A stretch of 64,000 nt of DNA from Halobacillus ihumii (GTDB lineage Bacteria > Bacillota > Bacilli > Bacillales > Halobacillaceae). The first letter of the stretch is position 1. Each line of letters starts with the position of its first letter. The DNA lies in the NCBI RefSeq assembly GCF_902726645.1, contig NZ_CACVAO010000001.1:868001-932000 (forward strand). Direction: 5' to 3'. This document shows, piece after piece, positions 1 through 64,000 of the stretch. Position numbers and translations under genes: made by a program. The notes beneath the pieces are model-generated. The model did no database searches, had not been told where the DNA came from, and worked only from the letters and a program-made list of their open reading frames with translations.

Positions 1-857
1 AAGCCGTTCAACCTGAATTTGACAATACTTCAATTTTATTCCTCGGAGTCGATGATAGTAAAGCGCGATCCAATGGAAATACGTCAGGTCATACCAGCCG
101 TTCTGACGCCTTAGTGCTGGCTACTTTTAACGATGAAGAAAAGTCTGTTAAATTATTGAGCATTCCACGGGATTCATATGTTTATATACCAGAAGTCGGA
201 TATCGCGACAAAATTACACATGCACACGCATTTGGCGGAACAGATGCAACAGTAAAAACAGTAGAAAACTTTCTGGATGTTCCGGTTGATTACTATGTCC
301 GATTAAATTTTAACTCTTTCATTGAAGTTATTAACGCTCTTGGCGGAGTAAAATTTAACGTTCCGTTCGCCTTAACCGAGCAAAACAGTGAAGATACAGC
401 AGGTGCGATTCACTTAGAAGAAGGATTACAAACCGTAACAGGGGAAGAAGCTCTGGCATTAGTACGCTCTCGTCAGTATGACAGTGATTTAGCACGTGGC
501 GAACGACAAATGAAAATGATAGAAGCTATTATTGACAAAGCTTCCCAAATTGGCTCCATTACTAATTACAGTAAAGTAATTGAATCAATCGGAAATAACC
601 TGAAAACGAACCTTACCTTCTCTGAAATGACAGCGTATAAAGATTATGTGATTCAACAGAACGGTTTAGATTTCGAGGAAATGCAGCTTAATGGCCGAGG
701 AACTTACATTGATGGGGTCTGGTACTACAAGGTGAACCAAACAAGCCTATTAAATGTTCAGAATTCCTTGCAAGCTCATTTAGGATTAAACGAATCCTCA
801 ACAAATAACGCATTTGCTGGCGATGATCAGGAAGATTCCTATGACCCTCTGCAATAA
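1..857 (+). CDS. LCP (LytR-CpsA-Psr) family wall polymer ligase, 5' truncated by window
   Basis: The reading frame is open from base 3 to the TAA at 855-857, so the visible 284 residues lack the N-terminus, which lies upstream of the window. LCP enzymes are extracytoplasmic, membrane-anchored phosphotransferases that move undecaprenyl-linked teichoic acid or polysaccharide to peptidoglycan. Seen here are the family landmarks: ILFLGVDDS near the start, a TSRSDALVLATF segment, the SIPRDSYV motif with its conserved Arg-Asp, and a KITHAHAFGG motif. The later ALALVRSRQYDSDLARGERQ segment carries the arginines that bind the lipid pyrophosphate. The C-terminus is a short acidic tail. An internal GTG at 114 is unlikely to be the start because conserved LCP sequence precedes it. 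A location beside wall-polymer genes fits the role; which polymer it attaches cannot be told. Confidence 0.9.
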   Translation, partial: AVQPEFDNTSILFLGVDDSKARSNGNTSGHTSRSDALVLATFNDEEKSVKLLSIPRDSYVYIPEVGYRDKITHAHAFGGTDATVKTVENFLDVPVDYYVRLNFNSFIEVINALGGVKFNVPFALTEQNSEDTAGAIHLEEGLQTVTGEEALALVRSRQYDSDLARGERQMKMIEAIIDKASQIGSITNYSKVIESIGNNLKTNLTFSEMTAYKDYVIQQNGLDFEEMQLNGRGTYIDGVWYYKVNQTSLLNVQNSLQAHLGLNESSTNNAFAGDDQEDSYDPLQ

Positions 858-918
858 TTTGATTATTCCCCGGGAAATATCGTCAAAATGAATGGCAATG
901 TAACAAAAAGCTATGTGT

Positions 919-956
919 AACCTACTTCATCTAAAGTTCCATGAAGTAGGTTTTGT
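919..956 (+). terminator. Rho-independent terminator after the LCP gene
   Basis: A 12-bp stem (919-930 with 941-952, AACCTACTTCAT arm) with a 10-nt loop is followed by TTTTGTT, about 60 bp after the LCP stop. Confidence 0.8.
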
Positions 957-1100
957 TATTTGTAAGTTTATTTTGTTGCTTTTTCGTGAATAGAAGAGAA
1001 GTGACTACAATTATGCAAAGAAGAGTGATAAATGCTAAATTGCACAGAATAACCTAAGAACCAAAGAAATTAACTAAATCATAGGGGGCTTTATTTTTTC

Positions 1101-2561
1101 ATGGCTGACAAAGAAAGACAGAAATTAAAACGTTCACTTAAACCACATTGGGTCTGGGCTATTGCCTTTGGATCTGCCATTGGCTGGGGGGCATTTGTTC
1201 TTCCACCGGACTGGATTAGCCAGGCTGGACCAGCAGGAGTTATCATCGGTATATTGCTAGGTGCAGTTCTAATGATGGTGATCGGTGTGAGCTACGGATT
1301 CTTAATTGAAAAATTTCCTGTTACTGGTGGGGAATTCTCCTATGCTTACATAGGTTTTGGCAGAGGGCTGGCCTTTTTAGCAGGTTGGTTTTTAACACTT
1401 GGATACATTTGTATCGTTGCTTTAAATGCTTCTGCTCTTGCACTATTAGCAAAATTTCTATTTCCTGACTTTGTGCGAATGGGTAACCTTTATACGGTTG
1501 CAGGATATGATGTTTCCATTATTCAAGTATTGATAGCAAGCGCGGCTTTAATTATTTTTGCCTTATTAAATATTAGAGGAACTAGCTTTTCAGGACGCAC
1601 TCAATTTATTTTCAGTATGATCCTTATTTTTGGAATTGTACTTCTGGCTGGAGGCGCAATTTTTGCTGAGGGTCCAAGCATATCCAATCTCTCACCTGCT
1701 TTTCTGCCTGACCAAACAGCAATCGCCTCTATATTAACGATATTAGCGATCGCTCCATTTGCTTATGTAGGGTTTGATAACATCCCTCAGGCTGCGGAGG
1801 AATTTAAGTTTGAAGCCAACAAAGCATTCGGACTTATTATCTGGTCCTTACTTGCCGCCGGACTCGCCTATGCTGTGATGATTTTCGTTACAGCCAGTGT
1901 GATGCCATGGCAAGAACTGCTTAGCCAAATTGAATCACAGAATTCTGTCTGGGGAACTGGTGACGCTATTGAAAGTTATATGGGCCGGGCTGGGGTGTTC
2001 ATTATTGCCATTGCTGTCATCATGGGTATTTTCACCGGGCTAAACGGTTTCTTTATTTCATCAAGCCGCCTGACATTTGCTATGGGCCGGGCACGTATCT
2101 TGCCTAATGCCTTTCGAAAGCTTCATAAAAAGTACCATACCCCTTATGTCGGGATCTTGTTCACATTAATCGTCTGTTTAATAGCTCCTTGGTTCGGCAG
2201 ACAGGCCTTATTATGGGTAGTAGATATGTCATCGACGGGTGTAGCAATTGCCTACTTTTTCTGTACAGCCACTGCCTTTAAGATTTTTAAGTGGTCAGAT
2301 AAACAAAAGGGTACCCACGCGGCAAGTACCGTGGCGCCAGGAAGAAAGCTGCTATCACTAATTGGAATGATCAGTTCGATTGGCTTTCTTATTCTCCTGC
2401 TCTTGCCACAATCGCCTGCTTCGTTAGGAACTGAATCTTACATTGCCCTTGGCGTATGGATTTTGCTTGGGATTGTATTTTACCTTTTCAATGCACCACG
2501 CTATAACAAAATTAGTGAACAAGAAATGAACTACCTTATTCTTGGTAAAGAGAAACTATAA
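1101..2561 (+). CDS. APC superfamily amino acid permease
   Basis: A 486-residue polytopic membrane protein with about twelve hydrophobic segments, the usual size of amino acid-polyamine-organocation transporters. The first segment holds the family signature AIAFGSAIGWGAFVLP, where the broken TM1 binds the substrate amino and carboxyl groups. The conserved PFAYVGFDNIPQAAEEF segment of TM6 follows at about residue 215. A basic cytoplasmic N-terminus (KERQKLKRSLKPH) precedes TM1. The ATG has a GGGGG element at 1083-1087 with long spacing, so initiation may be weak. It is a single-gene unit between two terminators. The substrate cannot be deduced; an amino acid is the default. Confidence 0.85.
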   Translation: MADKERQKLKRSLKPHWVWAIAFGSAIGWGAFVLPPDWISQAGPAGVIIGILLGAVLMMVIGVSYGFLIEKFPVTGGEFSYAYIGFGRGLAFLAGWFLTLGYICIVALNASALALLAKFLFPDFVRMGNLYTVAGYDVSIIQVLIASAALIIFALLNIRGTSFSGRTQFIFSMILIFGIVLLAGGAIFAEGPSISNLSPAFLPDQTAIASILTILAIAPFAYVGFDNIPQAAEEFKFEANKAFGLIIWSLLAAGLAYAVMIFVTASVMPWQELLSQIESQNSVWGTGDAIESYMGRAGVFIIAIAVIMGIFTGLNGFFISSSRLTFAMGRARILPNAFRKLHKKYHTPYVGILFTLIVCLIAPWFGRQALLWVVDMSSTGVAIAYFFCTATAFKIFKWSDKQKGTHAASTVAPGRKLLSLIGMISSIGFLILLLLPQSPASLGTESYIALGVWILLGIVFYLFNAPRYNKISEQEMNYLILGKEKL

Positions 2562-2563
2562 CG

Positions 2564-2597
2564 AAGAAGACTCGCCTTTGACGGGCGAGTCTTCTTT
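2564..2597. terminator. Bidirectional terminator between permease and TcaA-like gene
   Basis: An 11-bp perfect stem (2566-2576 with 2584-2594) is flanked by A- and T-rich runs on both sides. It lies between the 3' ends of two convergent genes. Confidence 0.8.
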
Positions 2598-2599
2598 AT

Positions 2600-3862
2600 T
2601 TAAAATTCCACTTCTTCCGTTTCTTCGGTTTTCAGAGATGATACGATCATTCCTGAACTGATCAACCACATGTCTTCCTGCTCATCATACATGAGATCAT
2701 AATTCCAAATATAAGTGTTCTCTTCCTTCAACCTCTCTGAACTGTCTACGTTTTCACCAAAATAACCTGATTGAAATGTGATCGACGCATACATCGTGGA
2801 AGTAAAAGGACGTTCATCTTCTTCGCTGGTTATTTCCATACTGCCTAAGTCAAACACTATCTTCGTAACCTCTCCCTCAAAGTCTGCCCCTATTGCTTCA
2901 AGTTCTTCCATTTTATCTTCAGCCGCTTCTAAATATTCCTTACTTTGCATTCGTTTAAATTTAGAAATATCTTTTGCTTCGTAGGCGGCAATATATTCTT
3001 TCACATGATCGGTAATCGCCTTCTTTAAATCCTCTTCAAGGGATTCAGAAAGACTTTTAGCTGTTGCTTCAAGGGTGTCGTTTTCAAACTCTAAAGAGAT
3101 CGGTTGTGATGTTTCGTATGTATTAATCGATATAATTTCATCATGCTTTTTCTCATTAACCTCAACAACCCCTTTTAGTATATGGGAACCAGGTGTTAGA
3201 CCCCCCAGCTCATATACGGAGCTTCCTGTTACGGTTCCAATCTTATTCCCATCAAGAAATAAGGTTACATGTTCTGCATTTGATGAAACATCTACACTTA
3301 CTGGATCCAACGTCAGACTAAACTGATCAAAGAATAACCATTGTGATCCTTGATTTTGCAAATGAATCATAGAAGCAGACCCACTGTTATTTGCTTTCCC
3401 ATCTGAAACAGAGCGTAAGTAGCTCAACGTTGACACAAACTGATCGGAGTGTTGGTTATAATAGTCGACCATCAATTCAGCTTGCTTAACATTGAATGAC
3501 TGATTTTTATGGTTAAAAGCGACTAAATCAACAAGTTGATGCGCATCTTCCTCATTAATGGCTTCTTCAAACTTTTGAACGACGTGCTGGGCAGACGTTA
3601 CTTTACTTAAATACAGCCAGAACGTAACAGCAAAGCCAATTAGAAGAGCAATCGTAATAAAAGTAATAAATATTTTTTTCCAATTTTTCTTTCGATAGGA
3701 GCGTTGTTCTTCTATATGATCACTATAATAATGACTGGCGTTTAACCATTCGTGATTCTCCGCAAATTCCGCAGGCTGTTTTGCCTTTCCTGCTGAATTG
3801 CAATCTTCACACTCCTGTTGCGAAGGAGATATTTCTCTTCCGCATTTTCGACACTCCCCCAC
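2600..3862 (-). CDS. TcaA-like zinc-ribbon membrane protein
   Basis: Residues 4-22 form a zinc ribbon (CRKCG then CEDC). One transmembrane helix (IFITFITIALLIGFAVTFWLYL) lies around residues 65-90, followed by a large extracytoplasmic part. This layout matches the TcaA/YvbJ family, whose Staphylococcus member affects teicoplanin susceptibility and wall homeostasis. An ATG 18 nt upstream keeps the frame open, but only the GTG at 3862 has a good ribosome binding site (GGAAAGGGGG, 6-nt spacing). I chose it, giving 420 residues. The extracellular part contains an SSVYELGGLTPGSHILKG stretch typical of TcaA immunoglobulin-like domains and a C-terminal NTF2-like region. The exact role is unknown; envelope sensing or regulation is likely from the family. 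Confidence 0.75.
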   Translation of the reverse strand: MGECRKCGREISPSQQECEDCNSAGKAKQPAEFAENHEWLNASHYYSDHIEEQRSYRKKNWKKIFITFITIALLIGFAVTFWLYLSKVTSAQHVVQKFEEAINEEDAHQLVDLVAFNHKNQSFNVKQAELMVDYYNQHSDQFVSTLSYLRSVSDGKANNSGSASMIHLQNQGSQWLFFDQFSLTLDPVSVDVSSNAEHVTLFLDGNKIGTVTGSSVYELGGLTPGSHILKGVVEVNEKKHDEIISINTYETSQPISLEFENDTLEATAKSLSESLEEDLKKAITDHVKEYIAAYEAKDISKFKRMQSKEYLEAAEDKMEELEAIGADFEGEVTKIVFDLGSMEITSEEDERPFTSTMYASITFQSGYFGENVDSSERLKEENTYIWNYDLMYDEQEDMWLISSGMIVSSLKTEETEEVEF

Positions 3863-4008
3863 AAAATTCCCCCTTTCCATACAAACTAATTCTATTTTAC
3901 CATATCGTGAAACTTCCAGCAGGGTAATTTTCATTTATTTTACAGTTTAGCAAGGAGCATTTGAAAAGCTAGGTGAGCACTCACATCTATTTTACTGCAC
4001 ACAGAAAA

Positions 4009-4034
4009 GAGGCTTCTCTATTGTAAGAAGCCTC
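4009..4034 (-). terminator. Terminator downstream of the SinI-like gene
   Basis: A 9-bp stem GAGGCTTCT/AGAAGCCTC (4009-4017 with 4026-4034) lies just downstream of the minus-strand SinI-like stop. Read on the minus strand, it is followed by TTTTCTG. Confidence 0.7.
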
Positions 4035-4047
4035 CTTTTATTCAGAT

Positions 4048-4164
4048 CTACCGTTTCATAAAAAATTGTCTTATTTCTTCTTTAGTTAAGCCGATATCCC
4101 TAGCCTGCTTCATCAAAGCTACCCAGTCAGCGTCCAAACTCCTCTTACTCTTTACCTTATTCAA
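4048..4164 (-). CDS. SinI-like anti-repressor peptide (38 aa)
   Basis: This small gene starts at a TTG preceded by GGAGGGAG at 9-nt spacing. The core DADWVALMKQARDIGLTK followed by EEIRQFFMKR matches the SinI dimerisation domain. In Bacillus, SinI pairs with the equivalent helical hairpin of SinR, removes it from DNA and releases matrix genes. The Asp-x-Asp/Glu-Trp-x-x-Leu signature, the short turn (GLTKEEI) and the second helix are all present. It stands alone, with no sinR beside it, behind a c-di-GMP-I riboswitch. The likely partner is the SinR-type protein at 41.9-42.1 kb or an unlinked SinR. The ribosome binding site lies in the loop of a 7-bp hairpin (TGAATGA/TCATTCA), suggesting translational control. 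Confidence 0.8.
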   Translation of the reverse strand: MNKVKSKRSLDADWVALMKQARDIGLTKEEIRQFFMKR

Positions 4165-4187
4165 TGAATGACTCTCCCTCCATCATT

Positions 4188-4305
4188 CACCCTCAGGCAA
4201 CCCGGCCGCCATAACCATTCTAGGAGTATGTAATAAACACGGGGATGGCATTAGACCCGTAGCTTTGCGTCCTTATTTTTCAATAAGTTTGCCTTTTTGC
4301 AAGGA
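4188..4305 (-). ncRNA. Cyclic di-GMP-I (GEMM) riboswitch
   Basis: On the minus strand the sequence runs AAGGCAAAC, a 6-bp stem CTTATT/AATAAG capped by a GAAA tetraloop, then GGACGCAAAGC. A second arm with GGGTCTAA ... ATGGCGGCCGGGTTGCC follows. These are the invariant blocks of the GEMM-I aptamer: the GNRA tetraloop, its GGTTGCC receptor region, and the ACGCAAAGC core. It ends about 25 nt before the TTG of the SinI-like gene and starts about 20 nt after a promoter -10, so it is the 5' leader of that gene. The likely output is translational, because the ribosome binding site sits in a small hairpin right after the aptamer. The direction of the response is not deducible. Confidence 0.88.
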
Positions 4306-4324
4306 GAAGTTGTTTGTTATCCTA

Positions 4325-4352
4325 ATTATAATCCAGGATTGTTAAAAAGCAA
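4325..4352 (-). promoter_or_regulatory. SigA-type promoter of the riboswitch/SinI-like transcript
   Basis: On the minus strand, TTGCTT (4352-4347) and TATAAT (4330-4325) are separated by 16 nt and sit directly upstream of the aptamer. Confidence 0.6.
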
Positions 4353-4360
4353 TCGTTTTT

Positions 4361-4567
4361 TCAAGATAAGATTCGATAGTTTTCGTGAGCCACTACCGTT
4401 CGTTCATAGTCAAACTCAATTTCTTCAAAGTTTTCCATAATCGTCAGGTCTACAATCACTGATCGTTGGCACTGACTTGGAATAACCTCTCCTTTAAATC
4501 TTATATTGTTTCTTTCAAACTCTACAATATTTCCAGGATTGGCTTTTTTCGTATCTGCTTTAAACAC
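4361..4567 (-). CDS. DUF2187 (YkvS-like) small protein
   Basis: A 68-residue protein with the family pattern NPGNIVEFERN ... GEVIPSQCQRSVIVDLTIMENF ... TVVAHENYRI, a small beta-barrel resembling KOW/SH3 folds. The open frame extends nine codons upstream. The GTG at 4567 is preferred because it follows GAAAGGGG at proper spacing and starts where family members start. The function is unknown, although the fold is often nucleic-acid associated. It is transcribed toward the riboswitch promoter, with only a short gap, so read-through is possible. Confidence 0.75.
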   Translation of the reverse strand: MFKADTKKANPGNIVEFERNNIRFKGEVIPSQCQRSVIVDLTIMENFEEIEFDYERTVVAHENYRILS

Positions 4568-4671
4568 GTTTAAAACCCCTTTCAACAAAAACAATATAAA
4601 TGTAAGCTTAATTCAAATTTCTGAATTCAACAACCTTTTCAAATAAATTGTAAAAAAATTGTAATAAAAAA

Positions 4672-4696
4672 GAAACGGAGCACGCTGCTCCGCTTC
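4672..4696 (-). terminator. Terminator of the Wzz/BY-kinase operon
   Basis: A 7-bp CGGAGCA/TGCTCCG stem (4676-4682 with 4686-4692) is followed on the minus strand by a TTTCTTTTTT tract. Confidence 0.75.
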
Positions 4697-4698
4697 TC

Positions 4699-5409
4699 TT
4701 ATGAATTACCGTAGTAATAATAGTAGTTACTATTCTTTTTCTCACGATCATTCAATACAACACCTAGGAGATTAGCTTTAGACTGCTGTAACAATTCTTT
4801 AGCTCGTTCAGCAGCCTGGAACTCTGTTTGTCCACTGCGGACGACCAGCATAACTCCATCAACTTCTCTTGCTAATACTTGTGAATCAGACACTGCAAGA
4901 ACTGGAGGGGTATCAAGGATAATTAAATCATAAGTTTGACGTGCCTCCATCATTAGCTTGTGCATGGCTTTAGAGCCCAAAAGTTCAGATGGATTCGGCG
5001 GGATCGGACCACTGGGCAATACATCTAAGTTATCAACCGCTGTAATTTGAGTTGTTTCTTTCAATGTCTGACGTCCCACTAAGAAGTTGCTCAAACCTTT
5101 TGTGTTGTTTAGGCGAAATGAATGGTGGACAGTAGGTTTTCTTAAATCAGCATCGACCAACAATACGCGCTTACCCTGTTGGGCGAAAACGGCAGCCATG
5201 TTTGCGGAGGTCATCGATTTACCTTCAGAAGGTCCTGCAGAAGTGATCAATAATGATTGAAGTTCCTTATCCACAGAAGCAAACTGCAAATTGGCTCGAA
5301 TCGTGCGATACTGTTCAGCAATTGGAGATTTAGGGTTATCGTTAGCAATAATTTTCCTTGCTTTCATGGCGACTTGCTTTTTTCTGGACTTACGTACCAA
5401 CGGACTCAC
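4699..5409 (-). CDS. Bacterial tyrosine kinase (CpsD/EpsB/YwqD-like)
   Basis: A 236-residue cytoplasmic BY-kinase. It has Walker A (SAGPSEGKS, about residues 57-65), Walker A' (VLLVDADLRKP, about 82-92) and Walker B (LIILDTPP, about 163-170). It ends in a tyrosine cluster (NYYYYYG), the autophosphorylation site of this family. These kinases cycle between phosphorylated and dephosphorylated states to control capsule or exopolysaccharide chain assembly, activated by the cytoplasmic tail of a Wzz-type partner. That partner is the gene just upstream, which overlaps it by 20 nt. The start is a GTG at 5409; a TTG three codons later has an equally good ribosome binding site (AGAGGTG), so the N-terminus is uncertain by a few residues. 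Confidence 0.92.
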   Translation of the reverse strand: MSPLVRKSRKKQVAMKARKIIANDNPKSPIAEQYRTIRANLQFASVDKELQSLLITSAGPSEGKSMTSANMAAVFAQQGKRVLLVDADLRKPTVHHSFRLNNTKGLSNFLVGRQTLKETTQITAVDNLDVLPSGPIPPNPSELLGSKAMHKLMMEARQTYDLIILDTPPVLAVSDSQVLAREVDGVMLVVRSGQTEFQAAERAKELLQQSKANLLGVVLNDREKKNSNYYYYYGNS

Positions 5410-6148
5410 CTCTTACCTTTGAAGATCGACTCGGCTGTCTATTCATTGTTTCCGGACCTAAATCTTCTTCAGATACAGTTGAAATGACACCCATTAATGG
5501 AAGACCTAACGTCTTCTCAATATCCTGCTCGGTTTTAACCGTGTTATCCAAGTATTCAAGTAAGAAAGCTAATCCGACGCCCACCATTAAACCAACTACT
5601 AAGGCAATAGCTATATTAAGCATTGGCTTCGGACTAACTGGTTGAGGGTTTTCCACTTCTTCAGCTGGAGATAGGATATTGACATTATTAACGCTCATTA
5701 AATCCGGGATAGTTTCCTGAAACGTTTCTACCGTGCTATTAGCTAATTCTACAGCCATAGAACGGCTTTCATCTGTGACAGTCACTGTAACTACTTGAGA
5801 TTGTTCTGCACTCGCCACTTGAATTTTGTTACTTAACACATCAGATGACATATCCAAGTTCAATGATTGAATCACTTGATCAAGAATAGCCGGGCTTTTA
5901 ATAATAACGTTATAAGTATTTATAAGTTCAACATTCGTACGTATATCGTTAATATCATATGGGGATTCTTCTTGCTGGCTAGCAGATTGGTTCACGATAA
6001 ATTGAGTTGAAGCCTGATAGGTAGGCGTCAAAACAAAAAATGTAACAATCGCACTTATGACAGCAGCTCCCCCGGTTACTGCAATAATCATCCAAATTCT
6101 CTTTCTCAATACTTCAAAAATTTCTTTCAGAGAAATCGTTTCCTCCAT
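5390..6148 (-). CDS. Wzz-type chain-length/BY-kinase activator (EpsA/YwqC-like)
   Basis: A 252-residue membrane protein with the Wzz topology. A short N-terminus is followed by TM1 (IWMIIAVTGGAAVISAIVTF), an extracytoplasmic coiled region of about 130 residues, a proline-rich approach (NPQPVSPKPM) and TM2 (LNIAIALVVGLMVGVGLAFL). A cytoplasmic tail of about 55 residues can contact the kinase. It regulates polymer length and activates the overlapping BY-kinase. The ATG at 6148 follows GTGGAGGTAC. No sugar transferase is in the same transcript, so the polymer it serves is uncertain; the tag and ManNAcA-type clusters downstream are candidates. Confidence 0.9.
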   Translation of the reverse strand: MEETISLKEIFEVLRKRIWMIIAVTGGAAVISAIVTFFVLTPTYQASTQFIVNQSASQQEESPYDINDIRTNVELINTYNVIIKSPAILDQVIQSLNLDMSSDVLSNKIQVASAEQSQVVTVTVTDESRSMAVELANSTVETFQETIPDLMSVNNVNILSPAEEVENPQPVSPKPMLNIAIALVVGLMVGVGLAFLLEYLDNTVKTEQDIEKTLGLPLMGVISTVSEEDLGPETMNRQPSRSSKVRGESVGT

Positions 6149-6191
6149 AGATGTACCTCCACTTATGTAAAATATTCAAAAATATATTCAC

Positions 6192-6219
6192 ATTATATCA
6201 CAATGTGTCTGGATTTGAA
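6192..6219 (-). promoter_or_regulatory. Putative promoter of the Wzz/BY-kinase operon
   Basis: TTCAAA (6219-6214) and TATAAT (6197-6192) on the minus strand are separated by 16 nt and lie 44 nt before the start codon. The -10 overlaps a CACATT/AATGTG inverted repeat (6190-6208) that could be an operator. Confidence 0.5.
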
Positions 6220-6325
6220 GGAACTATAGCAAAATTTTACTAAATATCGGCAGTACACCCCCTATTTCAATGAGAGGCGTGCTGTCGATGATCTATCTTT
6301 TTTAAATAAACATATCATTAAGGTT

Positions 6326-6353
6326 TTCAATCCGAACATACGTTTGGTATAAT
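6326..6353 (+). promoter_or_regulatory. tnpB promoter with LexA-like box
   Basis: TTCAAT (6326-6331) and TATAAT (6348-6353) have 16-nt spacing. The spacer contains CGAACATACGTTTG (6333-6346), which differs at two positions from the high-affinity Bacillus LexA site CGAACATATGTTCG. A repressor bound there would block the promoter. Confidence 0.5.
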
Positions 6354-6373
6354 AGGTTTATGGAGGTGAAAAC

Positions 6374-7489
6374 ATGGCCACGAAAACGATTCTCGTAAAG
6401 CTAAAGCATGTAACGAAGAAAAAACACAAACAGTTCATGGATGAACAGGCTGCCTATGCCTCATGCGTGAATCATTGTGTGGAACGCCTCCTAAACGGCG
6501 AAAAGCTTTCGTCTAAAAATATATCCTTTCCCTTAAAATCAGCCATTAAGAACGAAGGCATCCGTCGAGCGAGGAAAGCTGTTTCCGATTTTAAGAAAGG
6601 CTTAGCGAAAACAATTCCTGTATTCCGAAATTCCCTTACCATCAAGATTAATAACCAAAATTGGAACACTGTCGATCAAAACGGAAGGTGGTATATCGCC
6701 TTCACAAGCAACCAAGGTAAAAAAGCCCTTCCTGTGGTTGAAACAAAAGATGTCCAAAGCTATTTTCCATTCTTAACAACCAAAACCAGAGAGTTCCGAG
6801 GAACAATAGAATTACTTCGTAAAGGAAGACGATGGTATGTCGCCATTCCCATCCAAGTAAGTTCTGACTTGGACCTAGAAAACAGCCATCCATCCGTTAC
6901 GAAACCATTAATGGATTACACATCTATTGGTGTTGATCTAGGGTTGAGACACCTTGTGGTTCTGTCTGAACCGACAAGTGGCAAACGCCAATTCTTTTCG
7001 GGAAAAGAAGTCGGCTATAAACGACGTCACTTTCGTTCCCTACGTCGTTCGTTAGGAAAGAAAAAGGCACAGCGTGCTATGGAACGCGTAGGTCAAAAAG
7101 AAAGCCGTTGGATGAAAGACTACAACCGAAAATTAGCTCAAGATATTGTAACGTTTGCTCAGCAATTCGAGAAACCCATGATTAAACTCGAACAACTGGA
7201 CAATATCCGAAAAACTTGTCGCAGCATGAAACGGGCAGATAAAACGATTCATTCATGGGCGTTTTATCAGTTGAAGCAATGCATCAAAGAACGAGCAGCT
7301 ACAGTCAACATCCCTGTGGTGGATATCGATCCGTATCAAACAAGCCAAACCTGCTTCGCATGTAAGCATACGGAGCGATCCAATCGAAAGCGTGAGGTAT
7401 TCCACTGTAAGAAATGCGGTCATAAAGCTCATGCCGATCTCAATGCCAGTCGAAACATCGCAACAAGCACGAACTTGGCGGCGTCCTAA
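6374..7489 (+). CDS. tnpB: TnpB RNA-guided nuclease (IS605 OrfB family)
   Basis: A 371-residue TnpB. The RuvC-like acidic residues are visible in GVDLGLRHLVVL (Asp, about residue 189), IKLEQLDNI (Glu, about 274) and CGHKAHADLNASRNIA (Asp, about 356). A zinc finger C-x2-C ... C-x2-C (CFAC and CKKC) lies between the last two. TnpB proteins use an omega-RNA from the element's right end to cut DNA next to a short TAM and help retain the transposon; they are the ancestors of Cas12. The length is normal and no catalytic residue is missing, so it looks active. The ATG follows GGAGGTG at good spacing. Confidence 0.93.
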   Translation: MATKTILVKLKHVTKKKHKQFMDEQAAYASCVNHCVERLLNGEKLSSKNISFPLKSAIKNEGIRRARKAVSDFKKGLAKTIPVFRNSLTIKINNQNWNTVDQNGRWYIAFTSNQGKKALPVVETKDVQSYFPFLTTKTREFRGTIELLRKGRRWYVAIPIQVSSDLDLENSHPSVTKPLMDYTSIGVDLGLRHLVVLSEPTSGKRQFFSGKEVGYKRRHFRSLRRSLGKKKAQRAMERVGQKESRWMKDYNRKLAQDIVTFAQQFEKPMIKLEQLDNIRKTCRSMKRADKTIHSWAFYQLKQCIKERAATVNIPVVDIDPYQTSQTCFACKHTERSNRKREVFHCKKCGHKAHADLNASRNIATSTNLAAS

Positions 7490-7749
7490 TGAATAGTCGA
7501 GAGATGGGTCTTTAGGGTAGTCCAAGCGCCCACTAGGTATAATCCTAGTTCCAACATGCAAGCCTGTTTTTCTTCGCATGGGGAGTCCCGAGTGGCACGG
7601 GATATAGCGGTCATGTTGGAAGGCGGGCCAGAAATGGAACAACACGGAGGCTGTCGCGAGATCCCCTCCCCGCCTTAATGAGCCGTTACCGCCTCTCTAG
7701 GAGAGGTCTTCACAGGAAGCTCCGTCCTTCAGGGCCGAGAGGATGTCAC
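7440..7749 (+). ncRNA. Predicted omega-RNA (reRNA) and right end of the TnpB element
   Basis: The 3' end of tnpB and the following 260 bp are rich in short hairpins. Examples are CTAGG/CCTAG near 7535-7550, CCTCTC/GAGAGG near 7691-7706, and TCCTTCAGGG near 7729. No credible ORF on the sense strand explains them. In characterised TnpB elements the guide RNA overlaps the 3' end of tnpB and its guide is the sequence just beyond the right end, which here would begin about 7750. The boundaries are approximate. Confidence 0.6.
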
Positions 7750-7823
7750 TAAATGGTAATATAATTTTCATAGAGACTAGCTAAATAAGTTATTTCTTCT
7801 ATGTCTAATCACCTAGTAACGCA

Positions 7824-7849
7824 AAAAAGATCTCGTTTTAGGAGACCTT
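7824..7849 (-). terminator. Terminator after the TagO-like gene
   Basis: An 8-bp stem with one wobble (7827-7834 with 7842-7849) is followed on the minus strand by TTTTTTGC, right after the stop at 7852. Confidence 0.65.
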
Positions 7850-7851
7850 CT

Positions 7852-8898
7852 TTACTCTTTACTTCTAGCTGCTTCTATTCTGTTTAAAATGGGACGATAT
7901 CTTTCACCGGCGGCCCCAGTAATTTCAACCATTAACTCTACTGTAATCAGGATAATTGTTCCCATGAGCAGGGAACTTATTAATGTGGCTTGTGAGAAAA
8001 ACACTGCTGATAAACTGAATAAAGCACTCATCGTATAAATCATAATTACGGTTTCAGGATGGCTATACCCAAGCTTTAGCAAGCAATGGTGTAAATGAGC
8101 AGAATCAGGTTTCATTATGGGACGTCCTGTCATGGCTCGACGAAGAATCGCAAATATTGTGTCTGATATTGGTACACCTAGGATGAGAATAGGGATAACT
8201 AAAGAAAAAAGGGTAACGTTTTTAAATCCAAGTAACGAAAGAACTCCGATCATAAAGCCTAAGAACATAGCCCCTGTATCACCCATGAAGATTTTTGCTG
8301 GGTAAAAGTTAAACACAAGAAACCCTAAAGTCGCACCGAACATCATTAAGCCCATCAGCATTACAAATGAATTCCCCATGGTTATGGCCATCCCTGAAAC
8401 GGTCAATAAAGCAATTGCAGAGATGCCTGCAGCTAGTCCGTCCAAACCGTCCACGAGGTTTATAGCGTTCGTAATGCCAACAATCCAAAGCAGTGTAATA
8501 GGGAAGCTTAACATGCCGAATTCTAATTGACCCCCATATGGAAGATTAATGAATTCAACCTCTACCCCATTTACGATCACAATTACAGCTGCTAAAGTTT
8601 GTCCACTTAACTTGTACCAAGGGGCAATTCCGTAAATATCGTCCATGATTCCCGTGGCAACAATGATCGTTGCTCCGACCATAATCGGCCATGTGTACAC
8701 ATTTTCCGGCATAAATATACTTACTCCAAGCAACACGCTTAAGAAAATCGCTAATCCACCTAACCGCGGCATTAAGCGTTTATGGACTTTTCGAGAATCA
8801 GGAGAGTCTGTTGCTCCGATATAAATCGCTAATTTTTTCACAAGAGGTGTTAATAAAACAACAGCTATCAAGCAAAATAAAAAGGCCCTGAACTCCAT
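7852..8898 (-). CDS. tagO: TagO/WecA-type undecaprenyl-phosphate GlcNAc-1-phosphate transferase
   Basis: A 348-residue polytopic enzyme that starts teichoic acid synthesis by moving GlcNAc-1-P from UDP-GlcNAc to undecaprenyl phosphate. Family marks are SRKVHKRLMPRLGGLAIF after TM1, the Asp pair in ATGIMDDIYGIAPW, NLVDGLDGLAAG, the FNFYPAKIFMGDTGAMFLG loop with the catalytic Asp, and a HLHHCLLKLGYSH segment. About eleven TM segments are seen. The ATG follows AAGGAGG. It is the first-step enzyme for the tag genes that follow. A second homologue lies at 33.6-34.7 kb, so the division of labour between the two is unknown; the symbol is by position next to tag genes. Confidence 0.85.
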   Translation of the reverse strand: MEFRAFLFCLIAVVLLTPLVKKLAIYIGATDSPDSRKVHKRLMPRLGGLAIFLSVLLGVSIFMPENVYTWPIMVGATIIVATGIMDDIYGIAPWYKLSGQTLAAVIVIVNGVEVEFINLPYGGQLEFGMLSFPITLLWIVGITNAINLVDGLDGLAAGISAIALLTVSGMAITMGNSFVMLMGLMMFGATLGFLVFNFYPAKIFMGDTGAMFLGFMIGVLSLLGFKNVTLFSLVIPILILGVPISDTIFAILRRAMTGRPIMKPDSAHLHHCLLKLGYSHPETVIMIYTMSALFSLSAVFFSQATLISSLLMGTIILITVELMVEITGAAGERYRPILNRIEAARSKE

Positions 8899-8939
8899 GG
8901 AGGAACCTCCTTTCCTTTGTCATCCGTGATTTATAACCT

Positions 8940-10067
8940 TTAACCATTGCACTCTATTTTTGTCGGTACTTCGGGAAATAAATGATAAACCTGATTTACT
9001 TGAGCTGCAAAATGGTGTAAGGAAAATCGACTGGATGCAAATTCACGGAAGCTTTCCCCTATCGTTTCAAGCTCACTTCTTCTTAAAGAATAGGCTTGGT
9101 TTAGCGCCACTGCAATTGCTTCAACCTCAGGCTGTTCCACGATCCAACCGTACTTTCTAGAAGGAATAAGTTTATCGACACCGCCAACATCAGTTGTAAT
9201 AGCAGGAACCCCTGCCCTGGCTGATTCCAATAACACAAGCGGAAAACTCTCACTTTTGGATGTGAGGAGGGTCAAATCAACCATTGGAAGTACAGCTTTC
9301 ACATCAGATCTAAATCCTAAGAAATGTACATGATCTTCTATTTTCAATGTTTTGCATTGTCTTTTCAATTGATCTTCTAGTGTCCCATCACCTAAAAGCA
9401 GTAAATGTGCCTCATTATTTTGTTCGAGAAAGGATGCAAATGAATTTAGAGCCAACTCATGTTGCTTCACCGCTTCAAAGCGGGCTACCATAGCCACTAA
9501 AAAATCATCTTTCTTAAACCCAAGATCTTCCCTCTGTAAGTTTACTTCAGGTCTCACTGAAAAATCAATCCCATTATAAATGGTGCTAATTTTATGGTCT
9601 GGGATGTTCATTTGTAAAAGCCTCTTGCGAAAACGCTCAGAAATGGCAAGGCAATGATCTGCTGAACGAATAGCTCGCTTATGAAGATGCATAAACAGTT
9701 CACCCTTTACCCCATGTCCAATAAAGTCATCATTGGGATCACTATGAAGAGTAAGAACCCAGGGGATCGAAATTTTTGATTTAAGCATCCTCAGAAGTAC
9801 ATTCGCCCGCGGTCCATGTGTATGAATAATATCAATATTTTCTTGCTGAATGTACCTTTTTATTTGAAAAAGAACAGACAGATCAAAGGGAAAAGACTGC
9901 TTAAAATTTACCGTTGGGATTCCTGACTCAGAAGCCCGCTGCACCATTTCCCCATCCTCTAAAACGCCTAAAATGACTTCCTCGTGATTCAATTCGTTTA
10001 ATAAGGATAAGATGTGATTCATGCCACCGCCTGTTTCGTTTCCCGCATTTAAATGTAGAACTTTCAT
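8940..10067 (-). CDS. GT4 family glycosyltransferase
   Basis: A 375-residue GT-B enzyme. The N-terminal half has the NAGNETGGGMNHILSLL opening loop and IIHTHGPRAN. The C-terminal half has the nucleotide-sugar site with MVARFEAVKQHELAL, LLLLGDG and the E-x7-E type motif SESFPLVLLESARAGVPAITTDVGG. The open frame extends nine codons upstream, but the ATG at 10067 has GGGGATAAG in front and begins with the typical MKVLHLN strand. It lies between the TagO-like and TagA-like genes, all co-directional with 40-nt gaps. A likely role is adding a sugar to the lipid-linked linkage unit or side chain; the sugar is not predictable. Confidence 0.85.
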   Translation of the reverse strand: MKVLHLNAGNETGGGMNHILSLLNELNHEEVILGVLEDGEMVQRASESGIPTVNFKQSFPFDLSVLFQIKRYIQQENIDIIHTHGPRANVLLRMLKSKISIPWVLTLHSDPNDDFIGHGVKGELFMHLHKRAIRSADHCLAISERFRKRLLQMNIPDHKISTIYNGIDFSVRPEVNLQREDLGFKKDDFLVAMVARFEAVKQHELALNSFASFLEQNNEAHLLLLGDGTLEDQLKRQCKTLKIEDHVHFLGFRSDVKAVLPMVDLTLLTSKSESFPLVLLESARAGVPAITTDVGGVDKLIPSRKYGWIVEQPEVEAIAVALNQAYSLRRSELETIGESFREFASSRFSLHHFAAQVNQVYHLFPEVPTKIECNG

Positions 10068-10109
10068 AGCCTTATCCCCCAATTTCCACCGCACTCTGTT
10101 ATTAGAATG

Positions 10110-10841
10110 TCACTTTTTCCATAAGATATGCCAAATGAATCGTGGCAGCTGTAACATCCGTTTCCAGCGTGACGGTTGTTTAATTAATCTATAAAGCCAT
10201 TCAATATTCAACTTTTGCCAGCTCTTAGGTGCCCGCTTCAAATAACCAGCCAACCCATCAAAACTTCCTCCAACTCCCATAAAAAGTCCTCGACTAAACT
10301 GATTGTAATGTTGATGTATCCACTTCTCCTGATTTGGAAACCCTAACCCTACAAAAATCAAGTCAGGGTTACTATCCTTAACCTCTTGAACGATAGAAGC
10401 ATCATTAATATCAAAATAACCATGATGAGAGCCTGCAATAACCAAATTCGGGAATTTAATTTTAATATTGGCTATAGCCTTGTTCAGAACATCCTGTTTC
10501 GCTCCCAGGAAATAGCATCTAAGCCCATCATGATTCGCTTTCTCCAACAGCTGAAGCATCAAATCATAGCCAGCGATCCGCTCGGGAAGCGGCTGTCGCA
10601 GTAACTTGGACCCTATGACGACACCAATGCCATCTGCAATGACATAATCAGCTTTCTGAAGAATTTGTTTATAGTCTCGATCCTCTTCCGCTGCCATCAC
10701 AATTTCTGGATTTGCTGTTACGACAAACTTCTTTTTATGTGATGCAATGGCAGGAAATAAATGATCATTCAACAGCTGTTGATTATTTATTTTCGCAAAA
10801 GGAATTCCTTTAATTTCAACATACGCCTGATTTTTTTCCAT
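10110..10841 (-). CDS. tagA: WecG/TagA/CpsF family (GT26) transferase, TagA-like
   Basis: A 243-residue GT26 protein. TagA adds ManNAc to GlcNAc-PP-undecaprenol as the second teichoic acid step. The conserved pattern is present: VVTANPEIVMAAE with the catalytic-region Asn, YVIADGIGVV, ERIAGYDLM, YFLGAKQDVLNKA, PDLIFVGLGFPNQEKWI, FMGVGGSFDGLAGYLKRAP and the C-terminal NIEWLYRL. The last segment contributes to membrane docking and active-site closure in this family. The ATG at 10841 (six codons inside the open frame) has GGAAAGGTG upstream. It is followed after 42 nt by the GT4 gene. A paralogue at 24.97-25.68 kb sits beside a ManNAc dehydrogenase; this copy is assigned TagA by context only. 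Confidence 0.8.
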   Translation of the reverse strand: MEKNQAYVEIKGIPFAKINNQQLLNDHLFPAIASHKKKFVVTANPEIVMAAEEDRDYKQILQKADYVIADGIGVVIGSKLLRQPLPERIAGYDLMLQLLEKANHDGLRCYFLGAKQDVLNKAIANIKIKFPNLVIAGSHHGYFDINDASIVQEVKDSNPDLIFVGLGFPNQEKWIHQHYNQFSRGLFMGVGGSFDGLAGYLKRAPKSWQKLNIEWLYRLIKQPSRWKRMLQLPRFIWHILWKK

Positions 10842-10862
10842 GACAAGACACCTTTCCATGCT

Positions 10863-10889
10863 TTTACAAAAATTAATATAAAGTTAACA
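10863..10889. promoter_or_regulatory. Weak PhoP/WalR-type repeats before tagA-like gene
   Basis: TTTACA (10863), TTAATA (10873) and TTAACA (10884) are spaced 10 and 11 nt apart, within 50 nt upstream of the start. The middle unit is degenerate and the region is AT-rich, so this is tentative. Confidence 0.3.
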
Positions 10890-11061
10890 AAAGTATACAG
10901 TTGATTTATTGCCTTGCACGTTGTATCAGGTATATTATAAAGGGTTGGTCTCAAAACGACAATTAATACCTAACCACACGACACCTTTAACAAATTCACA
11001 CAGATATCTCTAAGATACTGAGAATGCTGCAGAAACTAATTTTTCATTCAAATATAATTAG

Positions 11062-11097
11062 AAAGCACCCATTTCCTGTTAAGGACTTGGGTGCTTT
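11062..11097 (-). terminator. Terminator of the tagGH operon
   Basis: A 10-bp stem AAAGCACCCA/TGGGTGCTTT (11062-11071 with 11088-11097) lies just after the tagH stop on the minus strand. Confidence 0.75.
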
Positions 11098-11099
11098 TG

Positions 11100-11906
11100 T
11101 TAAGTTGCTGCCTTTATGCCGCTTTGCTTACTAGTAACCTCTTCTTTATATTGCTGCTTCTCTTTTTTAGACATTTTCTTATACTTCTCTAAAAACTCTT
11201 CGTAGTGATTAAGAACTTCTTTGGCGGGACCATATTCTTTAACTGATCCGTACTCTAGCCATACTACTTTTTCACAAAACTTTTTCATCTGTCCGATCGA
11301 GTGACTAACAAAGAACATCGTCTTTCCACTCTCTTTAAACTCGTACATTTTCGCTAAACTTTTTTCTGCGAAAGCTTTATCACCTACAGATAAGGCTTCA
11401 TCAATAAGCAAAATATCAGGATCCACGTTAACTGAGATCGCAAAACCAAGGCGTGACTTCATCCCGCTGGAATACGACTTTACTGGCTGATCAATAAACT
11501 TTTCAACTTCGGCAAAATCAATAATCTCGTCTTCAAGTTCTTTGATTTGCTGTTGATTGAAGCCCAGCATAAGGAGCTTTAGCTCGATGTTTTCACGACC
11601 TGTCAACTTATTGTCCAGTCCAGAATTAACCGCAATGATGGCAGCTTGTCCTTTCACCTCTACCGAACCAGAAGATTCAGGGACAACGCCAGCAATAATA
11701 TTAGACAAAGTTGATTTACCGGAGCCATTCACTCCAACAAAACCTATAATGTCACCCTCGTCCACATCAAAACTGACATTCTGAAGCGCATAAAAGTCTT
11801 CCCCATAGGATTTCCGAGGAATAATCAGGTCTAACAAACGTTCCTTTGGACTCTCAAAAAGCTTATAAATTTTTGTAACATCTTTTACAATGACTGATTT
11901 AGCCAT
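11100..11906 (-). CDS. tagH: Teichoic acid ABC exporter ATPase TagH
   Basis: A 268-residue ABC ATPase. It has Walker A (GVNGSGKST), the Q-loop region after GSVEVKGQAA, the signature variant YSSGMKSRL, Walker B (ILLIDEALSVGD) and the H-loop (FFVSHSIGQ). The set and the IYKLFESPKERLLDL N-terminus are typical of the polysaccharide/teichoic acid exporter subfamily (TagH/KpsT/RfbE). B. subtilis TagH has a long extra C-terminal domain; this one ends after a short basic coil (EKYKKMSKKEKQQYKEE), so it lacks the extension. With the permease 15 nt upstream it flips completed lipid-linked teichoic acid to the outer face. Confidence 0.9.
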   Translation of the reverse strand: MAKSVIVKDVTKIYKLFESPKERLLDLIIPRKSYGEDFYALQNVSFDVDEGDIIGFVGVNGSGKSTLSNIIAGVVPESSGSVEVKGQAAIIAVNSGLDNKLTGRENIELKLLMLGFNQQQIKELEDEIIDFAEVEKFIDQPVKSYSSGMKSRLGFAISVNVDPDILLIDEALSVGDKAFAEKSLAKMYEFKESGKTMFFVSHSIGQMKKFCEKVVWLEYGSVKEYGPAKEVLNHYEEFLEKYKKMSKKEKQQYKEEVTSKQSGIKAAT

Positions 11907-11921
11907 GTTATCACTTCCGTT

Positions 11922-12740
11922 TTATAGAAAATCAATAAAGTGTCTTCTGAATTTCACGTGTAAAGCTGAACCAATAATAAACAACCCTGCTATTACTCCA
12001 ATGAAATATAAAGTATACTGCCAATGGTCAATGAAATACCAGCCTTGACCTAATAGTGATGTTCGGTAGCCTTCTACAATATAATAAAATGGATTAATCT
12101 TCATAATTACCTTAAGCCAAGCTAAATCTTGCCCCAACTGAGTAATATCCCAAAGGATTGGTGACAGATAAAGCAACATTCTCAACACTGATTGAAGGAA
12201 CATCTGTACGTCACGAACAATCGTTGAAAGTGTCGACAATATTAAGGAAAGGGAATATAGCAAGGCAAGTACTGCCCCCATATATATTGGTAACTGAAGG
12301 TAGTAAATATTAATTGGATAACCTAATATTGTTAAAATAGCCGAAACTAACGCCAATAACAATAAATGAGGATAAAATTTTGAGAAAATAACATAACTTG
12401 GTATAACACTCATTGGAAAATTCATTTTTGAGAGCATTTTTATCTTGGTATAGATAGATTTAGAAGCCTGTATCAAACCTTGATTAAACAAGAACCAAAC
12501 AACTATACCAGATAGCATCCAGGGGAAAAAGTCCATGCCCCCTGCACCTACTTTGTTACCGCGGATCCCAACTCCAAAGACAAACCAATAAATAGAAATT
12601 TGAATAGCAGGATTTAATAATTCCCAAAGCATTCCTAAGTAATTATTATTGTTTGTACTTTTAAGTTCATACAAGGATAGCCTTCGTATTAAATAAAAAT
12701 ATTTAATTTGTTCTTTAATAACTATAATCGATGACTTCAT
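11922..12740 (-). CDS. tagG: Teichoic acid ABC exporter permease TagG
   Basis: A 272-residue ABC-2 type permease with six hydrophobic segments. It opens with an amphipathic region (YFYLIRRLSLYELKSTNNNN) and contains YLGMLWELLNPAIQISIYWFV, the characteristic entrance of polysaccharide exporters. The family segment LYLSPILWDITQL comes before the last two helices, and INPFYYIVEGYR is also typical. The internal ATG at 12740 has AAGGAAGGGC at good spacing and is preferred over the upstream ATG of the open frame. It forms the TagGH exporter with the following ATPase gene. Confidence 0.9.
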   Translation of the reverse strand: MKSSIIVIKEQIKYFYLIRRLSLYELKSTNNNNYLGMLWELLNPAIQISIYWFVFGVGIRGNKVGAGGMDFFPWMLSGIVVWFLFNQGLIQASKSIYTKIKMLSKMNFPMSVIPSYVIFSKFYPHLLLLALVSAILTILGYPINIYYLQLPIYMGAVLALLYSLSLILSTLSTIVRDVQMFLQSVLRMLLYLSPILWDITQLGQDLAWLKVIMKINPFYYIVEGYRTSLLGQGWYFIDHWQYTLYFIGVIAGLFIIGSALHVKFRRHFIDFL

Positions 12741-12849
12741 ATTTTGCCCTTCCTTAAAAAACAAATGTCAAAAACACTCATCAAATTATACTAATATCCG
12801 GCATAAAACACAACACTATATATTTCTTAAAGTTCACCTTGGAATGAAT

Positions 12850-12882
12850 AATCGACGCCTTTTACAATTAAAGGCGTCGATT
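12850..12882 (-). terminator. Terminator after the TagF-like gene
   Basis: A 13-bp perfect stem (12850-12862 with 12870-12882) starts 13 bp beyond the stop; it also precedes tagG. Confidence 0.8.
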
Positions 12883-12894
12883 ATATAACATCCA

Positions 12895-14940
12895 CTATTT
12901 TTTAAAGACTTCCTGGACAACCCTTTTGGAAGATTCCCCATCTTCCCAGTTACAGAACCGATCATAAAACTTCTCGAAATTATCACCAAGAAGATAATTG
13001 CTCATTTGAAATTCCTTAATGGAATAAATTACATCATCGGTTGTTTTAGCCAGTGGACCTGGGGATTCTGTTTCTAAATCAAGGTAAAATCCTCTTAAGC
13101 TGTCACGGTATTCATCAAGATCATATACATAAAAAATAATCGGTCTTCTTAAGTTCGCGTAATCAAAGAAAACAGAAGAATAATCTGTGATTAATATATC
13201 AGAAATTAAATACAAATCCCTTATATCTTCATGCTTAGAAAGATCGTAGGCAAAACCTTCATACGGCCCAAGGTCGAAGTTTTCAGCAATTAAATAATGC
13301 ATCCGAAGAACGACTACATATTCTTCACCTAGTTCTTTCTTCATATGATCTAAATCCAGACTCAAATCGAACTTGTATTTTCCTTTTTGATAAAATTGAT
13401 TGTCTCTCCAAGTTGGAGCATATAAAATGACTTTTTTATCAGTCGGTATGTTTAAAGATTTTTTCAATTCGTGAATCGTTTCCTTATTATCCTCTTGAAT
13501 TAAATAATCGTTTCTTGGGTAACCTGACTCAATCATTTTTCCATTAAATAAGAATGCTCGTTCAAATATCTCACTGGAGTATTGATTAGGTGCCACTAAA
13601 TAATCCCATTTAGCAGTTTCTTTAATAAAGTTACTTTTATATTTAAACGTATTAGTTCCAGGCATATGGACCTCTTCCATATCAACTGCTAAGCGTTTTA
13701 AAGGTGTGCCATGCCATGTTTGTAAATACTCGGTCCCTCTTGGCTTTGGTATCCAATTCGGAAGTCGGGTATTTGTAACCCAGTATTTAGCTCTAGTCAT
13801 TACTATTAGCCATTTTACTGAAAAGCGCCTTACAACAGGAAGACCCTTGGATTTAAGGTCGCTATAATATCTTCTATCTGCACTCCAAATCAATTGATAT
13901 TCAGGCTCGTTCACCTTCATATATTCGTAAACCGCCCGAGGACTATCGCTATACTGTTTACCGTGAAAGCTTTCGAAAACAACTAAATTCTTTTTCTTAG
14001 GAAGTAAGCTTGCAATATTAAATATATGTTTATAAAGCTTTAATGCTCTTTTACCTCTTCTCATTTTCACTACTTTTAACTCAAGCTTGTCAGCAGTTTC
14101 CTTTAGAGGGTTATCCTCCAATATTTTAACTGATAAATACCTTTTTTTCTTAGTTGGTTTAATAGTTACTTTAAGTTTTGTATCTTCATTATTAAACGTG
14201 AATGTATCTTCAAACTTAATGGCTCCATGGTACTTAAGTCGTGGACTTTCTTTTACTATAACTGTTTCCTCTTCTGTGAACTCTACACCAAGGGTGAATT
14301 TTAATGAGTTAGGTAACGATTCAATATACTTTTTATCAAGTTTCAATTGAGCTTGAAAAGTGTCAAATTGCTTACCTGTTCTTTCAGTAATGTCTATAGG
14401 TAAACGACTTTCGTTATTCGAAACATCCGTTATAGCCAGATATTTCTCATGCACCCTTTTAAGATCTATCTTTTCTATTAGCCCTTCTACGATCAAAACT
14501 CCATCATTTTGAAATTCCACATTATTCACACCAGCAAACAGTTCCACCTCGCTATGCTTAAAGGAAATGTTCCCTTTTTTTGTAATATAAGCATGAAATG
14601 TGCCTGCTTCTCCGTTTATTCTTACAAATTCAATTGAATTGTTCTTACAAATCACCCTCTGAGTGCCTTTACTATTTTGTAAGTATAAATCCCAAAACTC
14701 TCCATTAAGCAATATTCCTTTTAAGTCAAAATAGTCTAAAACACTATAAAGAAGTTGGGTTTCACCGTTAACATACTTAATTTTTATTGGCAAACTGATT
14801 TCTTCCTGATTATTTCTATTAACTAGAATTAAGCGATTGTTACGATCCTTTGTATCTATAGGTATAAAAATAGACATTTTCTGATTTTCATGAATTTTAA
14901 TATCTACAACACACGGCTCTTGTTTATTATTTGATTTCAT
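12895..14940 (-). CDS. tagF: CDP-glycerol:poly(glycerophosphate) glycerophosphotransferase (TagF-like)
   Basis: A 681-residue peripheral membrane enzyme that polymerises glycerol phosphate from CDP-glycerol onto the primed linkage unit. The C-terminal 380 residues are the Glyphos_transf domain. They contain the catalytic histidine segment QTWHGTPLKRLA, IESGYPRNDYL, VILYAPTWRDN, the second histidine in VVLRMHYLIAENF, and ILITDYSSVFFDYANL followed by RPIIFYVYDLDEY. The N-terminal 300 residues are beta-rich, as in larger TagF-type proteins. The open frame extends further, but the ATG at 14940 has TAAGGAGAA at good spacing. The single-gene unit ends at a strong terminator. A poly(ribitol-P) polymerase is an alternative, but the linked TagD favours glycerol. 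Confidence 0.85.
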   Translation of the reverse strand: MKSNNKQEPCVVDIKIHENQKMSIFIPIDTKDRNNRLILVNRNNQEEISLPIKIKYVNGETQLLYSVLDYFDLKGILLNGEFWDLYLQNSKGTQRVICKNNSIEFVRINGEAGTFHAYITKKGNISFKHSEVELFAGVNNVEFQNDGVLIVEGLIEKIDLKRVHEKYLAITDVSNNESRLPIDITERTGKQFDTFQAQLKLDKKYIESLPNSLKFTLGVEFTEEETVIVKESPRLKYHGAIKFEDTFTFNNEDTKLKVTIKPTKKKRYLSVKILEDNPLKETADKLELKVVKMRRGKRALKLYKHIFNIASLLPKKKNLVVFESFHGKQYSDSPRAVYEYMKVNEPEYQLIWSADRRYYSDLKSKGLPVVRRFSVKWLIVMTRAKYWVTNTRLPNWIPKPRGTEYLQTWHGTPLKRLAVDMEEVHMPGTNTFKYKSNFIKETAKWDYLVAPNQYSSEIFERAFLFNGKMIESGYPRNDYLIQEDNKETIHELKKSLNIPTDKKVILYAPTWRDNQFYQKGKYKFDLSLDLDHMKKELGEEYVVVLRMHYLIAENFDLGPYEGFAYDLSKHEDIRDLYLISDILITDYSSVFFDYANLRRPIIFYVYDLDEYRDSLRGFYLDLETESPGPLAKTTDDVIYSIKEFQMSNYLLGDNFEKFYDRFCNWEDGESSKRVVQEVFKK

Positions 14941-15112
14941 AACATTCTCCTTATTTAATACCTTGATAATTTCGTTTGTCGCTATGTTTGAGGGAGACAC
15001 GTTTTTATTTAAAGTGAAAAATGCTATACTCTATCTTACTATATGATACATGAACCATCTAGTGATAAAATATTATTTAATGATAACTCATAATAGAAAA
15101 GAAGGTGTTTTC

Positions 15113-16684
15113 GTGGACAAGAACCAACCGATATATTTTTTAATGAACTCCATTGATGTAGTTAAAGGAGGACTAACCAGGGCTTCCCTAAAACAAGCTT
15201 CCACATTCGCTGAAATGGGCTATGATGTACACATGCTTACCTTCAACTATAACTTAAACTATCCAAAAATTCGAAAGAAGTTACTAGACCTAGGAAAGAT
15301 TAATCCTGCTGTTAAAATTAGAAACATATACGAAGATATGGAAGAAATGAGTGAAAATGAAAGATTAACCCCAGCTTCTCCAAAAGAGGCTTCTTTAAGT
15401 AATTTAGCCGATGGAGGAAATTTAGATAAGAGAGATGGCTATAATGCATTCAGAGTCTATAAAAATGGACTTTATGTTAAATATATTGCTCTAAACGAGG
15501 ATGACTCCCTTAAGTTCATTGACTATTTTAACGAAAATCGTTATAGAACAAAACGAGTTGAATACGACCTTATTGGCAATATAAGAAGGATTCTATATAT
15601 GGACTACGAGAACAATAAGCCCAGACAAACTATCCATTTTAATAAAGGCGGAACAGCCTACCTTTCAATTTGGACCACATCTAGCGGGAAAATACAAAGA
15701 ATAAACATTTTCCAAAACAATGGAGAAATTGAAAAAGTTTACACCGGTGCAGCGGGGGATATTTCCTTTAAACAAAGTTGGCTCCAAAGATGTATTTCCG
15801 GTAAACGTCATCCAATTATAGTTACTGATACAAGGTCAACTGATGAATTATTAGCAACATTCCAAAATAAAGATGCTATTAAAATTTGGAGGTTACACAG
15901 TTCTCATTTAGATAAGCCATTTAGTGTTGATGCGCCAATAACCAAAAAAGTCAAAACTGGAGTTAAGTATTTAACGAATTTTGATGGTGTATTATTGTTA
16001 ACAAACCAACAAAGAGTAGATCTTATAGAAAGGTTTGGTAATAACTCATTATTTTATGTGGTGCCACACTTTCACGAACAAAAGAAAAAGAAGTCTTTAC
16101 TTAACTCATTACCTTACCGGAAAAATCAAGATGAAAAAAAAGCTGTCATTATTAGTAGATTATCTACACTTAAGCGAATAGACCATGCCATATATGCATT
16201 TAAAGAAGTTGTAAATGATGTACCTGACGCAAAATTAGAAATTTGGGGTAAAGGTGATGAGGAAAGTAATCTCACAAAGTTGATTAATGAACTGGGGCTT
16301 CAGGACAGTATAGAGATAAAAGGATACACACATGAGCCTGATAAAATATATAAAAGTGCCTTATTTTCTGTATTAACCTCTAAAAGTGAGGGCTTTGCTC
16401 TATCCGTTCTTGAAAGTATGGTTAATAAAACACCAGTTATTAGCTATAATATTAGGTATGGACCTAACGAGTTAATCTCCAATAACGAAACTGGTTTCCT
16501 GGTTGAAAATGGCTCAACTAGCGAACTCTCAAGAAAAATGATTGAACTATTTAAAAACCCCGAAGCTGCTAGAAGGACTGGGGAAAATGCCGCTGATTTT
16601 ATAGATCAAAACTATAGTAAGGAATTATATAAGAAGAAATGGATAGAATCACTTAATGATATTATTAATAAAAAAAAGTCTTAA
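15113..16684 (+). CDS. TagE-like poly(glycerol-phosphate) alpha-glucosyltransferase
   Basis: A 523-residue GT4 enzyme with an inserted beta-meander domain (about residues 95-220, patterns like YNAFRVYKNGLYVKYIAL and RVEYDLIGNIRRILYMD). This is the DUF1975/GtfA-type insertion shared by TagE, TarM and serine-rich-protein glycosyltransferases. The catalytic half contains VIISRLSTLKRIDHAI, LEIWGKGDEE and the E-x7-E motif KSEGFALSVLESM. TagE attaches glucose to glycerol-phosphate teichoic acid. The GTG at 15113 preceded by AGAAGGTG is chosen; the frame remains open 21 codons upstream without a ribosome binding site. It is divergent from tagF. Confidence 0.82.
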   Translation: MDKNQPIYFLMNSIDVVKGGLTRASLKQASTFAEMGYDVHMLTFNYNLNYPKIRKKLLDLGKINPAVKIRNIYEDMEEMSENERLTPASPKEASLSNLADGGNLDKRDGYNAFRVYKNGLYVKYIALNEDDSLKFIDYFNENRYRTKRVEYDLIGNIRRILYMDYENNKPRQTIHFNKGGTAYLSIWTTSSGKIQRINIFQNNGEIEKVYTGAAGDISFKQSWLQRCISGKRHPIIVTDTRSTDELLATFQNKDAIKIWRLHSSHLDKPFSVDAPITKKVKTGVKYLTNFDGVLLLTNQQRVDLIERFGNNSLFYVVPHFHEQKKKKSLLNSLPYRKNQDEKKAVIISRLSTLKRIDHAIYAFKEVVNDVPDAKLEIWGKGDEESNLTKLINELGLQDSIEIKGYTHEPDKIYKSALFSVLTSKSEGFALSVLESMVNKTPVISYNIRYGPNELISNNETGFLVENGSTSELSRKMIELFKNPEAARRTGENAADFIDQNYSKELYKKKWIESLNDIINKKKS

Positions 16685-16691
16685 CATATAG

Positions 16692-16725
16692 AAAAACAGC
16701 TAGCTATTAATTGCTAGCTGTTTTT
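16692..16725. terminator. Bidirectional terminator between convergent TagE-like genes
   Basis: A 13-bp perfect stem AAAAACAGCTAGC/GCTAGCTGTTTTT (16692-16704 with 16713-16725) has A and T tracts suitable for both strands. Confidence 0.85.
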
Positions 16726-16735
16726 CTTATTATTT

Positions 16736-18247
16736 CTATTCAGTATTCAATAACTTCTTCCAAATTTTAAAATGAGAATCATATGAAAACCTTTTTTGGG
16801 TTTTAAAAGCTCCCTTCACCATCTTTTTTCTCAACCTTCTATTTTCAATTACTTCAATTATTTGATTGCTCAATTCTTCTATGTCACCATCCTTTACCAA
16901 TTTACCACTGTAGTTATGCTTGATTAAGTAAGATGGGCCATACTTAAAATCATAACTGATTACTGGGCACCCATAAGACAGAGACTCTAAGATACTTAAA
17001 CAAAACCCTTCATATTCAGAAGTAATTACTGATAATGTACTTCTACAATATAAGCTTTTTATATTTTTTACATAACCTTTAAAAATCACAGAATCGGCAA
17101 TACCTAAATCAACTGTTAATTTCTTTAAATACTCTTCTTCTGTACCACTTCCGCAAATCATCAGCCTTACTTCGGAATCTCGTTTTTTAACTAGTGAGAA
17201 TGCTTTTACTATATGGTCAATTCTTTTTTCTTTGGATAACCTGGACATTATAAGTATTGTCTTATTATTTCTCTCTTCATTACAATTTTCAGGTTCAAAA
17301 TAATGAGGTACAACATATGTTTTATGGGAACTATTGTGTATTTCATCAAAATCATTTTTTTGTTCATCTGTTAAGAAAAATATTCTCTCTATACTATCAA
17401 GATACTTCTCTATCGTTTTGAACTTCACCTCTCTAAGGTTTTTATAAGGTGACTTCAAATGATTGGTATGCATAAAAATATGTTTGTGAAAATTTTGTTT
17501 GTCTTTAATTGGAAGGATTACATTATCTTGTGCCCTATTTTCTATAATAAAATGATGTTCATTGCTATTATCCTTGAGAAGCTCTTTAATCCAAAACTGT
17601 CTTAACTCAGTTTCATTACTAAAGAAGAGCACTCCTTCGTCACTATACCACTGTATACTTTGAATTGTTCTTTTATTATTTTCAATCTGGAATATCTTCT
17701 TCATATAACATTTTCCATTTTCATTGATAAACTCTTCCAGTATAGCTAACTTATGATTTTTATCATTATAATATTGAACTAGATGAAGTTTTCCATGAAT
17801 ATCATAACTTTTTCTGCATAGTTTCTTCGAATTAAGATTTACATAATCAATAAATTTTAAAGCACCATTATCGTGTTCATAACTAACAAAACACTTATAC
17901 GCTCCATCCATATAACATTTTAGAGCATTTCTTCCTTTTACTTCTTTTACCTCCGTAAATACCTCGTAGAAGTTTGGTATTTGTTCTTGGTATTCGAAAG
18001 TATGATTTCCTTTTATTTTAGCGTAATAGTCTTTGTACATATTTAAAATGTTTGTATTTTGCCCTAATATCCCCTCACTTTTTAAAGAACTTTCTTTCAA
18101 AAATAATGATGCTCTATTTGTGTATCTGAAAGTTAAGATGTTGTTTTCTTCATTGAGGGAAGAAAATACCCTACTTCTTGAATAAACCGCATTCATCATT
18201 CCCCCTACTTCGTGAAGATATGCCATTACAAAATAAAATTTTCTCAC
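16736..18247 (-). CDS. Second TagE-like GT4 glycosyltransferase
   Basis: A 503-residue paralogue of the neighbouring TagE-like enzyme, with the same order: a nucleotide-free N-terminal Rossmann half, a beta-meander insertion (YNDKNHKLAILEEFINENG, SIQWYSDEGVLFF), then the GT4 catalytic half. Visible motifs are ILIMSRLSKEKRIDHIV, LMICGSGTEEEYL and the E-x7-E motif EYEGFCLSILESL. The GTG start at 18247 has AGGAGGGTT in front. Having two TagE-like enzymes facing each other suggests two different sugar decorations or acceptors. It is more AT-rich than the flanking tag genes. Confidence 0.8.
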   Translation of the reverse strand: MRKFYFVMAYLHEVGGMMNAVYSRSRVFSSLNEENNILTFRYTNRASLFLKESSLKSEGILGQNTNILNMYKDYYAKIKGNHTFEYQEQIPNFYEVFTEVKEVKGRNALKCYMDGAYKCFVSYEHDNGALKFIDYVNLNSKKLCRKSYDIHGKLHLVQYYNDKNHKLAILEEFINENGKCYMKKIFQIENNKRTIQSIQWYSDEGVLFFSNETELRQFWIKELLKDNSNEHHFIIENRAQDNVILPIKDKQNFHKHIFMHTNHLKSPYKNLREVKFKTIEKYLDSIERIFFLTDEQKNDFDEIHNSSHKTYVVPHYFEPENCNEERNNKTILIMSRLSKEKRIDHIVKAFSLVKKRDSEVRLMICGSGTEEEYLKKLTVDLGIADSVIFKGYVKNIKSLYCRSTLSVITSEYEGFCLSILESLSYGCPVISYDFKYGPSYLIKHNYSGKLVKDGDIEELSNQIIEVIENRRLRKKMVKGAFKTQKRFSYDSHFKIWKKLLNTE

Positions 18248-18288
18248 CTAAACCCTCCTAAACTCTCTAATTTTTCTATTTCCAATAT

Positions 18289-18329
18289 AAATGAAACAAA
18301 ACCCTGAATATCAGGGTTTTGTTTCATTT
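18289..18329 (-). terminator. Long terminator hairpin after the PA14/glucosaminidase gene
   Basis: A 19-bp perfect stem with a 3-nt ATA loop (18289-18307 with 18311-18329) overlaps the stop codon of the upstream gene. It is unrelated in sequence to the palindrome family at 45-62 kb. Confidence 0.75.
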
Positions 18330-21300
18330 ATTTATATCTTGGGATTTCTAATGTTATGGAATAAGATTCTAACAAATTGTAAATTTGCTCCATTTTCCAT
18401 GTTTGTTTACTTGCCCATCCTATATCTGTCGCATATTGATGACCGAACCTACCATTCTTAGCAGCAAACTCTGGATCCCATCTCATCTTATACAAAGTGT
18501 CCTGACCTTTATTAACATAACCCTCTCCAATAAAGGCAGCACCTCCTTTAATAGCTGCTTCAGGTGTAAACCATCCAGCGTCATAGGCATACTTTGCCCC
18601 ACAAGAAAGTGGACAACTGTCATAGGCACCTATTCCATACATATTATAAACTATTTTATCATTGTAGGATACTCCTGTTGCCAAGGCGGATTTTCCATTT
18701 CCAGTTTCTAAAAGTGCATGAGATATTAAGTAAATCTCGTTCACCCCATGCTCCTTGCCACCTTCTACAAAAGCTTCCGCTTTACCTTCTAGTATCCCTT
18801 TCCCATTTAGAATTTTATTATTAACCTCTTTTGGATTAATGTCAGATGACATAGACAACTTCGCAAATTGTAAAGAATCTTTAAAATTACCAATAAAATT
18901 ATTAGGGTTTAAATAGTATACTAGGTCTCCCTTGCTAGGAATGACCCAACCACTAGTATTTTTAACGTGATACCATGTATATCCGTCTGGACCCTTCGTA
19001 CTTGAGTATAATGGCAACCTTGTTCCAGTGGAGACTTGATCACCAACCCTATAACTCGTATACGGACCTCTCCGTAAATTCCAAACACCGCCTGTGACCG
19101 TTCCTTCTCCTCCGGAAATATCAGTTAAGCCATCTTCTCTTAACCATAGCTTGTATCTCTTATCGGTTTGAGGAGTTGCAGTCATTTGAATGTTGGCCAT
19201 TTCTTCTAGACTAATAGCATAACTTTTATATGTTGTATTTACTTCCTTCTTTTTAACAACCTTGAAGTCAAACTTTAGTGATGCAGCCCCAGTTTTTTCA
19301 AAATACTTAATTTGAACTTTGTGATTTCCTTTGGACAAAGAAACCCTCTTAGTCCTTGCAGAATTATTGCTGGCTTTCCATGAGTCAATAATCACTTTAT
19401 CATCAACTTTTAGAATAACTCCATCATCAGCCTGTACTTCAAACTCATACTCTGCAGATTCAGGTATATTTATAACCTTGGTAAACACCCCAGAAAAGTA
19501 GTTTGAGTTAACACCTTTGTACGGAGAACCTTCGCTCCAATCAAAATTAATTGAATTGATATTATTCTGAGCATGTTGTCCCCCGAAAATATAAGATAGT
19601 CCAGTTGAGGAGCTAGGTTCCTCTGGGTTTATTACACCATTGAAATACTCAGCTAACCAACTTTCAGATGAGATCAACGTTGATTGATCATAGGGAACTA
19701 TAGAAAAGTCTATATTACCTACACTACTTTCATCGAAATACCTTACTTCTATCCAATGAATATTTCCATTTGATGTGTTTTGTAGGTCTATTCTAGTCCT
19801 GTCCAACTTTCCATTATTTGTCTCCCAGTGGTCTACTACAACCTCACCATCCACCAGAACTTGAACTCCATCATCTACCTTGGTTTCTAGAATGTAGCTA
19901 CCAGGGTCCAGTCTCTTTGCAGTAACATACCTTGCAGAAAACTGGTTACTAGAAACTCTTTCCATCGGTGTGCCGTACCCAAAGTTCTCAGAGAACCCAT
20001 TTTCAGAGTTAGATGGTATAACCTTTGAATTGATAGGATGTCCATTCAAATTGGTATTATTGTAGTAATAAGATACCCATTGACCAAAAGGTACCACGTC
20101 ATTATACAGAACAGCTGCACTAGACTTTTCGATATAATTTGCTGTTACGGTATGCTCTCCGTTAGGTAAGTTAGGTAACAATGCCTTCACAGGCTCACCT
20201 GTAAAAGTAGTTTGGTTGATAACTCTATTGTCATTCACAAAAACTTCCAAACTATCATCCGCAAATGCTGAAATAAAATAGTCTCTATCCCCATCGATCT
20301 TCGTCTTATATTTTGCTGAAAAATAGTTGTTATTTGTACCTGGTATAGGTGAATCCATCCCCCAATAATTCGAAACCCTCGGGAGTGAATTAGTAGAATA
20401 TTTTCCACCTTCGCTTATAGGAACACCAGAAAAATCAGGATTATTATAATATAAGCCTAGCCACTCACCTCTAGGTATTTCATTATTTATTGGTTGAAAT
20501 GAAAAATCAAACTTGCTAATACTACTTTTATCAAAATACTCAACTTGTATCTTGTGGAATTTGTTTCCACTAACATTTACTTCATGCGTAGTCTGCTCTC
20601 CATACTTACTTAATTCCCAGGAATCTGAAACTAGCTCTCCATTTAAGTAAACTCTAATACCATCGTCTGCATTTGTACGCAAAATATAATTACCAGGCTC
20701 TAATTTCGCATAGGTTGTATAAATAGCTGAGAAATCATTATTGTTTACGGCTTCAGAAGGGCTCCCATAACCAAAGTCGAAGGATAAATTACCATTGTAA
20801 TTCCTAATAATCTCTTTATCGACTGGGGCTCCCTTTATATCAGGATTATTGAAGTAATAAGCAATCCAATTCCCTGTTTCTACTATGTCTGCAATAAGTG
20901 AGGCGTTCCCAGTCCCTTCTTTATATGCAACCTCTAAAAGATCATTACTTTTGCCCACAGAAGGTATTAAACCAGAGGAAATATTACCTGTTGTGCTTTG
21001 CCAATCATCAATCACTAATTGATTCCCAGCTCTTACTCGGACACTATCATTAGAATAGGCATGTGCAAAGTAACTTTTTCCTTGTTCCAGTTTTCTGTAG
21101 AATTTGGATGAAAAATTGTCTTTTGGAAACCCATCTCCGGGTGCTCCACTACCCCAATTATAAAAAATATCTTTCACTTTATGTTCTGATAGCTTTCCAC
21201 CCTCGACAGATGTTTCACCTGTAAAGTTAGGTTTGGAATAATAGACACCTAGCCAATTATTTACAGTGGATTCCTCGTTAACAGATGAAAGAGAAAATTC

Positions 21301-22947
21301 AACTTTGCCTACACTAACTTCATCAAAATATTCTATACGGATATCATGTACATTTCCTTCGGCATTATCTCGTATTTTGATTAGTCTAGTATCTTTTTCA
21401 CCGAAGGTACTTGTCTCCCATTTATCAACAACTAACTCCTTGTCAATATACACTCTAACTCCATCATCAGCCCTTGTACGTAAGATATAATCACCTGCAG
21501 GTAGCTTTTTTGTCGTAACATACCTTGCAGAAAATTCATTTGACTTAACATTAGAGTCGGGGCTTCCGTAGCCATAGTCTACAGAAAAGGTATTATTGTT
21601 AGATCTAATAACTTCTCTAGATACAGGCATACCTTCCAGCCCAGTATTATTATAGTAGTAGGCTTCCCAATCCCCGAAAGGGACGGCATTAACTAATACT
21701 TCAGCAGCGCCTGTTGCTTCTCTATAATCTACCCGCAAAACATGATTACCCGAATTCAAGTTTGTTATATGGCTCATGTTAATTTCCCCAGCTGAATTAC
21801 CCCAACGATTCATTATTTCTTTACCATTAATTGAGGCCTTCACACCATCGTCAGCATAGGTTTGCACAAAGTAATCTTTGTTTCCTTCTAACAATTTGTA
21901 GTAAGAAGCTGAAAAGTAATCTTTAGGATACCCATAAATAGGCTCACCAGAACGAAAGTTATAATAGATTTCTCCAATACTAGCTTTCTTACCCCCATAG
22001 GTCTTAGCCGGGCCTGCTATGTTGTCATTCTTATAATAAGTATTCATCCAAGAGCTAGTAGATAATTCCTTTTTAATAGGATTAATAGAAAAGCTAAGTT
22101 TACCAACACTGGATTTATCAAAGTATTCAACTCTTATCCAATGGATATTTCCATTTTCTTTCGAGTCCTTCACACTGATTTTAAACCTATCACTCGAGAA
22201 TGCTTGTGGATTCCAATTATTTATGACTAGTTTATTATCAATAAACACTCGTACGCCATCATCTGCACCTAGGGAAATAATATATTCTCCTTCTTCTAGC
22301 TTCATAGCTGTATGAAATTCACCTGAAAAGTTATTCTTATTCACTCGAGAAGAAGGCGAGTTGTATCCATAGTCCAATGAAAGAGTACCTTTTTTGTTAG
22401 ATGATATAGCTTCGCCATAAACCGGGTCACCACTTAACGAAGTATTATTGTAATAATATGAAACCCAATCTCCAAACGGCTGAATTTCTGAGAAGTAATT
22501 TGCTGCACCACTTGCTTCGAAATACTCCGAGGTGATCGTATGAGTCCCTGCACTAAGATTTGGAAGTAATGCTTTGTCCATGACTCCAGCGGAAAGCTCC
22601 CACCTATCAATTTTCTCCTGACCATCGACAGACAAACGAATGCCATCATCAGCATATGTATGGAGAAAATACCCCGTTTTCCCATCCGTTGTGATTTGCT
22701 TTTGAAACTTAGCACTGAAGTTATTGGCGTTTACACCCTTTGCCGGAGCACTATTACCCCAATTAAAGTACAAGCTCTCATAGCTAGCCGGTATAGGAGT
22801 ACCAGTTAGGGATCTATTATTATAAAAATCCCCTGACCAATTACTTTCTGCTGCCTTAACTGGCTTCCCCATTAGAGGAATTAAGATGATTATAAGAGCC
22901 AAAAACAAGGATACTTTCATATTCAATTTTAACTTTGAAACTATCAT
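18328..22947 (-). CDS. Secreted GH73-type glucosaminidase with nine PA14-like repeats
   Basis: A 1539-residue secreted protein. A signal peptide (KLNMKVSLFLALIIILIPLMG, cleavage near VKAAES) is followed by nine PA14-like beta-sandwich modules starting near residues 37, 159, 299, 424, 564, 693, 827, 955 and 1097. Each has the ADDG(I/V)R-x-(Y/F)-(I/V)-(D/N) core found in carbohydrate-binding PA14 domains. An SH3-like module (WNLRRGPYTSYRVG, about 1285-1340) precedes the C-terminal glucosaminidase domain with the catalytic Glu in HALLETGNGKS (about 1412). It should cleave peptidoglycan between GlcNAc and MurNAc while the array binds wall polymer. The ATG at 22947 follows GGAGGT. Odd- and even-numbered modules form two subtypes, indicating amplification as a two-module unit of about 265 residues. 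Confidence 0.85.
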   Translation of the reverse strand: MIVSKLKLNMKVSLFLALIIILIPLMGKPVKAAESNWSGDFYNNRSLTGTPIPASYESLYFNWGNSAPAKGVNANNFSAKFQKQITTDGKTGYFLHTYADDGIRLSVDGQEKIDRWELSAGVMDKALLPNLSAGTHTITSEYFEASGAANYFSEIQPFGDWVSYYYNNTSLSGDPVYGEAISSNKKGTLSLDYGYNSPSSRVNKNNFSGEFHTAMKLEEGEYIISLGADDGVRVFIDNKLVINNWNPQAFSSDRFKISVKDSKENGNIHWIRVEYFDKSSVGKLSFSINPIKKELSTSSWMNTYYKNDNIAGPAKTYGGKKASIGEIYYNFRSGEPIYGYPKDYFSASYYKLLEGNKDYFVQTYADDGVKASINGKEIMNRWGNSAGEINMSHITNLNSGNHVLRVDYREATGAAEVLVNAVPFGDWEAYYYNNTGLEGMPVSREVIRSNNNTFSVDYGYGSPDSNVKSNEFSARYVTTKKLPAGDYILRTRADDGVRVYIDKELVVDKWETSTFGEKDTRLIKIRDNAEGNVHDIRIEYFDEVSVGKVEFSLSSVNEESTVNNWLGVYYSKPNFTGETSVEGGKLSEHKVKDIFYNWGSGAPGDGFPKDNFSSKFYRKLEQGKSYFAHAYSNDSVRVRAGNQLVIDDWQSTTGNISSGLIPSVGKSNDLLEVAYKEGTGNASLIADIVETGNWIAYYFNNPDIKGAPVDKEIIRNYNGNLSFDFGYGSPSEAVNNNDFSAIYTTYAKLEPGNYILRTNADDGIRVYLNGELVSDSWELSKYGEQTTHEVNVSGNKFHKIQVEYFDKSSISKFDFSFQPINNEIPRGEWLGLYYNNPDFSGVPISEGGKYSTNSLPRVSNYWGMDSPIPGTNNNYFSAKYKTKIDGDRDYFISAFADDSLEVFVNDNRVINQTTFTGEPVKALLPNLPNGEHTVTANYIEKSSAAVLYNDVVPFGQWVSYYYNNTNLNGHPINSKVIPSNSENGFSENFGYGTPMERVSSNQFSARYVTAKRLDPGSYILETKVDDGVQVLVDGEVVVDHWETNNGKLDRTRIDLQNTSNGNIHWIEVRYFDESSVGNIDFSIVPYDQSTLISSESWLAEYFNGVINPEEPSSSTGLSYIFGGQHAQNNINSINFDWSEGSPYKGVNSNYFSGVFTKVINIPESAEYEFEVQADDGVILKVDDKVIIDSWKASNNSARTKRVSLSKGNHKVQIKYFEKTGAASLKFDFKVVKKKEVNTTYKSYAISLEEMANIQMTATPQTDKRYKLWLREDGLTDISGGEGTVTGGVWNLRRGPYTSYRVGDQVSTGTRLPLYSSTKGPDGYTWYHVKNTSGWVIPSKGDLVYYLNPNNFIGNFKDSLQFAKLSMSSDINPKEVNNKILNGKGILEGKAEAFVEGGKEHGVNEIYLISHALLETGNGKSALATGVSYNDKIVYNMYGIGAYDSCPLSCGAKYAYDAGWFTPEAAIKGGAAFIGEGYVNKGQDTLYKMRWDPEFAAKNGRFGHQYATDIGWASKQTWKMEQIYNLLESYSITLEIPRYK

Positions 22948-23176
22948 TAGCACCTCCAATAGTAATTAATCAAACATCGATAATTATACAAGAAATTCTT
23001 ATAAAATATAAGACTATTTTCGACTATATTCTTAAGTTTTTCCAAATATTCCACAATTAACGATGTTAATCATTGGTACATGTAGGTAAGGCTTGTGTTC
23101 CAAAGATGAAACAGTTAAAATATTACCGATGTACCTTTTTAATATCGGTCGAATTATAGGGATTTTTAGGATTAAT

Positions 23177-23215
23177 TTTAAATAAATTGTTAAGTTGATG
23201 TTAACGCCATGTAAA
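23177..23215 (+). promoter_or_regulatory. PhoP/WalR-type direct repeats upstream of tagD
   Basis: Four hexamers have an exact 11-nt period: TTTAAA (23177), TGTTAA (23188), TGTTAA (23199) and TGTAAA (23210). The middle pair fits the WalR consensus TGTWAH-N5-TGTWAH exactly; read on the other strand all fit the PhoP TTWACA box. They replace the -35 region of the tagD promoter. Confidence 0.65.
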
Positions 23216-23225
23216 AATAGGTTAT

Positions 23226-23231
23226 TATAAT
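23226..23231 (+). promoter_or_regulatory. -10 element of tagD promoter
   Basis: A perfect TATAAT lies 10 nt after the last direct repeat and about 65 nt before the tagD ATG. No -35 consensus sits at the expected place, as in response-regulator-dependent promoters. The 350-bp gap between the glucosaminidase and tagD otherwise contains no credible gene. Confidence 0.6.
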
Positions 23232-23297
23232 AGTAAGTTGTAAGCATATGTTTCTATTAGAGTACAGGTGTTTATAAATCTTAGGAGGAATAATGTA

Positions 23298-23696
23298 ATG
23301 AAGAAGGTAATCACTTATGGAACATTTGATTTGTTGCATTGGGGACATATAAATCTACTGAAGCGAGCTGCAGATCTAGGAGATTACTTGATTGTAGCCA
23401 TCTCTTCAGACGAATTTAATGCTATTAAAAATAAAGAAGCTTATCACAGTTTTGAAAACCGCAAAATGATCTTAGAAGCCATTCGCTATGTTGATGAGGT
23501 CATCCCTGAAGATAATTGGGAGCAAAAAGTAAATGACGTTCAGGATCATAACATCGATGTTTTTGTTATGGGAGATGACTGGAAAGGTAAATTTGATCAT
23601 TTGAAGGATCACTGTGAGGTTGTTTATCTTCCACGTACTGTAGGGATTTCAACGTCTAAAATTAAAGACGACTTGCTTGATGTGGAAAATGGTTAG
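23298..23696 (+). CDS. tagD: Glycerol-3-phosphate cytidylyltransferase TagD
   Basis: A 132-residue enzyme making CDP-glycerol from CTP and glycerol-3-phosphate. It shows the cytidylyltransferase signatures ITYGTFDLLHWGHINLL (HxGH motif), EAIRYVDEVIPEDNW, VFVMGDDWKGKFD and GISTSKIKDDL (the second nucleotide-binding motif). The length is nearly identical to B. subtilis TagD. The ATG at 23298 follows AGGAGGAAT; an ATG-TAA pair sits just before it. CDP-glycerol feeds TagB and TagF in this cluster. The next gene overlaps its last codons. Confidence 0.95.
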   Translation: MKKVITYGTFDLLHWGHINLLKRAADLGDYLIVAISSDEFNAIKNKEAYHSFENRKMILEAIRYVDEVIPEDNWEQKVNDVQDHNIDVFVMGDDWKGKFDHLKDHCEVVYLPRTVGISTSKIKDDLLDVENG

Positions 23697-24888
23697 AGAC
23701 CTTCTTGTAAGCATGTACTTGCTTACAGTAAGAATTTTATTTGTAGTGTTTAAATTGAGTCCCCAACAGAGGAAAACGGTGTTTGTTTCTTCTTTTGGGG
23801 ATAATATTTTGCATACAGTTGAAGCCTTAAGGAAACAGTACAGTGGAAATATTGTCATTCTAAAGGACGGAGGTTGTCGTTATAGTTATAAAGAAGACTC
23901 CCAAACCTCCGTTCTTTCCTTTGACATGAAAAAGCCTTATGCTTTTATACTCTCAATCTATCATCTAGCTACTTGCGAAAAAGTATTTGTCGATAATTAC
24001 TTTGGGTTCTTAGCTGCTGCTGATTTTCGTGAAAATGTAGAGTGCATCCAACTATGGCATGCCTCAGGTGCCGTAAAACGGTTCGGACTTAAAGACCCTT
24101 CCATCCTTACGAGAACAAAACATGCAAACGAGCGTTTTCGTAAGGTATATAGTAAATTTGATCATGTTGTAGTGGGATCTGAAAAAATGGCGGATATATT
24201 TAAAGAAAGTTTCGGGCTCTCCGACACTCAAATCTTGAGAACAGGTGTACCTCGAACCGATTATTTTTTTAAGGACGAGGATAACGAGGATAACGAGGAT
24301 ATCAAAGCTAGGATGGAGAAAAAACACCCTAGAATTAAAGGTAAAAAGGTTATTTTATATGCCCCGACTTTTCGGGACAATAAATTAACCGATCCAGATA
24401 TTCAATTAAATTTAAAGTTAATGTATGAGAATCTACAGGAAGACTATGTACTTCTTATGCGGCTTCATCCGGCAATAAGGACAAAATTCATGAACTCTTA
24501 TCCTAACTTTATCATTGATGTTTCTACAGGTGAGAAAATAAATGAACTATTAATGATTACGGATTTATTAATAACGGATTATTCTTCAATTCCCTATGAA
24601 TTTTCTTTATTAAATAAACCTATGATTTTCTATTCGTATGATCTTGAGGATTATTCGAGGGCAAGAGGTTTCTGGGAAGATTATCATTCAATGGTTCCTG
24701 GCCCAGTTGCTTATACAAGTGAAGAAATCATCGAAATTATTCTCAATGAGCCGTACGATATGAATGTTGTCAGCCAATTTGCTCAAGATTGGAATCAGTA
24801 TTCAAAAGGACAATCCAGTCAGCAGCTAATCCAGGCTATTTATGGGGATGCTGCAGAGAAAGAAAAAGTATTACTTGAACAAAGATAG
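23689..24888 (+). CDS. tagB: TagB-like teichoic acid primase (glycerophosphotransferase)
   Basis: A 399-residue Glyphos_transf enzyme without the long N-terminal region of TagF, the usual TagB form. TagB adds the first glycerol phosphate to ManNAc-GlcNAc-PP-undecaprenol. Motifs: IQLWHASGAVKRFG (catalytic His), RTGVPRTDYFF, VILYAPTFRDN, VLLMRLHPAIRT and LLITDYSSIPYEF. Its ATG overlaps the tagD stop (ATGGTTAG), implying translational coupling; ATG at 23680 is the alternative. A 9-bp tandem repeat (GAGGATAAC, 24277-24303) encodes an acidic DEDNEDNEDI stretch. TagF identity is unlikely because a longer TagF-like gene exists. Confidence 0.87.
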   Translation: MVRDLLVSMYLLTVRILFVVFKLSPQQRKTVFVSSFGDNILHTVEALRKQYSGNIVILKDGGCRYSYKEDSQTSVLSFDMKKPYAFILSIYHLATCEKVFVDNYFGFLAAADFRENVECIQLWHASGAVKRFGLKDPSILTRTKHANERFRKVYSKFDHVVVGSEKMADIFKESFGLSDTQILRTGVPRTDYFFKDEDNEDNEDIKARMEKKHPRIKGKKVILYAPTFRDNKLTDPDIQLNLKLMYENLQEDYVLLMRLHPAIRTKFMNSYPNFIIDVSTGEKINELLMITDLLITDYSSIPYEFSLLNKPMIFYSYDLEDYSRARGFWEDYHSMVPGPVAYTSEEIIEIILNEPYDMNVVSQFAQDWNQYSKGQSSQQLIQAIYGDAAEKEKVLLEQR

Positions 24889-24930
24889 TCGTTAAGTAGT
24901 TTACTCGACGACTATCTTTGTTCTATTTTT
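24880..24930. terminator. Terminator at the end of tagDB
   Basis: A 14-bp stem ACAAAGATAGTCGT/ACGACTATCTTTGT overlaps the tagB stop codon and is followed by TTCTATTTTT. Confidence 0.8.
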
Positions 24931-24969
24931 AAAAGTTATGTTTATCCTCAAGCCTATAATATACATCTG

Positions 24970-25683
24970 TTATCTCCTGCCTTCCCAAACTTTGAATAAA
25001 AACATTGGCAGTTTAATCTGCCTTTTAATTCTCCACGGTTCAAGAATCAACCGGTACAACCACTCTACTCCAAACCGTTGAAAAATCGCAGGAGCTCGCT
25101 TCACTTTACCAGATAATACATCAAAGGAACCGCCAACCCCTTGAAAAATTCGTACATTAAGATGTTTCATGTTTTCAACAATCCAGTGTTCCTGGCGTGG
25201 ACTTCCTAAGGCCACAAATAAAATGTCTGGCTTAGCTGCATTAATTTCCTGCTTAATGAAATCTTGATCCTTTACGTATCCATCCAGAACCCCGGCTATT
25301 TTTAAGTTAGGATATCTTCTCAATAGACCCTCTTTGGCTTTATCCGCCACTCCCGGCTTAGCTCCATAAAGAAATACAGATTTATTATGGAGGGCTGCCT
25401 GTTCACATAATGTTAGGAACATATCGATGCCTGTTACGCGCTGCGAAATGTTCCCTCCTTTAATTTTTGAAGCTAGCAGCACACCTACACCGTCCGGTAT
25501 CTGGTATGTTGCTTGATTCAGTAACCGTCTCAATTCTGCATCTTGCTGTGCCTTAAGAATCTTTTCAGGATTAATCGCTACAATATAGGATTGTCTCTTT
25601 TGCTCAATGTCCGACATTACTTTTTCCTTAAGTTGTTCATACGAATGACTGCTTACGTTAACCCCTAAAAACTTCTCCTTCAT
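24970..25683 (-). CDS. GT26 family transferase, probably WecG-like (ManNAcA transfer)
   Basis: A 237-residue GT26 protein with YIVAINPEKILKAQ, YQIPDGVGVLLASK, QRVTGIDMFLTL, FLYGAKPGVADKA, PDILFVALGSPRQEHWI, FQGVGGSFDVLSGKVKRAP and GVEWLYRL. Its start overlaps the end of the UDP-ManNAc dehydrogenase-type gene by 4 nt (ATGA). In enterobacteria, WecC makes UDP-ManNAcA and the GT26 enzyme WecG transfers it to GlcNAc-PP-undecaprenol. The tight coupling suggests the same pairing here, but a second TagA acting with ManNAc is possible. It is the last gene of a three-gene operon behind PhoP-type repeats. Confidence 0.85.
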   Translation of the reverse strand: MKEKFLGVNVSSHSYEQLKEKVMSDIEQKRQSYIVAINPEKILKAQQDAELRRLLNQATYQIPDGVGVLLASKIKGGNISQRVTGIDMFLTLCEQAALHNKSVFLYGAKPGVADKAKEGLLRRYPNLKIAGVLDGYVKDQDFIKQEINAAKPDILFVALGSPRQEHWIVENMKHLNVRIFQGVGGSFDVLSGKVKRAPAIFQRFGVEWLYRLILEPWRIKRQIKLPMFLFKVWEGRR

Positions 25684-26975
25684 ATTTTCACCTGAACTCT
25701 GTCATTTTTTGAATCTCCCAGCCTTTTTACAAGGAACCCTGTATTTTTCCATTTGTCTAAGTCCAGAACATTCTTCGTATCAAAGACAAGCTTATTCCTC
25801 ATTGTATCCTTTACCAGATCTGGATCTAGTGTTTTAAACTCATCATGGTCAGTTAAAAAGACTACAATGTCTGCTTGATTCAAGGCTGCCTCCATATCCT
25901 GAGTTTGATTCATAACTACATTGTGTTTTATATGGGGATCATAGGCTGTAAAGTCCATCCCTCTTTCAACCATTTTTTCAATGACCTTCAGGGAAGGACT
26001 CTCCCTCTGATCATCAATATTAGCTTTAAACGATATCCCAAATAACGCTATTTTTGGGTTTCCTATAAAGTTTTCATGCAACAACTCTTCGATTTTATTA
26101 GCTGTAAATACAGGCATATGATCATTTGTATTTCTACAAAGCTGGATAATGTTTGACAGCTCGGGTTCGATTTCAGCTAAGAACCATGGGTCAACGGCTA
26201 TACAGTGTCCGCCTACACCTGGTCCAGGCGTGTGGATATTTACGCGAGGGTGGTAGTTGGCCAATCGAATCGCTTCCCACGAATTGACGCCAATTTTTTC
26301 ACTTATTAAAGCAAGCTCATTCGCGAATGCGATATTGACATCACGATAAGTGTTTTCAATCACTTTTGCCATCTCAGCTGTTGTGGCATCAGTCAGATGG
26401 ATATTTCCCCGTACAAAAGATTGATACAATTCTTTTGTCATTTGTGATGACTTCTGATCAATCCCTCCAACTATTCGGTCATTACCGACCAGTTCTTGAA
26501 AAACTTTTCCTGGAATAACACGTTCAGGTGAATGAGAAACGAACAAGTCCTCCCCTAACCTCAATCCAGATTTACGTAAAATAGGGAGCATTACATCCTC
26601 AACTGTTCGAGGTGGCACAGTTGATTCTAAAATGACAAGGTTGCCTGGTTTTAGAAAAGGAACTATAGAATCTGTAGCATTACGTACATAATCCAGGTTG
26701 GCGGTTTTATCTGCTTTGATTGGGGAAGGTACAGCAATGATAAATACATCAGCTTCGGTTGGCTCTAAGGATGCTTTAAATGCCTTGGAATCAACTGCTT
26801 CTGTCAATCGTCCAGCCAACCCGCATTCTTCAATATGAAGCTGTCTATTATTGATCATCTCCACTACTCTAGGATTTACATCAACACCATGAACTTCGTG
26901 TCCATTTAGGGCAAACATAACTGATGTTGGTAAACCTATATAACCTAACCCTATTACGCATAATGATTTCTTCAT
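25680..26975 (-). CDS. UDP-N-acetyl-D-mannosamine dehydrogenase-type enzyme (WecC-like)
   Basis: A 431-residue nucleotide-sugar dehydrogenase. The NAD site is CVIGLGYIGLPTSVMFALNG, the middle domain has LESTVPPRTVEDVM and VSHSPERVIPGK, and the catalytic segment is PGPGVGGHCIAVDPWFL. The usual UDP-glucose dehydrogenase version of that segment has a different lead-in. The GHCI cysteine and the PSPI/ANLDYVRNA pattern fit the WecC/CapL group that makes UDP-ManNAcA more than UDP-glucuronate enzymes such as TuaD. The gene overlaps both neighbours by 4 nt. The exact substrate is inferred. Confidence 0.85.
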   Translation of the reverse strand: MKKSLCVIGLGYIGLPTSVMFALNGHEVHGVDVNPRVVEMINNRQLHIEECGLAGRLTEAVDSKAFKASLEPTEADVFIIAVPSPIKADKTANLDYVRNATDSIVPFLKPGNLVILESTVPPRTVEDVMLPILRKSGLRLGEDLFVSHSPERVIPGKVFQELVGNDRIVGGIDQKSSQMTKELYQSFVRGNIHLTDATTAEMAKVIENTYRDVNIAFANELALISEKIGVNSWEAIRLANYHPRVNIHTPGPGVGGHCIAVDPWFLAEIEPELSNIIQLCRNTNDHMPVFTANKIEELLHENFIGNPKIALFGISFKANIDDQRESPSLKVIEKMVERGMDFTAYDPHIKHNVVMNQTQDMEAALNQADIVVFLTDHDEFKTLDPDLVKDTMRNKLVFDTKNVLDLDKWKNTGFLVKRLGDSKNDRVQVKI

Positions 26976-28324
26976 TGCAGATACTCCCCTTCCAGTTCAG
27001 ACACGTTGTTTACTACAAATTTATGCTTTCCACCCTTGGTTTTTTCAAAATTATCTGTGATTTCTATATATACTTTATTTAACTCGGCCTGTTCTAAAAT
27101 ATTTTGTCTGACACGTTCGATACTTTGTTCAAAATCTAGGTCTGATAATTTCAGTTTAATCCGCACTTCACCAGCTTTATCTTGAATCACCTGGAATTGC
27201 TCAACAGCATCATATTGTCTGAAAGTCGTTGAAAAAAATCCTCCATGTACTTTTCGTTTGCCTGCTGAGTAAATGAATTCCTGCTGTCTGCCTTTAATAT
27301 GTGTAAATCGTATTAAACCTCTTCCACAAGAGCATGGTTTTGTAATGATAGCACCATAGTCTCCTACTTCATATCGAATAAATGGCATCGCATAGTTAGA
27401 AAGATCTGTCAGCAGGATTCTGCCTTCCACACCTTCTGGAACAGGGTTTCCTTCTTCATCAACGATTTCTACATAGCAGCGTTCCATTCCAATGTGTAAC
27501 CCTTGATGTTGCTCACATTCAAATGCTGTCACTCCGCCATCATTTGCCCCATATTGATCAAAGACCTTACACTGGAAAGCCTTTTCTATTGCATTCCGGT
27601 AATGAGGCAATAGCACTTCTGATGTAGTGATTACGCCATCTAGCTGAATGGTTTCTCCTCTTTTTATTATGAAGTTTGCTAATTCATACGTAGACGATGA
27701 ATAGCCATAAAGAAACTTCACTTTCCCCTTTTTCAGTTTCCTTATGTAGGAACTCATCGTGTTCTCCGACATGTTATAGGATGAGAATGGAATCCAGTTA
27801 TTCAGGAAATAATACAATTTCCGCTTCACATCAAATCCTGATAATAATGACCCTCCAGCTAATACAGCGATTTTGTCGCCTGGTTGGTAACCTGTAACGC
27901 TCCACCCCCGCCAAAGATTCGCCCACATTAAGGAGTGAGATAATTTGGGTACGAAGAATGTTAACGGTTCTCCTGTAGAACCGCCTGTCCGCTTTTCCGA
28001 CGCGTCATAGGTCTCTATATTATTTGTTACCATCTCTTTTTTATGAAGTTTGATTTCTCCTTTATCTACAATCGGTAATTTACTTAAATCTTCTAAAGAG
28101 GTGAAATCCTTGGGTTTAAGGCCTATTCTTCTCATATATTGGCTATAATATGGAACATGGTCATAAACGTGATTTAATAAACTCATTAATTGAGTGAATT
28201 GAGAAGATACCAATTGTTGTTGGCTGCTCCACTGGCTTTGTTTATGCTTTTTATAATAATGAATCCCATTTGTTTTTCTTATCTTTTCCATTAGAAAAAT
28301 CTTCAACCTTTTGATCACATCCAT
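26972..28324 (-). CDS. CapK/PaaK-like adenylate-forming enzyme homologue
   Basis: A 450-residue member of the phenylacetate-CoA ligase-like CapK family seen in capsule and wall-polymer clusters. The P-loop-like KRTGGSTGEPLTFFV, VFDQYGANDGG, GRILLTDLSNYAMPFIRYEVGDYG and the CSCGRG metal site are visible, followed by the C-terminal subdomain ending in TKGGKHKFVV with the usual lysine. CapK proteins have no firmly assigned reaction. In polysaccharide operons they may activate an acyl group for polymer modification. It is the first gene of the operon with a WecC-like and a GT26 gene; the ATG follows TTAAGGAGA. Confidence 0.8.
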   Translation of the reverse strand: MDVIKRLKIFLMEKIRKTNGIHYYKKHKQSQWSSQQQLVSSQFTQLMSLLNHVYDHVPYYSQYMRRIGLKPKDFTSLEDLSKLPIVDKGEIKLHKKEMVTNNIETYDASEKRTGGSTGEPLTFFVPKLSHSLMWANLWRGWSVTGYQPGDKIAVLAGGSLLSGFDVKRKLYYFLNNWIPFSSYNMSENTMSSYIRKLKKGKVKFLYGYSSSTYELANFIIKRGETIQLDGVITTSEVLLPHYRNAIEKAFQCKVFDQYGANDGGVTAFECEQHQGLHIGMERCYVEIVDEEGNPVPEGVEGRILLTDLSNYAMPFIRYEVGDYGAIITKPCSCGRGLIRFTHIKGRQQEFIYSAGKRKVHGGFFSTTFRQYDAVEQFQVIQDKAGEVRIKLKLSDLDFEQSIERVRQNILEQAELNKVYIEITDNFEKTKGGKHKFVVNNVSELEGEYLQ

Positions 28325-28455
28325 ATGTCTCTCTCCTTAAGCGGTTTTCTGTTTCTTTCGCAAAGGTTTATACCACTTTTCATAGTTCAGCTTAATTTAT
28401 TTGGTTGATATGGATAATTTTAAGTTTTGCTCCTTTATAGATACAACATGGTTTT

Positions 28456-28492
28456 TGTAAAGATTTGTTTACGAATGTAAAATGACTTTACA
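28456..28492. promoter_or_regulatory. PhoP/WalR-type repeats in the divergent CapK / polymerase promoter region
   Basis: TGTAAA (28456), TGTTTA (28466) and TGTAAA (28476) have a 10-nt period, followed by an inverted TTTACA (28487-28492). On the minus strand the last TTTACA is 16 nt before TATAAA. On the plus strand the TTTACA at 28487 is 16 nt before TATGAA. Both divergent genes could thus use the region. Confidence 0.55.
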
Positions 28493-28574
28493 TACGGTTA
28501 ATAGACACTATGAAAATAATGGTTTATACTTCAGGTGTCCGATTGAAACAAAACTATTTTTGAGGTGCTATTAG

Positions 28575-29993
28575 ATGCTCACAATGATCAATAAAGAATT
28601 TTATACAAAACTTCTGTTACTCTTCATTATTATCCAGCCTGTCTTGGATATACTTACATACTTTTCAATTAGAGCATTAGAGACTAGTGTGACCATTGGG
28701 ATCATCTTCAGGGTTTTGTTTATGCTTGTGTCTTTATGCTTTATCTTATTTGGCAATTCAAGCAATCTGAAGAAATATGTCATTTTTTATCTTCTGGCTA
28801 TGTTCGTTGTATTCGGTATAGGTCTCGTCTATAATTTCTTTGCAAAACCCATCTTTGACCCTTTCACAGAACTTCAGTTTCTTGCTAAAACCGTTTATTT
28901 CTCCATTATGCTTTGTTCTTACTTACTGCTCTTTACGAACATCGATCATAAAAATGAAGTAAGTCACCGTATTCTCAAAGCTATATCGGCTGCTATGCTG
29001 ATTGTGTCTGTGACCATGTTCATTGCTATATTAACGGGTACCTCATCGAGTACTTATGAATGGAATAAGTTCGGGTTTAAAGGCTGGTTTTTTTCCGGTA
29101 ATGAGCTGGGTTCTATCGTTGCGATCAGTTTTCCATTAGTTTACTTATATGCATTAATTAAATATGATCAATTGAAAAAAATTTACTATTTCATACCTGT
29201 GGTAATGCTGGCAGCAGTCTCCATTCTAATTGGAACAAAGGTAGGTTACTTTGCTGTCTTAGGTGCAGGTATCATGGTTTTTCTAACCTACCTAACCTAC
29301 TGGATTATCCAGAAGATTCGCAAGTACAAAAAACCGCTCACATCTATGCATCTAACCTGTTCCTTTATATTTTTGCTGTTATTCTTACTGGTCACCCCCT
29401 TTTCACCGAGCTTTTCCAATGTATCCGGGGATGTTGATGCCATAAATGAACAGTCTGAACAAACTAGTGAGGAACAAAATAAAAATCAATCCTCCGGTGA
29501 TTCCGGTGAGGATAACTCTGACAAGAATCAGGATCAAGGCCAGCAACAATTGATGGAATCACCTATTTTAAAAATCATCTTGAGCTCTAGAAATGTCTAC
29601 TTTACGGAGATTTATAATGATTATATGGATGCTTCCCCCATGCAGAAAATGTTCGGGATGGGATATGCCGGGAACTACCGGGAAAGCCCAAAGTTAATTG
29701 AAATGGATTTCTTTGATTTATTCTTTTCCTATGGGATTATCGGGTTTCTTTTCATATTAGTCCCTTTTATCTTTATTGTCGGCTTATTTATCAAGCTACT
29801 GTTTCAAGTACCTGGACGCTTATTGCATCCCGAGAATATGCTCATCCTTCTTTCCATAGGATTAGGCACAGGCATCGCCTTCTTAGCAGGTCATGTATTG
29901 TATGCTCCAGCCGTTAATATTTACTTAGCGATTTCCATGGTGTTATTGATGATGAACATGATGAAAATGAATAAAGACCGTTCTGAAGCTTAA
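28575..29993 (+). CDS. O-antigen polymerase/ligase-like membrane protein
   Basis: A 472-residue polytopic protein with about eleven TM segments and one large extracytoplasmic loop (about residues 280-355) rich in Glu, Gln, Asp, Ser and Asn. The layout is that of Wzy/WaaL/TuaE-type proteins. The short motif FKGWFFSGNELGSIVAISFP is the region most like the ligase/polymerase family; the loop end (FGMGYAGNYRES) is where catalytic arginines commonly lie. It likely polymerises lipid-linked repeat units outside the membrane. The ATG follows GAGGTG. It is divergent from the CapK operon and followed 44 nt later by a GT4 gene. Confidence 0.7.
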   Translation: MLTMINKEFYTKLLLLFIIIQPVLDILTYFSIRALETSVTIGIIFRVLFMLVSLCFILFGNSSNLKKYVIFYLLAMFVVFGIGLVYNFFAKPIFDPFTELQFLAKTVYFSIMLCSYLLLFTNIDHKNEVSHRILKAISAAMLIVSVTMFIAILTGTSSSTYEWNKFGFKGWFFSGNELGSIVAISFPLVYLYALIKYDQLKKIYYFIPVVMLAAVSILIGTKVGYFAVLGAGIMVFLTYLTYWIIQKIRKYKKPLTSMHLTCSFIFLLLFLLVTPFSPSFSNVSGDVDAINEQSEQTSEEQNKNQSSGDSGEDNSDKNQDQGQQQLMESPILKIILSSRNVYFTEIYNDYMDASPMQKMFGMGYAGNYRESPKLIEMDFFDLFFSYGIIGFLFILVPFIFIVGLFIKLLFQVPGRLLHPENMLILLSIGLGTGIAFLAGHVLYAPAVNIYLAISMVLLMMNMMKMNKDRSEA

Positions 29994-30037
29994 GCCTCGT
30001 TTGCTTAAGCTTCACTACATGTTAGGAGATCAACTAG

Positions 30038-31108
30038 ATGGCAAAAATCAAAATTTTACAAGTAGGACCTCTTCCCCCTCCTATTGGCGGGATGTCAGTA
30101 TTTCTCAACAATCTAAAAAAGTTTAAAAGTAATCGCTATGAATTAAGCTTTTTTAATATTTTCCCTAAGAAAGACAGAAAACTTAATAAGATTTTCTTTA
30201 ATGTCTTTATATTGCTCAAGTTTCTATGGACAATTAAGAAGGAGCAGCCGGAAATAATTCATATCCATACCGCGGCTTACCGGGCTTTTACAAAAAGCAT
30301 GTTTTTCGTGAAGTTGGCAAAGTGGAATAAGAAGAAGGTCATTCTACATATTCATAGTGGTATGTTTGTTGAGTTTTATAACAAAAGCAGCAGCAAACGA
30401 CAACAAAGGATAAATCATACCTTACATCAGTGTGATCAAATTATTTGTTTGTCTGAGACCTGGAAGGATTTATTTATGCATACGTTTTCTGTGGAGGAGG
30501 AGAACTATGCTGTATTGCCAAATGCTATTTTTATAGAGGAATTTAAGGAAGTAGAACCGTTACCACCTGAGGAAGGAAAAACAATCCTTTTTGTTGGTAA
30601 ACTGATTAAAATTAAAGGAGTACTTGATATTATTGAGATGGCCAAACGGCTGAAAGACAACTCCGAAATCAAGTTTCTAATCATGGGAGACGGACCTTTG
30701 AAACATGTGTTAGAGAAGGCAATTGACACCCATGACTTACATATGAACATGCTGGGGACACTTTCGGGAGAACAAAAGATCGAACAATTCGAACGCGCTA
30801 ATCTTTTCCTTCTCCCTTCTTACTTTGAAGCACTCGGACTATCTAACCTAGAAGGGATGGCTGCAGGACATGTGGTGCTGTCAACTAACGTTGGTGCGAT
30901 TCCAGACATTGTCCGCGATGATCAAGAGGGATATTTATTTGAAGCTGGGGATATTCAAGCTTTTGCAGATAAAATAGTGGAGCTGGACAAGGAAACGATG
31001 CAAAAGATCGCAAAACATAATAAAGAGCATGCTAAGCAGTATGACTTTAGCAGACTAAACGAAAACCTTGAACAAGTATATGATGCCTTTTTAAACAATA
31101 GGAATTAG
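30038..31108 (+). CDS. GT4 family glycosyltransferase
   Basis: A 356-residue GT-B enzyme with the opening VGPLPPPIGGMSVFLNNL, IIHIHTAAYRAFT, VILHIHSGMF, ILFVGKLIKIKGVLDII, FLIMGDGPLKHVL and the E-x7-E motif YFEALGLSNLEGMAAG. The ATG follows TTAGGAGAT. It forms an operon with the preceding polymerase-like gene and ends at a strong terminator. It probably adds one sugar of the repeat unit made with the ManNAcA-type operon; donor and acceptor cannot be read from sequence. Confidence 0.85.
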   Translation: MAKIKILQVGPLPPPIGGMSVFLNNLKKFKSNRYELSFFNIFPKKDRKLNKIFFNVFILLKFLWTIKKEQPEIIHIHTAAYRAFTKSMFFVKLAKWNKKKVILHIHSGMFVEFYNKSSSKRQQRINHTLHQCDQIICLSETWKDLFMHTFSVEEENYAVLPNAIFIEEFKEVEPLPPEEGKTILFVGKLIKIKGVLDIIEMAKRLKDNSEIKFLIMGDGPLKHVLEKAIDTHDLHMNMLGTLSGEQKIEQFERANLFLLPSYFEALGLSNLEGMAAGHVVLSTNVGAIPDIVRDDQEGYLFEAGDIQAFADKIVELDKETMQKIAKHNKEHAKQYDFSRLNENLEQVYDAFLNNRN

Positions 31109-31111
31109 TAA

Positions 31112-31139
31112 AAGCAGAGCGCGGGATTGCGCTCTGCTT
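31112..31139. terminator. Bidirectional terminator between GT4 and flippase genes
   Basis: An 11-bp perfect stem AAGCAGAGCGC/GCGCTCTGCTT (31112-31122 with 31129-31139) lies between convergent genes. Confidence 0.85.
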
Positions 31140-31142
31140 CTT

Positions 31143-32672
31143 TTATCCATTACTCTTTTGATTACTTCGTTTAATGACAGACAACATCTGCTGAAACCCT
31201 TCCCGGTAAAAAAGATATAGACCGACAATATAAAAAATCACACCAAGAGGAACTAAGATTAATAATTGATACAATGAATAAATGTTTTGTATGGGAGTCA
31301 ACCATTGAATCAGTAGGATCGGAAGCGCCATGACAGCTGTCGGGATACAGACTTTTATTACTAATGTAAGCAGTCTATATAACTCACTGCGTGGATACTC
31401 TTTATAAACAACCAGCGTAATAAATACTAAATAATAGAATGAAACAATCGTACTGGCCAGTGCTAACCCCGGATAGCCTAATGGAATCAGGAGCACATAG
31501 TTCAACACAATATTTAGCAGCACTGTTGTTGAACTGATCTTAAGCAGGCTTTTTGTAGCTCCTTGTGCGTACATTGCTTTGACCGGTACCATAAGCATAC
31601 CTTGTGTAACAATGAGAGGAATGTACATGTATAGGGCATCAAGGGTGTTCTGAGTATCCTCAGGCGTAAAAGCACCTCGTTCATATATGAATGAAATAGC
31701 CGCTTCAGCGACCAGCAGAACTCCTATCGCTATCGGGACTAATGTCATTAAGCCTACTTGATATCCCATATATAATGTTTCTTTAAATTTATTACTATCA
31801 TCACTTTGCTCAGACAGTAAAGTGAAAATGATCGCAACAATAGTTGTTTGGAAGATGGCACTTGGAATACTCATTAATAAAGAAGAGTTATTTAAATACG
31901 TAACGGCCCCTTTTACTGTTCCAGCAGCAAACATTTTATCTACGAATACGTTGATATGCCCCACTGAGGAGTGCAAAATAGCAGGGATAAGCAAAATACA
32001 AAATGTTTTCGCGAACTTTTTATCAAGAACAAGTGTAGGACGCCACTTGTAATCGTATTTATATAAGTACCACAGTTGGATAAGCAGGCCTAACGAAAGC
32101 CCAAACAGAAACCCATAAGCAATACTGTATATTCCCCATCGATCAGCAAATAACAAGATAAATAAGGGAGCCATAATCGCACCTAATAAATTTACGATCT
32201 GGTTGGGTACAAAGCTGCGTACAGCTTGTAAGTAAGATTCCAAAATACTAGTGAGACCAATAACGAGCATGAATAGAAAAAAGATTTTAGTCATCTTGAT
32301 TGCTACGGTTTCAGTGATTTCCGGCATATCACCAAAGATCGTTGTTACGATAAATGGTGTTGAGAAATAGGTAATTACCGTCAGAATGATCAATAGCAGA
32401 ATCGAATAATTTAACAGACTGTTTGCATTGCGTTGGGCCAGGATGTTATCTTCGCGCATCCCTTTTACATACTGCGGTAAAAAAACAGAGTTAAAACCAT
32501 TTTTAATCAACGTTTTCATTAACGTAACAAACGTGAAGGCTAGCAAAAACCCATCCGTATAAGCGTTAGCTCCAAATTCTTTTGCAATAAGACTTTCTCT
32601 TACGAAGCCAACTAATTTTAGGACTAATGCCAAAATGGTGATCCACAACGCAGCCTTTTTTAGTTTGGACAT
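31143..32672 (-). CDS. MurJ/MviN-type lipid-linked oligosaccharide flippase
   Basis: A 509-residue polytopic protein of the MOP flippase superfamily with about fourteen TM segments. The MurJ-like start is LKLVGFVRESLIAKEFGANAYTDGFLLA, shown in part by FVRESLIAKEFGA; NGFNSVFLPQYV follows, and MVPVKAMYAQGATKSLLK lies in TM9-10. In a polysaccharide cluster it likely acts as the Wzx partner for the polymerase-like protein, flipping undecaprenyl-linked repeats. The open frame has an earlier ATG, but the ATG at 32672 has GAGG nine nt upstream and is preferred. A general cell-wall MurJ role is the alternative. Confidence 0.82.
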   Translation of the reverse strand: MSKLKKAALWITILALVLKLVGFVRESLIAKEFGANAYTDGFLLAFTFVTLMKTLIKNGFNSVFLPQYVKGMREDNILAQRNANSLLNYSILLLIILTVITYFSTPFIVTTIFGDMPEITETVAIKMTKIFFLFMLVIGLTSILESYLQAVRSFVPNQIVNLLGAIMAPLFILLFADRWGIYSIAYGFLFGLSLGLLIQLWYLYKYDYKWRPTLVLDKKFAKTFCILLIPAILHSSVGHINVFVDKMFAAGTVKGAVTYLNNSSLLMSIPSAIFQTTIVAIIFTLLSEQSDDSNKFKETLYMGYQVGLMTLVPIAIGVLLVAEAAISFIYERGAFTPEDTQNTLDALYMYIPLIVTQGMLMVPVKAMYAQGATKSLLKISSTTVLLNIVLNYVLLIPLGYPGLALASTIVSFYYLVFITLVVYKEYPRSELYRLLTLVIKVCIPTAVMALPILLIQWLTPIQNIYSLYQLLILVPLGVIFYIVGLYLFYREGFQQMLSVIKRSNQKSNG

Positions 32673-32774
32673 ATACGTATACCTCATTTTTTCTCTATAC
32701 TATATAAACACTATTTCCCATACTACCACTACTTATTATAACTGAGAATAAAATCTCTTTACCATTTCAATGAA

Positions 32775-32799
32775 AAAAGAGCCTGCTTAAGGCTCTTTT
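32775..32799 (-). terminator. Terminator after the QueC-like gene
   Basis: A 9-bp stem AAAAGAGCC/GGCTCTTTT (32775-32783 with 32791-32799) overlaps the stop region of the minus-strand gene. Confidence 0.75.
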
Positions 32800-33532
32800 A
32801 TATGATCTTTTTCAGTCTTCTTTTTACTTTAAACAAAAAGTAGCTAAATTCCTCCGCCTTACTTGGATCAGGCACCCTTCTTTGTAACCCTTCATTCCTA
32901 GTGTATTTACACGGGTTACATAATCCGCATGGAGTACCGTTCTTCTTTGGTGTATGGCAAAACCAGGTCATCTCCATTAAGTAGTGATAACCATTTTCTC
33001 TTGCGACCTTTTCCATGTCCAGCTTTGAAAGCTCCAGCAATGGAAAACGGTATGGATGAAAGATCCTATACTCGGGTCTGGAAGGTTGTTCTTTCACGCG
33101 ATAATAATCATCATCGCCATCTTCTACTTTGTAAGCATCATCCTGAATCAGCCCTTGCACCTTATCATGCAAATGTACAGATAATTCAAGATGATCAAGA
33201 TTCCGAGAAATTGCATATCTTCCTAACCAATCATATTGGTCTCCGAGCCGTTCTGATGAAGCAAGCTTGTTGTATTCTTTCGTAATATCATCACTCAAAG
33301 GAATATCCTCTTTTTTTATTTCAACAGTTGGATAGATGTTTTTTCGAGCTTCTGGAAAATCTCTTTCTAATTGTTCCTTTATGGCTGTCATCGTCCGAAG
33401 TTCCATTTCCGTTGAAGGCCTTACTGGATCAAGTACATAATAAGGTTGTACTTTTTCATTTTTATCTATGACCAGGCTCAATACCCTAAATGTAGAATCC
33501 CATCCACCAGTCCATAAAACGTTATGTGTCAT
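32798..33532 (-). CDS. QueC-like PP-loop ATPase in polysaccharide cluster
   Basis: A 244-residue protein with an N-terminal PP-loop, VLWTGGWDSTFRVLSL (GGWDS in place of the usual SGGxDS), and a C-terminal cysteine set, CHTP ... GTPCGLCNPC. The latter resembles the zinc site of QueC (7-cyano-7-deazaguanine synthase). PP-loop enzymes adenylate a carbonyl oxygen before amidation, thiolation or nitrile formation. No other queuosine or preQ gene is nearby; the neighbours are a flippase and a TagO-like transferase. An amidation step on a polymer sugar acid (for example ManNAcA) is a reasonable guess, not shown. The ATG at 33532 follows AAGGAGGAT. Confidence 0.7.
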   Translation of the reverse strand: MTHNVLWTGGWDSTFRVLSLVIDKNEKVQPYYVLDPVRPSTEMELRTMTAIKEQLERDFPEARKNIYPTVEIKKEDIPLSDDITKEYNKLASSERLGDQYDWLGRYAISRNLDHLELSVHLHDKVQGLIQDDAYKVEDGDDDYYRVKEQPSRPEYRIFHPYRFPLLELSKLDMEKVARENGYHYLMEMTWFCHTPKKNGTPCGLCNPCKYTRNEGLQRRVPDPSKAEEFSYFLFKVKRRLKKII

Positions 33533-33583
33533 ACGATCCTCCTTATCCAAAATACAGTCAAATCGAACTAACTTGTTGCAAAT

Positions 33584-34684
33584 TTATTCAGTGTTACTAT
33601 TTTTCTGCTTCTTGTTTTTTTTAGATCCTTGTTTCCTAATTGTATCTAATAAAGGTCGTTTTCCTTTATACACAACCCCCGTTAATTCTGCGAATAAATG
33701 TAACAGAAAAATGAATATCAGCGTAATGATTAGAGATATTCCAAACGAAGTTAGCGAAAATATAATCGCCAGGAAGCCAAACACAGCACTAAAAGCATAA
33801 ACAATTAATACAGTTGCTCGATGGCTAAACCCTTCCGCTAAAATTTGATAATGAATATGTTTATTGTCAGGCATCATGATCTTTTGTTTATTTATAATTC
33901 GTCTTATTATCGAGAAAACCGTATCAAACACTGGTACGGCTAATACAATGATTGGAATAACAAAGCTGAATAAAGTTACATTCTTAAATAATCCTACCGT
34001 GGAGATAATAGCCATACAGTAGCCGAGAAATAGCGAGCCTGTATCCCCCATATAAATTTTTGCAGGGTAGAAGTTATGGACTAGAAATCCTAAGTTACTT
34101 CCTATTAACACAACGCACAAATAGACGATGGATATTTGCGGTTCTATAGCTAAGGCCATAATGGCAATACTGATTAAAGAAATGGTCGTTACGCCAGTTG
34201 CTAAACCATCAAGTCCATCTATTAAATTAATGGCATTGGTAATCCCGATAATCCAAAGGAAGGTAAAAATCACACTAATTGGTTCATTTAATGGGATCAT
34301 CCCTATAAAAGGGATGGTAACAATATCAATCTTCAATCCAGGAATAATCACCACAAAGGCAGCAATAATCTGACCTGTTAGTTTTACTAGTGGATGAAGT
34401 TGGTACCGATCATCAAGCAAACCGGTAAGTACAATGATAAAAGCCCCCACACTGATAGGTGTTAAATAATCAATATCAGGTCTTATTATAAGCATACCTG
34501 CCACCACTCCCCCAAAGATGGCAATACCGCCCATCCGCGGAGTGATGATTTTATGGATTTTTCGTTCTTCTGGATAGTCCATCATTCTCCATTTTACGGC
34601 TAGTTTTAATACTGGAAATACAAGCAGATAACTCACAAGCATGGATATTGCGAGTGCTATTCCAATTTGGATGTATTCATTCAT
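33584..34684 (-). CDS. Second TagO/WecA-type undecaprenyl-phosphate sugar-1-P transferase
   Basis: A 366-residue polytopic transferase with ERKIHKIITPRMGGIAIF, LTGLLDDRYQLHPL (the Asp-Asp motif), NLIDGLDGLATG, HNFYPAKIYMGDTGSLFLG and NKHIHYQILAEGFSH. It carries the same catalytic set as the copy at 7.85 kb, with an extra basic C-terminal tail (KQGSKKNKKQK). It probably initiates the second polymer (ManNAcA-type cluster) with GlcNAc-1-P. The ATG at 34684 preceded by GAGGAT is preferred over the longer open frame. Having two initiators matches the presence of two GT26 enzymes in the window. Confidence 0.87.
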   Translation of the reverse strand: MNEYIQIGIALAISMLVSYLLVFPVLKLAVKWRMMDYPEERKIHKIITPRMGGIAIFGGVVAGMLIIRPDIDYLTPISVGAFIIVLTGLLDDRYQLHPLVKLTGQIIAAFVVIIPGLKIDIVTIPFIGMIPLNEPISVIFTFLWIIGITNAINLIDGLDGLATGVTTISLISIAIMALAIEPQISIVYLCVVLIGSNLGFLVHNFYPAKIYMGDTGSLFLGYCMAIISTVGLFKNVTLFSFVIPIIVLAVPVFDTVFSIIRRIINKQKIMMPDNKHIHYQILAEGFSHRATVLIVYAFSAVFGFLAIIFSLTSFGISLIITLIFIFLLHLFAELTGVVYKGKRPLLDTIRKQGSKKNKKQKNSNTE

Positions 34685-34790
34685 TAAAAAATCCTCATTT
34701 TTTGTTAAAGTCTGTAGAATTTGGCACATTTCCGTTTTATTATACCATAACCTTGTTATCCTAAGCGGGCGGCCTCAGAACATATTTGTT

Positions 34791-35120
34791 CTAGGTAATA
34801 AGTAAACAAGACCCTATGATTATAAATAAAACTCCGATTAACTTCTTTCCCGAAATGATTTCATTTAAAAAAATATAAGAAATCAGCATTGTCCACACAT
34901 AGGTGATTGAAGTTAATGGAAAAACAATCGTATAAGGCAAGTATTTCAAAGCGATAATGTTCAAAATAGCCCCAGTTCCATAAAACAGTCCGCCTATGAT
35001 AATATTTTTCATAACGTGGCCATTTATCGCAATACCATCCCTGGTTGCTCGTTTAAAAAAATATCCTCCTATAGCTCCTAGTAAGGTGAAAACCATGATG
35101 AGACACGCCCATTTAATCAT
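34791..35120 (-). CDS. SMR/EamA-type small membrane protein, putative lipid-sugar flippase subunit
   Basis: A 109-residue protein with four TM helices and the SMR-type core LKYLPYTIVFPLTSITYVWTM (shown partly as LPYTIVFPLTSI), followed by LNEIISGKKLIGVLFIIIGS. It pairs with the similar protein just upstream, overlapping it by 8 nt, as ArnE/ArnF do when they move undecaprenyl-phosphate-aminoarabinose. Here the upstream GT2 enzyme would make the polyprenyl-phosphate sugar and this pair would flip it. The ATG at 35120 follows AGGAGG. A drug exporter role is less likely given the operon. Confidence 0.72.
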   Translation of the reverse strand: MIKWACLIMVFTLLGAIGGYFFKRATRDGIAINGHVMKNIIIGGLFYGTGAILNIIALKYLPYTIVFPLTSITYVWTMLISYIFLNEIISGKKLIGVLFIIIGSCLLIT

Positions 35121-35463
35121 GATCCCCACCTCCTATCAGAGCTGCACCTATCATAATAAATAGTGTTCCAAGTAAATTGCTTTCCGTTATTGTTTCCTGC
35201 AAGACCAAACTTCCCAAAAACAGGGCAAACACGTATCCAATACTTAACAATGGATGAAGCACTGATAAACTCCCAAAACGAAAGGCAATAATCATAAATA
35301 CAGCACCGAGAAAATATAGAAAAAAGCCAAGAATTAAAGCTCCATTCAACTCTCCATTGGCCATCTTCCAGAACATTTGACCTAAGGCTGTCTGAAGTGA
35401 AGCCAATACCATTAATACTATTCCTAATCCATTCTTTTTAAATGACTGTTTAAATTCATTCAT
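35113..35463 (-). CDS. SMR/EamA-type small membrane protein, partner subunit
   Basis: A 116-residue four-TM protein with GQMFWKMANGELNG, FRFGSLSVLHPLLSIGYVFAL and LQETITESNLLGTLFIMIGA, the SMR/EamA half-transporter pattern. The N-terminal Gln/Met-rich helix contains the small-residue face typical of the family. The ATG at 35463 overlaps the stop of the GT-C gene by 8 nt and has only a weak GGGACG site, suggesting translational coupling. It and the following gene probably form an antiparallel heterodimer. A longer TTG-initiated form (from 35484) is possible. Confidence 0.7.
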   Translation of the reverse strand: MNEFKQSFKKNGLGIVLMVLASLQTALGQMFWKMANGELNGALILGFFLYFLGAVFMIIAFRFGSLSVLHPLLSIGYVFALFLGSLVLQETITESNLLGTLFIMIGAALIGGGDHD

Positions 35464-37198
35464 GTTTGATCGTCCCATTATCAAAATTCAGGAAGACAAC
35501 TGCCATCATCAGGAATGCTATAAACACATTAGCTAATTGATAACGAAAGTCCTGTGCTGGTATGGCCAAAAACATGGTTCCTGTATTGAGCAGCACTGGT
35601 AAGATGACCAGCAAAGAACGCGGACCGTTCTTTATAGCTGCTGCCACACCCGCAAGAATGATAAAAAATGTATAAGTGGCTGGCCGTAAAATAAATTCAC
35701 GCAAGTTCTGGTCAATCCATCCAAGACCATAATTGATATAACGATGTAAGGTGTTACTGAGCGGATCTGTTTTTAACCCATAATCATTGTACAAATACAC
35801 ATTCCTGGCATACGTACTCGTATAACCGTCATCCGGCTGATTGATTTGCCACAGAAGCGAAGTTTGGTCCAGATAAGCTTCTACTGCCAATCCGAAATTG
35901 TTAGACACAATTGACGCCCAAGTTTTTAGATAATAAGGGAAATCATTAAAAATAACCTCCTGATTATATTTCCCCGCGAACTTAATTGGGTTGGTTATAT
36001 AAGGGTTATATTTTTCTTCCCATTTTTCTAGCGGCAAGATTTTATTGAGGTAGGTGCGCTGCTCTTTTGTAAGATCGCCATCTTCAACGATTACCTTAGC
36101 AATTTGCTGCGTTGGAATCCCCAGCGCTTCGTTTGGGCTTGTTGAACTCACATCCATATACGAATAAAATGGCCCGGATACAACAAAGTAGACCACCACT
36201 ACTAAACCTAAAGTTAAGACTAACCGTTTCAAATACTTCCGAAAAGTGATCATCATAAGTATAGCCATCACAATGAAAATTGGCAGACCATTGTTACGCA
36301 TAAAGCTAACGCCCAGCACCGTTAAACCAAGAATAAAAAGATGACCATTAGAAGCAAGCCATTTTCCTTTTGTTGAGATAATGTTGAACACTAGAATGGT
36401 AAAAAGGAAAAGGAATGCACTGAAAAAGATATCCTTCCACATAGCGATGGCGAAAATGCCGTTTAAAGGGAAAAGGGCGAACATCATTAGACATGCCCAA
36501 AGCCACTTCTTAGAAAATCCTCTTTTTTCTAAGCTGTACACCATATAACCACTTATAATCGCAATGACTACAATTTGAGAAAACGCTACGATGGCTGGAG
36601 ACTTCCATATACTCGTAAGCCCCAGTATGTACCACGTATAAACCACCGGATGCCAATTACTAAAATCATAGGTATGGATTTGTTCCCAATGTGAGAATGA
36701 ATCTGGCGTCATGGTTCCAGGGAAATAAGCAACCAAATAAAGCGACCAAATTAAGATCGGCGGAATGGCATATAACAATATTCTCCAACGTGATACTTCC
36801 CTCATCTTAAAGTGGAATGAAGTATGAACTAATGTGTATAACAGCCAAGTTATACCTATAAAAATCAAGATATACGACATACTATAGACCATTGCTTGGA
36901 ACAGCCACGGGTAAGAGGCCAAATATTGATTTGTGTTTTTTAAACTAAAAATTAGCAACAAAGAAAATAAAGCTCCAAAGCTGAGTACCACGGGTCTTTT
37001 CATGAATGTCTGCAATTCATTTTTTCTTTTATTATAAGAGAGTGAAATGATGAAACTTAAAGCAAAGAATCCGAAGTAACTCAGAATAATGATTTTCCAT
37101 GAGGTAGCTGAAAGCTCCTGATATAATGAAATAAAAGATACGGTACTTATTAAACCAACTATAATACTGACCATAGTGAGCATAACTATTTTCTTCAT
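35456..37198 (-). CDS. GT-C type membrane glycosyltransferase (DUF6020-like)
   Basis: A 580-residue polytopic protein with about fourteen hydrophobic segments. The first extracytoplasmic loop carries YFPGTMTPDSFSHWEQ with acidic residues and SNWHPVVYTWY, the pattern of GT-C enzymes that use polyprenyl-phosphate sugars outside the membrane. A MWKDIFFSAFLFL segment and a long C-terminal extracytoplasmic loop rich in Tyr and Asn follow. It overlaps the GT2 gene by 4 nt (ATGA). It would attach the flipped sugar to a wall polymer such as teichoic acid, the role of YfhO/GtrC-like proteins. The acceptor is unknown. Confidence 0.75.
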   Translation of the reverse strand: MKKIVMLTMVSIIVGLISTVSFISLYQELSATSWKIIILSYFGFFALSFIISLSYNKRKNELQTFMKRPVVLSFGALFSLLLIFSLKNTNQYLASYPWLFQAMVYSMSYILIFIGITWLLYTLVHTSFHFKMREVSRWRILLYAIPPILIWSLYLVAYFPGTMTPDSFSHWEQIHTYDFSNWHPVVYTWYILGLTSIWKSPAIVAFSQIVVIAIISGYMVYSLEKRGFSKKWLWACLMMFALFPLNGIFAIAMWKDIFFSAFLFLFTILVFNIISTKGKWLASNGHLFILGLTVLGVSFMRNNGLPIFIVMAILMMITFRKYLKRLVLTLGLVVVVYFVVSGPFYSYMDVSSTSPNEALGIPTQQIAKVIVEDGDLTKEQRTYLNKILPLEKWEEKYNPYITNPIKFAGKYNQEVIFNDFPYYLKTWASIVSNNFGLAVEAYLDQTSLLWQINQPDDGYTSTYARNVYLYNDYGLKTDPLSNTLHRYINYGLGWIDQNLREFILRPATYTFFIILAGVAAAIKNGPRSLLVILPVLLNTGTMFLAIPAQDFRYQLANVFIAFLMMAVVFLNFDNGTIKHE

Positions 37199-38133
37199 TT
37201 TTGAAAGTCCTTCATATCTGATTTGATCTTATTCAATTCGAGTTCATATTGCTTATTAAAATTAGCAGCTACCGTGTCAAGAATCAGACCACAAACAAGT
37301 GATAATACCGATAAAATCACAAGACCTACAGCCAATATAGCAGAGGGCACTTTCGAGATATACCCCGTATTGATAAATTCGACAATAACCGGGATCCCTG
37401 CGGAGAGTCCTAATAACAGGAACACCCCCGACCAAAAGGAGAAAAACAGTAAGGGTTTGTATTCCTTAAATAAGTTGAAAATCTTATTCAACACTTTATA
37501 GCCATCACTAAATGTGTTTAATTTTGATTCACTTCCATCTGGGCGATCCTTATACTCAATCGGGATTTCTCTAATTGTAAAACGTTTATCCAAAGTATGA
37601 AGGGTCATTTCTGTCTCAATTTCAAACCCTGGACTCATAATAGGCATCGACTTCACAAATAATCGATCGAAAGCGCGATACCCTGTCATAATGTCCTTCA
37701 AATCACTTTTATACAAAAAGTTAATCAAATTACGGACAAGGTTGTTCCCCAAATTATGAAACTTTCTTTTATTTTCTTCTATATATGTACCGTTTGATAA
37801 ACGATCTCCAATCACAATATTGGCTTCTTGATTTATCAAGGGTTCCAGCAATTGGTGAACAAATTTTGCGGGATAGGTTCTGTCGCCGTCCACCATCACG
37901 TAGTAATCTGCTTCGATATCACGAAACATAGAACGTACAACGTTCCCTTTGCCCTGTTTATACTCCCTGCTAACGATAGCCCCGTTTTCTTCGGCTACCT
38001 TAGATGTTTGATCTTTAGAGTTATTATCATAGACATAAATGTCAGCTTGCGGGAGTTCCTTTCTGAAATCTTGAATGACGCTGCCTATTGTCTGTTCTTC
38101 ATTATAGCAAGGTATTAATACAGCAACTCTCAC
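37195..38133 (-). CDS. GT2 polyprenyl-phosphate glycosyltransferase (GtrB/DPM1-like)
   Basis: A 312-residue protein. The cytoplasmic GT2 domain has VLIPCYNEEQTIGSVI, IYVYDNNSKDQT and the metal-binding YYVMVDGDRTYPA (DxD-like). IMTGYRAFDRLFVK, FEIETEMTLHTLDKRF and DRPDGSESKLNTF follow. The C-terminus has two TM helices (residues about 230-285). This is the GtrB/CsbB layout: it loads a sugar from a nucleotide donor onto undecaprenyl phosphate. The GTG start follows AAAAGGAG. It is the first gene of a tight four-gene operon with a GT-C enzyme and two SMR-type flippase subunits, behind PhoP-type repeats. Confidence 0.85.
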   Translation of the reverse strand: MRVAVLIPCYNEEQTIGSVIQDFRKELPQADIYVYDNNSKDQTSKVAEENGAIVSREYKQGKGNVVRSMFRDIEADYYVMVDGDRTYPAKFVHQLLEPLINQEANIVIGDRLSNGTYIEENKRKFHNLGNNLVRNLINFLYKSDLKDIMTGYRAFDRLFVKSMPIMSPGFEIETEMTLHTLDKRFTIREIPIEYKDRPDGSESKLNTFSDGYKVLNKIFNLFKEYKPLLFFSFWSGVFLLLGLSAGIPVIVEFINTGYISKVPSAILAVGLVILSVLSLVCGLILDTVAANFNKQYELELNKIKSDMKDFQK

Positions 38134-38205
38134 AACGACGAACTCCTTTTACAAATCAATTTAAGTTATCGTTCTCCCAACACTTTAAAACATGAAACGA
38201 CATAA

Positions 38206-38246
38206 TTTATACATCATTTTTGTTAAGTTTTGTTAAGTTGTGTAAA
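38206..38246 (-). promoter_or_regulatory. PhoP-type triple box and -10 of the glycosylation operon
   Basis: On the minus strand TTTACA, TTAACA and TTAACA (38246-38241, 38236-38231, 38226-38221) follow with a 10-nt period. A TATAAA (38211-38206) lies nine nt downstream. The geometry is that of response-regulator-activated promoters lacking a -35. Confidence 0.55.
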
Positions 38247-38303
38247 GTTATACCTTGATATAGTTATAAAAAAGTAGTCAAAAGCTTTGTTTCCCACAAA
38301 AAA

Positions 38304-38336
38304 TCCCGATATACAGTTAACAAACTGCTATCGGGA
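38304..38336 (-). terminator. Terminator after phosphoglucomutase gene
   Basis: A TCCCGATA/TATCGGGA stem (38304-38311 with 38329-38336) with further pairing inside is followed on the minus strand by TTTTTTG. Confidence 0.8.
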
Positions 38337-38344
38337 CATTGATA

Positions 38345-40060
38345 TTAAAGATGATGCTGAATTTTATGATTTACAGATTCCTTCACAACTTCAAGCAACT
38401 CACTACTATCTCTTCTGGAATCCGTCTTTACACCATAATAAAATTTAATTTTTGGCTCGGTGCCAGATGGACGAAGGCAGAACCAGCAGTCATTCTCGAG
38501 GTTGAATTTAAGAACATTTGCTTTCGGCAAGTGAATCGTCTCCACCTCTCCGTTAGCATTCGTTCTTTCTGATGAAGTGTAATCCTCAACAGATTCCACC
38601 TTCAATCCGCCAGCATCTTTTAAAGGACTTTCACGAAAGTCATCCATGATAGCTTGGATTTGCTGCGATCCTGATATTCCTTCCATTTTCAACGACTGAA
38701 GATCCTCAAGGAAATATCCATGCTTTTTGTAAATACCTTCTAACGCTTGCAGTAAAGTTTTCCCTTTCGATTTCCAATAAGCAGCAACCTCTGCTGAGAG
38801 CATAGCTGCCTGGACAGCATCCTTGTCTCGGGCAAAATCTTTAACGAGATAGCCATAGCTTTCTTCATAACCAAACAGGAATGTATGTTGACCGGTTTCT
38901 TCATATTCCTGGATCTTCTCACCGATAAACTTAAAGCCAGTTAGTGTATCTAATGAAGTTACTCCATAATGGTTAGCAATGACTCGCCCAAATTCTGAGG
39001 TCACAATCGTCTTAATCATAATTCCATTACTCGGTAAATCTTTATTCTGGGAAAGAAGGTAATCCAGCAGTAGAGCACCTGTTTGGTTACCAGTTAAAAC
39101 TTGATATTCTTCATTTTCATCCGGTACTGCTATCCCAAGCCGGTCAGCGTCTGGGTCGGTTGCAATTAGAATATCAGCGTTTGTCTCTTTCCCTTTATTA
39201 ATAGCCAACTTAAAAGCCTGATGTTCCTCCGGGTTAGGTGAGGCAACGGTCGAAAATTCAGGGTCTGGATCGGATTGTTCAGCAACCGTATGGACATTAG
39301 TTAAACCAATTTGGCTTAGACCTTTTTCCACTAACATTTTTGCCGTTCCGTGAAGAGGAGTGAAAACGACACTAAAGTCTTCGGCTGTTTTCGTTACTTC
39401 AGGATTTACATTGACCGTTTTTAATTCATCTAAATAAGCTTGATCAACTTCTTCATCAATCCACTTCAATAAGCCACATTGTTCAAGTTCTGCTCGGTCA
39501 GCTACTTCCACCGTCAATTCATTCTCTACTTGATTAACATAATCGATGACCGTTCCTGCTTCATTAGGAGGCATCTGCCCCCCATCACCGTTATAAACTT
39601 TGAATCCATTATATTCTGGTGGATTATGACTGGCTGTGATGACAACCCCCCCTGCAGCTCCAAGGTGTCTAACGGCAAACGAAAGTTCTGGAGTCGGTCT
39701 TAAGGAAGAAAACACATAGGATTGAATGTCATGATTACCTAGTACCTTTGCTGTTTCAACAGCAAATTCCTTTGACATGTATCTGGAATCATAGGCAATA
39801 GCAACACCTTTTTCTTGCCCTTCTCTTTCCTCTATGTAAGATGCCAGACCTTCTGCGGCACGACGAATCGTATAAATATTCATACGGTTGGTCCCTGGCC
39901 CTAGTTTGCCGCGCATGCCCCCTGTACCAAATTCAAGGTTTTTGTAATAGGCATCCTCCAAGGATTGTTCATCATCTTGAAGTTGATCCAACTGTGTTCG
40001 AAGGTTATCTTCAAGAGATGCGAAAGTCTGCCAGCGTTCAAATTCCTGTTTCCAGTTCAA
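38345..40060 (-). CDS. pgcA: Alpha-phosphoglucomutase / phosphomannomutase (PgcA-like)
   Basis: A 571-residue alpha-D-phosphohexomutase. It has the phosphoserine loop VVITASHNPPEYNGFKVY (about residue 145), the metal loop ATDPDADRLGIA (about 303), the sugar loop GYEESYGYL (about 400) and the phosphate-binding loop CLRPSGTEPKIKFYYGV near the C-terminus. It converts glucose-6-P to glucose-1-P for UDP-glucose synthesis, needed for glucosylated teichoic acid and glycolipid. The TTG start at 40060 is supported by AGAGGAG at 8-nt spacing; no other start is better. Its place next to the glycosylation operon fits donor supply. Confidence 0.93.
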   Translation of the reverse strand: MNWKQEFERWQTFASLEDNLRTQLDQLQDDEQSLEDAYYKNLEFGTGGMRGKLGPGTNRMNIYTIRRAAEGLASYIEEREGQEKGVAIAYDSRYMSKEFAVETAKVLGNHDIQSYVFSSLRPTPELSFAVRHLGAAGGVVITASHNPPEYNGFKVYNGDGGQMPPNEAGTVIDYVNQVENELTVEVADRAELEQCGLLKWIDEEVDQAYLDELKTVNVNPEVTKTAEDFSVVFTPLHGTAKMLVEKGLSQIGLTNVHTVAEQSDPDPEFSTVASPNPEEHQAFKLAINKGKETNADILIATDPDADRLGIAVPDENEEYQVLTGNQTGALLLDYLLSQNKDLPSNGIMIKTIVTSEFGRVIANHYGVTSLDTLTGFKFIGEKIQEYEETGQHTFLFGYEESYGYLVKDFARDKDAVQAAMLSAEVAAYWKSKGKTLLQALEGIYKKHGYFLEDLQSLKMEGISGSQQIQAIMDDFRESPLKDAGGLKVESVEDYTSSERTNANGEVETIHLPKANVLKFNLENDCWFCLRPSGTEPKIKFYYGVKTDSRRDSSELLEVVKESVNHKIQHHL

Positions 40061-40139
40061 GCAATCACTCCTCTGAACATTTTTACTATGTATTGGATAT
40101 AAATTATATCATAATTTTATAAAGGTATAGACATAAAAA

Positions 40140-40159
40140 AGGACAGAGTAAACTGTCCT
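40140..40159 (-). terminator. Terminator after the 38-aa gene
   Basis: An AGGACAG/CTGTCCT stem (40140-40146 with 40153-40159) is followed on the minus strand by TTTTTTATG. Confidence 0.75.
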
Positions 40160-40166
40160 GCTTGTC

Positions 40167-40283
40167 TTAGCTTTGTAATTGTTGGATCAATCGATTAATT
40201 ACGTCTTCTGAAGAAGCTAGTTCCGATTTTTCAGTTTGACTAATCACCGACTGGAGAATTTCTTTCAGGTCTTCTGCTTTCAT
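40167..40283 (-). CDS. Small acidic helical protein (38 aa), unknown
   Basis: An ATG with GGTGGGAAT upstream opens a 38-codon frame starting MKAEDLKEILQSVISQ and ending in NRLIQQLQS, with its own terminator 8 bp beyond the stop. The composition is helix-forming and acidic, with a regular hydrophobic spacing that could make a coiled hairpin. I do not recognise a family. The start site, terminator and isolation between larger genes argue that it is real. Confidence 0.55.
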   Translation of the reverse strand: MKAEDLKEILQSVISQTEKSELASSEDVINRLIQQLQS

Positions 40284-40384
40284 AATTCCCACCTTTTCTA
40301 AATTGCTCGTTAGTATGTCCTATTCCTCATTATTTCGATAATAAACTATTTTTTTCGTCGGTCTTTTACAAGCCCTATCTAACG

Positions 40385-40870
40385 TTAGTTTCGATGTCTA
40401 AAGTAGTACCCGATGCTGATTAACACAATGGCAATCAAACCGCCAATCCCGTCTAAAAACACATCCCCATAATACGGCGTGCGATTTGGTGTGATCCCCT
40501 GGTGCAGCTCATCACTAATCGCATAAACCAATGTTGCTAACCACGCAATACTGATAGACCATTGGTACGTTTGTCGAGTGGTTTTACGGAGTGCATAGTA
40601 AATCAAAACGGTTAACACTAGAAATACGGTTACATGAGCACCTTTTCTAATAAAGAACTCAATAAACCCCGCTATACCGAGGTTTTCCACACTAATCTCA
40701 CTATGGTGATATGTAAACGAGACTCCTTCAAACAAGGGGATGAGCCCTGAGAGGTCAAACCAATTGCCTAATAAGGGCTTTACATTCTGCTCCTCGTAAG
40801 GAGTCGATGAAGAATAAAAGATGATCCCCATCCAGACGAGAGCCGGCACCCAATATATAAACTTTTTCAT
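40385..40870 (-). CDS. VanZ-like family membrane protein
   Basis: A 161-residue protein with four TM segments. It shows the VanZ family pattern: WVPALVWMGIIFYSSS in TM1, FFIRKGAHVTVFLVLTVL with the conserved Lys-x2-His, and AISDELHQGITPNR with Asp-Glu-x-His-Gln, ending in GDVFLDGIGGLIAI. VanZ-like proteins are linked to low-level glycopeptide tolerance and membrane functions, but their reaction is unknown. The ATG at 40870 with GAGG at 6-nt spacing is preferred over a GTG four codons earlier. It is a single-gene unit. Confidence 0.85.
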   Translation of the reverse strand: MKKFIYWVPALVWMGIIFYSSSTPYEEQNVKPLLGNWFDLSGLIPLFEGVSFTYHHSEISVENLGIAGFIEFFIRKGAHVTVFLVLTVLIYYALRKTTRQTYQWSISIAWLATLVYAISDELHQGITPNRTPYYGDVFLDGIGGLIAIVLISIGYYFRHRN

Positions 40871-41014
40871 AGATTTCCTCACAATTTGTAAAACTTGTTC
40901 TTATTTTAGCATATTTCCTCATAGATTGTGAGTTTTTTACAAAAATCACTGAGTCTTTACATGATTTTAAAGTCATCTCGAAATAGCGGGTGATGATAGA
41001 TTTTCCCCATAAAA

Positions 41015-41040
41015 AAACAGGCCTCCAAAAGAGCCTGTTT
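41015..41040 (-). terminator. Terminator after the 199-aa gene
   Basis: An AAACAGGC/GCCTGTTT stem (41015-41022 with 41033-41040) is followed on the minus strand by TTTTTATGGG. Confidence 0.75.
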
Positions 41041-41042
41041 CT

Positions 41043-41642
41043 TTAATTAAATCCTATTCGATTCCAGATGAACGATGATTCATCATTCGAAGCAATCATT
41101 CTACTATGTGTTTTCAATTCATAGCCTTCGTAATCAAAACGGTGAAGGTGTTTAATAATACTCTCCCCATCAGTACTTTGATACGTATAGAAAATGACAA
41201 CAGGATGATGAAGGGGATCATAAAAGAAAATCGGATCTAAACTTCGAATCATTTTTTTAAAAGGCCACAAACCCAGGCGAGTCATCTTATCAATGTACTG
41301 ATCATCGAGAATCCTTTGCGAATCCCATTGCATGTCCTTGTAGTAACTGTACTGCTGTAATTCACGATAGCAGACAGCTGCCTGAAGATAAGAGAGTGGG
41401 GATTCATCCCCTTTTATCGCCCTCATCGGATTTTGCTGTGCTTTTTCTTTTTGATTATACGATTGCAAATGTCCAGCACGACTCCAAATATAACTGTTTG
41501 AACTCATAATAAGTTGGGAAAATTGCTGTACAACTGGAGTTAAGTCGCAAATTATATTATCCCCCTCCAGGTGCGGTGGAACAGCCAACCCCAATCTATT
41601 CGGGTGGGCAGCTAACCGTGTAAACCTGTACTTCCCCTTCAT
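41043..41642 (-). CDS. Uncharacterised 199-aa protein next to the sin genes
   Basis: I do not recognise this family. The protein is soluble, with no signal peptide or TM segment, and rich in Tyr, His and Gln. The N-terminus is basic (MKGKYRFTRLAAHPNRLGLA), the middle has LQAAVCYRELQQYSYYKDMQW, and the C-terminus has DPLHHPVVIFYTYQSTDGE and HLHRFDYEGYELKTH. The ATG has AGAGGTGAGAGG in front. It follows the SinI-like frame by 76 nt in the same direction, with no clear terminator between, so it may share a transcript with the split sin pair and act in the same process. Confidence 0.65.
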   Translation of the reverse strand: MKGKYRFTRLAAHPNRLGLAVPPHLEGDNIICDLTPVVQQFSQLIMSSNSYIWSRAGHLQSYNQKEKAQQNPMRAIKGDESPLSYLQAAVCYRELQQYSYYKDMQWDSQRILDDQYIDKMTRLGLWPFKKMIRSLDPIFFYDPLHHPVVIFYTYQSTDGESIIKHLHRFDYEGYELKTHSRMIASNDESSFIWNRIGFN

Positions 41643-41717
41643 CCTCTCACCTCTTCCTGCGGCCCATTCCTGCAGGCACTTTAATTAGAAAAAATGCAGT
41701 CAGGATCAAGCCGCAGT

Positions 41718-41840
41718 TTAGGCTCGTTCTCCTGAAATGAATTGTTTAATTTCTTCAATGCTGAGTCCAAGGTGTCTGGCTTCTTCTATTAGCTCGATCC
41801 ATTCCTGATCAAGTTGTTCTTGTACATTCGATTCTGCCAT
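41718..41840 (-). CDS. sinI: SinI-like / SinR C-terminal dimerisation domain as a separate frame (40 aa)
   Basis: A 40-residue frame with the SinI core LDQEWIELIEEARHLGLS then IEEIKQFIS, matching the helical hairpin used for SinI-SinI, SinR-SinR and SinI-SinR pairing. It has its own GAAGGG site. Its ATG lies 18 nt after the stop of the HTH gene and in the same frame, so removing one TAA would join them into a 123-residue protein with the SinR layout. It could be a free antagonist, a subunit that re-forms a two-chain SinR, or part of a read-through product. Gene order (HTH first, SinI second) is the reverse of B. subtilis. Confidence 0.8.
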   Translation of the reverse strand: MAESNVQEQLDQEWIELIEEARHLGLSIEEIKQFISGERA

Positions 41841-41858
41841 ATGATTCCCTTCTCTCAT

Positions 41859-42089
41859 TTATTTTGCTTGATAATTGTTATATGTCTGATTGATTAATAA
41901 TAATTCCTCGAGTGGAACATTTAATGTATCTGCAAATTTTTTCATAACAATAAGGGAAGGATTCCTTTGAATTCCTCGTTCTATATTGCTGATATATGAT
42001 TTTGAAACGCCTGACATTTTAGCGAATTGATTTACGGTATATCCTTGTCCAAGACGCAAGACTCGTATTCTTTCTCCAATGGTTGTCAC
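41859..42089 (-). CDS. sinR: SinR-type HTH protein lacking the C-terminal dimerisation domain
   Basis: A 76-residue XRE-family DNA-binding protein: TIGERIRVLRLGQGYTVNQF, AKMSGVSKSYISNIERGIQR and NPSLIVMKKFADTLNVPLEEL cover the five-helix HTH of SinR. B. subtilis SinR has 111 residues with a second, SinI-like domain; here the frame stops after LINQTYNNYQAK. The missing domain follows immediately in frame beyond one TAA. The HTH alone may bind DNA only weakly without dimerisation. The start is a GTG with AAGGA at good spacing. A terminator after tasA separates it from the matrix operon, so it likely has its own promoter. Confidence 0.85.
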   Translation of the reverse strand: MTTIGERIRVLRLGQGYTVNQFAKMSGVSKSYISNIERGIQRNPSLIVMKKFADTLNVPLEELLLINQTYNNYQAK

Positions 42090-42142
42090 GTCTTCCTTGA
42101 CCCCCGCTTCCTCCCCGGATATATTCGGTTATTTGTTTAAAA

Positions 42143-42176
42143 AAGCAGACACAAGCTGTTGTGCTCATGTCTGCTT
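42143..42176 (-). terminator. Terminator of the tapA-sipW-tasA operon
   Basis: A 9-bp AAGCAGACA/TGTCTGCTT stem (42143-42151 with 42168-42176) is followed on the minus strand by TTTTTTAAAC. Confidence 0.8.
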
Positions 42177-42216
42177 GTGAAAATACTTTCTCTTTAAAAT
42201 TAAGTAGCTTATTAGA

Positions 42217-43020
42217 TTAACCTTCGGAATGGGCTTTTTCATTCGTTTTAATGTAACCATTGTCATCCACGTCATCTTCCTGAATGTTCAGGCCACCCCA
42301 TTGGCGGGCTTCGAGAGTGAAAGTTACGTCAGCTGAGTCGCCTTGGAATTTGTTTTGGAGATAGTATTTGTCTTGATCATCTTTAGTATCATCATCTACG
42401 AACTCAACAGTAATTTGAACGTTATCAGGGTCCTCAGGAACAACTGGAATTCCCGTCCATTCATCAGGGTTAACGGTTGCAATATTGATTCTGCCGTCAT
42501 TACTAACATATCCAGGTGTAACAGCGCCTAAGATTTTACTCTTCGCAGTACCGTCTCCCTGAGAAGCTTTATGAAGATCAGCTAGGGTTATATTGGCTTC
42601 ACCTGTTATAATTTTAGGAAATTCTCCATCGCCACTACCTTCAGCTCCAACTTTAATGACTGTAACCTCAAATTGCTCTAAAAAGTCAATTTTGTCACCG
42701 TTATCGCCCATATCTCTATCCCCAGGCTTACCATCTTTAAATGTCACATTTTCTATGGAAAGCAGTACATCTTTGATCGCTAGACTTCCCGCATTTTCCA
42801 TTTTAATTGTCCTAGTTGCACGGTCACCTGGTTTTAAGTCTGATAGTTGGAATTCCATAGACCCATCCACACTCGCTAAATTCAAGTCTAATGTTCCTGC
42901 AGCAACCTGGTTATCTAATGCTTCAACGTCATTAAAGGCCGCGAACGTTCCGCCTCCCACTAAAGCTAATCCCATTGTTGCCGCTAGCGCACCGCCCGAT
43001 AGTTTCTTTTTAATACCCAT
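42217..43020 (-). CDS. tasA: Biofilm matrix fibre protein TasA
   Basis: A 267-residue secreted protein and the main matrix fibre subunit. The signal peptide GIKKKLSGGALAATMGLALV ends at GGGTFA, followed by AFNDVEALDN as in TasA/CalY. The body has the family pattern LSDLKPGDRATRTIKMENAG and LEQFEVTVIKVG. The C-terminus (ARQWGGLNIQEDD, GYIKTNEKAHSE) closely follows B. subtilis TasA, so this rather than its neighbour is taken as the TasA orthologue. Acidic insertions (GDRDMGDNGDK, PEDPDNVQ, DDDTKDDQDK) suit a halophile. The ATG at 43020 has GGGAGGGG in front. Export should depend on SipW in the same operon; the operon is expected to be repressed by SinR. Confidence 0.93.
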   Translation of the reverse strand: MGIKKKLSGGALAATMGLALVGGGTFAAFNDVEALDNQVAAGTLDLNLASVDGSMEFQLSDLKPGDRATRTIKMENAGSLAIKDVLLSIENVTFKDGKPGDRDMGDNGDKIDFLEQFEVTVIKVGAEGSGDGEFPKIITGEANITLADLHKASQGDGTAKSKILGAVTPGYVSNDGRINIATVNPDEWTGIPVVPEDPDNVQITVEFVDDDTKDDQDKYYLQNKFQGDSADVTFTLEARQWGGLNIQEDDVDDNGYIKTNEKAHSEG

Positions 43021-43074
43021 GGCATCCCCTCCCTTCATATTTTAAGTAATGTATTCTTCAAATCATTTTATTTG

Positions 43075-43698
43075 TTATTCAGCAGCAGGGTCATTCTCGC
43101 TACGGTTTTCTCCAGCTTGCTGAGTTGCTTCGAAGTTCATAACGACATCTACACTATCGCCTTGATATACATTTTGAACGTATTCTCCTGATTCTTTAGT
43201 TTGGTCATCCTTAAATTTAATAGTAAATTCAAAATTAGTTTCTTGGCCTGATGATAATCCTTGTGCGAAATGGTATCCACCAGCGCTATGCGTTTGTAAA
43301 GCAGTTAAAGGAATATTATCATCCACAAGAGTTCCATCCTGTTTAATATCAACCGTAAATTGACTTAAAAAATCTTCTGCACTATTTTCTCCGCCTTCAG
43401 GAGTCTCTAAATCATCAGTAAAATTCTCAAAGGTTATTTTAGCTATAATATCTTTAAAAGTTAAAGACCCATCATTTTCAAGAACCACTTTTTCTGTAAA
43501 AGAATCACCAGGCTTTAAGTTACTAAGGCTAAAAACCTTTTCCGCACCATCATTCACAGTTAAGTCCAGCGTCCCAGCAGCAAAACTATTGTCCAAAGCT
43601 TCCACATCGTTAAACGCCGCAAATGAACCTCCACCTACAAGTGCTAATCCAAGTGCTCCTGTTGCAATCCCCATACCCATTTTCTTTTTAATACTCAT
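43075..43698 (-). CDS. CalY/TasA-like matrix protein paralogue
   Basis: A 207-residue secreted TasA/camelysin family protein. The signal peptide SIKKKMGMGIATGALGLALV ends at GGGSFA and is followed by AFNDVEALDNSFAAGTLDL, nearly the same as the tasA product. LSNLKPGDSFTEKVVLENDG and LSQFTVDIKQDG follow, and the fold ends in FEATQQAGENRSEND. It is about 60 residues shorter than TasA and lacks its C-terminal block, resembling B. cereus CalY. The ATG follows GGGAGGAAG. It lies between sipW and tasA, so both fibres are co-transcribed; mixed or alternative fibres are possible. Confidence 0.88.
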   Translation of the reverse strand: MSIKKKMGMGIATGALGLALVGGGSFAAFNDVEALDNSFAAGTLDLTVNDGAEKVFSLSNLKPGDSFTEKVVLENDGSLTFKDIIAKITFENFTDDLETPEGGENSAEDFLSQFTVDIKQDGTLVDDNIPLTALQTHSAGGYHFAQGLSSGQETNFEFTIKFKDDQTKESGEYVQNVYQGDSVDVVMNFEATQQAGENRSENDPAAE

Positions 43699-43759
43699 TT
43701 TACTTCCTCCCTAAAATAATTTTTTTATATATTGAAGTCCCTATCCAAGAGACGCTCAA

Positions 43760-44320
43760 TCATGAAGGTGTTGATTCTTCTTTTCTTTTCGGATCAATCT
43801 CCCGCAGTGCCCCTAAGATCGTGAAGAAGGCATAGCCTATGAGAAGTAATCCTGGAACAATAAGCAGTAAGGCCGTTCCCATTTGTGAGTTGGAAAAGTC
43901 TAAGAAGTAGCCTATATAAGGAACAGTCACGCCTGTATATTCAGCAACGACATTATCAGCAAGGACTAGCTGCTGATCTGGGTTCTCGTTGTTATCCCCT
44001 TTGGTTTGAAACATTAATGCATCACCTTGCTGCACGACATCGATAATTCTGTGGGTGACGAGTTTGTCTTCTGACTCAGCAAATGTAATAACGTCCCCTT
44101 TTTCAAGATTCGCTGTATCGATTTCAGAGTCTACGGCAATGACCGATCCTGTTTGGAAGGTTGGTTCCATCGATCCTGATAGGACTACTTTAAATTGATG
44201 TCCGAACAAGGTTGGTTCCCCGCCAGATGCTCTTGAGATAATGACTAGGAACACCATGGCGATCAGGAGGGTAAACAAGATTACGTTGACAGACATGCTA
44301 AGTATTTTCTTTACTTTCAC
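43760..44320 (-). CDS. sipW: ER-type signal peptidase I SipW
   Basis: A 186-residue membrane signal peptidase of the archaeal/ER type. It has an N-terminal TM (VNVILFTLLIAMVFLVIISR), the catalytic serine in VVLSGSMEPTFQTGSVIAV and a histidine in place of lysine in DKLVTHRIID. The acidic TKGDNNENPD box and a C-terminal TM (MGTALLLIVPGLLLIGYAFF) complete it. SipW specifically processes TasA- and TapA-type precursors. It sits between tapA and the two fibre genes with short gaps, as in B. subtilis. Confidence 0.93.
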   Translation of the reverse strand: MKVKKILSMSVNVILFTLLIAMVFLVIISRASGGEPTLFGHQFKVVLSGSMEPTFQTGSVIAVDSEIDTANLEKGDVITFAESEDKLVTHRIIDVVQQGDALMFQTKGDNNENPDQQLVLADNVVAEYTGVTVPYIGYFLDFSNSQMGTALLLIVPGLLLIGYAFFTILGALREIDPKRKEESTPS

Positions 44321-44337
44321 TGCACTCTCTCCCTTCT

Positions 44338-45261
44338 TTATTTCTCTTTAGTAGATGTTTGGTCCGACTTTTCTTGTTTTTTCTGTTCACTTTCAGGTGA
44401 TTGAGATTCTTTCTTTACCTTCTCTTTCGTATCAGCCGTCTGTGCTGACTTTGGTTGAGGTTCATCATTCTCGTCCTTGGTCTTCACCTTCGAATTGGAT
44501 GGCGAGGATTGAGGAGACTCAGCTTTCTTTTTCTGAGTTTCTTCCGATTTAGGTTCTGGTTCAGATTGTTTCTTTTCAGCTTCTTCTTTTTTCTGTTTTT
44601 GAGCGGGTTCTGAATCGGCTTCTTGTTCTTTTTTGTTTGGTTGATTGTTCTTAGGTAGTGTTGACTCCTGATTTTTCATGTTTTCTGTGGTGGACTTCTG
44701 TTTTTCTTCTTGAGCAGATTCTTTTTCAACTTCCTTCTCATTCAAGCCCGGTACGATGAATTCAATAGATTCACTCCACAATTCGCCCTTACCTGGATGA
44801 CCTTTACTTTGGTAAGCCTTAAACATATAGTTACCAGGCTTTGTAGCTGAAAATGTGATGCGGAACGTTTCTCCCTGATCCAGAACCGGGATTATACCTT
44901 CAGCGACCTTCTCACCCTTTTTGGGATTCCCTCTTTCAGCAAAATACACTTCATAAGTCGTGGTTCGCTCCATGGCTTCAGAATCACCACCGTTTTTCAC
45001 AATGGCGTACAGCAAGCTTTTGTCTACTCCTTCCTTACCTTCAATAAATCCCAGGGAGCTCTTATCCCAGCCTTGATCTTGTTCTATATCTGCTTGTATG
45101 GAAAAATTCACGGATTCAATATCGTTAAAAGCTGCGTTCGTTGGAACGGACAGAAGCGACTGACCTGTTAATGGAGCACTCATAATAGTGACCGTTACTA
45201 ATAGGAGACTCCCTTTGTGTTTATAAGATTTTAAATGAGTCCTGGTCCGTTTCTTTCGCAT
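44338..45261 (-). CDS. tapA: TapA-like amyloid fibre anchoring/assembly protein
   Basis: A 307-residue secreted protein. A basic N-terminus and hydrophobic stretch (SLLLVTVTIMSAPLTG) lead to TNAAFNDIESVNFSIQ, sharing AFND(I/V)E with both TasA proteins after the presumed SipW site. The beta-sandwich core has TTTYEVYFAERGNPKKGEKV and YMFKAYQSKGHPGKGELWSE, matching TapA. The last 140 residues are a Lys/Glu/Gln/Ser-rich low-complexity tail, longer than in most TapA proteins. TapA nucleates and anchors TasA fibres. It is the first gene of the operon; the ATG follows GAAAGGAGTGGGG. The tail may serve wall or matrix attachment. Confidence 0.85.
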   Translation of the reverse strand: MRKKRTRTHLKSYKHKGSLLLVTVTIMSAPLTGQSLLSVPTNAAFNDIESVNFSIQADIEQDQGWDKSSLGFIEGKEGVDKSLLYAIVKNGGDSEAMERTTTYEVYFAERGNPKKGEKVAEGIIPVLDQGETFRITFSATKPGNYMFKAYQSKGHPGKGELWSESIEFIVPGLNEKEVEKESAQEEKQKSTTENMKNQESTLPKNNQPNKKEQEADSEPAQKQKKEEAEKKQSEPEPKSEETQKKKAESPQSSPSNSKVKTKDENDEPQPKSAQTADTKEKVKKESQSPESEQKKQEKSDQTSTKEK

Positions 45262-45291
45262 CTCCCCACTCCTTTCGCGACATTGTTTTTT

Positions 45292-45298
45292 GTTCTTT
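45292..45298 (+). promoter_or_regulatory. SinR-type box in the tapA leader
   Basis: GTTCTTT matches the SinR consensus GTTCTYT and lies 31 nt upstream of the tapA ATG. Further GTTC/GAAC half sites occur at 45328, 45378 and 45441. Confidence 0.45.
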
Positions 45299-45457
45299 AT
45301 AACGAATTTATAATTTGAGTATAGGTTGTTCGAATCAAAATAGAAAACCGTAAAATCGACGAAATTTTCTTTAAAACGAACAAAATTATGTGATTTGCTC
45401 TCGTTACCTACTATTTTCTTAGTTTTTCATTCTTTTTAATGAACGAATTCACATCAT

Positions 45458-45464
45458 AAAGAAC
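45458..45464 (-). promoter_or_regulatory. Second SinR-type box upstream of tapA
   Basis: AAAGAAC, the complement of GTTCTTT, lies 197 nt upstream of tapA. The 331-bp region between tapA and the IDEAL gene also holds palindrome copy 1 and a terminator; I see no gene in it. Confidence 0.4.
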
Positions 45465-45473
45465 AAAAGAGGA

Positions 45474-45528
45474 AAAAGCTTCCACCTCAGGTCATCCAAA
45501 TATTGGATGACCTGAGGTGGAAGCTTTT
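45474..45528. repeat. Long palindrome family, copy 1
   Basis: A 26-bp perfect stem with a 3-nt ATA loop: arm 45474-45499, loop 45500-45502, arm 45503-45528. The conserved arm core is CCACCTCAGGTCATCC; the outer AAAAGCTT/AAGCTTTT extension is specific to this copy. It sits between the IDEAL-domain gene's terminator and the tapA regulatory region. Confidence 0.95.
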
Positions 45529-45545
45529 AGGGGATTTTCCATTAA

Positions 45546-45574
45546 AAAAAGCGCTACAAGTCGTAGCGCTTTTT
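45546..45574 (-). terminator. Terminator after the IDEAL-domain gene
   Basis: A 12-bp AAAAAGCGCTAC/GTAGCGCTTTTT stem (45546-45557 with 45563-45574). Confidence 0.8.
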
Positions 45575-45592
45575 CAAGTGTAGCTTATTTTA

Positions 45593-46048
45593 TCAGCCGT
45601 ATTCAGAATGCAAGGTCTTTGTTAAAGTTGTGAACGCATCTTGATCACGGAGATCCAGCGACTGATCAATTAAACGTTGGAGATTAATTTTCTCAAGTTC
45701 ACCGATGATCGCTGCTATGTCTGTTTTTTCTTCAATAAGATTCTCAACATCTTCTTTATAATATGGTGCTGTTATCGAATGCAAATGAGTCAAAAAGTCA
45801 GGGAGAGCAATCAAGTCCGCTACAGAGACATAAACAATACGTTTGCCTCGTTGAAAAACAAAAATATCAAATACATTATGAACGCGCTTACGTTTTCGAT
45901 CGATAATAATTTCACGCGACTCTTTTGGAATAAATTGATACAGTTCGTCATCAATAAACAGGGAGAAATACTGGTAGGCTAAAACAACTCGTATAAACCG
46001 CTTATCTTCTTTAACATAATATGGTTTTAACATTTTCACATTTAGCAT
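45593..46048 (-). CDS. IDEAL-domain protein (YpiB/ComK-inhibitor-like small domain)
   Basis: A 151-residue soluble protein. The N-terminal 90 residues form a beta-rich region (IRVVLAYQYFSLFIDDELYQ, VFDIFVFQRGKRIVYVSVAD). The C-terminus has LQRLIDQSLDLRDQDAFTTL, matching the short IDEAL helical domain (Ile-Asp-x-x-Leu-Asp ... Asp-x-x-x-Phe-x-x-Leu) found in several Bacillus regulatory proteins. The function is not known. The ATG at 46048 has GGGGTGGG in front; a GTG three codons earlier lies inside that site. Confidence 0.7.
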   Translation of the reverse strand: MLNVKMLKPYYVKEDKRFIRVVLAYQYFSLFIDDELYQFIPKESREIIIDRKRKRVHNVFDIFVFQRGKRIVYVSVADLIALPDFLTHLHSITAPYYKEDVENLIEEKTDIAAIIGELEKINLQRLIDQSLDLRDQDAFTTLTKTLHSEYG

Positions 46049-46230
46049 ATCACCCACCCCTTTGTATCAGAATATTCAGTATTTTAATCTATTATCTCTC
46101 ATTTTCTAAAAAATTGAAAGGATTTTTGTAAACGGATTCATAAGTATTGTGAAGCATCTATATTTTGTTTATTCCTCATTACAAATAATGTGAAACAGTT
46201 TTCGGATAAATTTTTTTGAAACGAGGGACT

Positions 46231-46434
46231 TCAATCATGGATGGCAAATAAAGAACGTAAATGTTTACGAACAGCTATATCGATGAGATATGGTGTACAT
46301 TGATGTTCCTCAGGATGGCTTACCTTAAAATTATGTACGGCCCGTAGTCCTTCCTTCATAAAGTCATCCTTCTTACCCAGTAAGCCCATTTCTGAAATAA
46401 CCTGCAGAACAACTGCTTCCAAAACACTATTCAT
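46231..46434 (-). CDS. Uncharacterised 67-aa helical protein
   Basis: A small soluble protein, MNSVLEAVVLQVISEMGLLG ... LRAVHNFKVSHPEEHQCTPY ... DIAVRKHLRSLFAIHD. The ATG has TTAAAGGAGCAAAGGG upstream. Helical content is high and one Cys and several His are present; no family is recognised. The upstream 239 bp before hom contain only the hom promoter. Confidence 0.55.
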   Translation of the reverse strand: MNSVLEAVVLQVISEMGLLGKKDDFMKEGLRAVHNFKVSHPEEHQCTPYLIDIAVRKHLRSLFAIHD

Positions 46435-46593
46435 GACCCTTTGCTCCTTTAAAATAAATATAAAACCAGTCTTTCTTATTAGGTCTTTATATCTATTATA
46501 GTGTTAACTAAGGTTTAAACAACTATTATCGTTCGTCTTTTTTCTACAATTATTGCAAGTATTAAATTTATTCATTATTTTGGGGTTTCTTCC

Positions 46594-46622
46594 TTGTTAA
46601 GATTCTCACTTTCCGTTACAAT
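46594..46622 (+). promoter_or_regulatory. Promoter of hom-thrC-thrB
   Basis: TTGTTA (46594-46599) and TACAAT (46617-46622) have ideal 17-nt spacing and lie about 50 nt before the hom ATG. No T-box or other leader is seen. Confidence 0.6.
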
Positions 46623-46673
46623 GTCCATTATACAAAAATATATGTTTATTTCAGGTGGACAGGAGTGTGAACA

Positions 46674-47969
46674 ATGAAGAATACCATTTCGGTGGGATTA
46701 TTAGGTTTAGGTACAGTCGGCAGTGGGGTCATTGAGATTCTAGACGATCATAAAGAAAGCATTCAGCATAAAACGGGGTGTGACGTTACCATTAAAAAGG
46801 TTCTCGTCCATGACTTATCCAAGCCGCGACAATTACCTGCTGAAACGACTCAATTGACAGATCGCTATCAGGATATTACGGAGGACCCTGAAATTGATGT
46901 CGTTGTCGAAGTGATGGGAGGAATTGATCACACTTTATCAATCGTACTTGAAGCGATGGAACACGGAAAACACATTGTAACAGCCAATAAAGATTTAATT
47001 GCACAGCATGGTGCGCAGCTTTTTCAAACGAGTCAGCGAAATAGCTGTGATTTATATTATGAAGCAAGTGTTGCTGGAGGAACGCCCATTATCCGGCCGA
47101 TTCTCGATGGTTTATCTTCCGATCGTATCAGTAAAATGATGGGTATTGTTAATGGGACTACAAATTTCATTCTAGATAAGATGACTAGGGATGGTGCTGA
47201 TTTTGATTCCGTATTGAAAGAAGCTCAGGATCTAGGTTTCGCGGAAGCTGATCCAACAGCTGATGTGGATGGGCTTGACGCTGCCCGGAAAATGGCGATC
47301 CTATCAATCTTAGGTTTTTCCATGCCCTTTAATTTAGAAGACGTTTCCGTAAAAGGAATCCGCGGAACATCTTTATCTGATATAAAATACGCCAAGCAAT
47401 TAGGCTATTCTATTAAACTTATCGGGATTGCTGATCATAATAAGGACGGGGCTTCTGTTAGTGTTGAACCAACGCTGCTTCCTGTTGAACATCCGCTTTC
47501 CTCTGTACATGACGAGTACAATGCGGTTTATGTCTATGGGGATGCAGTCGGAGAAACGATGTTTTACGGCCCTGGAGCAGGAAAGCTTCCTACTGCGACC
47601 GCTGTTGTTTCTGATTTAATAGCTGTCATCAAAAACTTGCGCCTCGGTGTATCTGGTTCAGCTTACGTGCAGCCGCAGTTTCCGAAACAACTGAAATCTC
47701 GAAAAGATCAGCTTACTAAAAAATACATCCGCCTTCATGTCATGGATCAGCCAGGCATGCTGATGGAGCTGACAAAGATTTTTGCCCAATACGGCATCTC
47801 TTTTGACCAAATCATTCAGCGACAGGCGGATCAGAACGACGAACGGGAACTAATGATGATCACGCACCAAGTAAGTGAAGAGGATTTTGATAAAGCTTAT
47901 AATGAACTGGAAGCTCTGGACACCATCCGATCAATTGACAGCGTGTTTCGAGTAGATGGAGGGAAATGA
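46674..47969 (+). CDS. hom: Homoserine dehydrogenase
   Basis: A 431-residue NAD(P)-dependent enzyme reducing aspartate semialdehyde to homoserine. It has the Rossmann motif [27 protein letters not shown] and [27 protein letters not shown] and [20 protein letters not shown] follow with the catalytic lysine. A C-terminal ACT domain ([20 protein letters not shown] onward) gives threonine feedback control. The ATG has a GTGGACAGGAGTG site. It is the first gene of the threonine operon and its stop is two nt before the thrC start. Confidence 0.97.
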
Positions 47970-47970
47970 C

Positions 47971-49026
47971 ATGTGGAAAGGATTACTACATCACTATAAT
48001 GAACTTTTGCCAATTAATGAACAAACACCAAGCTTGACATTGCACGAGGGAAACACTCCCCTCCTCCCGATCCCGACGATTTCAGAAAAACTGGGGATCG
48101 AAGCTTATGTAAAAATTGAAGGAGCTAATCCGACTGGATCGTTTAAAGACAGAGGGATGGTGCTTGCCATGGCAAAAGCGATTGAAGAAGGGTCAGAAGC
48201 CGTCATTTGCGCGTCGACTGGCAATACCTCTGCATCTGCTGCTGCCTTTGCAGCTCGGGCTGGACTGAGATGTATCGTCGTCATTCCTGATGGAAAAATT
48301 GCTGAAGGAAAGCTTGCGCAGGCAGTTATGTACGGAGCTGAAATTTTTGCGATCAAGGGAAACTTTGACCAAGCTTTAAAAATGGTCCGGGAGATTGCTG
48401 AAAAGGAACCCGTCACTCTTGTTAACTCAGTAAATCCATACAGAATTGAAGGTCAAAAGACGGCAGCTTTCGAAGTATGCGACACGCTGGGTAAAGCTCC
48501 TGACTTTCTATCCATTCCAGTGGGCAATGCAGGGAACATTACTGCCTACTGGCGCGGATTTAAGGAATACCATGAGCAGCACGGCTATCAGCTTCCGCAA
48601 ATGATCGGATTTGAAGCAAGTGGATCAGCAGCGATTGTGCGGAACGAAGTTGTGGAGAATCCTGAAACATTGGCTACAGCAATCAGAATCGGAAACCCGG
48701 CAAGCTGGCAGCCGGCTGTTGCTGCAGCAAGTGAATCCAACGGCAGCATCAATGAAGTGAGTGATGATGAGATCATCGAGGCCTATCAATGGCTGGCCCA
48801 AACTGAGGGTGTATTCGCCGAACCCGCCTCCTGCGCTTCATTGGCTGGTACTATTAAAAAAGTAAAGGATGGCACAATTCCTAAAGGTTCGAGTGTAGTT
48901 CATGTCCTGACAGGCAACGGGTTAAAAGACCCCGTAACAGCCATTGATACAAGCCTGGTAAAACCTACCATTATTGAAAATGATATTAAGCAATTTTCTG
49001 ATGCCATCTCAGGTGTTCACTCATGA
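47971..49026 (+). CDS. thrC: Threonine synthase
   Basis: A 351-residue PLP enzyme converting O-phosphohomoserine to threonine. The PLP lysine is in [16 protein letters not shown]; the substrate and phosphate sites are in [20 protein letters not shown] and [29 protein letters not shown] near the end is typical of the short bacterial class. The ATG at 47971 follows GGAGGG inside the end of hom and is preferred over an upstream in-frame start. The next start overlaps by 4 nt. Confidence 0.97.
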
Positions 49027-49931
49027 ATAGCGTCACGATCCGAGTCCCAGCCACTTCGGCCAACCTTGGTCCTGGATTCGATTCGATAGGAATGGCCCTT
49101 TCAAAATATATCACTCTGGAATGTCAGCCAGCTGAAAAGTGGTCCTTTTCTGTAGCAGAAAAGGATCAGCCTTATATTCCAAGTGATGAAACGAACCTTA
49201 TTTATAAGACAGCACTTTTTACAGCTTATCACTACGGAATCGAGGAATTACCTCCTTATCATGTATCGATGGTAAATGATGTCCCTGTTGCACGTGGACT
49301 TGGCAGTTCTTCAACGGCGGTTGTTGCCGGAATCGAGCTTGCTAATGCCCTCCTTCACTTAGAGCTAAATAAGCATGATAAGCTGAAAATCGCCTGCAAA
49401 ATTGAGGGCCACCCCGATAACGTAGCTCCAGCAATATTAGGCGGTGTAGTCATCTCAAGTTACACGGGTGAAGACCTCGAATACGTTCGATTTACGAAGG
49501 GACTGAAGGATCTCTCCTTTGTTACGGTTATTCCAAGTTACCACGTGGAAACGGAAAAGGCTCGTTTGGTCCTGCCTGATGCGCTGAATTACAAGGCAGC
49601 AGTGCTGGCCAGTGGGACGGCAAACGTATTGGTTGCTGCTTTAGCTGAGCAAGACTGGACTTTAGTAGGGAAAATGATGAAACGTGATCAGTGGCACCAG
49701 CCTTATCGCAGGGAGCTTATTCCAGACTTCCCAGTCGTATCGAAAACACTTGAAGAGAATGGATCTTACGGCAGTTATATTAGCGGGGCGGGCCCAACAA
49801 TGATAGCATTGTTTCCGAAATTAACTTCAGATCAACGCAAATCATTAACCCATCAATTTCCCGAACATCACGTAGAGATTTTAACAATAGATACAAAAGG
49901 ATTAGAAACAGCCGTACATGTGGATCAGTGA
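49023..49931 (+). CDS. thrB: Homoserine kinase
   Basis: A 302-residue GHMP kinase phosphorylating homoserine for threonine synthase. It has the N-terminal [19 protein letters not shown], the ATP loop [34 protein letters not shown] and the C-terminal [12 protein letters not shown]. Its ATG overlaps the thrC stop (ATGA), with AGGTG upstream, so translation is coupled. It is the last gene of hom-thrC-thrB, followed directly by a terminator. Confidence 0.97.
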
Positions 49932-49944
49932 TTTTTCACTGATC
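49923..49944 (+). terminator. Terminator of the threonine operon
   Basis: A GATCAGTG/CACTGATC stem (49923-49930 with 49937-49944) overlaps the thrB stop and is followed by TTATTTTTT. Confidence 0.85.
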
Positions 49945-50128
49945 TTATTTTTTGAAAGAATAACTTCTTTTTTGAAAAGTTGATAATTAGTTAAATTATA
50001 TTTCATACCAATGAATGGCTATTTCTGAAAAATATTTGCTCATATGAAAAAAAATCGAAAAATTCTACTATAAAAATGGCGAATAATTGGATACAATAGA
50101 ATAAGAGAATTCATAAAGGGGTTAGACG

Positions 50129-50503
50129 ATGATGGCAAAAAAAAGTAAGCAATATGACTATGACTTAAAAGAAGTAAAACGACTAATTGAGGAAACCGAT
50201 AAAAACTATCGGGAAATTTCTCAGGATACCGGGTGTCCTTACGCAAGTGTTGTGTATCATGGTCGAAAAATTCGCGGCCGAGTCAATCGAAGCAAACATG
50301 ACATGATCAGTGAATTACCACAGTCTACACTTTTTTCATCGGAAGAAAAGATCCAAGAGCCAATGCCGTTATTCGATGGCACTACTTTAAACATCTCGAG
50401 AAACAATATTCCCATCCATGATGCTGAACAAGAAGCAGTCAGGATGATTAAAGCAGCCAGAGCTCTCGGATTGAGCAAAATCAACATAACGATCGAGAAA
50501 TAA
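50129..50503 (+). CDS. Small helix-turn-helix-like protein, unknown
   Basis: A 124-residue soluble protein. The N-terminal part (YDLKEVKRLIEETDKNYREI then SQDTGCPYASVVYHGRKIRG) looks like a short DNA-binding HTH that reads as a DNA-contacting helix followed by a basic stretch. The middle is a linker (LPQSTLFSSEEKIQEPMPLF). The C-terminus (EQEAVRMIKAARALGLSKIN) forms a helix. The family is not recognised. The ATG follows AAAGGGG. It is a monocistronic unit with its own terminator. Confidence 0.65.
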   Translation: MMAKKSKQYDYDLKEVKRLIEETDKNYREISQDTGCPYASVVYHGRKIRGRVNRSKHDMISELPQSTLFSSEEKIQEPMPLFDGTTLNISRNNIPIHDAEQEAVRMIKAARALGLSKINITIEK

Positions 50504-50528
50504 ACATACCAAATACCCCTAAACTAAG

Positions 50529-50555
50529 CATCCCCCATTTTTATAATAGGGGATG
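50529..50555 (+). terminator. Terminator after the HTH-like gene
   Basis: A CATCCCC/GGGGATG stem (50529-50535 with 50549-50555) is followed by TTTTTCTG. Confidence 0.8.
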
Positions 50556-50586
50556 TTTTTCTGTCTTAACTCTGGTTTCCACATTT

Positions 50587-50631
50587 CTTCCACCTCAGGT
50601 CATCCAAATATTGGATGACCTGAGGTGGAAG
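50587..50631. repeat. Long palindrome family, copy 2
   Basis: A 21-bp perfect stem with an ATA loop (arms 50587-50607 and 50611-50631), followed by TTTTTTG. It lies downstream of an already complete terminator, so it is not needed for termination of that gene. Confidence 0.95.
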
Positions 50632-50750
50632 TTTTTTGTAAATATAGCAGCTAAAAGGATAATACATGAATTTGGTGGGAATAGCTTTTCTAGAAAAACA
50701 CTGATCCTCTGTGTTATTTTTATATAGTGAAAAGAAAGGAAGATCGTATC

Positions 50751-50915
50751 ATGTTTTATTTATTATTCGCTGCCTTTTTCGTCATTTACTTAATAGCAGG
50801 TTATGTTACACCACTCGAGCTTTCTGCATTTGCAGTTGTGCTATCTGTTGCGCTTATTTGTTCAAACCTATACATGTTCTTTAAAAATCGCAAACAAGAA
50901 AAAGAAAACAAATAG
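50751..50915 (+). CDS. Small two-TM membrane protein (54 aa)
   Basis: A 54-residue hydrophobic protein with two predicted TM helices (MFYLLFAAFFVIYLIAGYV and LSAFAVVLSVALICSNLYMF) and a lysine-rich C-terminal tail (KNRKQEKENK). The ATG at 50751 has GAAAGGAAGA in front; the longer in-frame start lies inside that site. The function is unknown. It is flanked by palindrome copies 2 and 3. Confidence 0.6.
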   Translation: MFYLLFAAFFVIYLIAGYVTPLELSAFAVVLSVALICSNLYMFFKNRKQEKENK

Positions 50916-50928
50916 CATTTCCCAATTT

Positions 50929-50975
50929 ATTTCCACCTCAGGTCATCCAAAATCTGGATGACCTGAGGTGGAAAT
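50929..50975. repeat. Long palindrome family, copy 3
   Basis: A 21-bp perfect stem with a 5-nt AAATC loop (arms 50929-50949 and 50955-50975) between two convergent genes. The outer ATTT/AAAT extension is copy-specific. Confidence 0.95.
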
Positions 50976-50984
50976 TTTCTGCCA

Positions 50985-51881
50985 CTACGTTAGGATATTT
51001 AATACAATGGGAATCGTAATGATACTCAAAATCGTAGTAATGAGTGTGATACTAGATACTAGGTCTGGCTTTGAATCAAACTGAACGGCATACATTGTCG
51101 TGGTTGCGGCAGATGGCATCGCTGCTGAAATAATTAAGACATTAGCCATTAAATTACTCATTGGCAACAGTACTGTTAATCCCCAGGCGATAAGAGGTGA
51201 TCCCACCAATCGCAGGGTGGCAGCATAAGAAATTCTGCCCCACTCTAGATGTTTCACGGTAATATTGGCAAGCTGCATTCCTAAAAGAATCATTACCGTC
51301 GGGATGGTAGCGCCCCCTACTAGAGAAACACTCGACATCAAATTCTCCGGAATTGAGACAGAGGAAAATTTCATAATCATAGCTGCGATCACGGCATAAG
51401 TCGGGGGCATTTTTAATACTGTTGAAATAGCCATTCGTACCCCCGCAGAGCCTTTTGCTGCATAATATACGCCAAAGAAATTCATGACAATCTGCTGCAG
51501 TACCATGAAGGACACGGAATACACAAATCCCGCTTCCCCAAAAGCAAATAAAACGATCGGCGCCCCATAATTACCTGCATTCATAAATGCTGTAGAGAGG
51601 ATCATGCCACTTTCCACCGAAGAATCAAGTTTCATAACTTTAGCGGTAATTTTATTAATCAATAGAATAAGAAAAAGTAGTAGAATCGAAAAGATCAGCA
51701 TCATTAAATACTCACTATTAAATTCAGCCTGATAGAACGTTTCAAAGACAAGGCACGGAAGCATTATGTACAGCGTCACCGTAGAAAGTGATTTAATTTC
51801 AAGGCGCAGGAACTTCTGCAAAACGAACCCGGCTATAAAGACAATGATAACAGGAAGAACGACTTGGAAGAATATCGTCAT
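50985..51881 (-). CDS. AEC family (auxin efflux carrier-type) transporter
   Basis: A 298-residue polytopic protein with about ten TM helices in two halves. It shows AEC features LYIMLPCLVFETFYQAEF, TAFMNAGNYGAPIVLFAFGE with the conserved Asn-x-Gly-x2-Gly, and VSLVGGATIPTVMILLGMQL in the second half. Bacterial members move malate, malonate or similar anions; the substrate here is unknown. The ATG follows TTGGAGG. Confidence 0.85.
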   Translation of the reverse strand: MTIFFQVVLPVIIVFIAGFVLQKFLRLEIKSLSTVTLYIMLPCLVFETFYQAEFNSEYLMMLIFSILLLFLILLINKITAKVMKLDSSVESGMILSTAFMNAGNYGAPIVLFAFGEAGFVYSVSFMVLQQIVMNFFGVYYAAKGSAGVRMAISTVLKMPPTYAVIAAMIMKFSSVSIPENLMSSVSLVGGATIPTVMILLGMQLANITVKHLEWGRISYAATLRLVGSPLIAWGLTVLLPMSNLMANVLIISAAMPSAATTTMYAVQFDSKPDLVSSITLITTILSIITIPIVLNILT

Positions 51882-51945
51882 AGAGCTAAGCCTCCAATAA
51901 TAATTTTAACTCTATAAGTTTATCAAAATTGAAGTCATCATACAT

Positions 51946-51996
51946 AATATGCCACCTCAGGTCATCCAGAAACTGGATGACCTGAGGTGGCATATT
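51946..51996. repeat. Long palindrome family, copy 4 (upstream of RAYT)
   Basis: A 24-bp perfect stem with an AAA loop (arms 51946-51969 and 51973-51996), 88 bp before the transposase ATG, in a divergent intergenic region. The outer AATATG/CATATT extension is copy-specific. Confidence 0.95.
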
Positions 51997-52083
51997 TACC
52001 CTTTTTCTAATTATGCAGGATTTTCAGGATAAAAGTCGAATAGTAACTAAGTGTTTATGTACTAATTTAGAGAGGATGTTGTT

Positions 52084-52647
52084 ATGGCTAACCCGAAACG
52101 AATATGGTTTCCTCATGCCAGCTATCACATTACGGCGCGCGGAAATCGAAAAGCAGATATTTTCTATGATTATCACGATCGCTATTATTATCTTGAACTT
52201 CTTGCCCAGAACAAACAAAGCTACCCCTTCCACCTCCATGCCTATTGCCTCATGACTAACCACGTACATTTGCTCATCGAAACGATCGACCACCCTCCCG
52301 GTATCTTCATGAAAGAACTTCATTCCAATTATGCCATGTATTTTAATAAGAAATATGACTATGCGGGCCACCTTTTTCAAGGACCATACAAGGCGGATCT
52401 CCAGGATGATGTGAATGCAATGCTGCAAGTCAGCCGCTATATTCATTTAAACCCCTGCCGCGCCAACCTTACCCACTCTCCTGAAGACTATCGATGGAGC
52501 AGTTACCCACACTACATGTCAACAAATTCACCCAACACACTTGTGACAACCTCAAAACTACTTTCTTACTTTAAGAATCCAGCAGAGTACGACTGGTTTG
52601 TTAAATTACCAATAAAAACCACCTCAGGTCATCCAGAAATTGGATGA
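52084..52647 (+). CDS. REP-associated tyrosine transposase (RAYT, Y1/HUH family)
   Basis: A 187-residue single-domain HUH transposase. It opens with PKRIWFPHASYHITARGNRK, typical of TnpA-REP. The HUH pair is in CLMTNHVHLLIETIDHPPG, and the nucleophilic tyrosine is in VSRYIHLNPCRANL. EDYRWSSYPHYM follows, as in other RAYTs. These enzymes cut single-stranded REP hairpins and are thought to spread REP/BIME palindromes. It is flanked by palindrome copies 4 and 5. Its last codons and the TGA stop lie inside copy 5, so the C-terminus is encoded by the repeat arm. The ATG follows GAGAGG. A full-length, intact reading frame suggests function. Confidence 0.9.
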   Translation: MANPKRIWFPHASYHITARGNRKADIFYDYHDRYYYLELLAQNKQSYPFHLHAYCLMTNHVHLLIETIDHPPGIFMKELHSNYAMYFNKKYDYAGHLFQGPYKADLQDDVNAMLQVSRYIHLNPCRANLTHSPEDYRWSSYPHYMSTNSPNTLVTTSKLLSYFKNPAEYDWFVKLPIKTTSGHPEIG

Positions 52648-52658
52648 CCTGAGGTGGT
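52618..52658. repeat. Long palindrome family, copy 5 (overlaps RAYT 3' end)
   Basis: An 18-bp perfect stem with a GAAAT loop (arms 52618-52635 and 52641-52658). The RAYT stop TGA is at 52645-52647 within the right arm. Confidence 0.95.
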
Positions 52659-52677
52659 AAATATATCCTACCAGCGG

Positions 52678-54330
52678 CTACTCTTTTAGCCAAACTTCTC
52701 CGTTTTTGTATTGTACTTGTTCTGGATAGCGTAAGTCTGTGACTTCATCTTGAGTTTCCTGTGTCGGCGGTTTAGTAGACAGTGAGACGAAAATATTCGT
52801 AATGATGGCTGCAGCAGCTCCAAATACTCCAGCGCCGGTGTCAATAATCCCTAAAATCGTAAATCCTCCGTACTTAGCAGCGAAGATATAACCTAGCGTA
52901 ACGGTTAAACCAACGATCATTCCAGCAACTACCCCCGGGCCATTCGCACGTTTCCACCATACACCAAGGAATAAAGCGGGGAAAAAGGATCCTGAAGCTA
53001 AGGCAAATGCCCAGGCCACAATTTGTGTGATCGCTCCTGGTGGGTTTAACGCAAGTAAACCTGCACAAACAGTCGCAAGGATAATCGACCACCTTCCTAC
53101 TGCGAGGCGTTTCTTTTCACTGGCATTAGGATTAATGGACCTGAAATAGATATCGTGGGACAACGCAGCTGATATCGAAATCATTAGTCCGCCAGCGGTC
53201 GATAATGCTGCAGCCATGGCACCTGCAGCCATTAATCCTACAACAAATACACCTAAGTTTGCAATTTCAGGTGTGGCCATAACCACAATGTCATTGCTGA
53301 TCATGATCTCTGTCCATTGTAAAATTCCATCACCATTGTTATCAGCTAACGATAATTCCCCCGTATTGATCCAGGGCTGGGTCCAGGCTGGCAGATTGCT
53401 CAATGAGGAACCCGCCACTTCAGTCATTAGGATGAATCGGGAAAAGGCAGCATAGGCTGGTGCAGATAAATAAAGAAGACCGATAAAGAGAAGCGCCCAG
53501 GCCCCGCTCCAACGTGCAGCTTTCATAGTAGCAACGGTGTAAAACCGGACAATAACATGAGGCAGCCCTGCAGTGCCGGCCATTAAAGTAAACATTAACG
53601 CTAGAAACTGCCATTTTGTTGCCCCTGTAAAAGGAACAATATATTCAGTAATCCCAAGTTTTTGATCAAGGATCTGCAGTTCCTCGATAATTTGACCGTA
53701 AGATAACCAGGGTGCCGGGTTCTGAGTCAATTGCAATGACATGAAAATTACCGGGATTAAATAGGCAACGATCAGGACGAGATATTGGGCTACTTGTGTC
53801 CAGGTAATCCCTTTCATACCACCCATCGCAGAATAAAAAGCAATCAGTACTACCCCAATTAAAGTACCTGTAGTTGTGTTCACTTCGAGCAAGCGTCCAA
53901 TAACAACCCCTGATCCAGATAACTGGCCGACAGAATACGTAAAACTGATAATAATCGTAGCGATCGCAGCAATGATTCGTGCTGTATTACTACGATAACG
54001 ATCCCCGATAAACTCCGGGACCGTGTAACGGCCGTATTTCCGAAGTTGAGGGGCCAACAAGAAGGTTAAGAGCAAGTAACCGCCTGTCCAGCCCATTATA
54101 TAGGCAAGTCCATCATAACCGAGAGCCATTACGGTACCGGCCATTCCAATAAAAGAGGCCGCACTCATCCAATCTGCGCCTATAGCCATCCCGTTAAATA
54201 CAGGTGGAACGCCGCGGCCAGCAACATAGAAGTCCGACGTGGCGCGTGCTTTGTTAAAAACCGCAATACCGATATATAAAGAAAAGGTCGCGATTATGAG
54301 GATGAGAGATACAATAAACTGTCCATCCAC
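52678..54330 (-). CDS. Sodium:solute symporter (acetate-type, SSS family)
   Basis: A 550-residue protein with about thirteen TM helices. It has the SSS motifs GMAIGADWMSAASFIGMAGT, YTVPEFIGDRYRSNTARIIA, AFYSAMGGMKGITWTQVAQY and GLPHVIVRFYTVATMKAARW. It follows a DUF4212 small subunit, the arrangement of the VC_2705-type symporters related to ActP acetate permease. A long loop (WINTGELSLADNNGDGILQW) contains an EF-hand-like DNNGDGILQWTE stretch, a possible calcium site. The GTG start has GGAGGGG upstream. It is expected to be CcpA-repressed through the cre site at 54.88 kb. Confidence 0.88.
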   Translation of the reverse strand: MDGQFIVSLILIIATFSLYIGIAVFNKARATSDFYVAGRGVPPVFNGMAIGADWMSAASFIGMAGTVMALGYDGLAYIMGWTGGYLLLTFLLAPQLRKYGRYTVPEFIGDRYRSNTARIIAAIATIIISFTYSVGQLSGSGVVIGRLLEVNTTTGTLIGVVLIAFYSAMGGMKGITWTQVAQYLVLIVAYLIPVIFMSLQLTQNPAPWLSYGQIIEELQILDQKLGITEYIVPFTGATKWQFLALMFTLMAGTAGLPHVIVRFYTVATMKAARWSGAWALLFIGLLYLSAPAYAAFSRFILMTEVAGSSLSNLPAWTQPWINTGELSLADNNGDGILQWTEIMISNDIVVMATPEIANLGVFVVGLMAAGAMAAALSTAGGLMISISAALSHDIYFRSINPNASEKKRLAVGRWSIILATVCAGLLALNPPGAITQIVAWAFALASGSFFPALFLGVWWKRANGPGVVAGMIVGLTVTLGYIFAAKYGGFTILGIIDTGAGVFGAAAAIITNIFVSLSTKPPTQETQDEVTDLRYPEQVQYKNGEVWLKE

Positions 54331-54345
54331 AATATTTCCCCTCCA

Positions 54346-54642
54346 TTAATGATCTTTTGTGTGATTGTTGGTATCAACAAACTCAGGATCAAAGCCAAAT
54401 TTTTTATCGATCTTGTCGCTCATAACCGCATTAACAAAAAGCAAAATGATGAAAGTTAAGACCGCTCCCTGCGATCCCATATAATAATGGAATGGAATAC
54501 CTAGAACAGTAATGGATGAAAGGTCTCGTGCAAAAAATACAATAATATAAGATGCTAAAAAACCGATCGATAAATAAATACAAATCATAGTGGTTCGATA
54601 TTTAAAATAAGCCTCTGCTTTAGCTGGATCCATTTTTTTCAT
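54346..54642 (-). CDS. DUF4212 symporter small subunit
   Basis: A 98-residue protein with two TM helices (TTMICIYLSIGFLASYIIVF and FIILLFVNAVM region), the HYYMGSQGAVLTF core and a C-terminal NAVMSDKIDKKFG. This matches DUF4212, which always precedes a large SSS symporter of this group. It starts at the ATG 54642 behind AGGAGGTGGG. The 15-nt gap to the symporter indicates joint expression. Confidence 0.85.
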   Translation of the reverse strand: MKKMDPAKAEAYFKYRTTMICIYLSIGFLASYIIVFFARDLSSITVLGIPFHYYMGSQGAVLTFIILLFVNAVMSDKIDKKFGFDPEFVDTNNHTKDH

Positions 54643-54675
54643 CTCTCCCACCTCCTTTCAACCGAATAAAGAATT

Positions 54676-54861
54676 TCAGCTACGTAAATTAAAAATAAAG
54701 CGAACGGTATCCCAGAAGGGCATAGGAACCATGATTATTTTCACTAAAGCAAAGCTAAACAAGCCAAGTAATGGAACGAGCATAAAGATTAATTTCTTTC
54801 TTCTCAATGCAAATATGACGGAAATAACTGTAATAAGTGAAAGAATGATGACTGGCATCAT
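54676..54861 (-). CDS. Small membrane protein (61 aa), first gene of symporter operon
   Basis: A 61-residue hydrophobic protein with two TM helices (MPVIILSLITVISVIFAL and FMLVPLLGLFSFALVKIIM) and a short basic loop (RRKK) between. The ATG-ATG start follows GGGGAGGG. It precedes the DUF4212-symporter pair by 33 nt in the same direction. No family is recognised; it may be an accessory subunit. Confidence 0.6.
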   Translation of the reverse strand: MMPVIILSLITVISVIFALRRKKLIFMLVPLLGLFSFALVKIIMVPMPFWDTVRFIFNLRS

Positions 54862-54881
54862 GGCTAGTCCCTCCCCAAAAT

Positions 54882-54895
54882 TGTAAACGTTATCA
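54882..54895. promoter_or_regulatory. CcpA cre site before the symporter operon
   Basis: TGTAAACGTTATCA fits the cre consensus TGWAARCGYTWNCW at every position and lies 20 nt upstream of the first start codon, where CcpA would block initiation or elongation. Confidence 0.75.
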
Positions 54896-54910
54896 TTTTA
54901 CGCAAAAGAA

Positions 54911-54932
54911 AAAGAGGTTATGATTCCTCTTT
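54911..54932 (-). terminator. Hairpin downstream of murQ region
   Basis: An AAAGAGG/CCTCTTT stem (54911-54917 with 54926-54932) is followed on the minus strand by TTCTTTT. It may terminate read-through from murQ before the symporter promoter. Confidence 0.55.
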
Positions 54933-55029
54933 CCCATTTTTTCTAATTATTTAAATTTACAGAATATTATGTTTGTTATTATTAGACATATATCGATAAA
55001 AGTCAACCATGAAAAATGTCCCACACCGT

Positions 55030-55088
55030 CCAAAAAGCCCCACCTCAGTTCATCCAAAATATGGATGAACTGAGGTGGGGCTTTTTGG
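55030..55088. repeat. Long palindrome family, copy 6 (compensated variant)
   Basis: A 27-bp perfect stem with an AAATA loop (arms 55030-55056 and 55062-55088). The core reads CAGTTCATCC / GGATGAACTG where all other copies have CAGGTCATCC / GGATGACCTG. The base change is matched on the other arm, so pairing is kept. Confidence 0.95.
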
Positions 55089-55096
55089 AAATCTGT

Positions 55097-55996
55097 TTAG
55101 TTAGATTCGGCTTGGATGGCTTTCCCTATGTGACCGTTATGTTTAGCTAAAGAAGCATGTACCTGCTCTCCTTTAAGAGAAGTCAATAGTGCCAAAATAG
55201 CTGGTTTAACTGCTCCATATTCGTGAAGCACCTGCTCTGCCTTCTTTTCAGAAACACCTGTTGCCTCCATAATGATATGCTTCGAGCGAATCTGCAACTT
55301 TTGATTCGTAGGCTGCAAATCAACCATCAAATTACTGTACACTTTTCCTTGCTTAATCATCGTACCTGTCGACAGCATATTTAAAATTAGCTTTTGAGCT
55401 GTTCCAGCCTTTAACCGGGTCGAACCCGTAAGGACCTCTGGACCTACATCCGCAACCAACGTAAGGTCTGCTTCCTCTGCCATATCTGATCCCAGTGAAC
55501 ACACAACAGCCAGCACAAGAGCTCCATGGTTTTTGGCCTCTTTCATTGCTCCAATCGTATAAGGGGTCCGACCACTTGCCGCAATCCCGACGATCACATC
55601 CTGCTGATTCACATTCTTAGCGTTTATGTCCAATCTACCTTGTTCCACATCATCCTCGGCTCCTTCAAAAGCACTTGTAATGGCTGCCGGTCCACCAGCA
55701 ATAAGGGCCTGAACATGCTCAGGGTCTGCACTGAATGTGGGAGGACATTCCGAGGCATCAAGAACACCGAGCCGCCCGCTGGTACCAGCCCCAACATAGA
55801 TCAAACGCCCCCCTAACGACATCCGTTCAGTAATTTTGTCAATGGCGGTGGCAAGCTGAGGAAGAATCTTGCCAATTGCTTGCGGTACAGCATAATCTTC
55901 CTTGTTCATCAATTGCACGATTTCAAAACTGCTTGCTTGATCAATCGTCAACGTACTTGAGTTTCTTTGCTCTGTAGAAATTTCCTTTATATTCAT
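55097..55996 (-). CDS. murQ: N-acetylmuramic acid 6-phosphate etherase
   Basis: A 299-residue SIS-domain enzyme cleaving the lactyl ether of MurNAc-6-P to give GlcNAc-6-P. The substrate loop GRLIYVGAGTSGRLGVLDAS and ECPPTFSADPEHVQALIAGG are the family signatures. VGIAASGRTPYTIGAMKEAK follows, then EVLTGSTRLKAGTAQKLILN. A C-terminal UBA-like helical segment closes the protein. The ATG has GAGAGGAT upstream. It lies 14 nt after the kinase gene and together they recycle peptidoglycan sugars. Confidence 0.97.
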   Translation of the reverse strand: MNIKEISTEQRNSSTLTIDQASSFEIVQLMNKEDYAVPQAIGKILPQLATAIDKITERMSLGGRLIYVGAGTSGRLGVLDASECPPTFSADPEHVQALIAGGPAAITSAFEGAEDDVEQGRLDINAKNVNQQDVIVGIAASGRTPYTIGAMKEAKNHGALVLAVVCSLGSDMAEEADLTLVADVGPEVLTGSTRLKAGTAQKLILNMLSTGTMIKQGKVYSNLMVDLQPTNQKLQIRSKHIIMEATGVSEKKAEQVLHEYGAVKPAILALLTSLKGEQVHASLAKHNGHIGKAIQAESN

Positions 55997-56010
55997 AGAA
56001 AAATCCTCTC

Positions 56011-56919
56011 TTATTCAAAAATGCTATGTGAACTATTCGAGCTACAGCTTTTCTTTTTTTCAGCAAGCGAACAAACTCCCATATAAGCAGGCCGTTTAAG
56101 ATGTCTCACCTCACGAAAAGGGCAGGTGATTTTCTTAGAAAAAGCAGAAAAAAACCGTTCACTGCCTAGCAACACATTCCCTGCCACCACGAGTACGGCT
56201 CCTTCATCAAGCTCCATCCTGCCGTAGAGCTGTTCGACCTGTCTGGCAAGTTCACTAGCACCTTCCTGAAGCAGCTGACAAGCCTCCCGATCTCCTTTTA
56301 TCGCTAATTGATTAATAAATTTAGCAAGAGCAGCCACACTTGTTTTATCCTGGGAATAAAACCAACTTTTCACTTCATTTACCTCGTAAGCCTCCATATA
56401 GGACATCACTTTTTCGCAAAAAGGAGTATGATCCAGGCCCATTTCAAGGGCGTATAGTACTCGTTTAACAGCAGACCTGCCAAGAGTGTATCCCCCTCCT
56501 TCATCTCCTAATAAATGGCCCCATCCCCCTCTGATAAACAGCTTTTGGTTTTTTTTGCCTGCATGGATCGTGCCTGTTCCTGCAATCGTAAGAATCCCCT
56601 CTTGATTAGGCAAACCTGCTTCATAGGCGAGTTCCACATCACTAATAACATCTAATTTCGGATTATTCCGCCACGACTTCGGCAGCGTGATAGTGTGTTT
56701 CATCGTCTGATAGCCAGCCATACCGATGACGATATGTTGAATAGGCTGCTCGGATGCTTTCTTGCATGCATCCATCACAGTTTCAATATGCTCAAAAGCC
56801 TTTTGTTCATTTATCAATGGATTCCCATAACCTGACTCAAAGGTAAAAAGCACTTCTTCTTCATTATTGATCAGCGCGCCTTTCGTTGCTGTGCCACCTG
56901 CATCTATCCCAATAATCAT
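56011..56919 (-). CDS. BadF/BcrA-type amino-sugar kinase (MurK-like)
   Basis: A 302-residue ASKHA kinase: IIGIDAGGTATKGALI (phosphate 1), VISDVELAYEAGLPN, ILTIAGTGTIHAG (phosphate 2), GGWGHLLGDEGGGYTLGRSA and AVLVVAGNVLLGSE. The frame is open 33 codons further, but the ATG at 56919 preceded by AAAGGAACA begins exactly at the IIGIDAGG strand. By operon context with MurQ and MurR it should phosphorylate MurNAc and/or GlcNAc, as clostridial MurK does, replacing the PTS uptake route used by many Bacillus. GlcNAc kinase activity alone is an alternative. Confidence 0.85.
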   Translation of the reverse strand: MIIGIDAGGTATKGALINNEEEVLFTFESGYGNPLINEQKAFEHIETVMDACKKASEQPIQHIVIGMAGYQTMKHTITLPKSWRNNPKLDVISDVELAYEAGLPNQEGILTIAGTGTIHAGKKNQKLFIRGGWGHLLGDEGGGYTLGRSAVKRVLYALEMGLDHTPFCEKVMSYMEAYEVNEVKSWFYSQDKTSVAALAKFINQLAIKGDREACQLLQEGASELARQVEQLYGRMELDEGAVLVVAGNVLLGSERFFSAFSKKITCPFREVRHLKRPAYMGVCSLAEKKKSCSSNSSHSIFE

Positions 56920-57074
56920 GGATGTGTTCCTTTGCAAAGTTGAAGTCGTTTTTGTTTTATTAAAGTTATTTGTCCTCTTTTTTTCATGAAAAACGCCTCC
57001 TACAGTATATAGTTTCAAACAATACTATTTTTTATTGAAATTTAATTTCATTATAGCATATACTTATTCTATGA

Positions 57075-57088
57075 TGTAAACGTTTTTA
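57075..57088. promoter_or_regulatory. Near-consensus cre site in murK/murR intergenic region
   Basis: TGTAAACGTTTTTA fits the cre consensus except for one position, between the divergent kinase and MurR-like genes. Confidence 0.5.
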
Positions 57089-57170
57089 TTTGCTAATATG
57101 TTTATAGATCTTCAGAATGATTAGCTACAGAAACGCATCCTTGGAATAGATTGTATGAGGAGGAATAACC

Positions 57171-58022
57171 ATGGCCTACATATCCGGTGGACTCGCCATG
57201 TTGAGAAGTGTGGTAAGCAGCCTCCCCACTTCTGAACAAAAAATCGCCAACTACATTTTATCTACACCAGAAACCGTCGTAACAATGACCGTAAAACAAT
57301 TAGCGGAACAAAGTAAGACAAGCTCTGCTGCGGTTATACGTTTATGTAAATCACTTGAATTAAAAGGATTTCAAGAACTAAAAATGAGAATTGCCGGGGA
57401 TGTGCAGAAGCCATCCACCTCGGAATACAGGGATATAAACGAAGGGGAGTCTGTGCACCACATCATCGGTCAAATGACGCAGAATGGGATTGAAATTATA
57501 AAGCAAACAGAGGAAATGCTGCGACTTGAGGATGTTGAGGAAGCGGTGACCACCATTCATGAAGCGGGATCGATTCACCTGTTTGGAATTGGGGCGTCGG
57601 GTCTTGTGGCAGCAGATGGCCAGCAGAAATTCCTGCGTGCCGGTCGATATGCTTTTTGTTTACAGGATCCACACATGGCTTATACCACACTATCCAATGC
57701 GAAAGAAAAGGACGTAGCGATCGCCGTTTCTTTTTCAGGTGAGACGAATGAAGTGATTCAATTCTTACGGTTGGCCAAAAAAAATGGCATGAAAACAATC
57801 AGCATTACCAAATATGGCTCTTCAACAATATCCCAACTTGCTGATATCCCTCTCTACACATCCGCAACCCAAGAGGCGATGATCCGCAGTGCCGCAACAA
57901 GTTCCAGGCTCGCCCAGCTTCACGTAGTGGACATCTTATTTATGAGTTATGTGTCCAATTATTATGAAGAAGTCGTTGAATATCTGGACCGCTCCCGAGC
58001 AGCCATCGACGAACAAAAATAA
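57171..58022 (+). CDS. murR: MurR/RpiR family regulator
   Basis: A 283-residue regulator with an N-terminal HTH_6 domain (ANYILSTPETVVTMTVKQLA, then EQSKTSSAAVIRLCKSLELK) and a C-terminal SIS domain (SIHLFGIGASGLVAADGQQK, AIAVSFSGETNEVIQFLRLA, ATSSRLAQLHVVDILFMSY). RpiR/MurR proteins sense sugar phosphates such as MurNAc-6-P. It is divergent from the kinase-murQ operon, the usual place for its regulator. The ATG has GAGGAGGAAT. The symbol is by context. Confidence 0.88.
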   Translation: MAYISGGLAMLRSVVSSLPTSEQKIANYILSTPETVVTMTVKQLAEQSKTSSAAVIRLCKSLELKGFQELKMRIAGDVQKPSTSEYRDINEGESVHHIIGQMTQNGIEIIKQTEEMLRLEDVEEAVTTIHEAGSIHLFGIGASGLVAADGQQKFLRAGRYAFCLQDPHMAYTTLSNAKEKDVAIAVSFSGETNEVIQFLRLAKKNGMKTISITKYGSSTISQLADIPLYTSATQEAMIRSAATSSRLAQLHVVDILFMSYVSNYYEEVVEYLDRSRAAIDEQK

Positions 58023-58035
58023 TGTGGAAAAAAAC

Positions 58036-58076
58036 ACCACCTCAGGTCATCCAGTTTCTGGATGACCTGAGGTGGT
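58036..58076. repeat. Long palindrome family, copy 7
   Basis: A 19-bp perfect stem with a TTT loop (arms 58036-58054 and 58058-58076) between the convergent 3' ends of murR and the nuclease gene. Confidence 0.95.
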
Positions 58077-58089
58077 TAATTTAGGTAAT

Positions 58090-61000
58090 TTACTTGTGAA
58101 AATCTGGGTGAGTGCCTTTTCCTTTCTTCACATGAATCTGGGCAACCATTGGGTCATGATCGCTGGCACGTCCACTTGCTTCAGAAAAGTCTGCATTGAT
58201 GTGAACGGCATCGATTTTTGTTTCTTTTGCTAAATGATCGCTGACAAGAATGTGATCGAGTACTTGTGAGTTCCCCTGGTAAATATAAGAATAGCGATCT
58301 TCAGTCGGAAGTTGCTTAACCATATTGGATAGATCATCGCCTGCAAGTGTTTGCAATGGATTTGAGAACACAAAGTCATTCAAATCCCCGAGCACCACTA
58401 CATTCTCCCGCTTCACTTCCTCATCGACCTCTTCAACAAAATTATTTACAACCTCAGCTTGCTCGATACGCTGCTCTTCACTTCCCAGCACAACAGGATG
58501 TTCCGCTCCAAACAACGCGCCGTCACCGCCTTTTGAATTAAAGTGATTGGCGATAACGATCACTTTTTCACCATTAAATTTGAATTCTGCAGCCAGCGGC
58601 TTACGAGAATCATTAAACGCGGCATTCAGTGGATCAATGCGGCCCGGGTTTAGCGTCAACCCGTTTTCGTTAACATCAACAGCTGTGACCGCGTCGCCCT
58701 TAGGCTTATCAGTCAGCGATACACGCTCAGGGTTATATAGAAACCCTACACGAATATTTCCACCAGGCTGCCCTCCGTCCATTTTATCAACTGGATTAAT
58801 GTTAACGAACTTATAGCTTGGTCCGCCTGCAGTTTCAATGGCTTCAATCAATTCTTGATAACTCTTATTTGCAGCGACCGTTCCATCATCTGTCGGCCCG
58901 TTATTATCCTGAATTTCAGTCAGCCCGACAATATCAGGACTATTCAAATTCTTCACCAAAGCCTCGCCCAATCGAGCGGCCTTCTCCTGGTCACCCGCTG
59001 CGGAGAAATTCTCAACATTGTAACTTGCCACAGTCAGTTTCTGCTTCGAACTCTCAAGCTCCGTCACTTCCCGCTCTGTACCGCCATCCATCAACTCAGG
59101 AAAATCTCCGGACGGACGAATCTTGAAATTACTATAATCATAGCTGACCACACCCGTGATCATTTCCGTAAAGTAATCCCCAGTCACAGCATCAATTCCA
59201 AGCCCATCCACATCTATCAAAAGACGCTCAGGATTATAATCATTCGGTGAAATGAGCAGACCATCAGCACGGGTAAACCGCTGATCTTCACTAGTTTCCC
59301 CATACACAGCGAGCTCTTCATATTTTACTGGTGCCGCAACCGTAGCATCCTTAATCCCAATTAACATCCCTTCAAGACTTTCGTAAAAGTCCAAACCATC
59401 CTCTTTCGCATCGAACGACTCCATGCCATCATTTTCAATCACTTCCGTAGGCTGCTCTCGGTCCACGCCTAACACGATTGGATCCGGAAGTTTGGTTCCA
59501 CCCTTTGTTACGCTTACTTCTGATGCACTAATTTGCGTTGTTAATAAATCCTCTGCATCAGAGTAACCTTCTTCCCGCCATTCAGTTACTTCACCAGCTA
59601 CCTCTACATGGTCGCCCACCTCTGCTGTACCTGAACGGTCATACACATAAATCCCTTCAGATGTAGCCACTTTGTCATCAGGGTTAAGACTTTGCATGTA
59701 GAAACCATTTGATCCATCAAGTTTTGTTACCACGCCTTCTACATGCTCAACGACATTACCTTCGTATGGGGACGTATGACTCGCACCTTGAATGTCATGG
59801 ATCTCAACATCATCCAGTGGCTTCAGCACCTCGTACTCAAAGGTTGAAACTGGACTTACTTCCCCTGTTTCTTTTACAACAACTGCCTTAATGGTTGTAT
59901 CCTGCTCAATTGTAATTGGCTCAGTATACTTAGTACTGCTTGGCGTTGGTTCTGAACCATCTGTTGTATAATGGATAGTCGCATTTGATTGCGCGGTGTA
60001 CAGTTCCACTGTTTCACCCTCTACTAGGGAACCTGACGCTGGATTCGCCTGCACAGCAAACACTTCGTTGACAATATCCCGTGCATTACGTGGAACAAGT
60101 CGATATTCATTAAAGCTGTAATTAACGACACCAGCAATTTGCTCATATGTTTTTCCAACTTCTAGAGCATTTTCATCGTTAGGTGTAATCGTAAATGTTC
60201 CTGCTGAATCCTGTACGGTGAAATCTCCGTAACTATTTTTGGATAGAACCTCTACCCCATTAACTTGAACAAATTCACCCTCAATTGTTTCACCTTCATT
60301 TTGGGAAAATTGTTGAGAAGTTACGTTCTGGGGAGAAGGGACGCCAACTTCTTCTGTGACGACTTCTACATTCGCTGACGAAGCAAGAATCTGCTGCATC
60401 CCATAATAATCAGAGAACTCGCCTGTGGCGGTCACTTCATCGCCTGCCTCAGCTGATAAACCGGGAGCACGAACGATAATGCCTCCTGTTTCATCCTGAA
60501 TGTACAGATTTGTTTGACCACCAGTTTCAAAAGCAACTGTCGCAATTCCTTTTACCTTAACGGTTGCTCCTGGTTCGCTTGTCCGCGCATCCTTAATTGA
60601 TTGCAGCTCTACTTCAGGAACATCCGGCATTTGATAGCTTCCTAGATACTCCGTCGTATCCTTGGCATAGCTATCCCATTCTCCTGCTGTTTCAAAAGGG
60701 TCATCTGTATTTTTGTTCCCAGCAGTAATTGACTCCTTACGAACAAGTGTGACGTCATCAGCATACGATTCTTCGCTGCCAATTTGACCGATAGAATCAA
60801 CCACCATGCCGTCTTTCTTTAGGACAACGGGATCATTTCCATTAAAATTAATCGCAGAATTGTTAGTGGCATCCGCACTTGTTAAAATCTCTTGATTTGC
60901 CCGGCTATTAGCTGCCACGAAAACTTCACCGCTTGGAAGTGTACCAGACAATTCGAAAGTACCCGTCGGCTCCAGTGACCCGTTTGCATACATTTCGATC

Positions 61001-61200
61001 GTGTAGGCAGACAAATTTATTGAACTGCCCGTTCCGTTATAGATTTCTATCGCTTTATTATAACTGCTTCCCTCTATGTATTCTGAGAAAAATAGGTCAT
61101 CTGCTGATTCCGCTGCATGACTTTGAGGAACCGCACTTGCAAATGGACTTAACGCTAATACAGCTGCCAGACCAGTAACAACCGTCTTTTTAATACTCAT
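58090..61200 (-). CDS. Secreted ExeM/NucH-type endonuclease/exonuclease, multidomain
   Basis: A 1036-residue secreted protein. The signal peptide MSIKKTVVTGLAAVLALSPF is cut near SHAAES. A lamin-tail domain (FFSEYIEGSSYNKAIEIYNG) follows, then OB-fold modules (VKGIATVAFETGGQTNLYIQ and similar), a chitobiase C-terminal-like domain (ATIHYTTDGSEPTPSSTKYT) and a third OB module (EHVEGVVTKLDGSNGFYMQS). The C-terminal EEP nuclease domain begins LTVASYNVENFS and ends ASDHDPMVAQI; its catalytic GLTEIQDNNG and VVLGDLNDF are present. It degrades extracellular DNA for phosphate or nutrients. The ATG at 61200 follows AGGAGG; 48 upstream codons of open frame are not used. Confidence 0.87.
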   Translation of the reverse strand: MSIKKTVVTGLAAVLALSPFASAVPQSHAAESADDLFFSEYIEGSSYNKAIEIYNGTGSSINLSAYTIEMYANGSLEPTGTFELSGTLPSGEVFVAANSRANQEILTSADATNNSAINFNGNDPVVLKKDGMVVDSIGQIGSEESYADDVTLVRKESITAGNKNTDDPFETAGEWDSYAKDTTEYLGSYQMPDVPEVELQSIKDARTSEPGATVKVKGIATVAFETGGQTNLYIQDETGGIIVRAPGLSAEAGDEVTATGEFSDYYGMQQILASSANVEVVTEEVGVPSPQNVTSQQFSQNEGETIEGEFVQVNGVEVLSKNSYGDFTVQDSAGTFTITPNDENALEVGKTYEQIAGVVNYSFNEYRLVPRNARDIVNEVFAVQANPASGSLVEGETVELYTAQSNATIHYTTDGSEPTPSSTKYTEPITIEQDTTIKAVVVKETGEVSPVSTFEYEVLKPLDDVEIHDIQGASHTSPYEGNVVEHVEGVVTKLDGSNGFYMQSLNPDDKVATSEGIYVYDRSGTAEVGDHVEVAGEVTEWREEGYSDAEDLLTTQISASEVSVTKGGTKLPDPIVLGVDREQPTEVIENDGMESFDAKEDGLDFYESLEGMLIGIKDATVAAPVKYEELAVYGETSEDQRFTRADGLLISPNDYNPERLLIDVDGLGIDAVTGDYFTEMITGVVSYDYSNFKIRPSGDFPELMDGGTEREVTELESSKQKLTVASYNVENFSAAGDQEKAARLGEALVKNLNSPDIVGLTEIQDNNGPTDDGTVAANKSYQELIEAIETAGGPSYKFVNINPVDKMDGGQPGGNIRVGFLYNPERVSLTDKPKGDAVTAVDVNENGLTLNPGRIDPLNAAFNDSRKPLAAEFKFNGEKVIVIANHFNSKGGDGALFGAEHPVVLGSEEQRIEQAEVVNNFVEEVDEEVKRENVVVLGDLNDFVFSNPLQTLAGDDLSNMVKQLPTEDRYSYIYQGNSQVLDHILVSDHLAKETKIDAVHINADFSEASGRASDHDPMVAQIHVKKGKGTHPDFHK

Positions 61201-61340
61201 TTCATTCCTCCTAAATAAGTTATAAAAATCTATCAATCTTTCCCAAGTATAAAAGATAATCCGCCTACACATTGACCTTTTTTCTGTAAAAATTACAAAT
61301 TGCGCCAAAAGACACAGCACAAGACGTCTGACCACTAGAA

Positions 61341-61384
61341 CCATCCAGCCTATTTATATCCATTATCTGGATGACCTGAGGTGG
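61341..61384. repeat. Long palindrome family, copy 8 (degenerate half copy)
   Basis: The right arm CTGGATGACCTGAGGTGG is intact (61367-61384). The left side is reduced to CCATCCAG (61341-61348), so no full hairpin forms. It lies in the 306-bp divergent gap between the nuclease and FrnE-like genes, which contains nothing else recognisable. Confidence 0.85.
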
Positions 61385-61506
61385 AACTATATTCCAGCCA
61401 AAAATATTATCTGTTCTTTCTAGTGGCTTATCAATCAGATTAATGGCATTTCACTTAATTGCCCCGTAAAATAAATGTGTGAAAAATTAACTATGAGGTG
61501 ATAAAC

Positions 61507-62235
61507 ATGAAAATAGAAATTTGGTCGGACTTTGTTTGTCCGTTTTGTTATATTGGAAAGCGTCGACTTGAAGAGGCTCTTTCACAAATAGCTGAAGGTG
61601 AACAGACAGAGATCGTCTATAAGAGCTTTGAACTTGACCCGCAAGCGGAGAAAAACACAGGAATGTCTAATGCCGAGAAATTAGCTGCCAAGTATGGGAA
61701 GAGCGTGGAAGAAGCCAAGCAGATGAATAAAAACATGGAACAGCAAGCGACCAGCGTAGGGTTGAAATACAATCTGGACACAACAGTTCCTACTAATACA
61801 TTCGACGCCCACCGTGTAGCTAAATTTGCAGAGAGCAAGGGACTTGGTAAGGAAGCGACAGAACGGTTCTTCCAAGCTGTTCTCACCGATTCAGAAGATG
61901 TTGGTGATCACGATACACTAATCAAACTTGCACAAGACATAGGACTTGACCAGACTGATGTCAGTGATGTACTTTCAAGTGAACAATTTGGTGAGGTGGT
62001 TCGTGCGGAGGAAGCAGAAGCAAGGGAAATCGGCGTTCAAGGCGTACCTTTTTTCGTCGTTAACAGAAAGTATGCTATTTCTGGAGCTCAGCCTACCGAA
62101 GTTTTTGTACAAAGCTTACAGAAAGTAATGGAGGAAGAAAAGCAATCGCCTGCTTTTCAAAGCTTAACTGATGACAAACAGGGAGAAGCCTGCACAGATG
62201 AAAGCTGCGACGTCCCGCCGAAAAACGACAACTAA
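61507..62235 (+). CDS. FrnE-like DsbA family oxidoreductase
   Basis: A 242-residue thioredoxin-fold protein: IEIWSDFVCPFCYIGKRRLE with the CPFC redox pair, a helical insertion (about residues 60-140), and GVQGVPFFVVNRKYAISGAQ carrying the cis-proline loop and typical FrnE end. Two extra cysteines near the C-terminus (CTDESCDVPP) resemble the second CxxxC site of FrnE proteins. It is cytosolic, as no signal peptide is present, and probably acts in disulfide exchange or oxidative stress. The ATG at 61507 follows GAGGTGATAA. Confidence 0.88.
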   Translation: MKIEIWSDFVCPFCYIGKRRLEEALSQIAEGEQTEIVYKSFELDPQAEKNTGMSNAEKLAAKYGKSVEEAKQMNKNMEQQATSVGLKYNLDTTVPTNTFDAHRVAKFAESKGLGKEATERFFQAVLTDSEDVGDHDTLIKLAQDIGLDQTDVSDVLSSEQFGEVVRAEEAEAREIGVQGVPFFVVNRKYAISGAQPTEVFVQSLQKVMEEEKQSPAFQSLTDDKQGEACTDESCDVPPKNDN

Positions 62236-62300
62236 TCCCAATTAATTCCACCTCAGGTCATCCAGATTCTGGATGACCTGAGGTGGAATTAATTGGGATT
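62234..62300. repeat. Long palindrome family, copy 9 (longest)
   Basis: A 32-bp perfect stem with an ATT loop (arms 62234-62265 and 62269-62300) between convergent genes. It overlaps the stop codons on both sides (62233-62235 and 62299-62301). The outer 14 bp, AATCCCAATTAATT, are unique to this copy. Confidence 0.95.
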
Positions 62301-62772
62301 ATCGTAAGCTGGCGCGGTTGCGGCGATACTCTTTTCTCGAGGGTGCTGTTTGATGTAACCTTATTTCTTCTTTTGTTTCAGGGATTACTTGTGGAACCGG
62401 TGTTGGTTTTCCTTCTGAATCTACAGCAACCATCGTTAAGAATGATTCAGTTGTCACCATCTTCTCCCCCTTTAATAAGTCATCAGCAAACACCTTTACA
62501 TAAACTTCCATTGATGACCTTCCCGCTGACGTAACAAACGCTTCCAAGGTCAGCGCATCGCCTACCTTAGCCGAAGATAGGAAATCCACTGAGTCAATCG
62601 ATGCCGTAACAACCACACAATTAGAGTGTTTCATAGCGGTTAAGGCTGCAATTTCATCGATATATGCAAGTACTTTCCCTCCAAAAATCGTATCCAGATG
62701 GTTGGTATCTGGAGGCAGAACCAAACGTGTTTGTGTCATTTTCGAAGCATTTACCGGTAAAGCATTTTCCAT
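62299..62772 (-). CDS. Acyl-CoA thioesterase, HotDog fold (YkhA-like)
   Basis: A 157-residue single-HotDog thioesterase. It has VLPPDTNHLDTIFGGKVLAY, DEIAALTAMKHSNCVVVTAS with the catalytic Asp/Glu region, and VGDALTLEAFVTSAGRSSME. FLTMVAVDSEGKPTPVPQVI is also family typical. It hydrolyses acyl-CoA; chain preference is unknown. The ATG follows AGGAGGAAAGG. It is monocistronic. Confidence 0.92.
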   Translation of the reverse strand: MENALPVNASKMTQTRLVLPPDTNHLDTIFGGKVLAYIDEIAALTAMKHSNCVVVTASIDSVDFLSSAKVGDALTLEAFVTSAGRSSMEVYVKVFADDLLKGEKMVTTESFLTMVAVDSEGKPTPVPQVIPETKEEIRLHQTAPSRKEYRRNRASLR

Positions 62773-62848
62773 TTCCTTTCCTCCTTGCAGGTCTCTTACA
62801 TAGCTGTTAAGCGTTTTTGCAAAAAAGCCAACTCACAAAAAACGCAAT

Positions 62849-62876
62849 AAAAAAACACCTTCCTAAAGAAGATGTG
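62849..62876 (-). terminator. Terminator after the cobalamin riboswitch transcript
   Basis: On the minus strand, a CACATCTTC/GAAGGTG-type stem with a TTTAG loop is followed by TTTTTTT (62855-62849). It closes the riboswitch transcript about 17 nt after the 11-codon frame. Confidence 0.7.
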
Positions 62877-62892
62877 ACTTGATTATGAGCAG

Positions 62893-62928
62893 TTATAAGG
62901 GATCAGCAAGAAAAAATAGATACCTCAT
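62893..62928 (-). CDS. Eleven-codon frame downstream of cobalamin riboswitch, possible gene remnant
   Basis: ATG AGG TAT ... encodes MRYLFFLADPL and stops at TAA. It has a strong AGGAGGG site at 9-nt spacing, and that site pairs with TCCTA just upstream (TCCTA/TAGGA hairpin), as in riboswitch-controlled translation. It looks like the intact translation start of a lost hydrophobic protein, or a leader peptide; it is not recognisable as a family. Confidence 0.4.
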   Translation of the reverse strand: MRYLFFLADPL

Positions 62929-62970
62929 CACGTAACACCCTCCTATCTCCCGTAGGATTAACATGTTCTT

Positions 62971-63134
62971 CTTTATGGCAGGTCTCCTGGCTCAGAATCA
63001 ACAGCCTTTTCTCCTTCCCATTTCGAGTCAGAAACAGTGAAATTCGCAAAATGCCTCCTCTATACAGTGGCGGGACCGCGTTGGAATTGCACCAATCTTC
63101 CCTTTTCAGCTTCAATCATGAAGCCACCATAAAG
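62971..63134 (-). ncRNA. Cobalamin (AdoCbl) riboswitch
   Basis: On the minus strand the aptamer shows AAAAGGGAAG ... GGTGCAATTCC, the invariant GCGGTCCCGCCACTGTA core, and the B12 box GAGCCAGGAGACCTGCC (62993-62977). It is closed by a perfect 8-bp P1 helix CTTTATGG/CCATAAAG (63134-63127 with 62978-62971). A hairpin over the following ribosome binding site suggests translational control. Normally such a switch precedes B12 uptake, cobalt transport or B12-independent enzyme genes; none follows here before a terminator. Confidence 0.92.
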
Positions 63135-63351
63135 CCTATTAAATTTTGTTTGAGGATACTTGTCCTCCTCTTCACTATCGGCGAGAGCCAGCCAGTTGTC
63201 AATAAGAATGGATCAACCTTAAAATATTCACACTAAAACACCTGAGTTCACTGAACTATTTATTTTAACTTTTTGTTCTACAAAAAATTCAGACGTATAT
63301 AATAAATTGCTGACTGTGACTTCATCGATTTTGTCAGAAAGGAGTGTACAA

Positions 63352-64000
63352 ATGCTAAAAAAAGCAGGAATCTTTCTGCTAGTAGTTATTCTCCTATCAC
63401 CATTACAAGTTTATGCAGGTTCATTTGGAAAAGGAGACCCCTCCGGAACGCCTGGGCAGTGGTACGTCGGTCTCACTCCCACTGATGTTGATTCTTCCAA
63501 GTCGCCTGTTGTGTTTGTTCATGGCTTAAATAGTTCCTCTCACACCTGGTGGAAAGAAAATGATATGTATCAAACGGCTTATAATCATGGCTTTGAAACG
63601 GCATTTGTAGATTTGTATCCTACTAAAAATATGTGGGACAACGGAAAGTTATTAGCTGAAAAACTAAAACAAATTTACGAGTACTTTGGCGAAGAATTGG
63701 TACTCGTAGCACATAGTAAAGGTGGCATCGATACACAGTCCGCCCTTGTACATTACCAGGCCTCCCCTTACGTTGACCGTTTGATTACCCTCTCTACCCC
63801 TCATCATGGTTCACAGCTTGCCGATCTTGCCTATAGCAGTTGGGCCGGGTGGTTGGCTGACATAATTGGAAGTAAAAATCCAGCCGTCTATTCGCTCCAA
63901 ACCGGCTACATGAACAATTTCCGCAGCCAAACCGACAGTCATGCTAATGTTGATAAAGATCCCATTTTTACATTCGGCGGTACAGGATGGGGAACCTTTG
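63352..64000 (+). CDS. Secreted lipase, alpha/beta hydrolase, 3' truncated by window
   Basis: The frame from ATG 63352 (AAAGGAGTG upstream) is open to the window end: 216 codons. A signal peptide (MLKKAGIFLLVVILLSPLQV then YAGS) precedes the mature part. The oxyanion loop VVFVHGLNSSSHTWW and the nucleophile elbow LVAHSKGGIDTQ are seen. The elbow has Ala-x-Ser-x-Gly in place of Gly-x-Ser-x-Gly, as in Bacillus subfamily I.4 lipases. LITLSTPHHGSQLADLAY follows. The catalytic Asp and His would lie near or beyond the window end. It probably hydrolyses lipid esters outside the cell. Confidence 0.88.
   Translation, partial: MLKKAGIFLLVVILLSPLQVYAGSFGKGDPSGTPGQWYVGLTPTDVDSSKSPVVFVHGLNSSSHTWWKENDMYQTAYNHGFETAFVDLYPTKNMWDNGKLLAEKLKQIYEYFGEELVLVAHSKGGIDTQSALVHYQASPYVDRLITLSTPHHGSQLADLAYSSWAGWLADIIGSKNPAVYSLQTGYMNNFRSQTDSHANVDKDPIFTFGGTGWGTF

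Follow-up and report, generated by a model that had tools for sequence, protein, structure and literature searches.

A predicted c-di-GMP-I riboswitch lies directly in front of a small SinI-family gene in the window, that is, in the whole 64,000-nucleotide stretch of DNA analysed here, and the same pairing is recurrent, yet not universal, in related genomes. Sequence data give good support to the proposal that c-di-GMP would control sinI directly by way of RNA. The first-pass annotation of this DNA had suggested that the second messenger feeds through RNA into Sin control; sequence and recurrence back this suggestion, whereas the nearby SinR partner and the novelty that accompanied it did not survive the analysis.

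In the model relative, the SinI family unlocks slime-matrix genes. To our knowledge, there is little understanding of the c-di-GMP input to Gram-positive biofilm control, because in the B. subtilis model sinI is switched on by Spo0A~P.

Results

The riboswitch and its gene

The locus is read from the reverse strand and comprises the following features, in the direction of transcription.

4325..4330, reverse strand: TATAAT (-10 element), 27 nt before the aptamer, exact in 13/18 hairpin-type leaders
4193..4303, reverse strand: predicted c-di-GMP-I (GEMM-I) riboswitch aptamer, RF01051 73.4 bits, cut-off 35
4165..4189, reverse strand: TGAATGA/TCATTCA stem-loop, ribosome binding site within the loop, 9 pairs kept in 18/18 leaders
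4176..4182, reverse strand: Shine-Dalgarno (SD) sequence TGGAGGG, anti-SD duplex -9.8 kcal/mol, spacing 11
4048..4164, reverse strand: sinI-like gene, 38 codons, TTG start, PF08671 50.7 bits, Halobacillus homologues of 38 and 40 aa
4005..4034, reverse strand: inverted repeat followed by a T run downstream of the gene, terminator-like, read from the sequence, possibly bidirectional

The first-pass annotation had described a complete GEMM-I aptamer and proposed a covariance-model search as a check. Run with cmscan, this search aligned 4303-4193 to positions 1-87 of the 87 of RF01051 (E 1.7e-12), a full-length match with the conserved core. The GG of GGCAAAC and the 3' CC, which are ligand contacts in the Vc2 structure, are both found. 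The aptamer of H. hunanensis (G001) obtains an RF01051 score equal to that of the window, and its locus has the same aptamer, hairpin, start codon and gene order. The window organism is Halobacillus-like, the homologues besides the window's own protein being those of H. hunanensis and H. naozhouensis. A cobalamin riboswitch (114.3 bits) lies elsewhere in the window, at 62960-63146 on the reverse strand.

The 38-codon open reading frame (ORF) exceeds the PF08671 cut-off of 31.4 bits (E 1.5e-13), with the match spanning residues 10-36 of the peptide. The best PDB matches of the peptide include two SinI chains at E about 0.002, and residues 7-36 align with SinI chain 1b0n_B (E 0.0017), over a helical part that presumably contacts SinR; SinR chains match the peptide weakly (E 0.09-0.32). 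The TTG is the first residue of both annotated Halobacillus homologues. The SinI signature and the TTG start reported in the first reading hold, as does the position of the gene directly behind the riboswitch. The cut-off of the SinI equivalog NF046031 is missed (33.7 vs 80 bits), the peptide having 38 aa against a model of 58 positions, and the peptide is a predicted member of the SinI domain family PF08671, not of that equivalog. Five homologues differ at too few sites for the codon positions of the changes to prove coding on their own. Taken together, the window holds a predicted c-di-GMP-I riboswitch on a SinI-family gene, c-di-GMP being the predicted ligand.

Leader architecture

The ribosome binding site was said to sit in the loop of the TGAATGA/TCATTCA hairpin, and it does: the hairpin spans 4189-4165 and TGGAGGG occupies 4182-4176. 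In the alignment of 18 hairpin-type leaders, window included, the 9 predicted pairs (the stem plus two outer/inner neighbours) are intact in 18/18. These leaders were selected by the 3' arm, so that only the 5' arm is informative. Among the alignment cells, which are not independent events, 25 carry a one-sided change; two-sided changes and broken pairs are absent.

The promoter and the terminator that the first-pass annotation had given to this transcript fare less evenly. The exact TATAAT at 4330-4325 stands and is conserved, all 18 hairpin-type leaders matching it with at most one mismatch; the -35 is poor, however, agreeing with the consensus at 3/6 positions in the window, and a stricter consensus scan reported no promoter at the TATAAT site. 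Downstream of the gene, an inverted repeat at 4034-4009 followed by TTTT can be read from the sequence, but the terminator scan scored the 4009-4034 repeat on the forward strand only, and the repeat may therefore be bidirectional. An upstream Spo0A-box-like TATCGAA reads TATCGGA in H. hunanensis and was not used.

Recurrence in related genomes

A search for the same arrangement in relatives, also proposed in the first reading, found it repeatedly. Across 44 whole genomes of the family, 27 contain a total of 39 aptamer matches, of which 24 (18 genomes) are followed by a SinI domain that starts 44-83 nt further on. The order sample, made up of every tenth genome from an order-wide search (38 genomes, 29 with any SinI match), yielded at least 27 linked pairs in at least 21 genomes among the 150 matches listed, the SinI domain in each case lying 35-81 nt downstream on the aptamer's own strand. 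A SinI match occurs in just 52 of 299 class genomes; in the 35 of these 52 not seen before, the other 17 being left out, the pair is present in at least 7 by eye (G427, G598, G686, G553, G437, G457, G462). The linked counts for the order sample and the 35 class genomes are lower bounds, and the aptamer searches of family and order used Infernal's stricter filters, by which weak matches are lost. By our own arithmetic, with about three SinI domains per 4-Mb genome, the chance expectation is far below one such pair.

The pair is missing from 26/44 family genomes, though all 44 have a SinI match, and from the matches listed for 8/29 SinI-bearing order genomes. The B. subtilis control genome has a SinI match and no RF01051 match. 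At one locus of the order sample (L136, G060:C16:30837-31630) two riboswitch-sinI units succeed each other on one strand, separated by about 0.7 kb, and a SinR-type frame comes after them.

One family genome bears on the identity of the ligand. G029 (probably H. naozhouensis) is the sole one of the 44 without a GGDEF match, and its sinI aptamer (L026 1501-1611) is the only one of 67 without the GG of GGCAAAC; the aptamers of G050, G024 and G010 failed the automatic GGCAAAC pattern at another position and have the GG. For EAL, G029 gave a single match, a 33-position piece below cut-off, in a search of four genomes. It keeps sinI despite the damaged-looking aptamer. This co-loss, a single case, fits c-di-GMP as the ligand.

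Folding of the expression platform

In the window the start codon follows the aptamer by 28 nt, and in 51/52 loci the distance is 16-36 nt when the start is picked by SD score. For G030 the automatic pick is an ATG at 43 nt, where TTG would give 25 nt; for leader selection and for the folding and duplex tests we fixed its SD and its start (TTG, 25 nt) manually. A start codon so close behind the aptamer leaves little room for a terminator, and translation is therefore likely the controlled step.

What it costs to open the SD and the start codon was calculated in two states, one leaving the aptamer free and one confining its pairing to itself. The latter state, in which the aptamer is barred from outside pairing, is a proxy for the bound state that by design can solely ease opening, and shuffle controls (single-letter shuffles) were used for this reason; an initial test with a laxer mask and no control is superseded by them. 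The sets were the 18 hairpin-type leaders (window included), the 7 other leaders of the family and the 27 of the order sample.

The order leaders open more easily by a mean of 3.40 kcal/mol with the aptamer set aside, a difference that none of 45 shuffle sets reaches. For the 7 other family leaders the mean difference is 1.94 kcal/mol, reached by 8/45 shuffle sets, and for the hairpin type it is 0.48 kcal/mol, equalled or surpassed by 45/45, which is no switch signal. The window's own difference of 1.1 kcal/mol falls inside the range of its 12 shuffles (0.2-3.3). Treated as one set, the 25 family loci average 0.89, within 12 shuffle sets (0.89-1.78). The window platform thus shows no simple swap, and its hairpin seems to be insulated from the aptamer.

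By eye in many order leaders, and in a single fold of G270, the aptamer 3' end pairs with the SD region, which is what an ON switch would require. When this contact was scored as a simple duplex of aptamer 3' end and platform, however, the order leaders did not rise above shuffles (mean z -0.50, 4/27 at <=5%). Leader-platform pairing stands out solely in the seven family loci with another platform (mean z -2.67, 5/7 at <=5%). A long-range helix between the aptamer 3' end and the first sinI codons, anti-P1-like in single folds, was dropped because in the 18 hairpin-type leaders it does not clearly beat shuffles (mean z -0.56, 2/18 at <=5%).

These folds bear on the direction of the switch. A bound aptamer could instead extend or stack its P1 on the hairpin that holds the ribosome binding site and so lower SinI, which would then be made at low c-di-GMP. 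Such an OFF switch would suit the hairpin-type start site, which is fairly closed even once the aptamer has been set aside (mean 4.74 kcal/mol), and some hairpin-type leaders that become harder to open (-2.2, -1.4, -1.4). The order leaders, however, point to ON, and a favourable P1 term, calculated without shuffle control, lowers the opening cost by more than 1 kcal/mol for 12/18 hairpin-type, 5/7 other and 19/27 order leaders and raises it for 1/18, 1/7 and 5/27. Array data from B. thuringiensis, as cited in PMC7793685 with the route unspecified, also have sinI up at high c-di-GMP. We regard the OFF switch as unlikely. As a general mechanism, translational control of the ON type has the best support, and we infer its direction from the signal in the order sample only, not from the window leader.

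The CsrA consensus is a GGA in a hairpin loop, and the hairpin-type leader has a GGA motif in the loop over its SD. A putative CsrA-like protein might thus read the leader at this loop, with the aptamer modulating the contact. That the aptamer makes almost no difference to the cost of opening the hairpin type would agree with such a reader. By eye, however, the ANGGA motif is missing from several of the 18 loops, and we think it very unlikely that this is how the leader works.

The SinR partner and the gene neighbourhood

The first-pass annotation had placed the SinR-type target of the peptide 37 kb away in the same window. Two features are found there.

41859..42089, reverse strand: SinR-like protein with a helix-turn-helix (HTH) only, 76 aa, PF01381 64.2 bits, no PF08671
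41718..41858, reverse strand: another SinI-like ORF, immediately behind the HTH gene, start probably the ATG at 41840, PF08671 49.2 bits

The protein at 41859-42089 lacks the C-terminal SinI-binding domain and so falls outside the definition of SinR, HTH and domain in one chain; a stop codon separates the HTH gene (42089-41859) from the SinI-like ORF (41858-41718). The proposed target is thus an HTH-only protein, and no full-length SinR was found in the 64-kb window. The split pair (41718-42089, reverse strand) stands after tasA-like genes. HTH-only relatives occur in nine of the eleven genomes read, other regions having been fetched for G030 and G031, and in six relatives (G001, G029, G026, G032, G033, G025) a separate SinI ORF directly follows the HTH-only gene, which argues against a simply broken gene. 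H. hunanensis has three full-length SinR-type genes, located elsewhere in its genome. On the forward strand of the window, a 124-aa ORF at 50129-50503 has no Pfam match at E 0.1 and scores 9.8 bits with our own SinI seed model, below the inclusion threshold.

Judged by length (more than 100 aa) and a SinI domain alone, a SinR-type frame lies downstream on the same strand in 8 of the 24 linked family loci, and within about 1.2 kb downstream in 18 of the 27 order loci (7 on the same strand, 11 convergent).

The riboswitch could be real and the peptide still have another task, in which it does not act on full-length SinR but pairs with the product of the second SinI-like ORF or works together with the HTH-only protein. 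The small size of the peptide, its score below the equivalog cut-off and the split pair of the six relatives would all be compatible with this. The riboswitch-sinI unit nevertheless stands beside a SinR-type frame in many relatives, and the peptide aligns to the helical portion of the 1b0n SinI chain; a task apart from SinR is, in our estimate, distinctly unlikely.

The window unit itself neighbours Wzz and tyrosine-kinase genes, a neighbourhood that sinI has in 4/7 genomes read (G001, G029, G025 and G032, not G044, G002 and G041). Between the Wzz and TagO-like genes of the window lies a 371-aa ORF (6374-7489, forward strand) whose zinc-ribbon end we take to be a TnpB-like motif. It looks like an inserted element, because the Wzz and TagO-like genes of H. 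hunanensis (L001) are just about 200 nt apart.

Relation to known systems

The first reading knew of no described case of this link. Table 4 of a 2015 paper on B. methanolicus MGA3 (PMC4342826) already predicts one, a putative '(c-di-GMP)-sinI' riboswitch. The likeness is the same riboswitch ligand class before sinI; the difference is that the case there is an entry in a genome-wide list of putative riboswitches, given in that table without mechanism or test. The riboswitch-sinI link is not new as a prediction, and what recurs here was noted once before in the literature found. Within the open-licence literature, subscription papers lying mostly outside it, we found no tested c-di-GMP riboswitch on sinI.

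Compared with the known c-di-GMP-I class (RF01051), the window element differs in having no terminator between aptamer and gene, in placing the SD in a separate hairpin loop and in its target, a SinI-family peptide. With sinI-sinR of B. subtilis it shares the anti-repressor SinI domain, whereas that genome has no RF01051 match. Bacillaceae are also represented by the 'on' riboswitch of cbpA and the 'off' riboswitch of mcpA in B. thuringiensis, which according to PMC7793685 respond to c-di-GMP as well; these precede collagen adhesion and chemotaxis proteins, not an anti-repressor.

A further parallel is found in Paenibacillus, where a c-di-GMP-I riboswitch beside a SinR homologue has been proposed to act as antisense (PMC9943018). 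The riboswitch class is the same, and in that account it is placed antisense to sinR, whereas the loci of that shape read here carry a sense SinI ORF. If the proposal applied to our loci, the c-di-GMP-controlled transcript would act on a convergent sinR and the small ORF would be incidental, in keeping with the 11/27 order loci that have a convergent SinR-type frame. The window, however, has no sinR adjoining the riboswitch, and the ORF in the 52 linked loci has a SinI domain, a start codon and an SD-like stretch upstream. Moreover, three large-genome species (L159, L160, L161) combine the riboswitch, a small SinI ORF (TTG likely) and a convergent SinR-type ORF, the last whole in two of them and cut by the fetched stretch in L161. 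An antisense role at our loci is therefore highly improbable, and the three loci suggest, by analogy, another reading of 'antisense' sinR riboswitches.

Proposed mechanism and implications

Based on these observations, we propose that a short transcript begins with the c-di-GMP-I riboswitch, which sets the level of the SinI-like peptide at the start of translation. Bound c-di-GMP would most likely raise SinI synthesis, as an ON switch. The SinI so made would bind a full-length repressor of the SinR type whose gene lies in another part of the genome, and the repressor so bound would release the matrix and exopolysaccharide genes. The scheme as a whole, in which a leader riboswitch sets SinI translation, likely ON, and SinI relieves the matrix genes via full-length SinR, is in our judgement probable. 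Its aptamer, SinI domain, spacing and recurrence are read directly from the DNA; we infer ligand binding, the ON direction, the SinR partner and the target genes.

At the scale of the class, the chances seem to us about even that control of SinI by c-di-GMP-I riboswitches, mostly translational and ON, is widespread and perhaps ancestral in SinI-bearing Bacilli, with B. subtilis as the exception, and that at least some 'antisense' sinR riboswitches are sense leaders of an overlooked sinI. A recurrent RNA link from c-di-GMP to SinI/SinR would offer a direct route that needs no protein receptor and can be tested; 'antisense' riboswitches linked to sinR would then be read differently. The pairing of riboswitch and SinI may be a common and little-noticed way toward surface-attached life.
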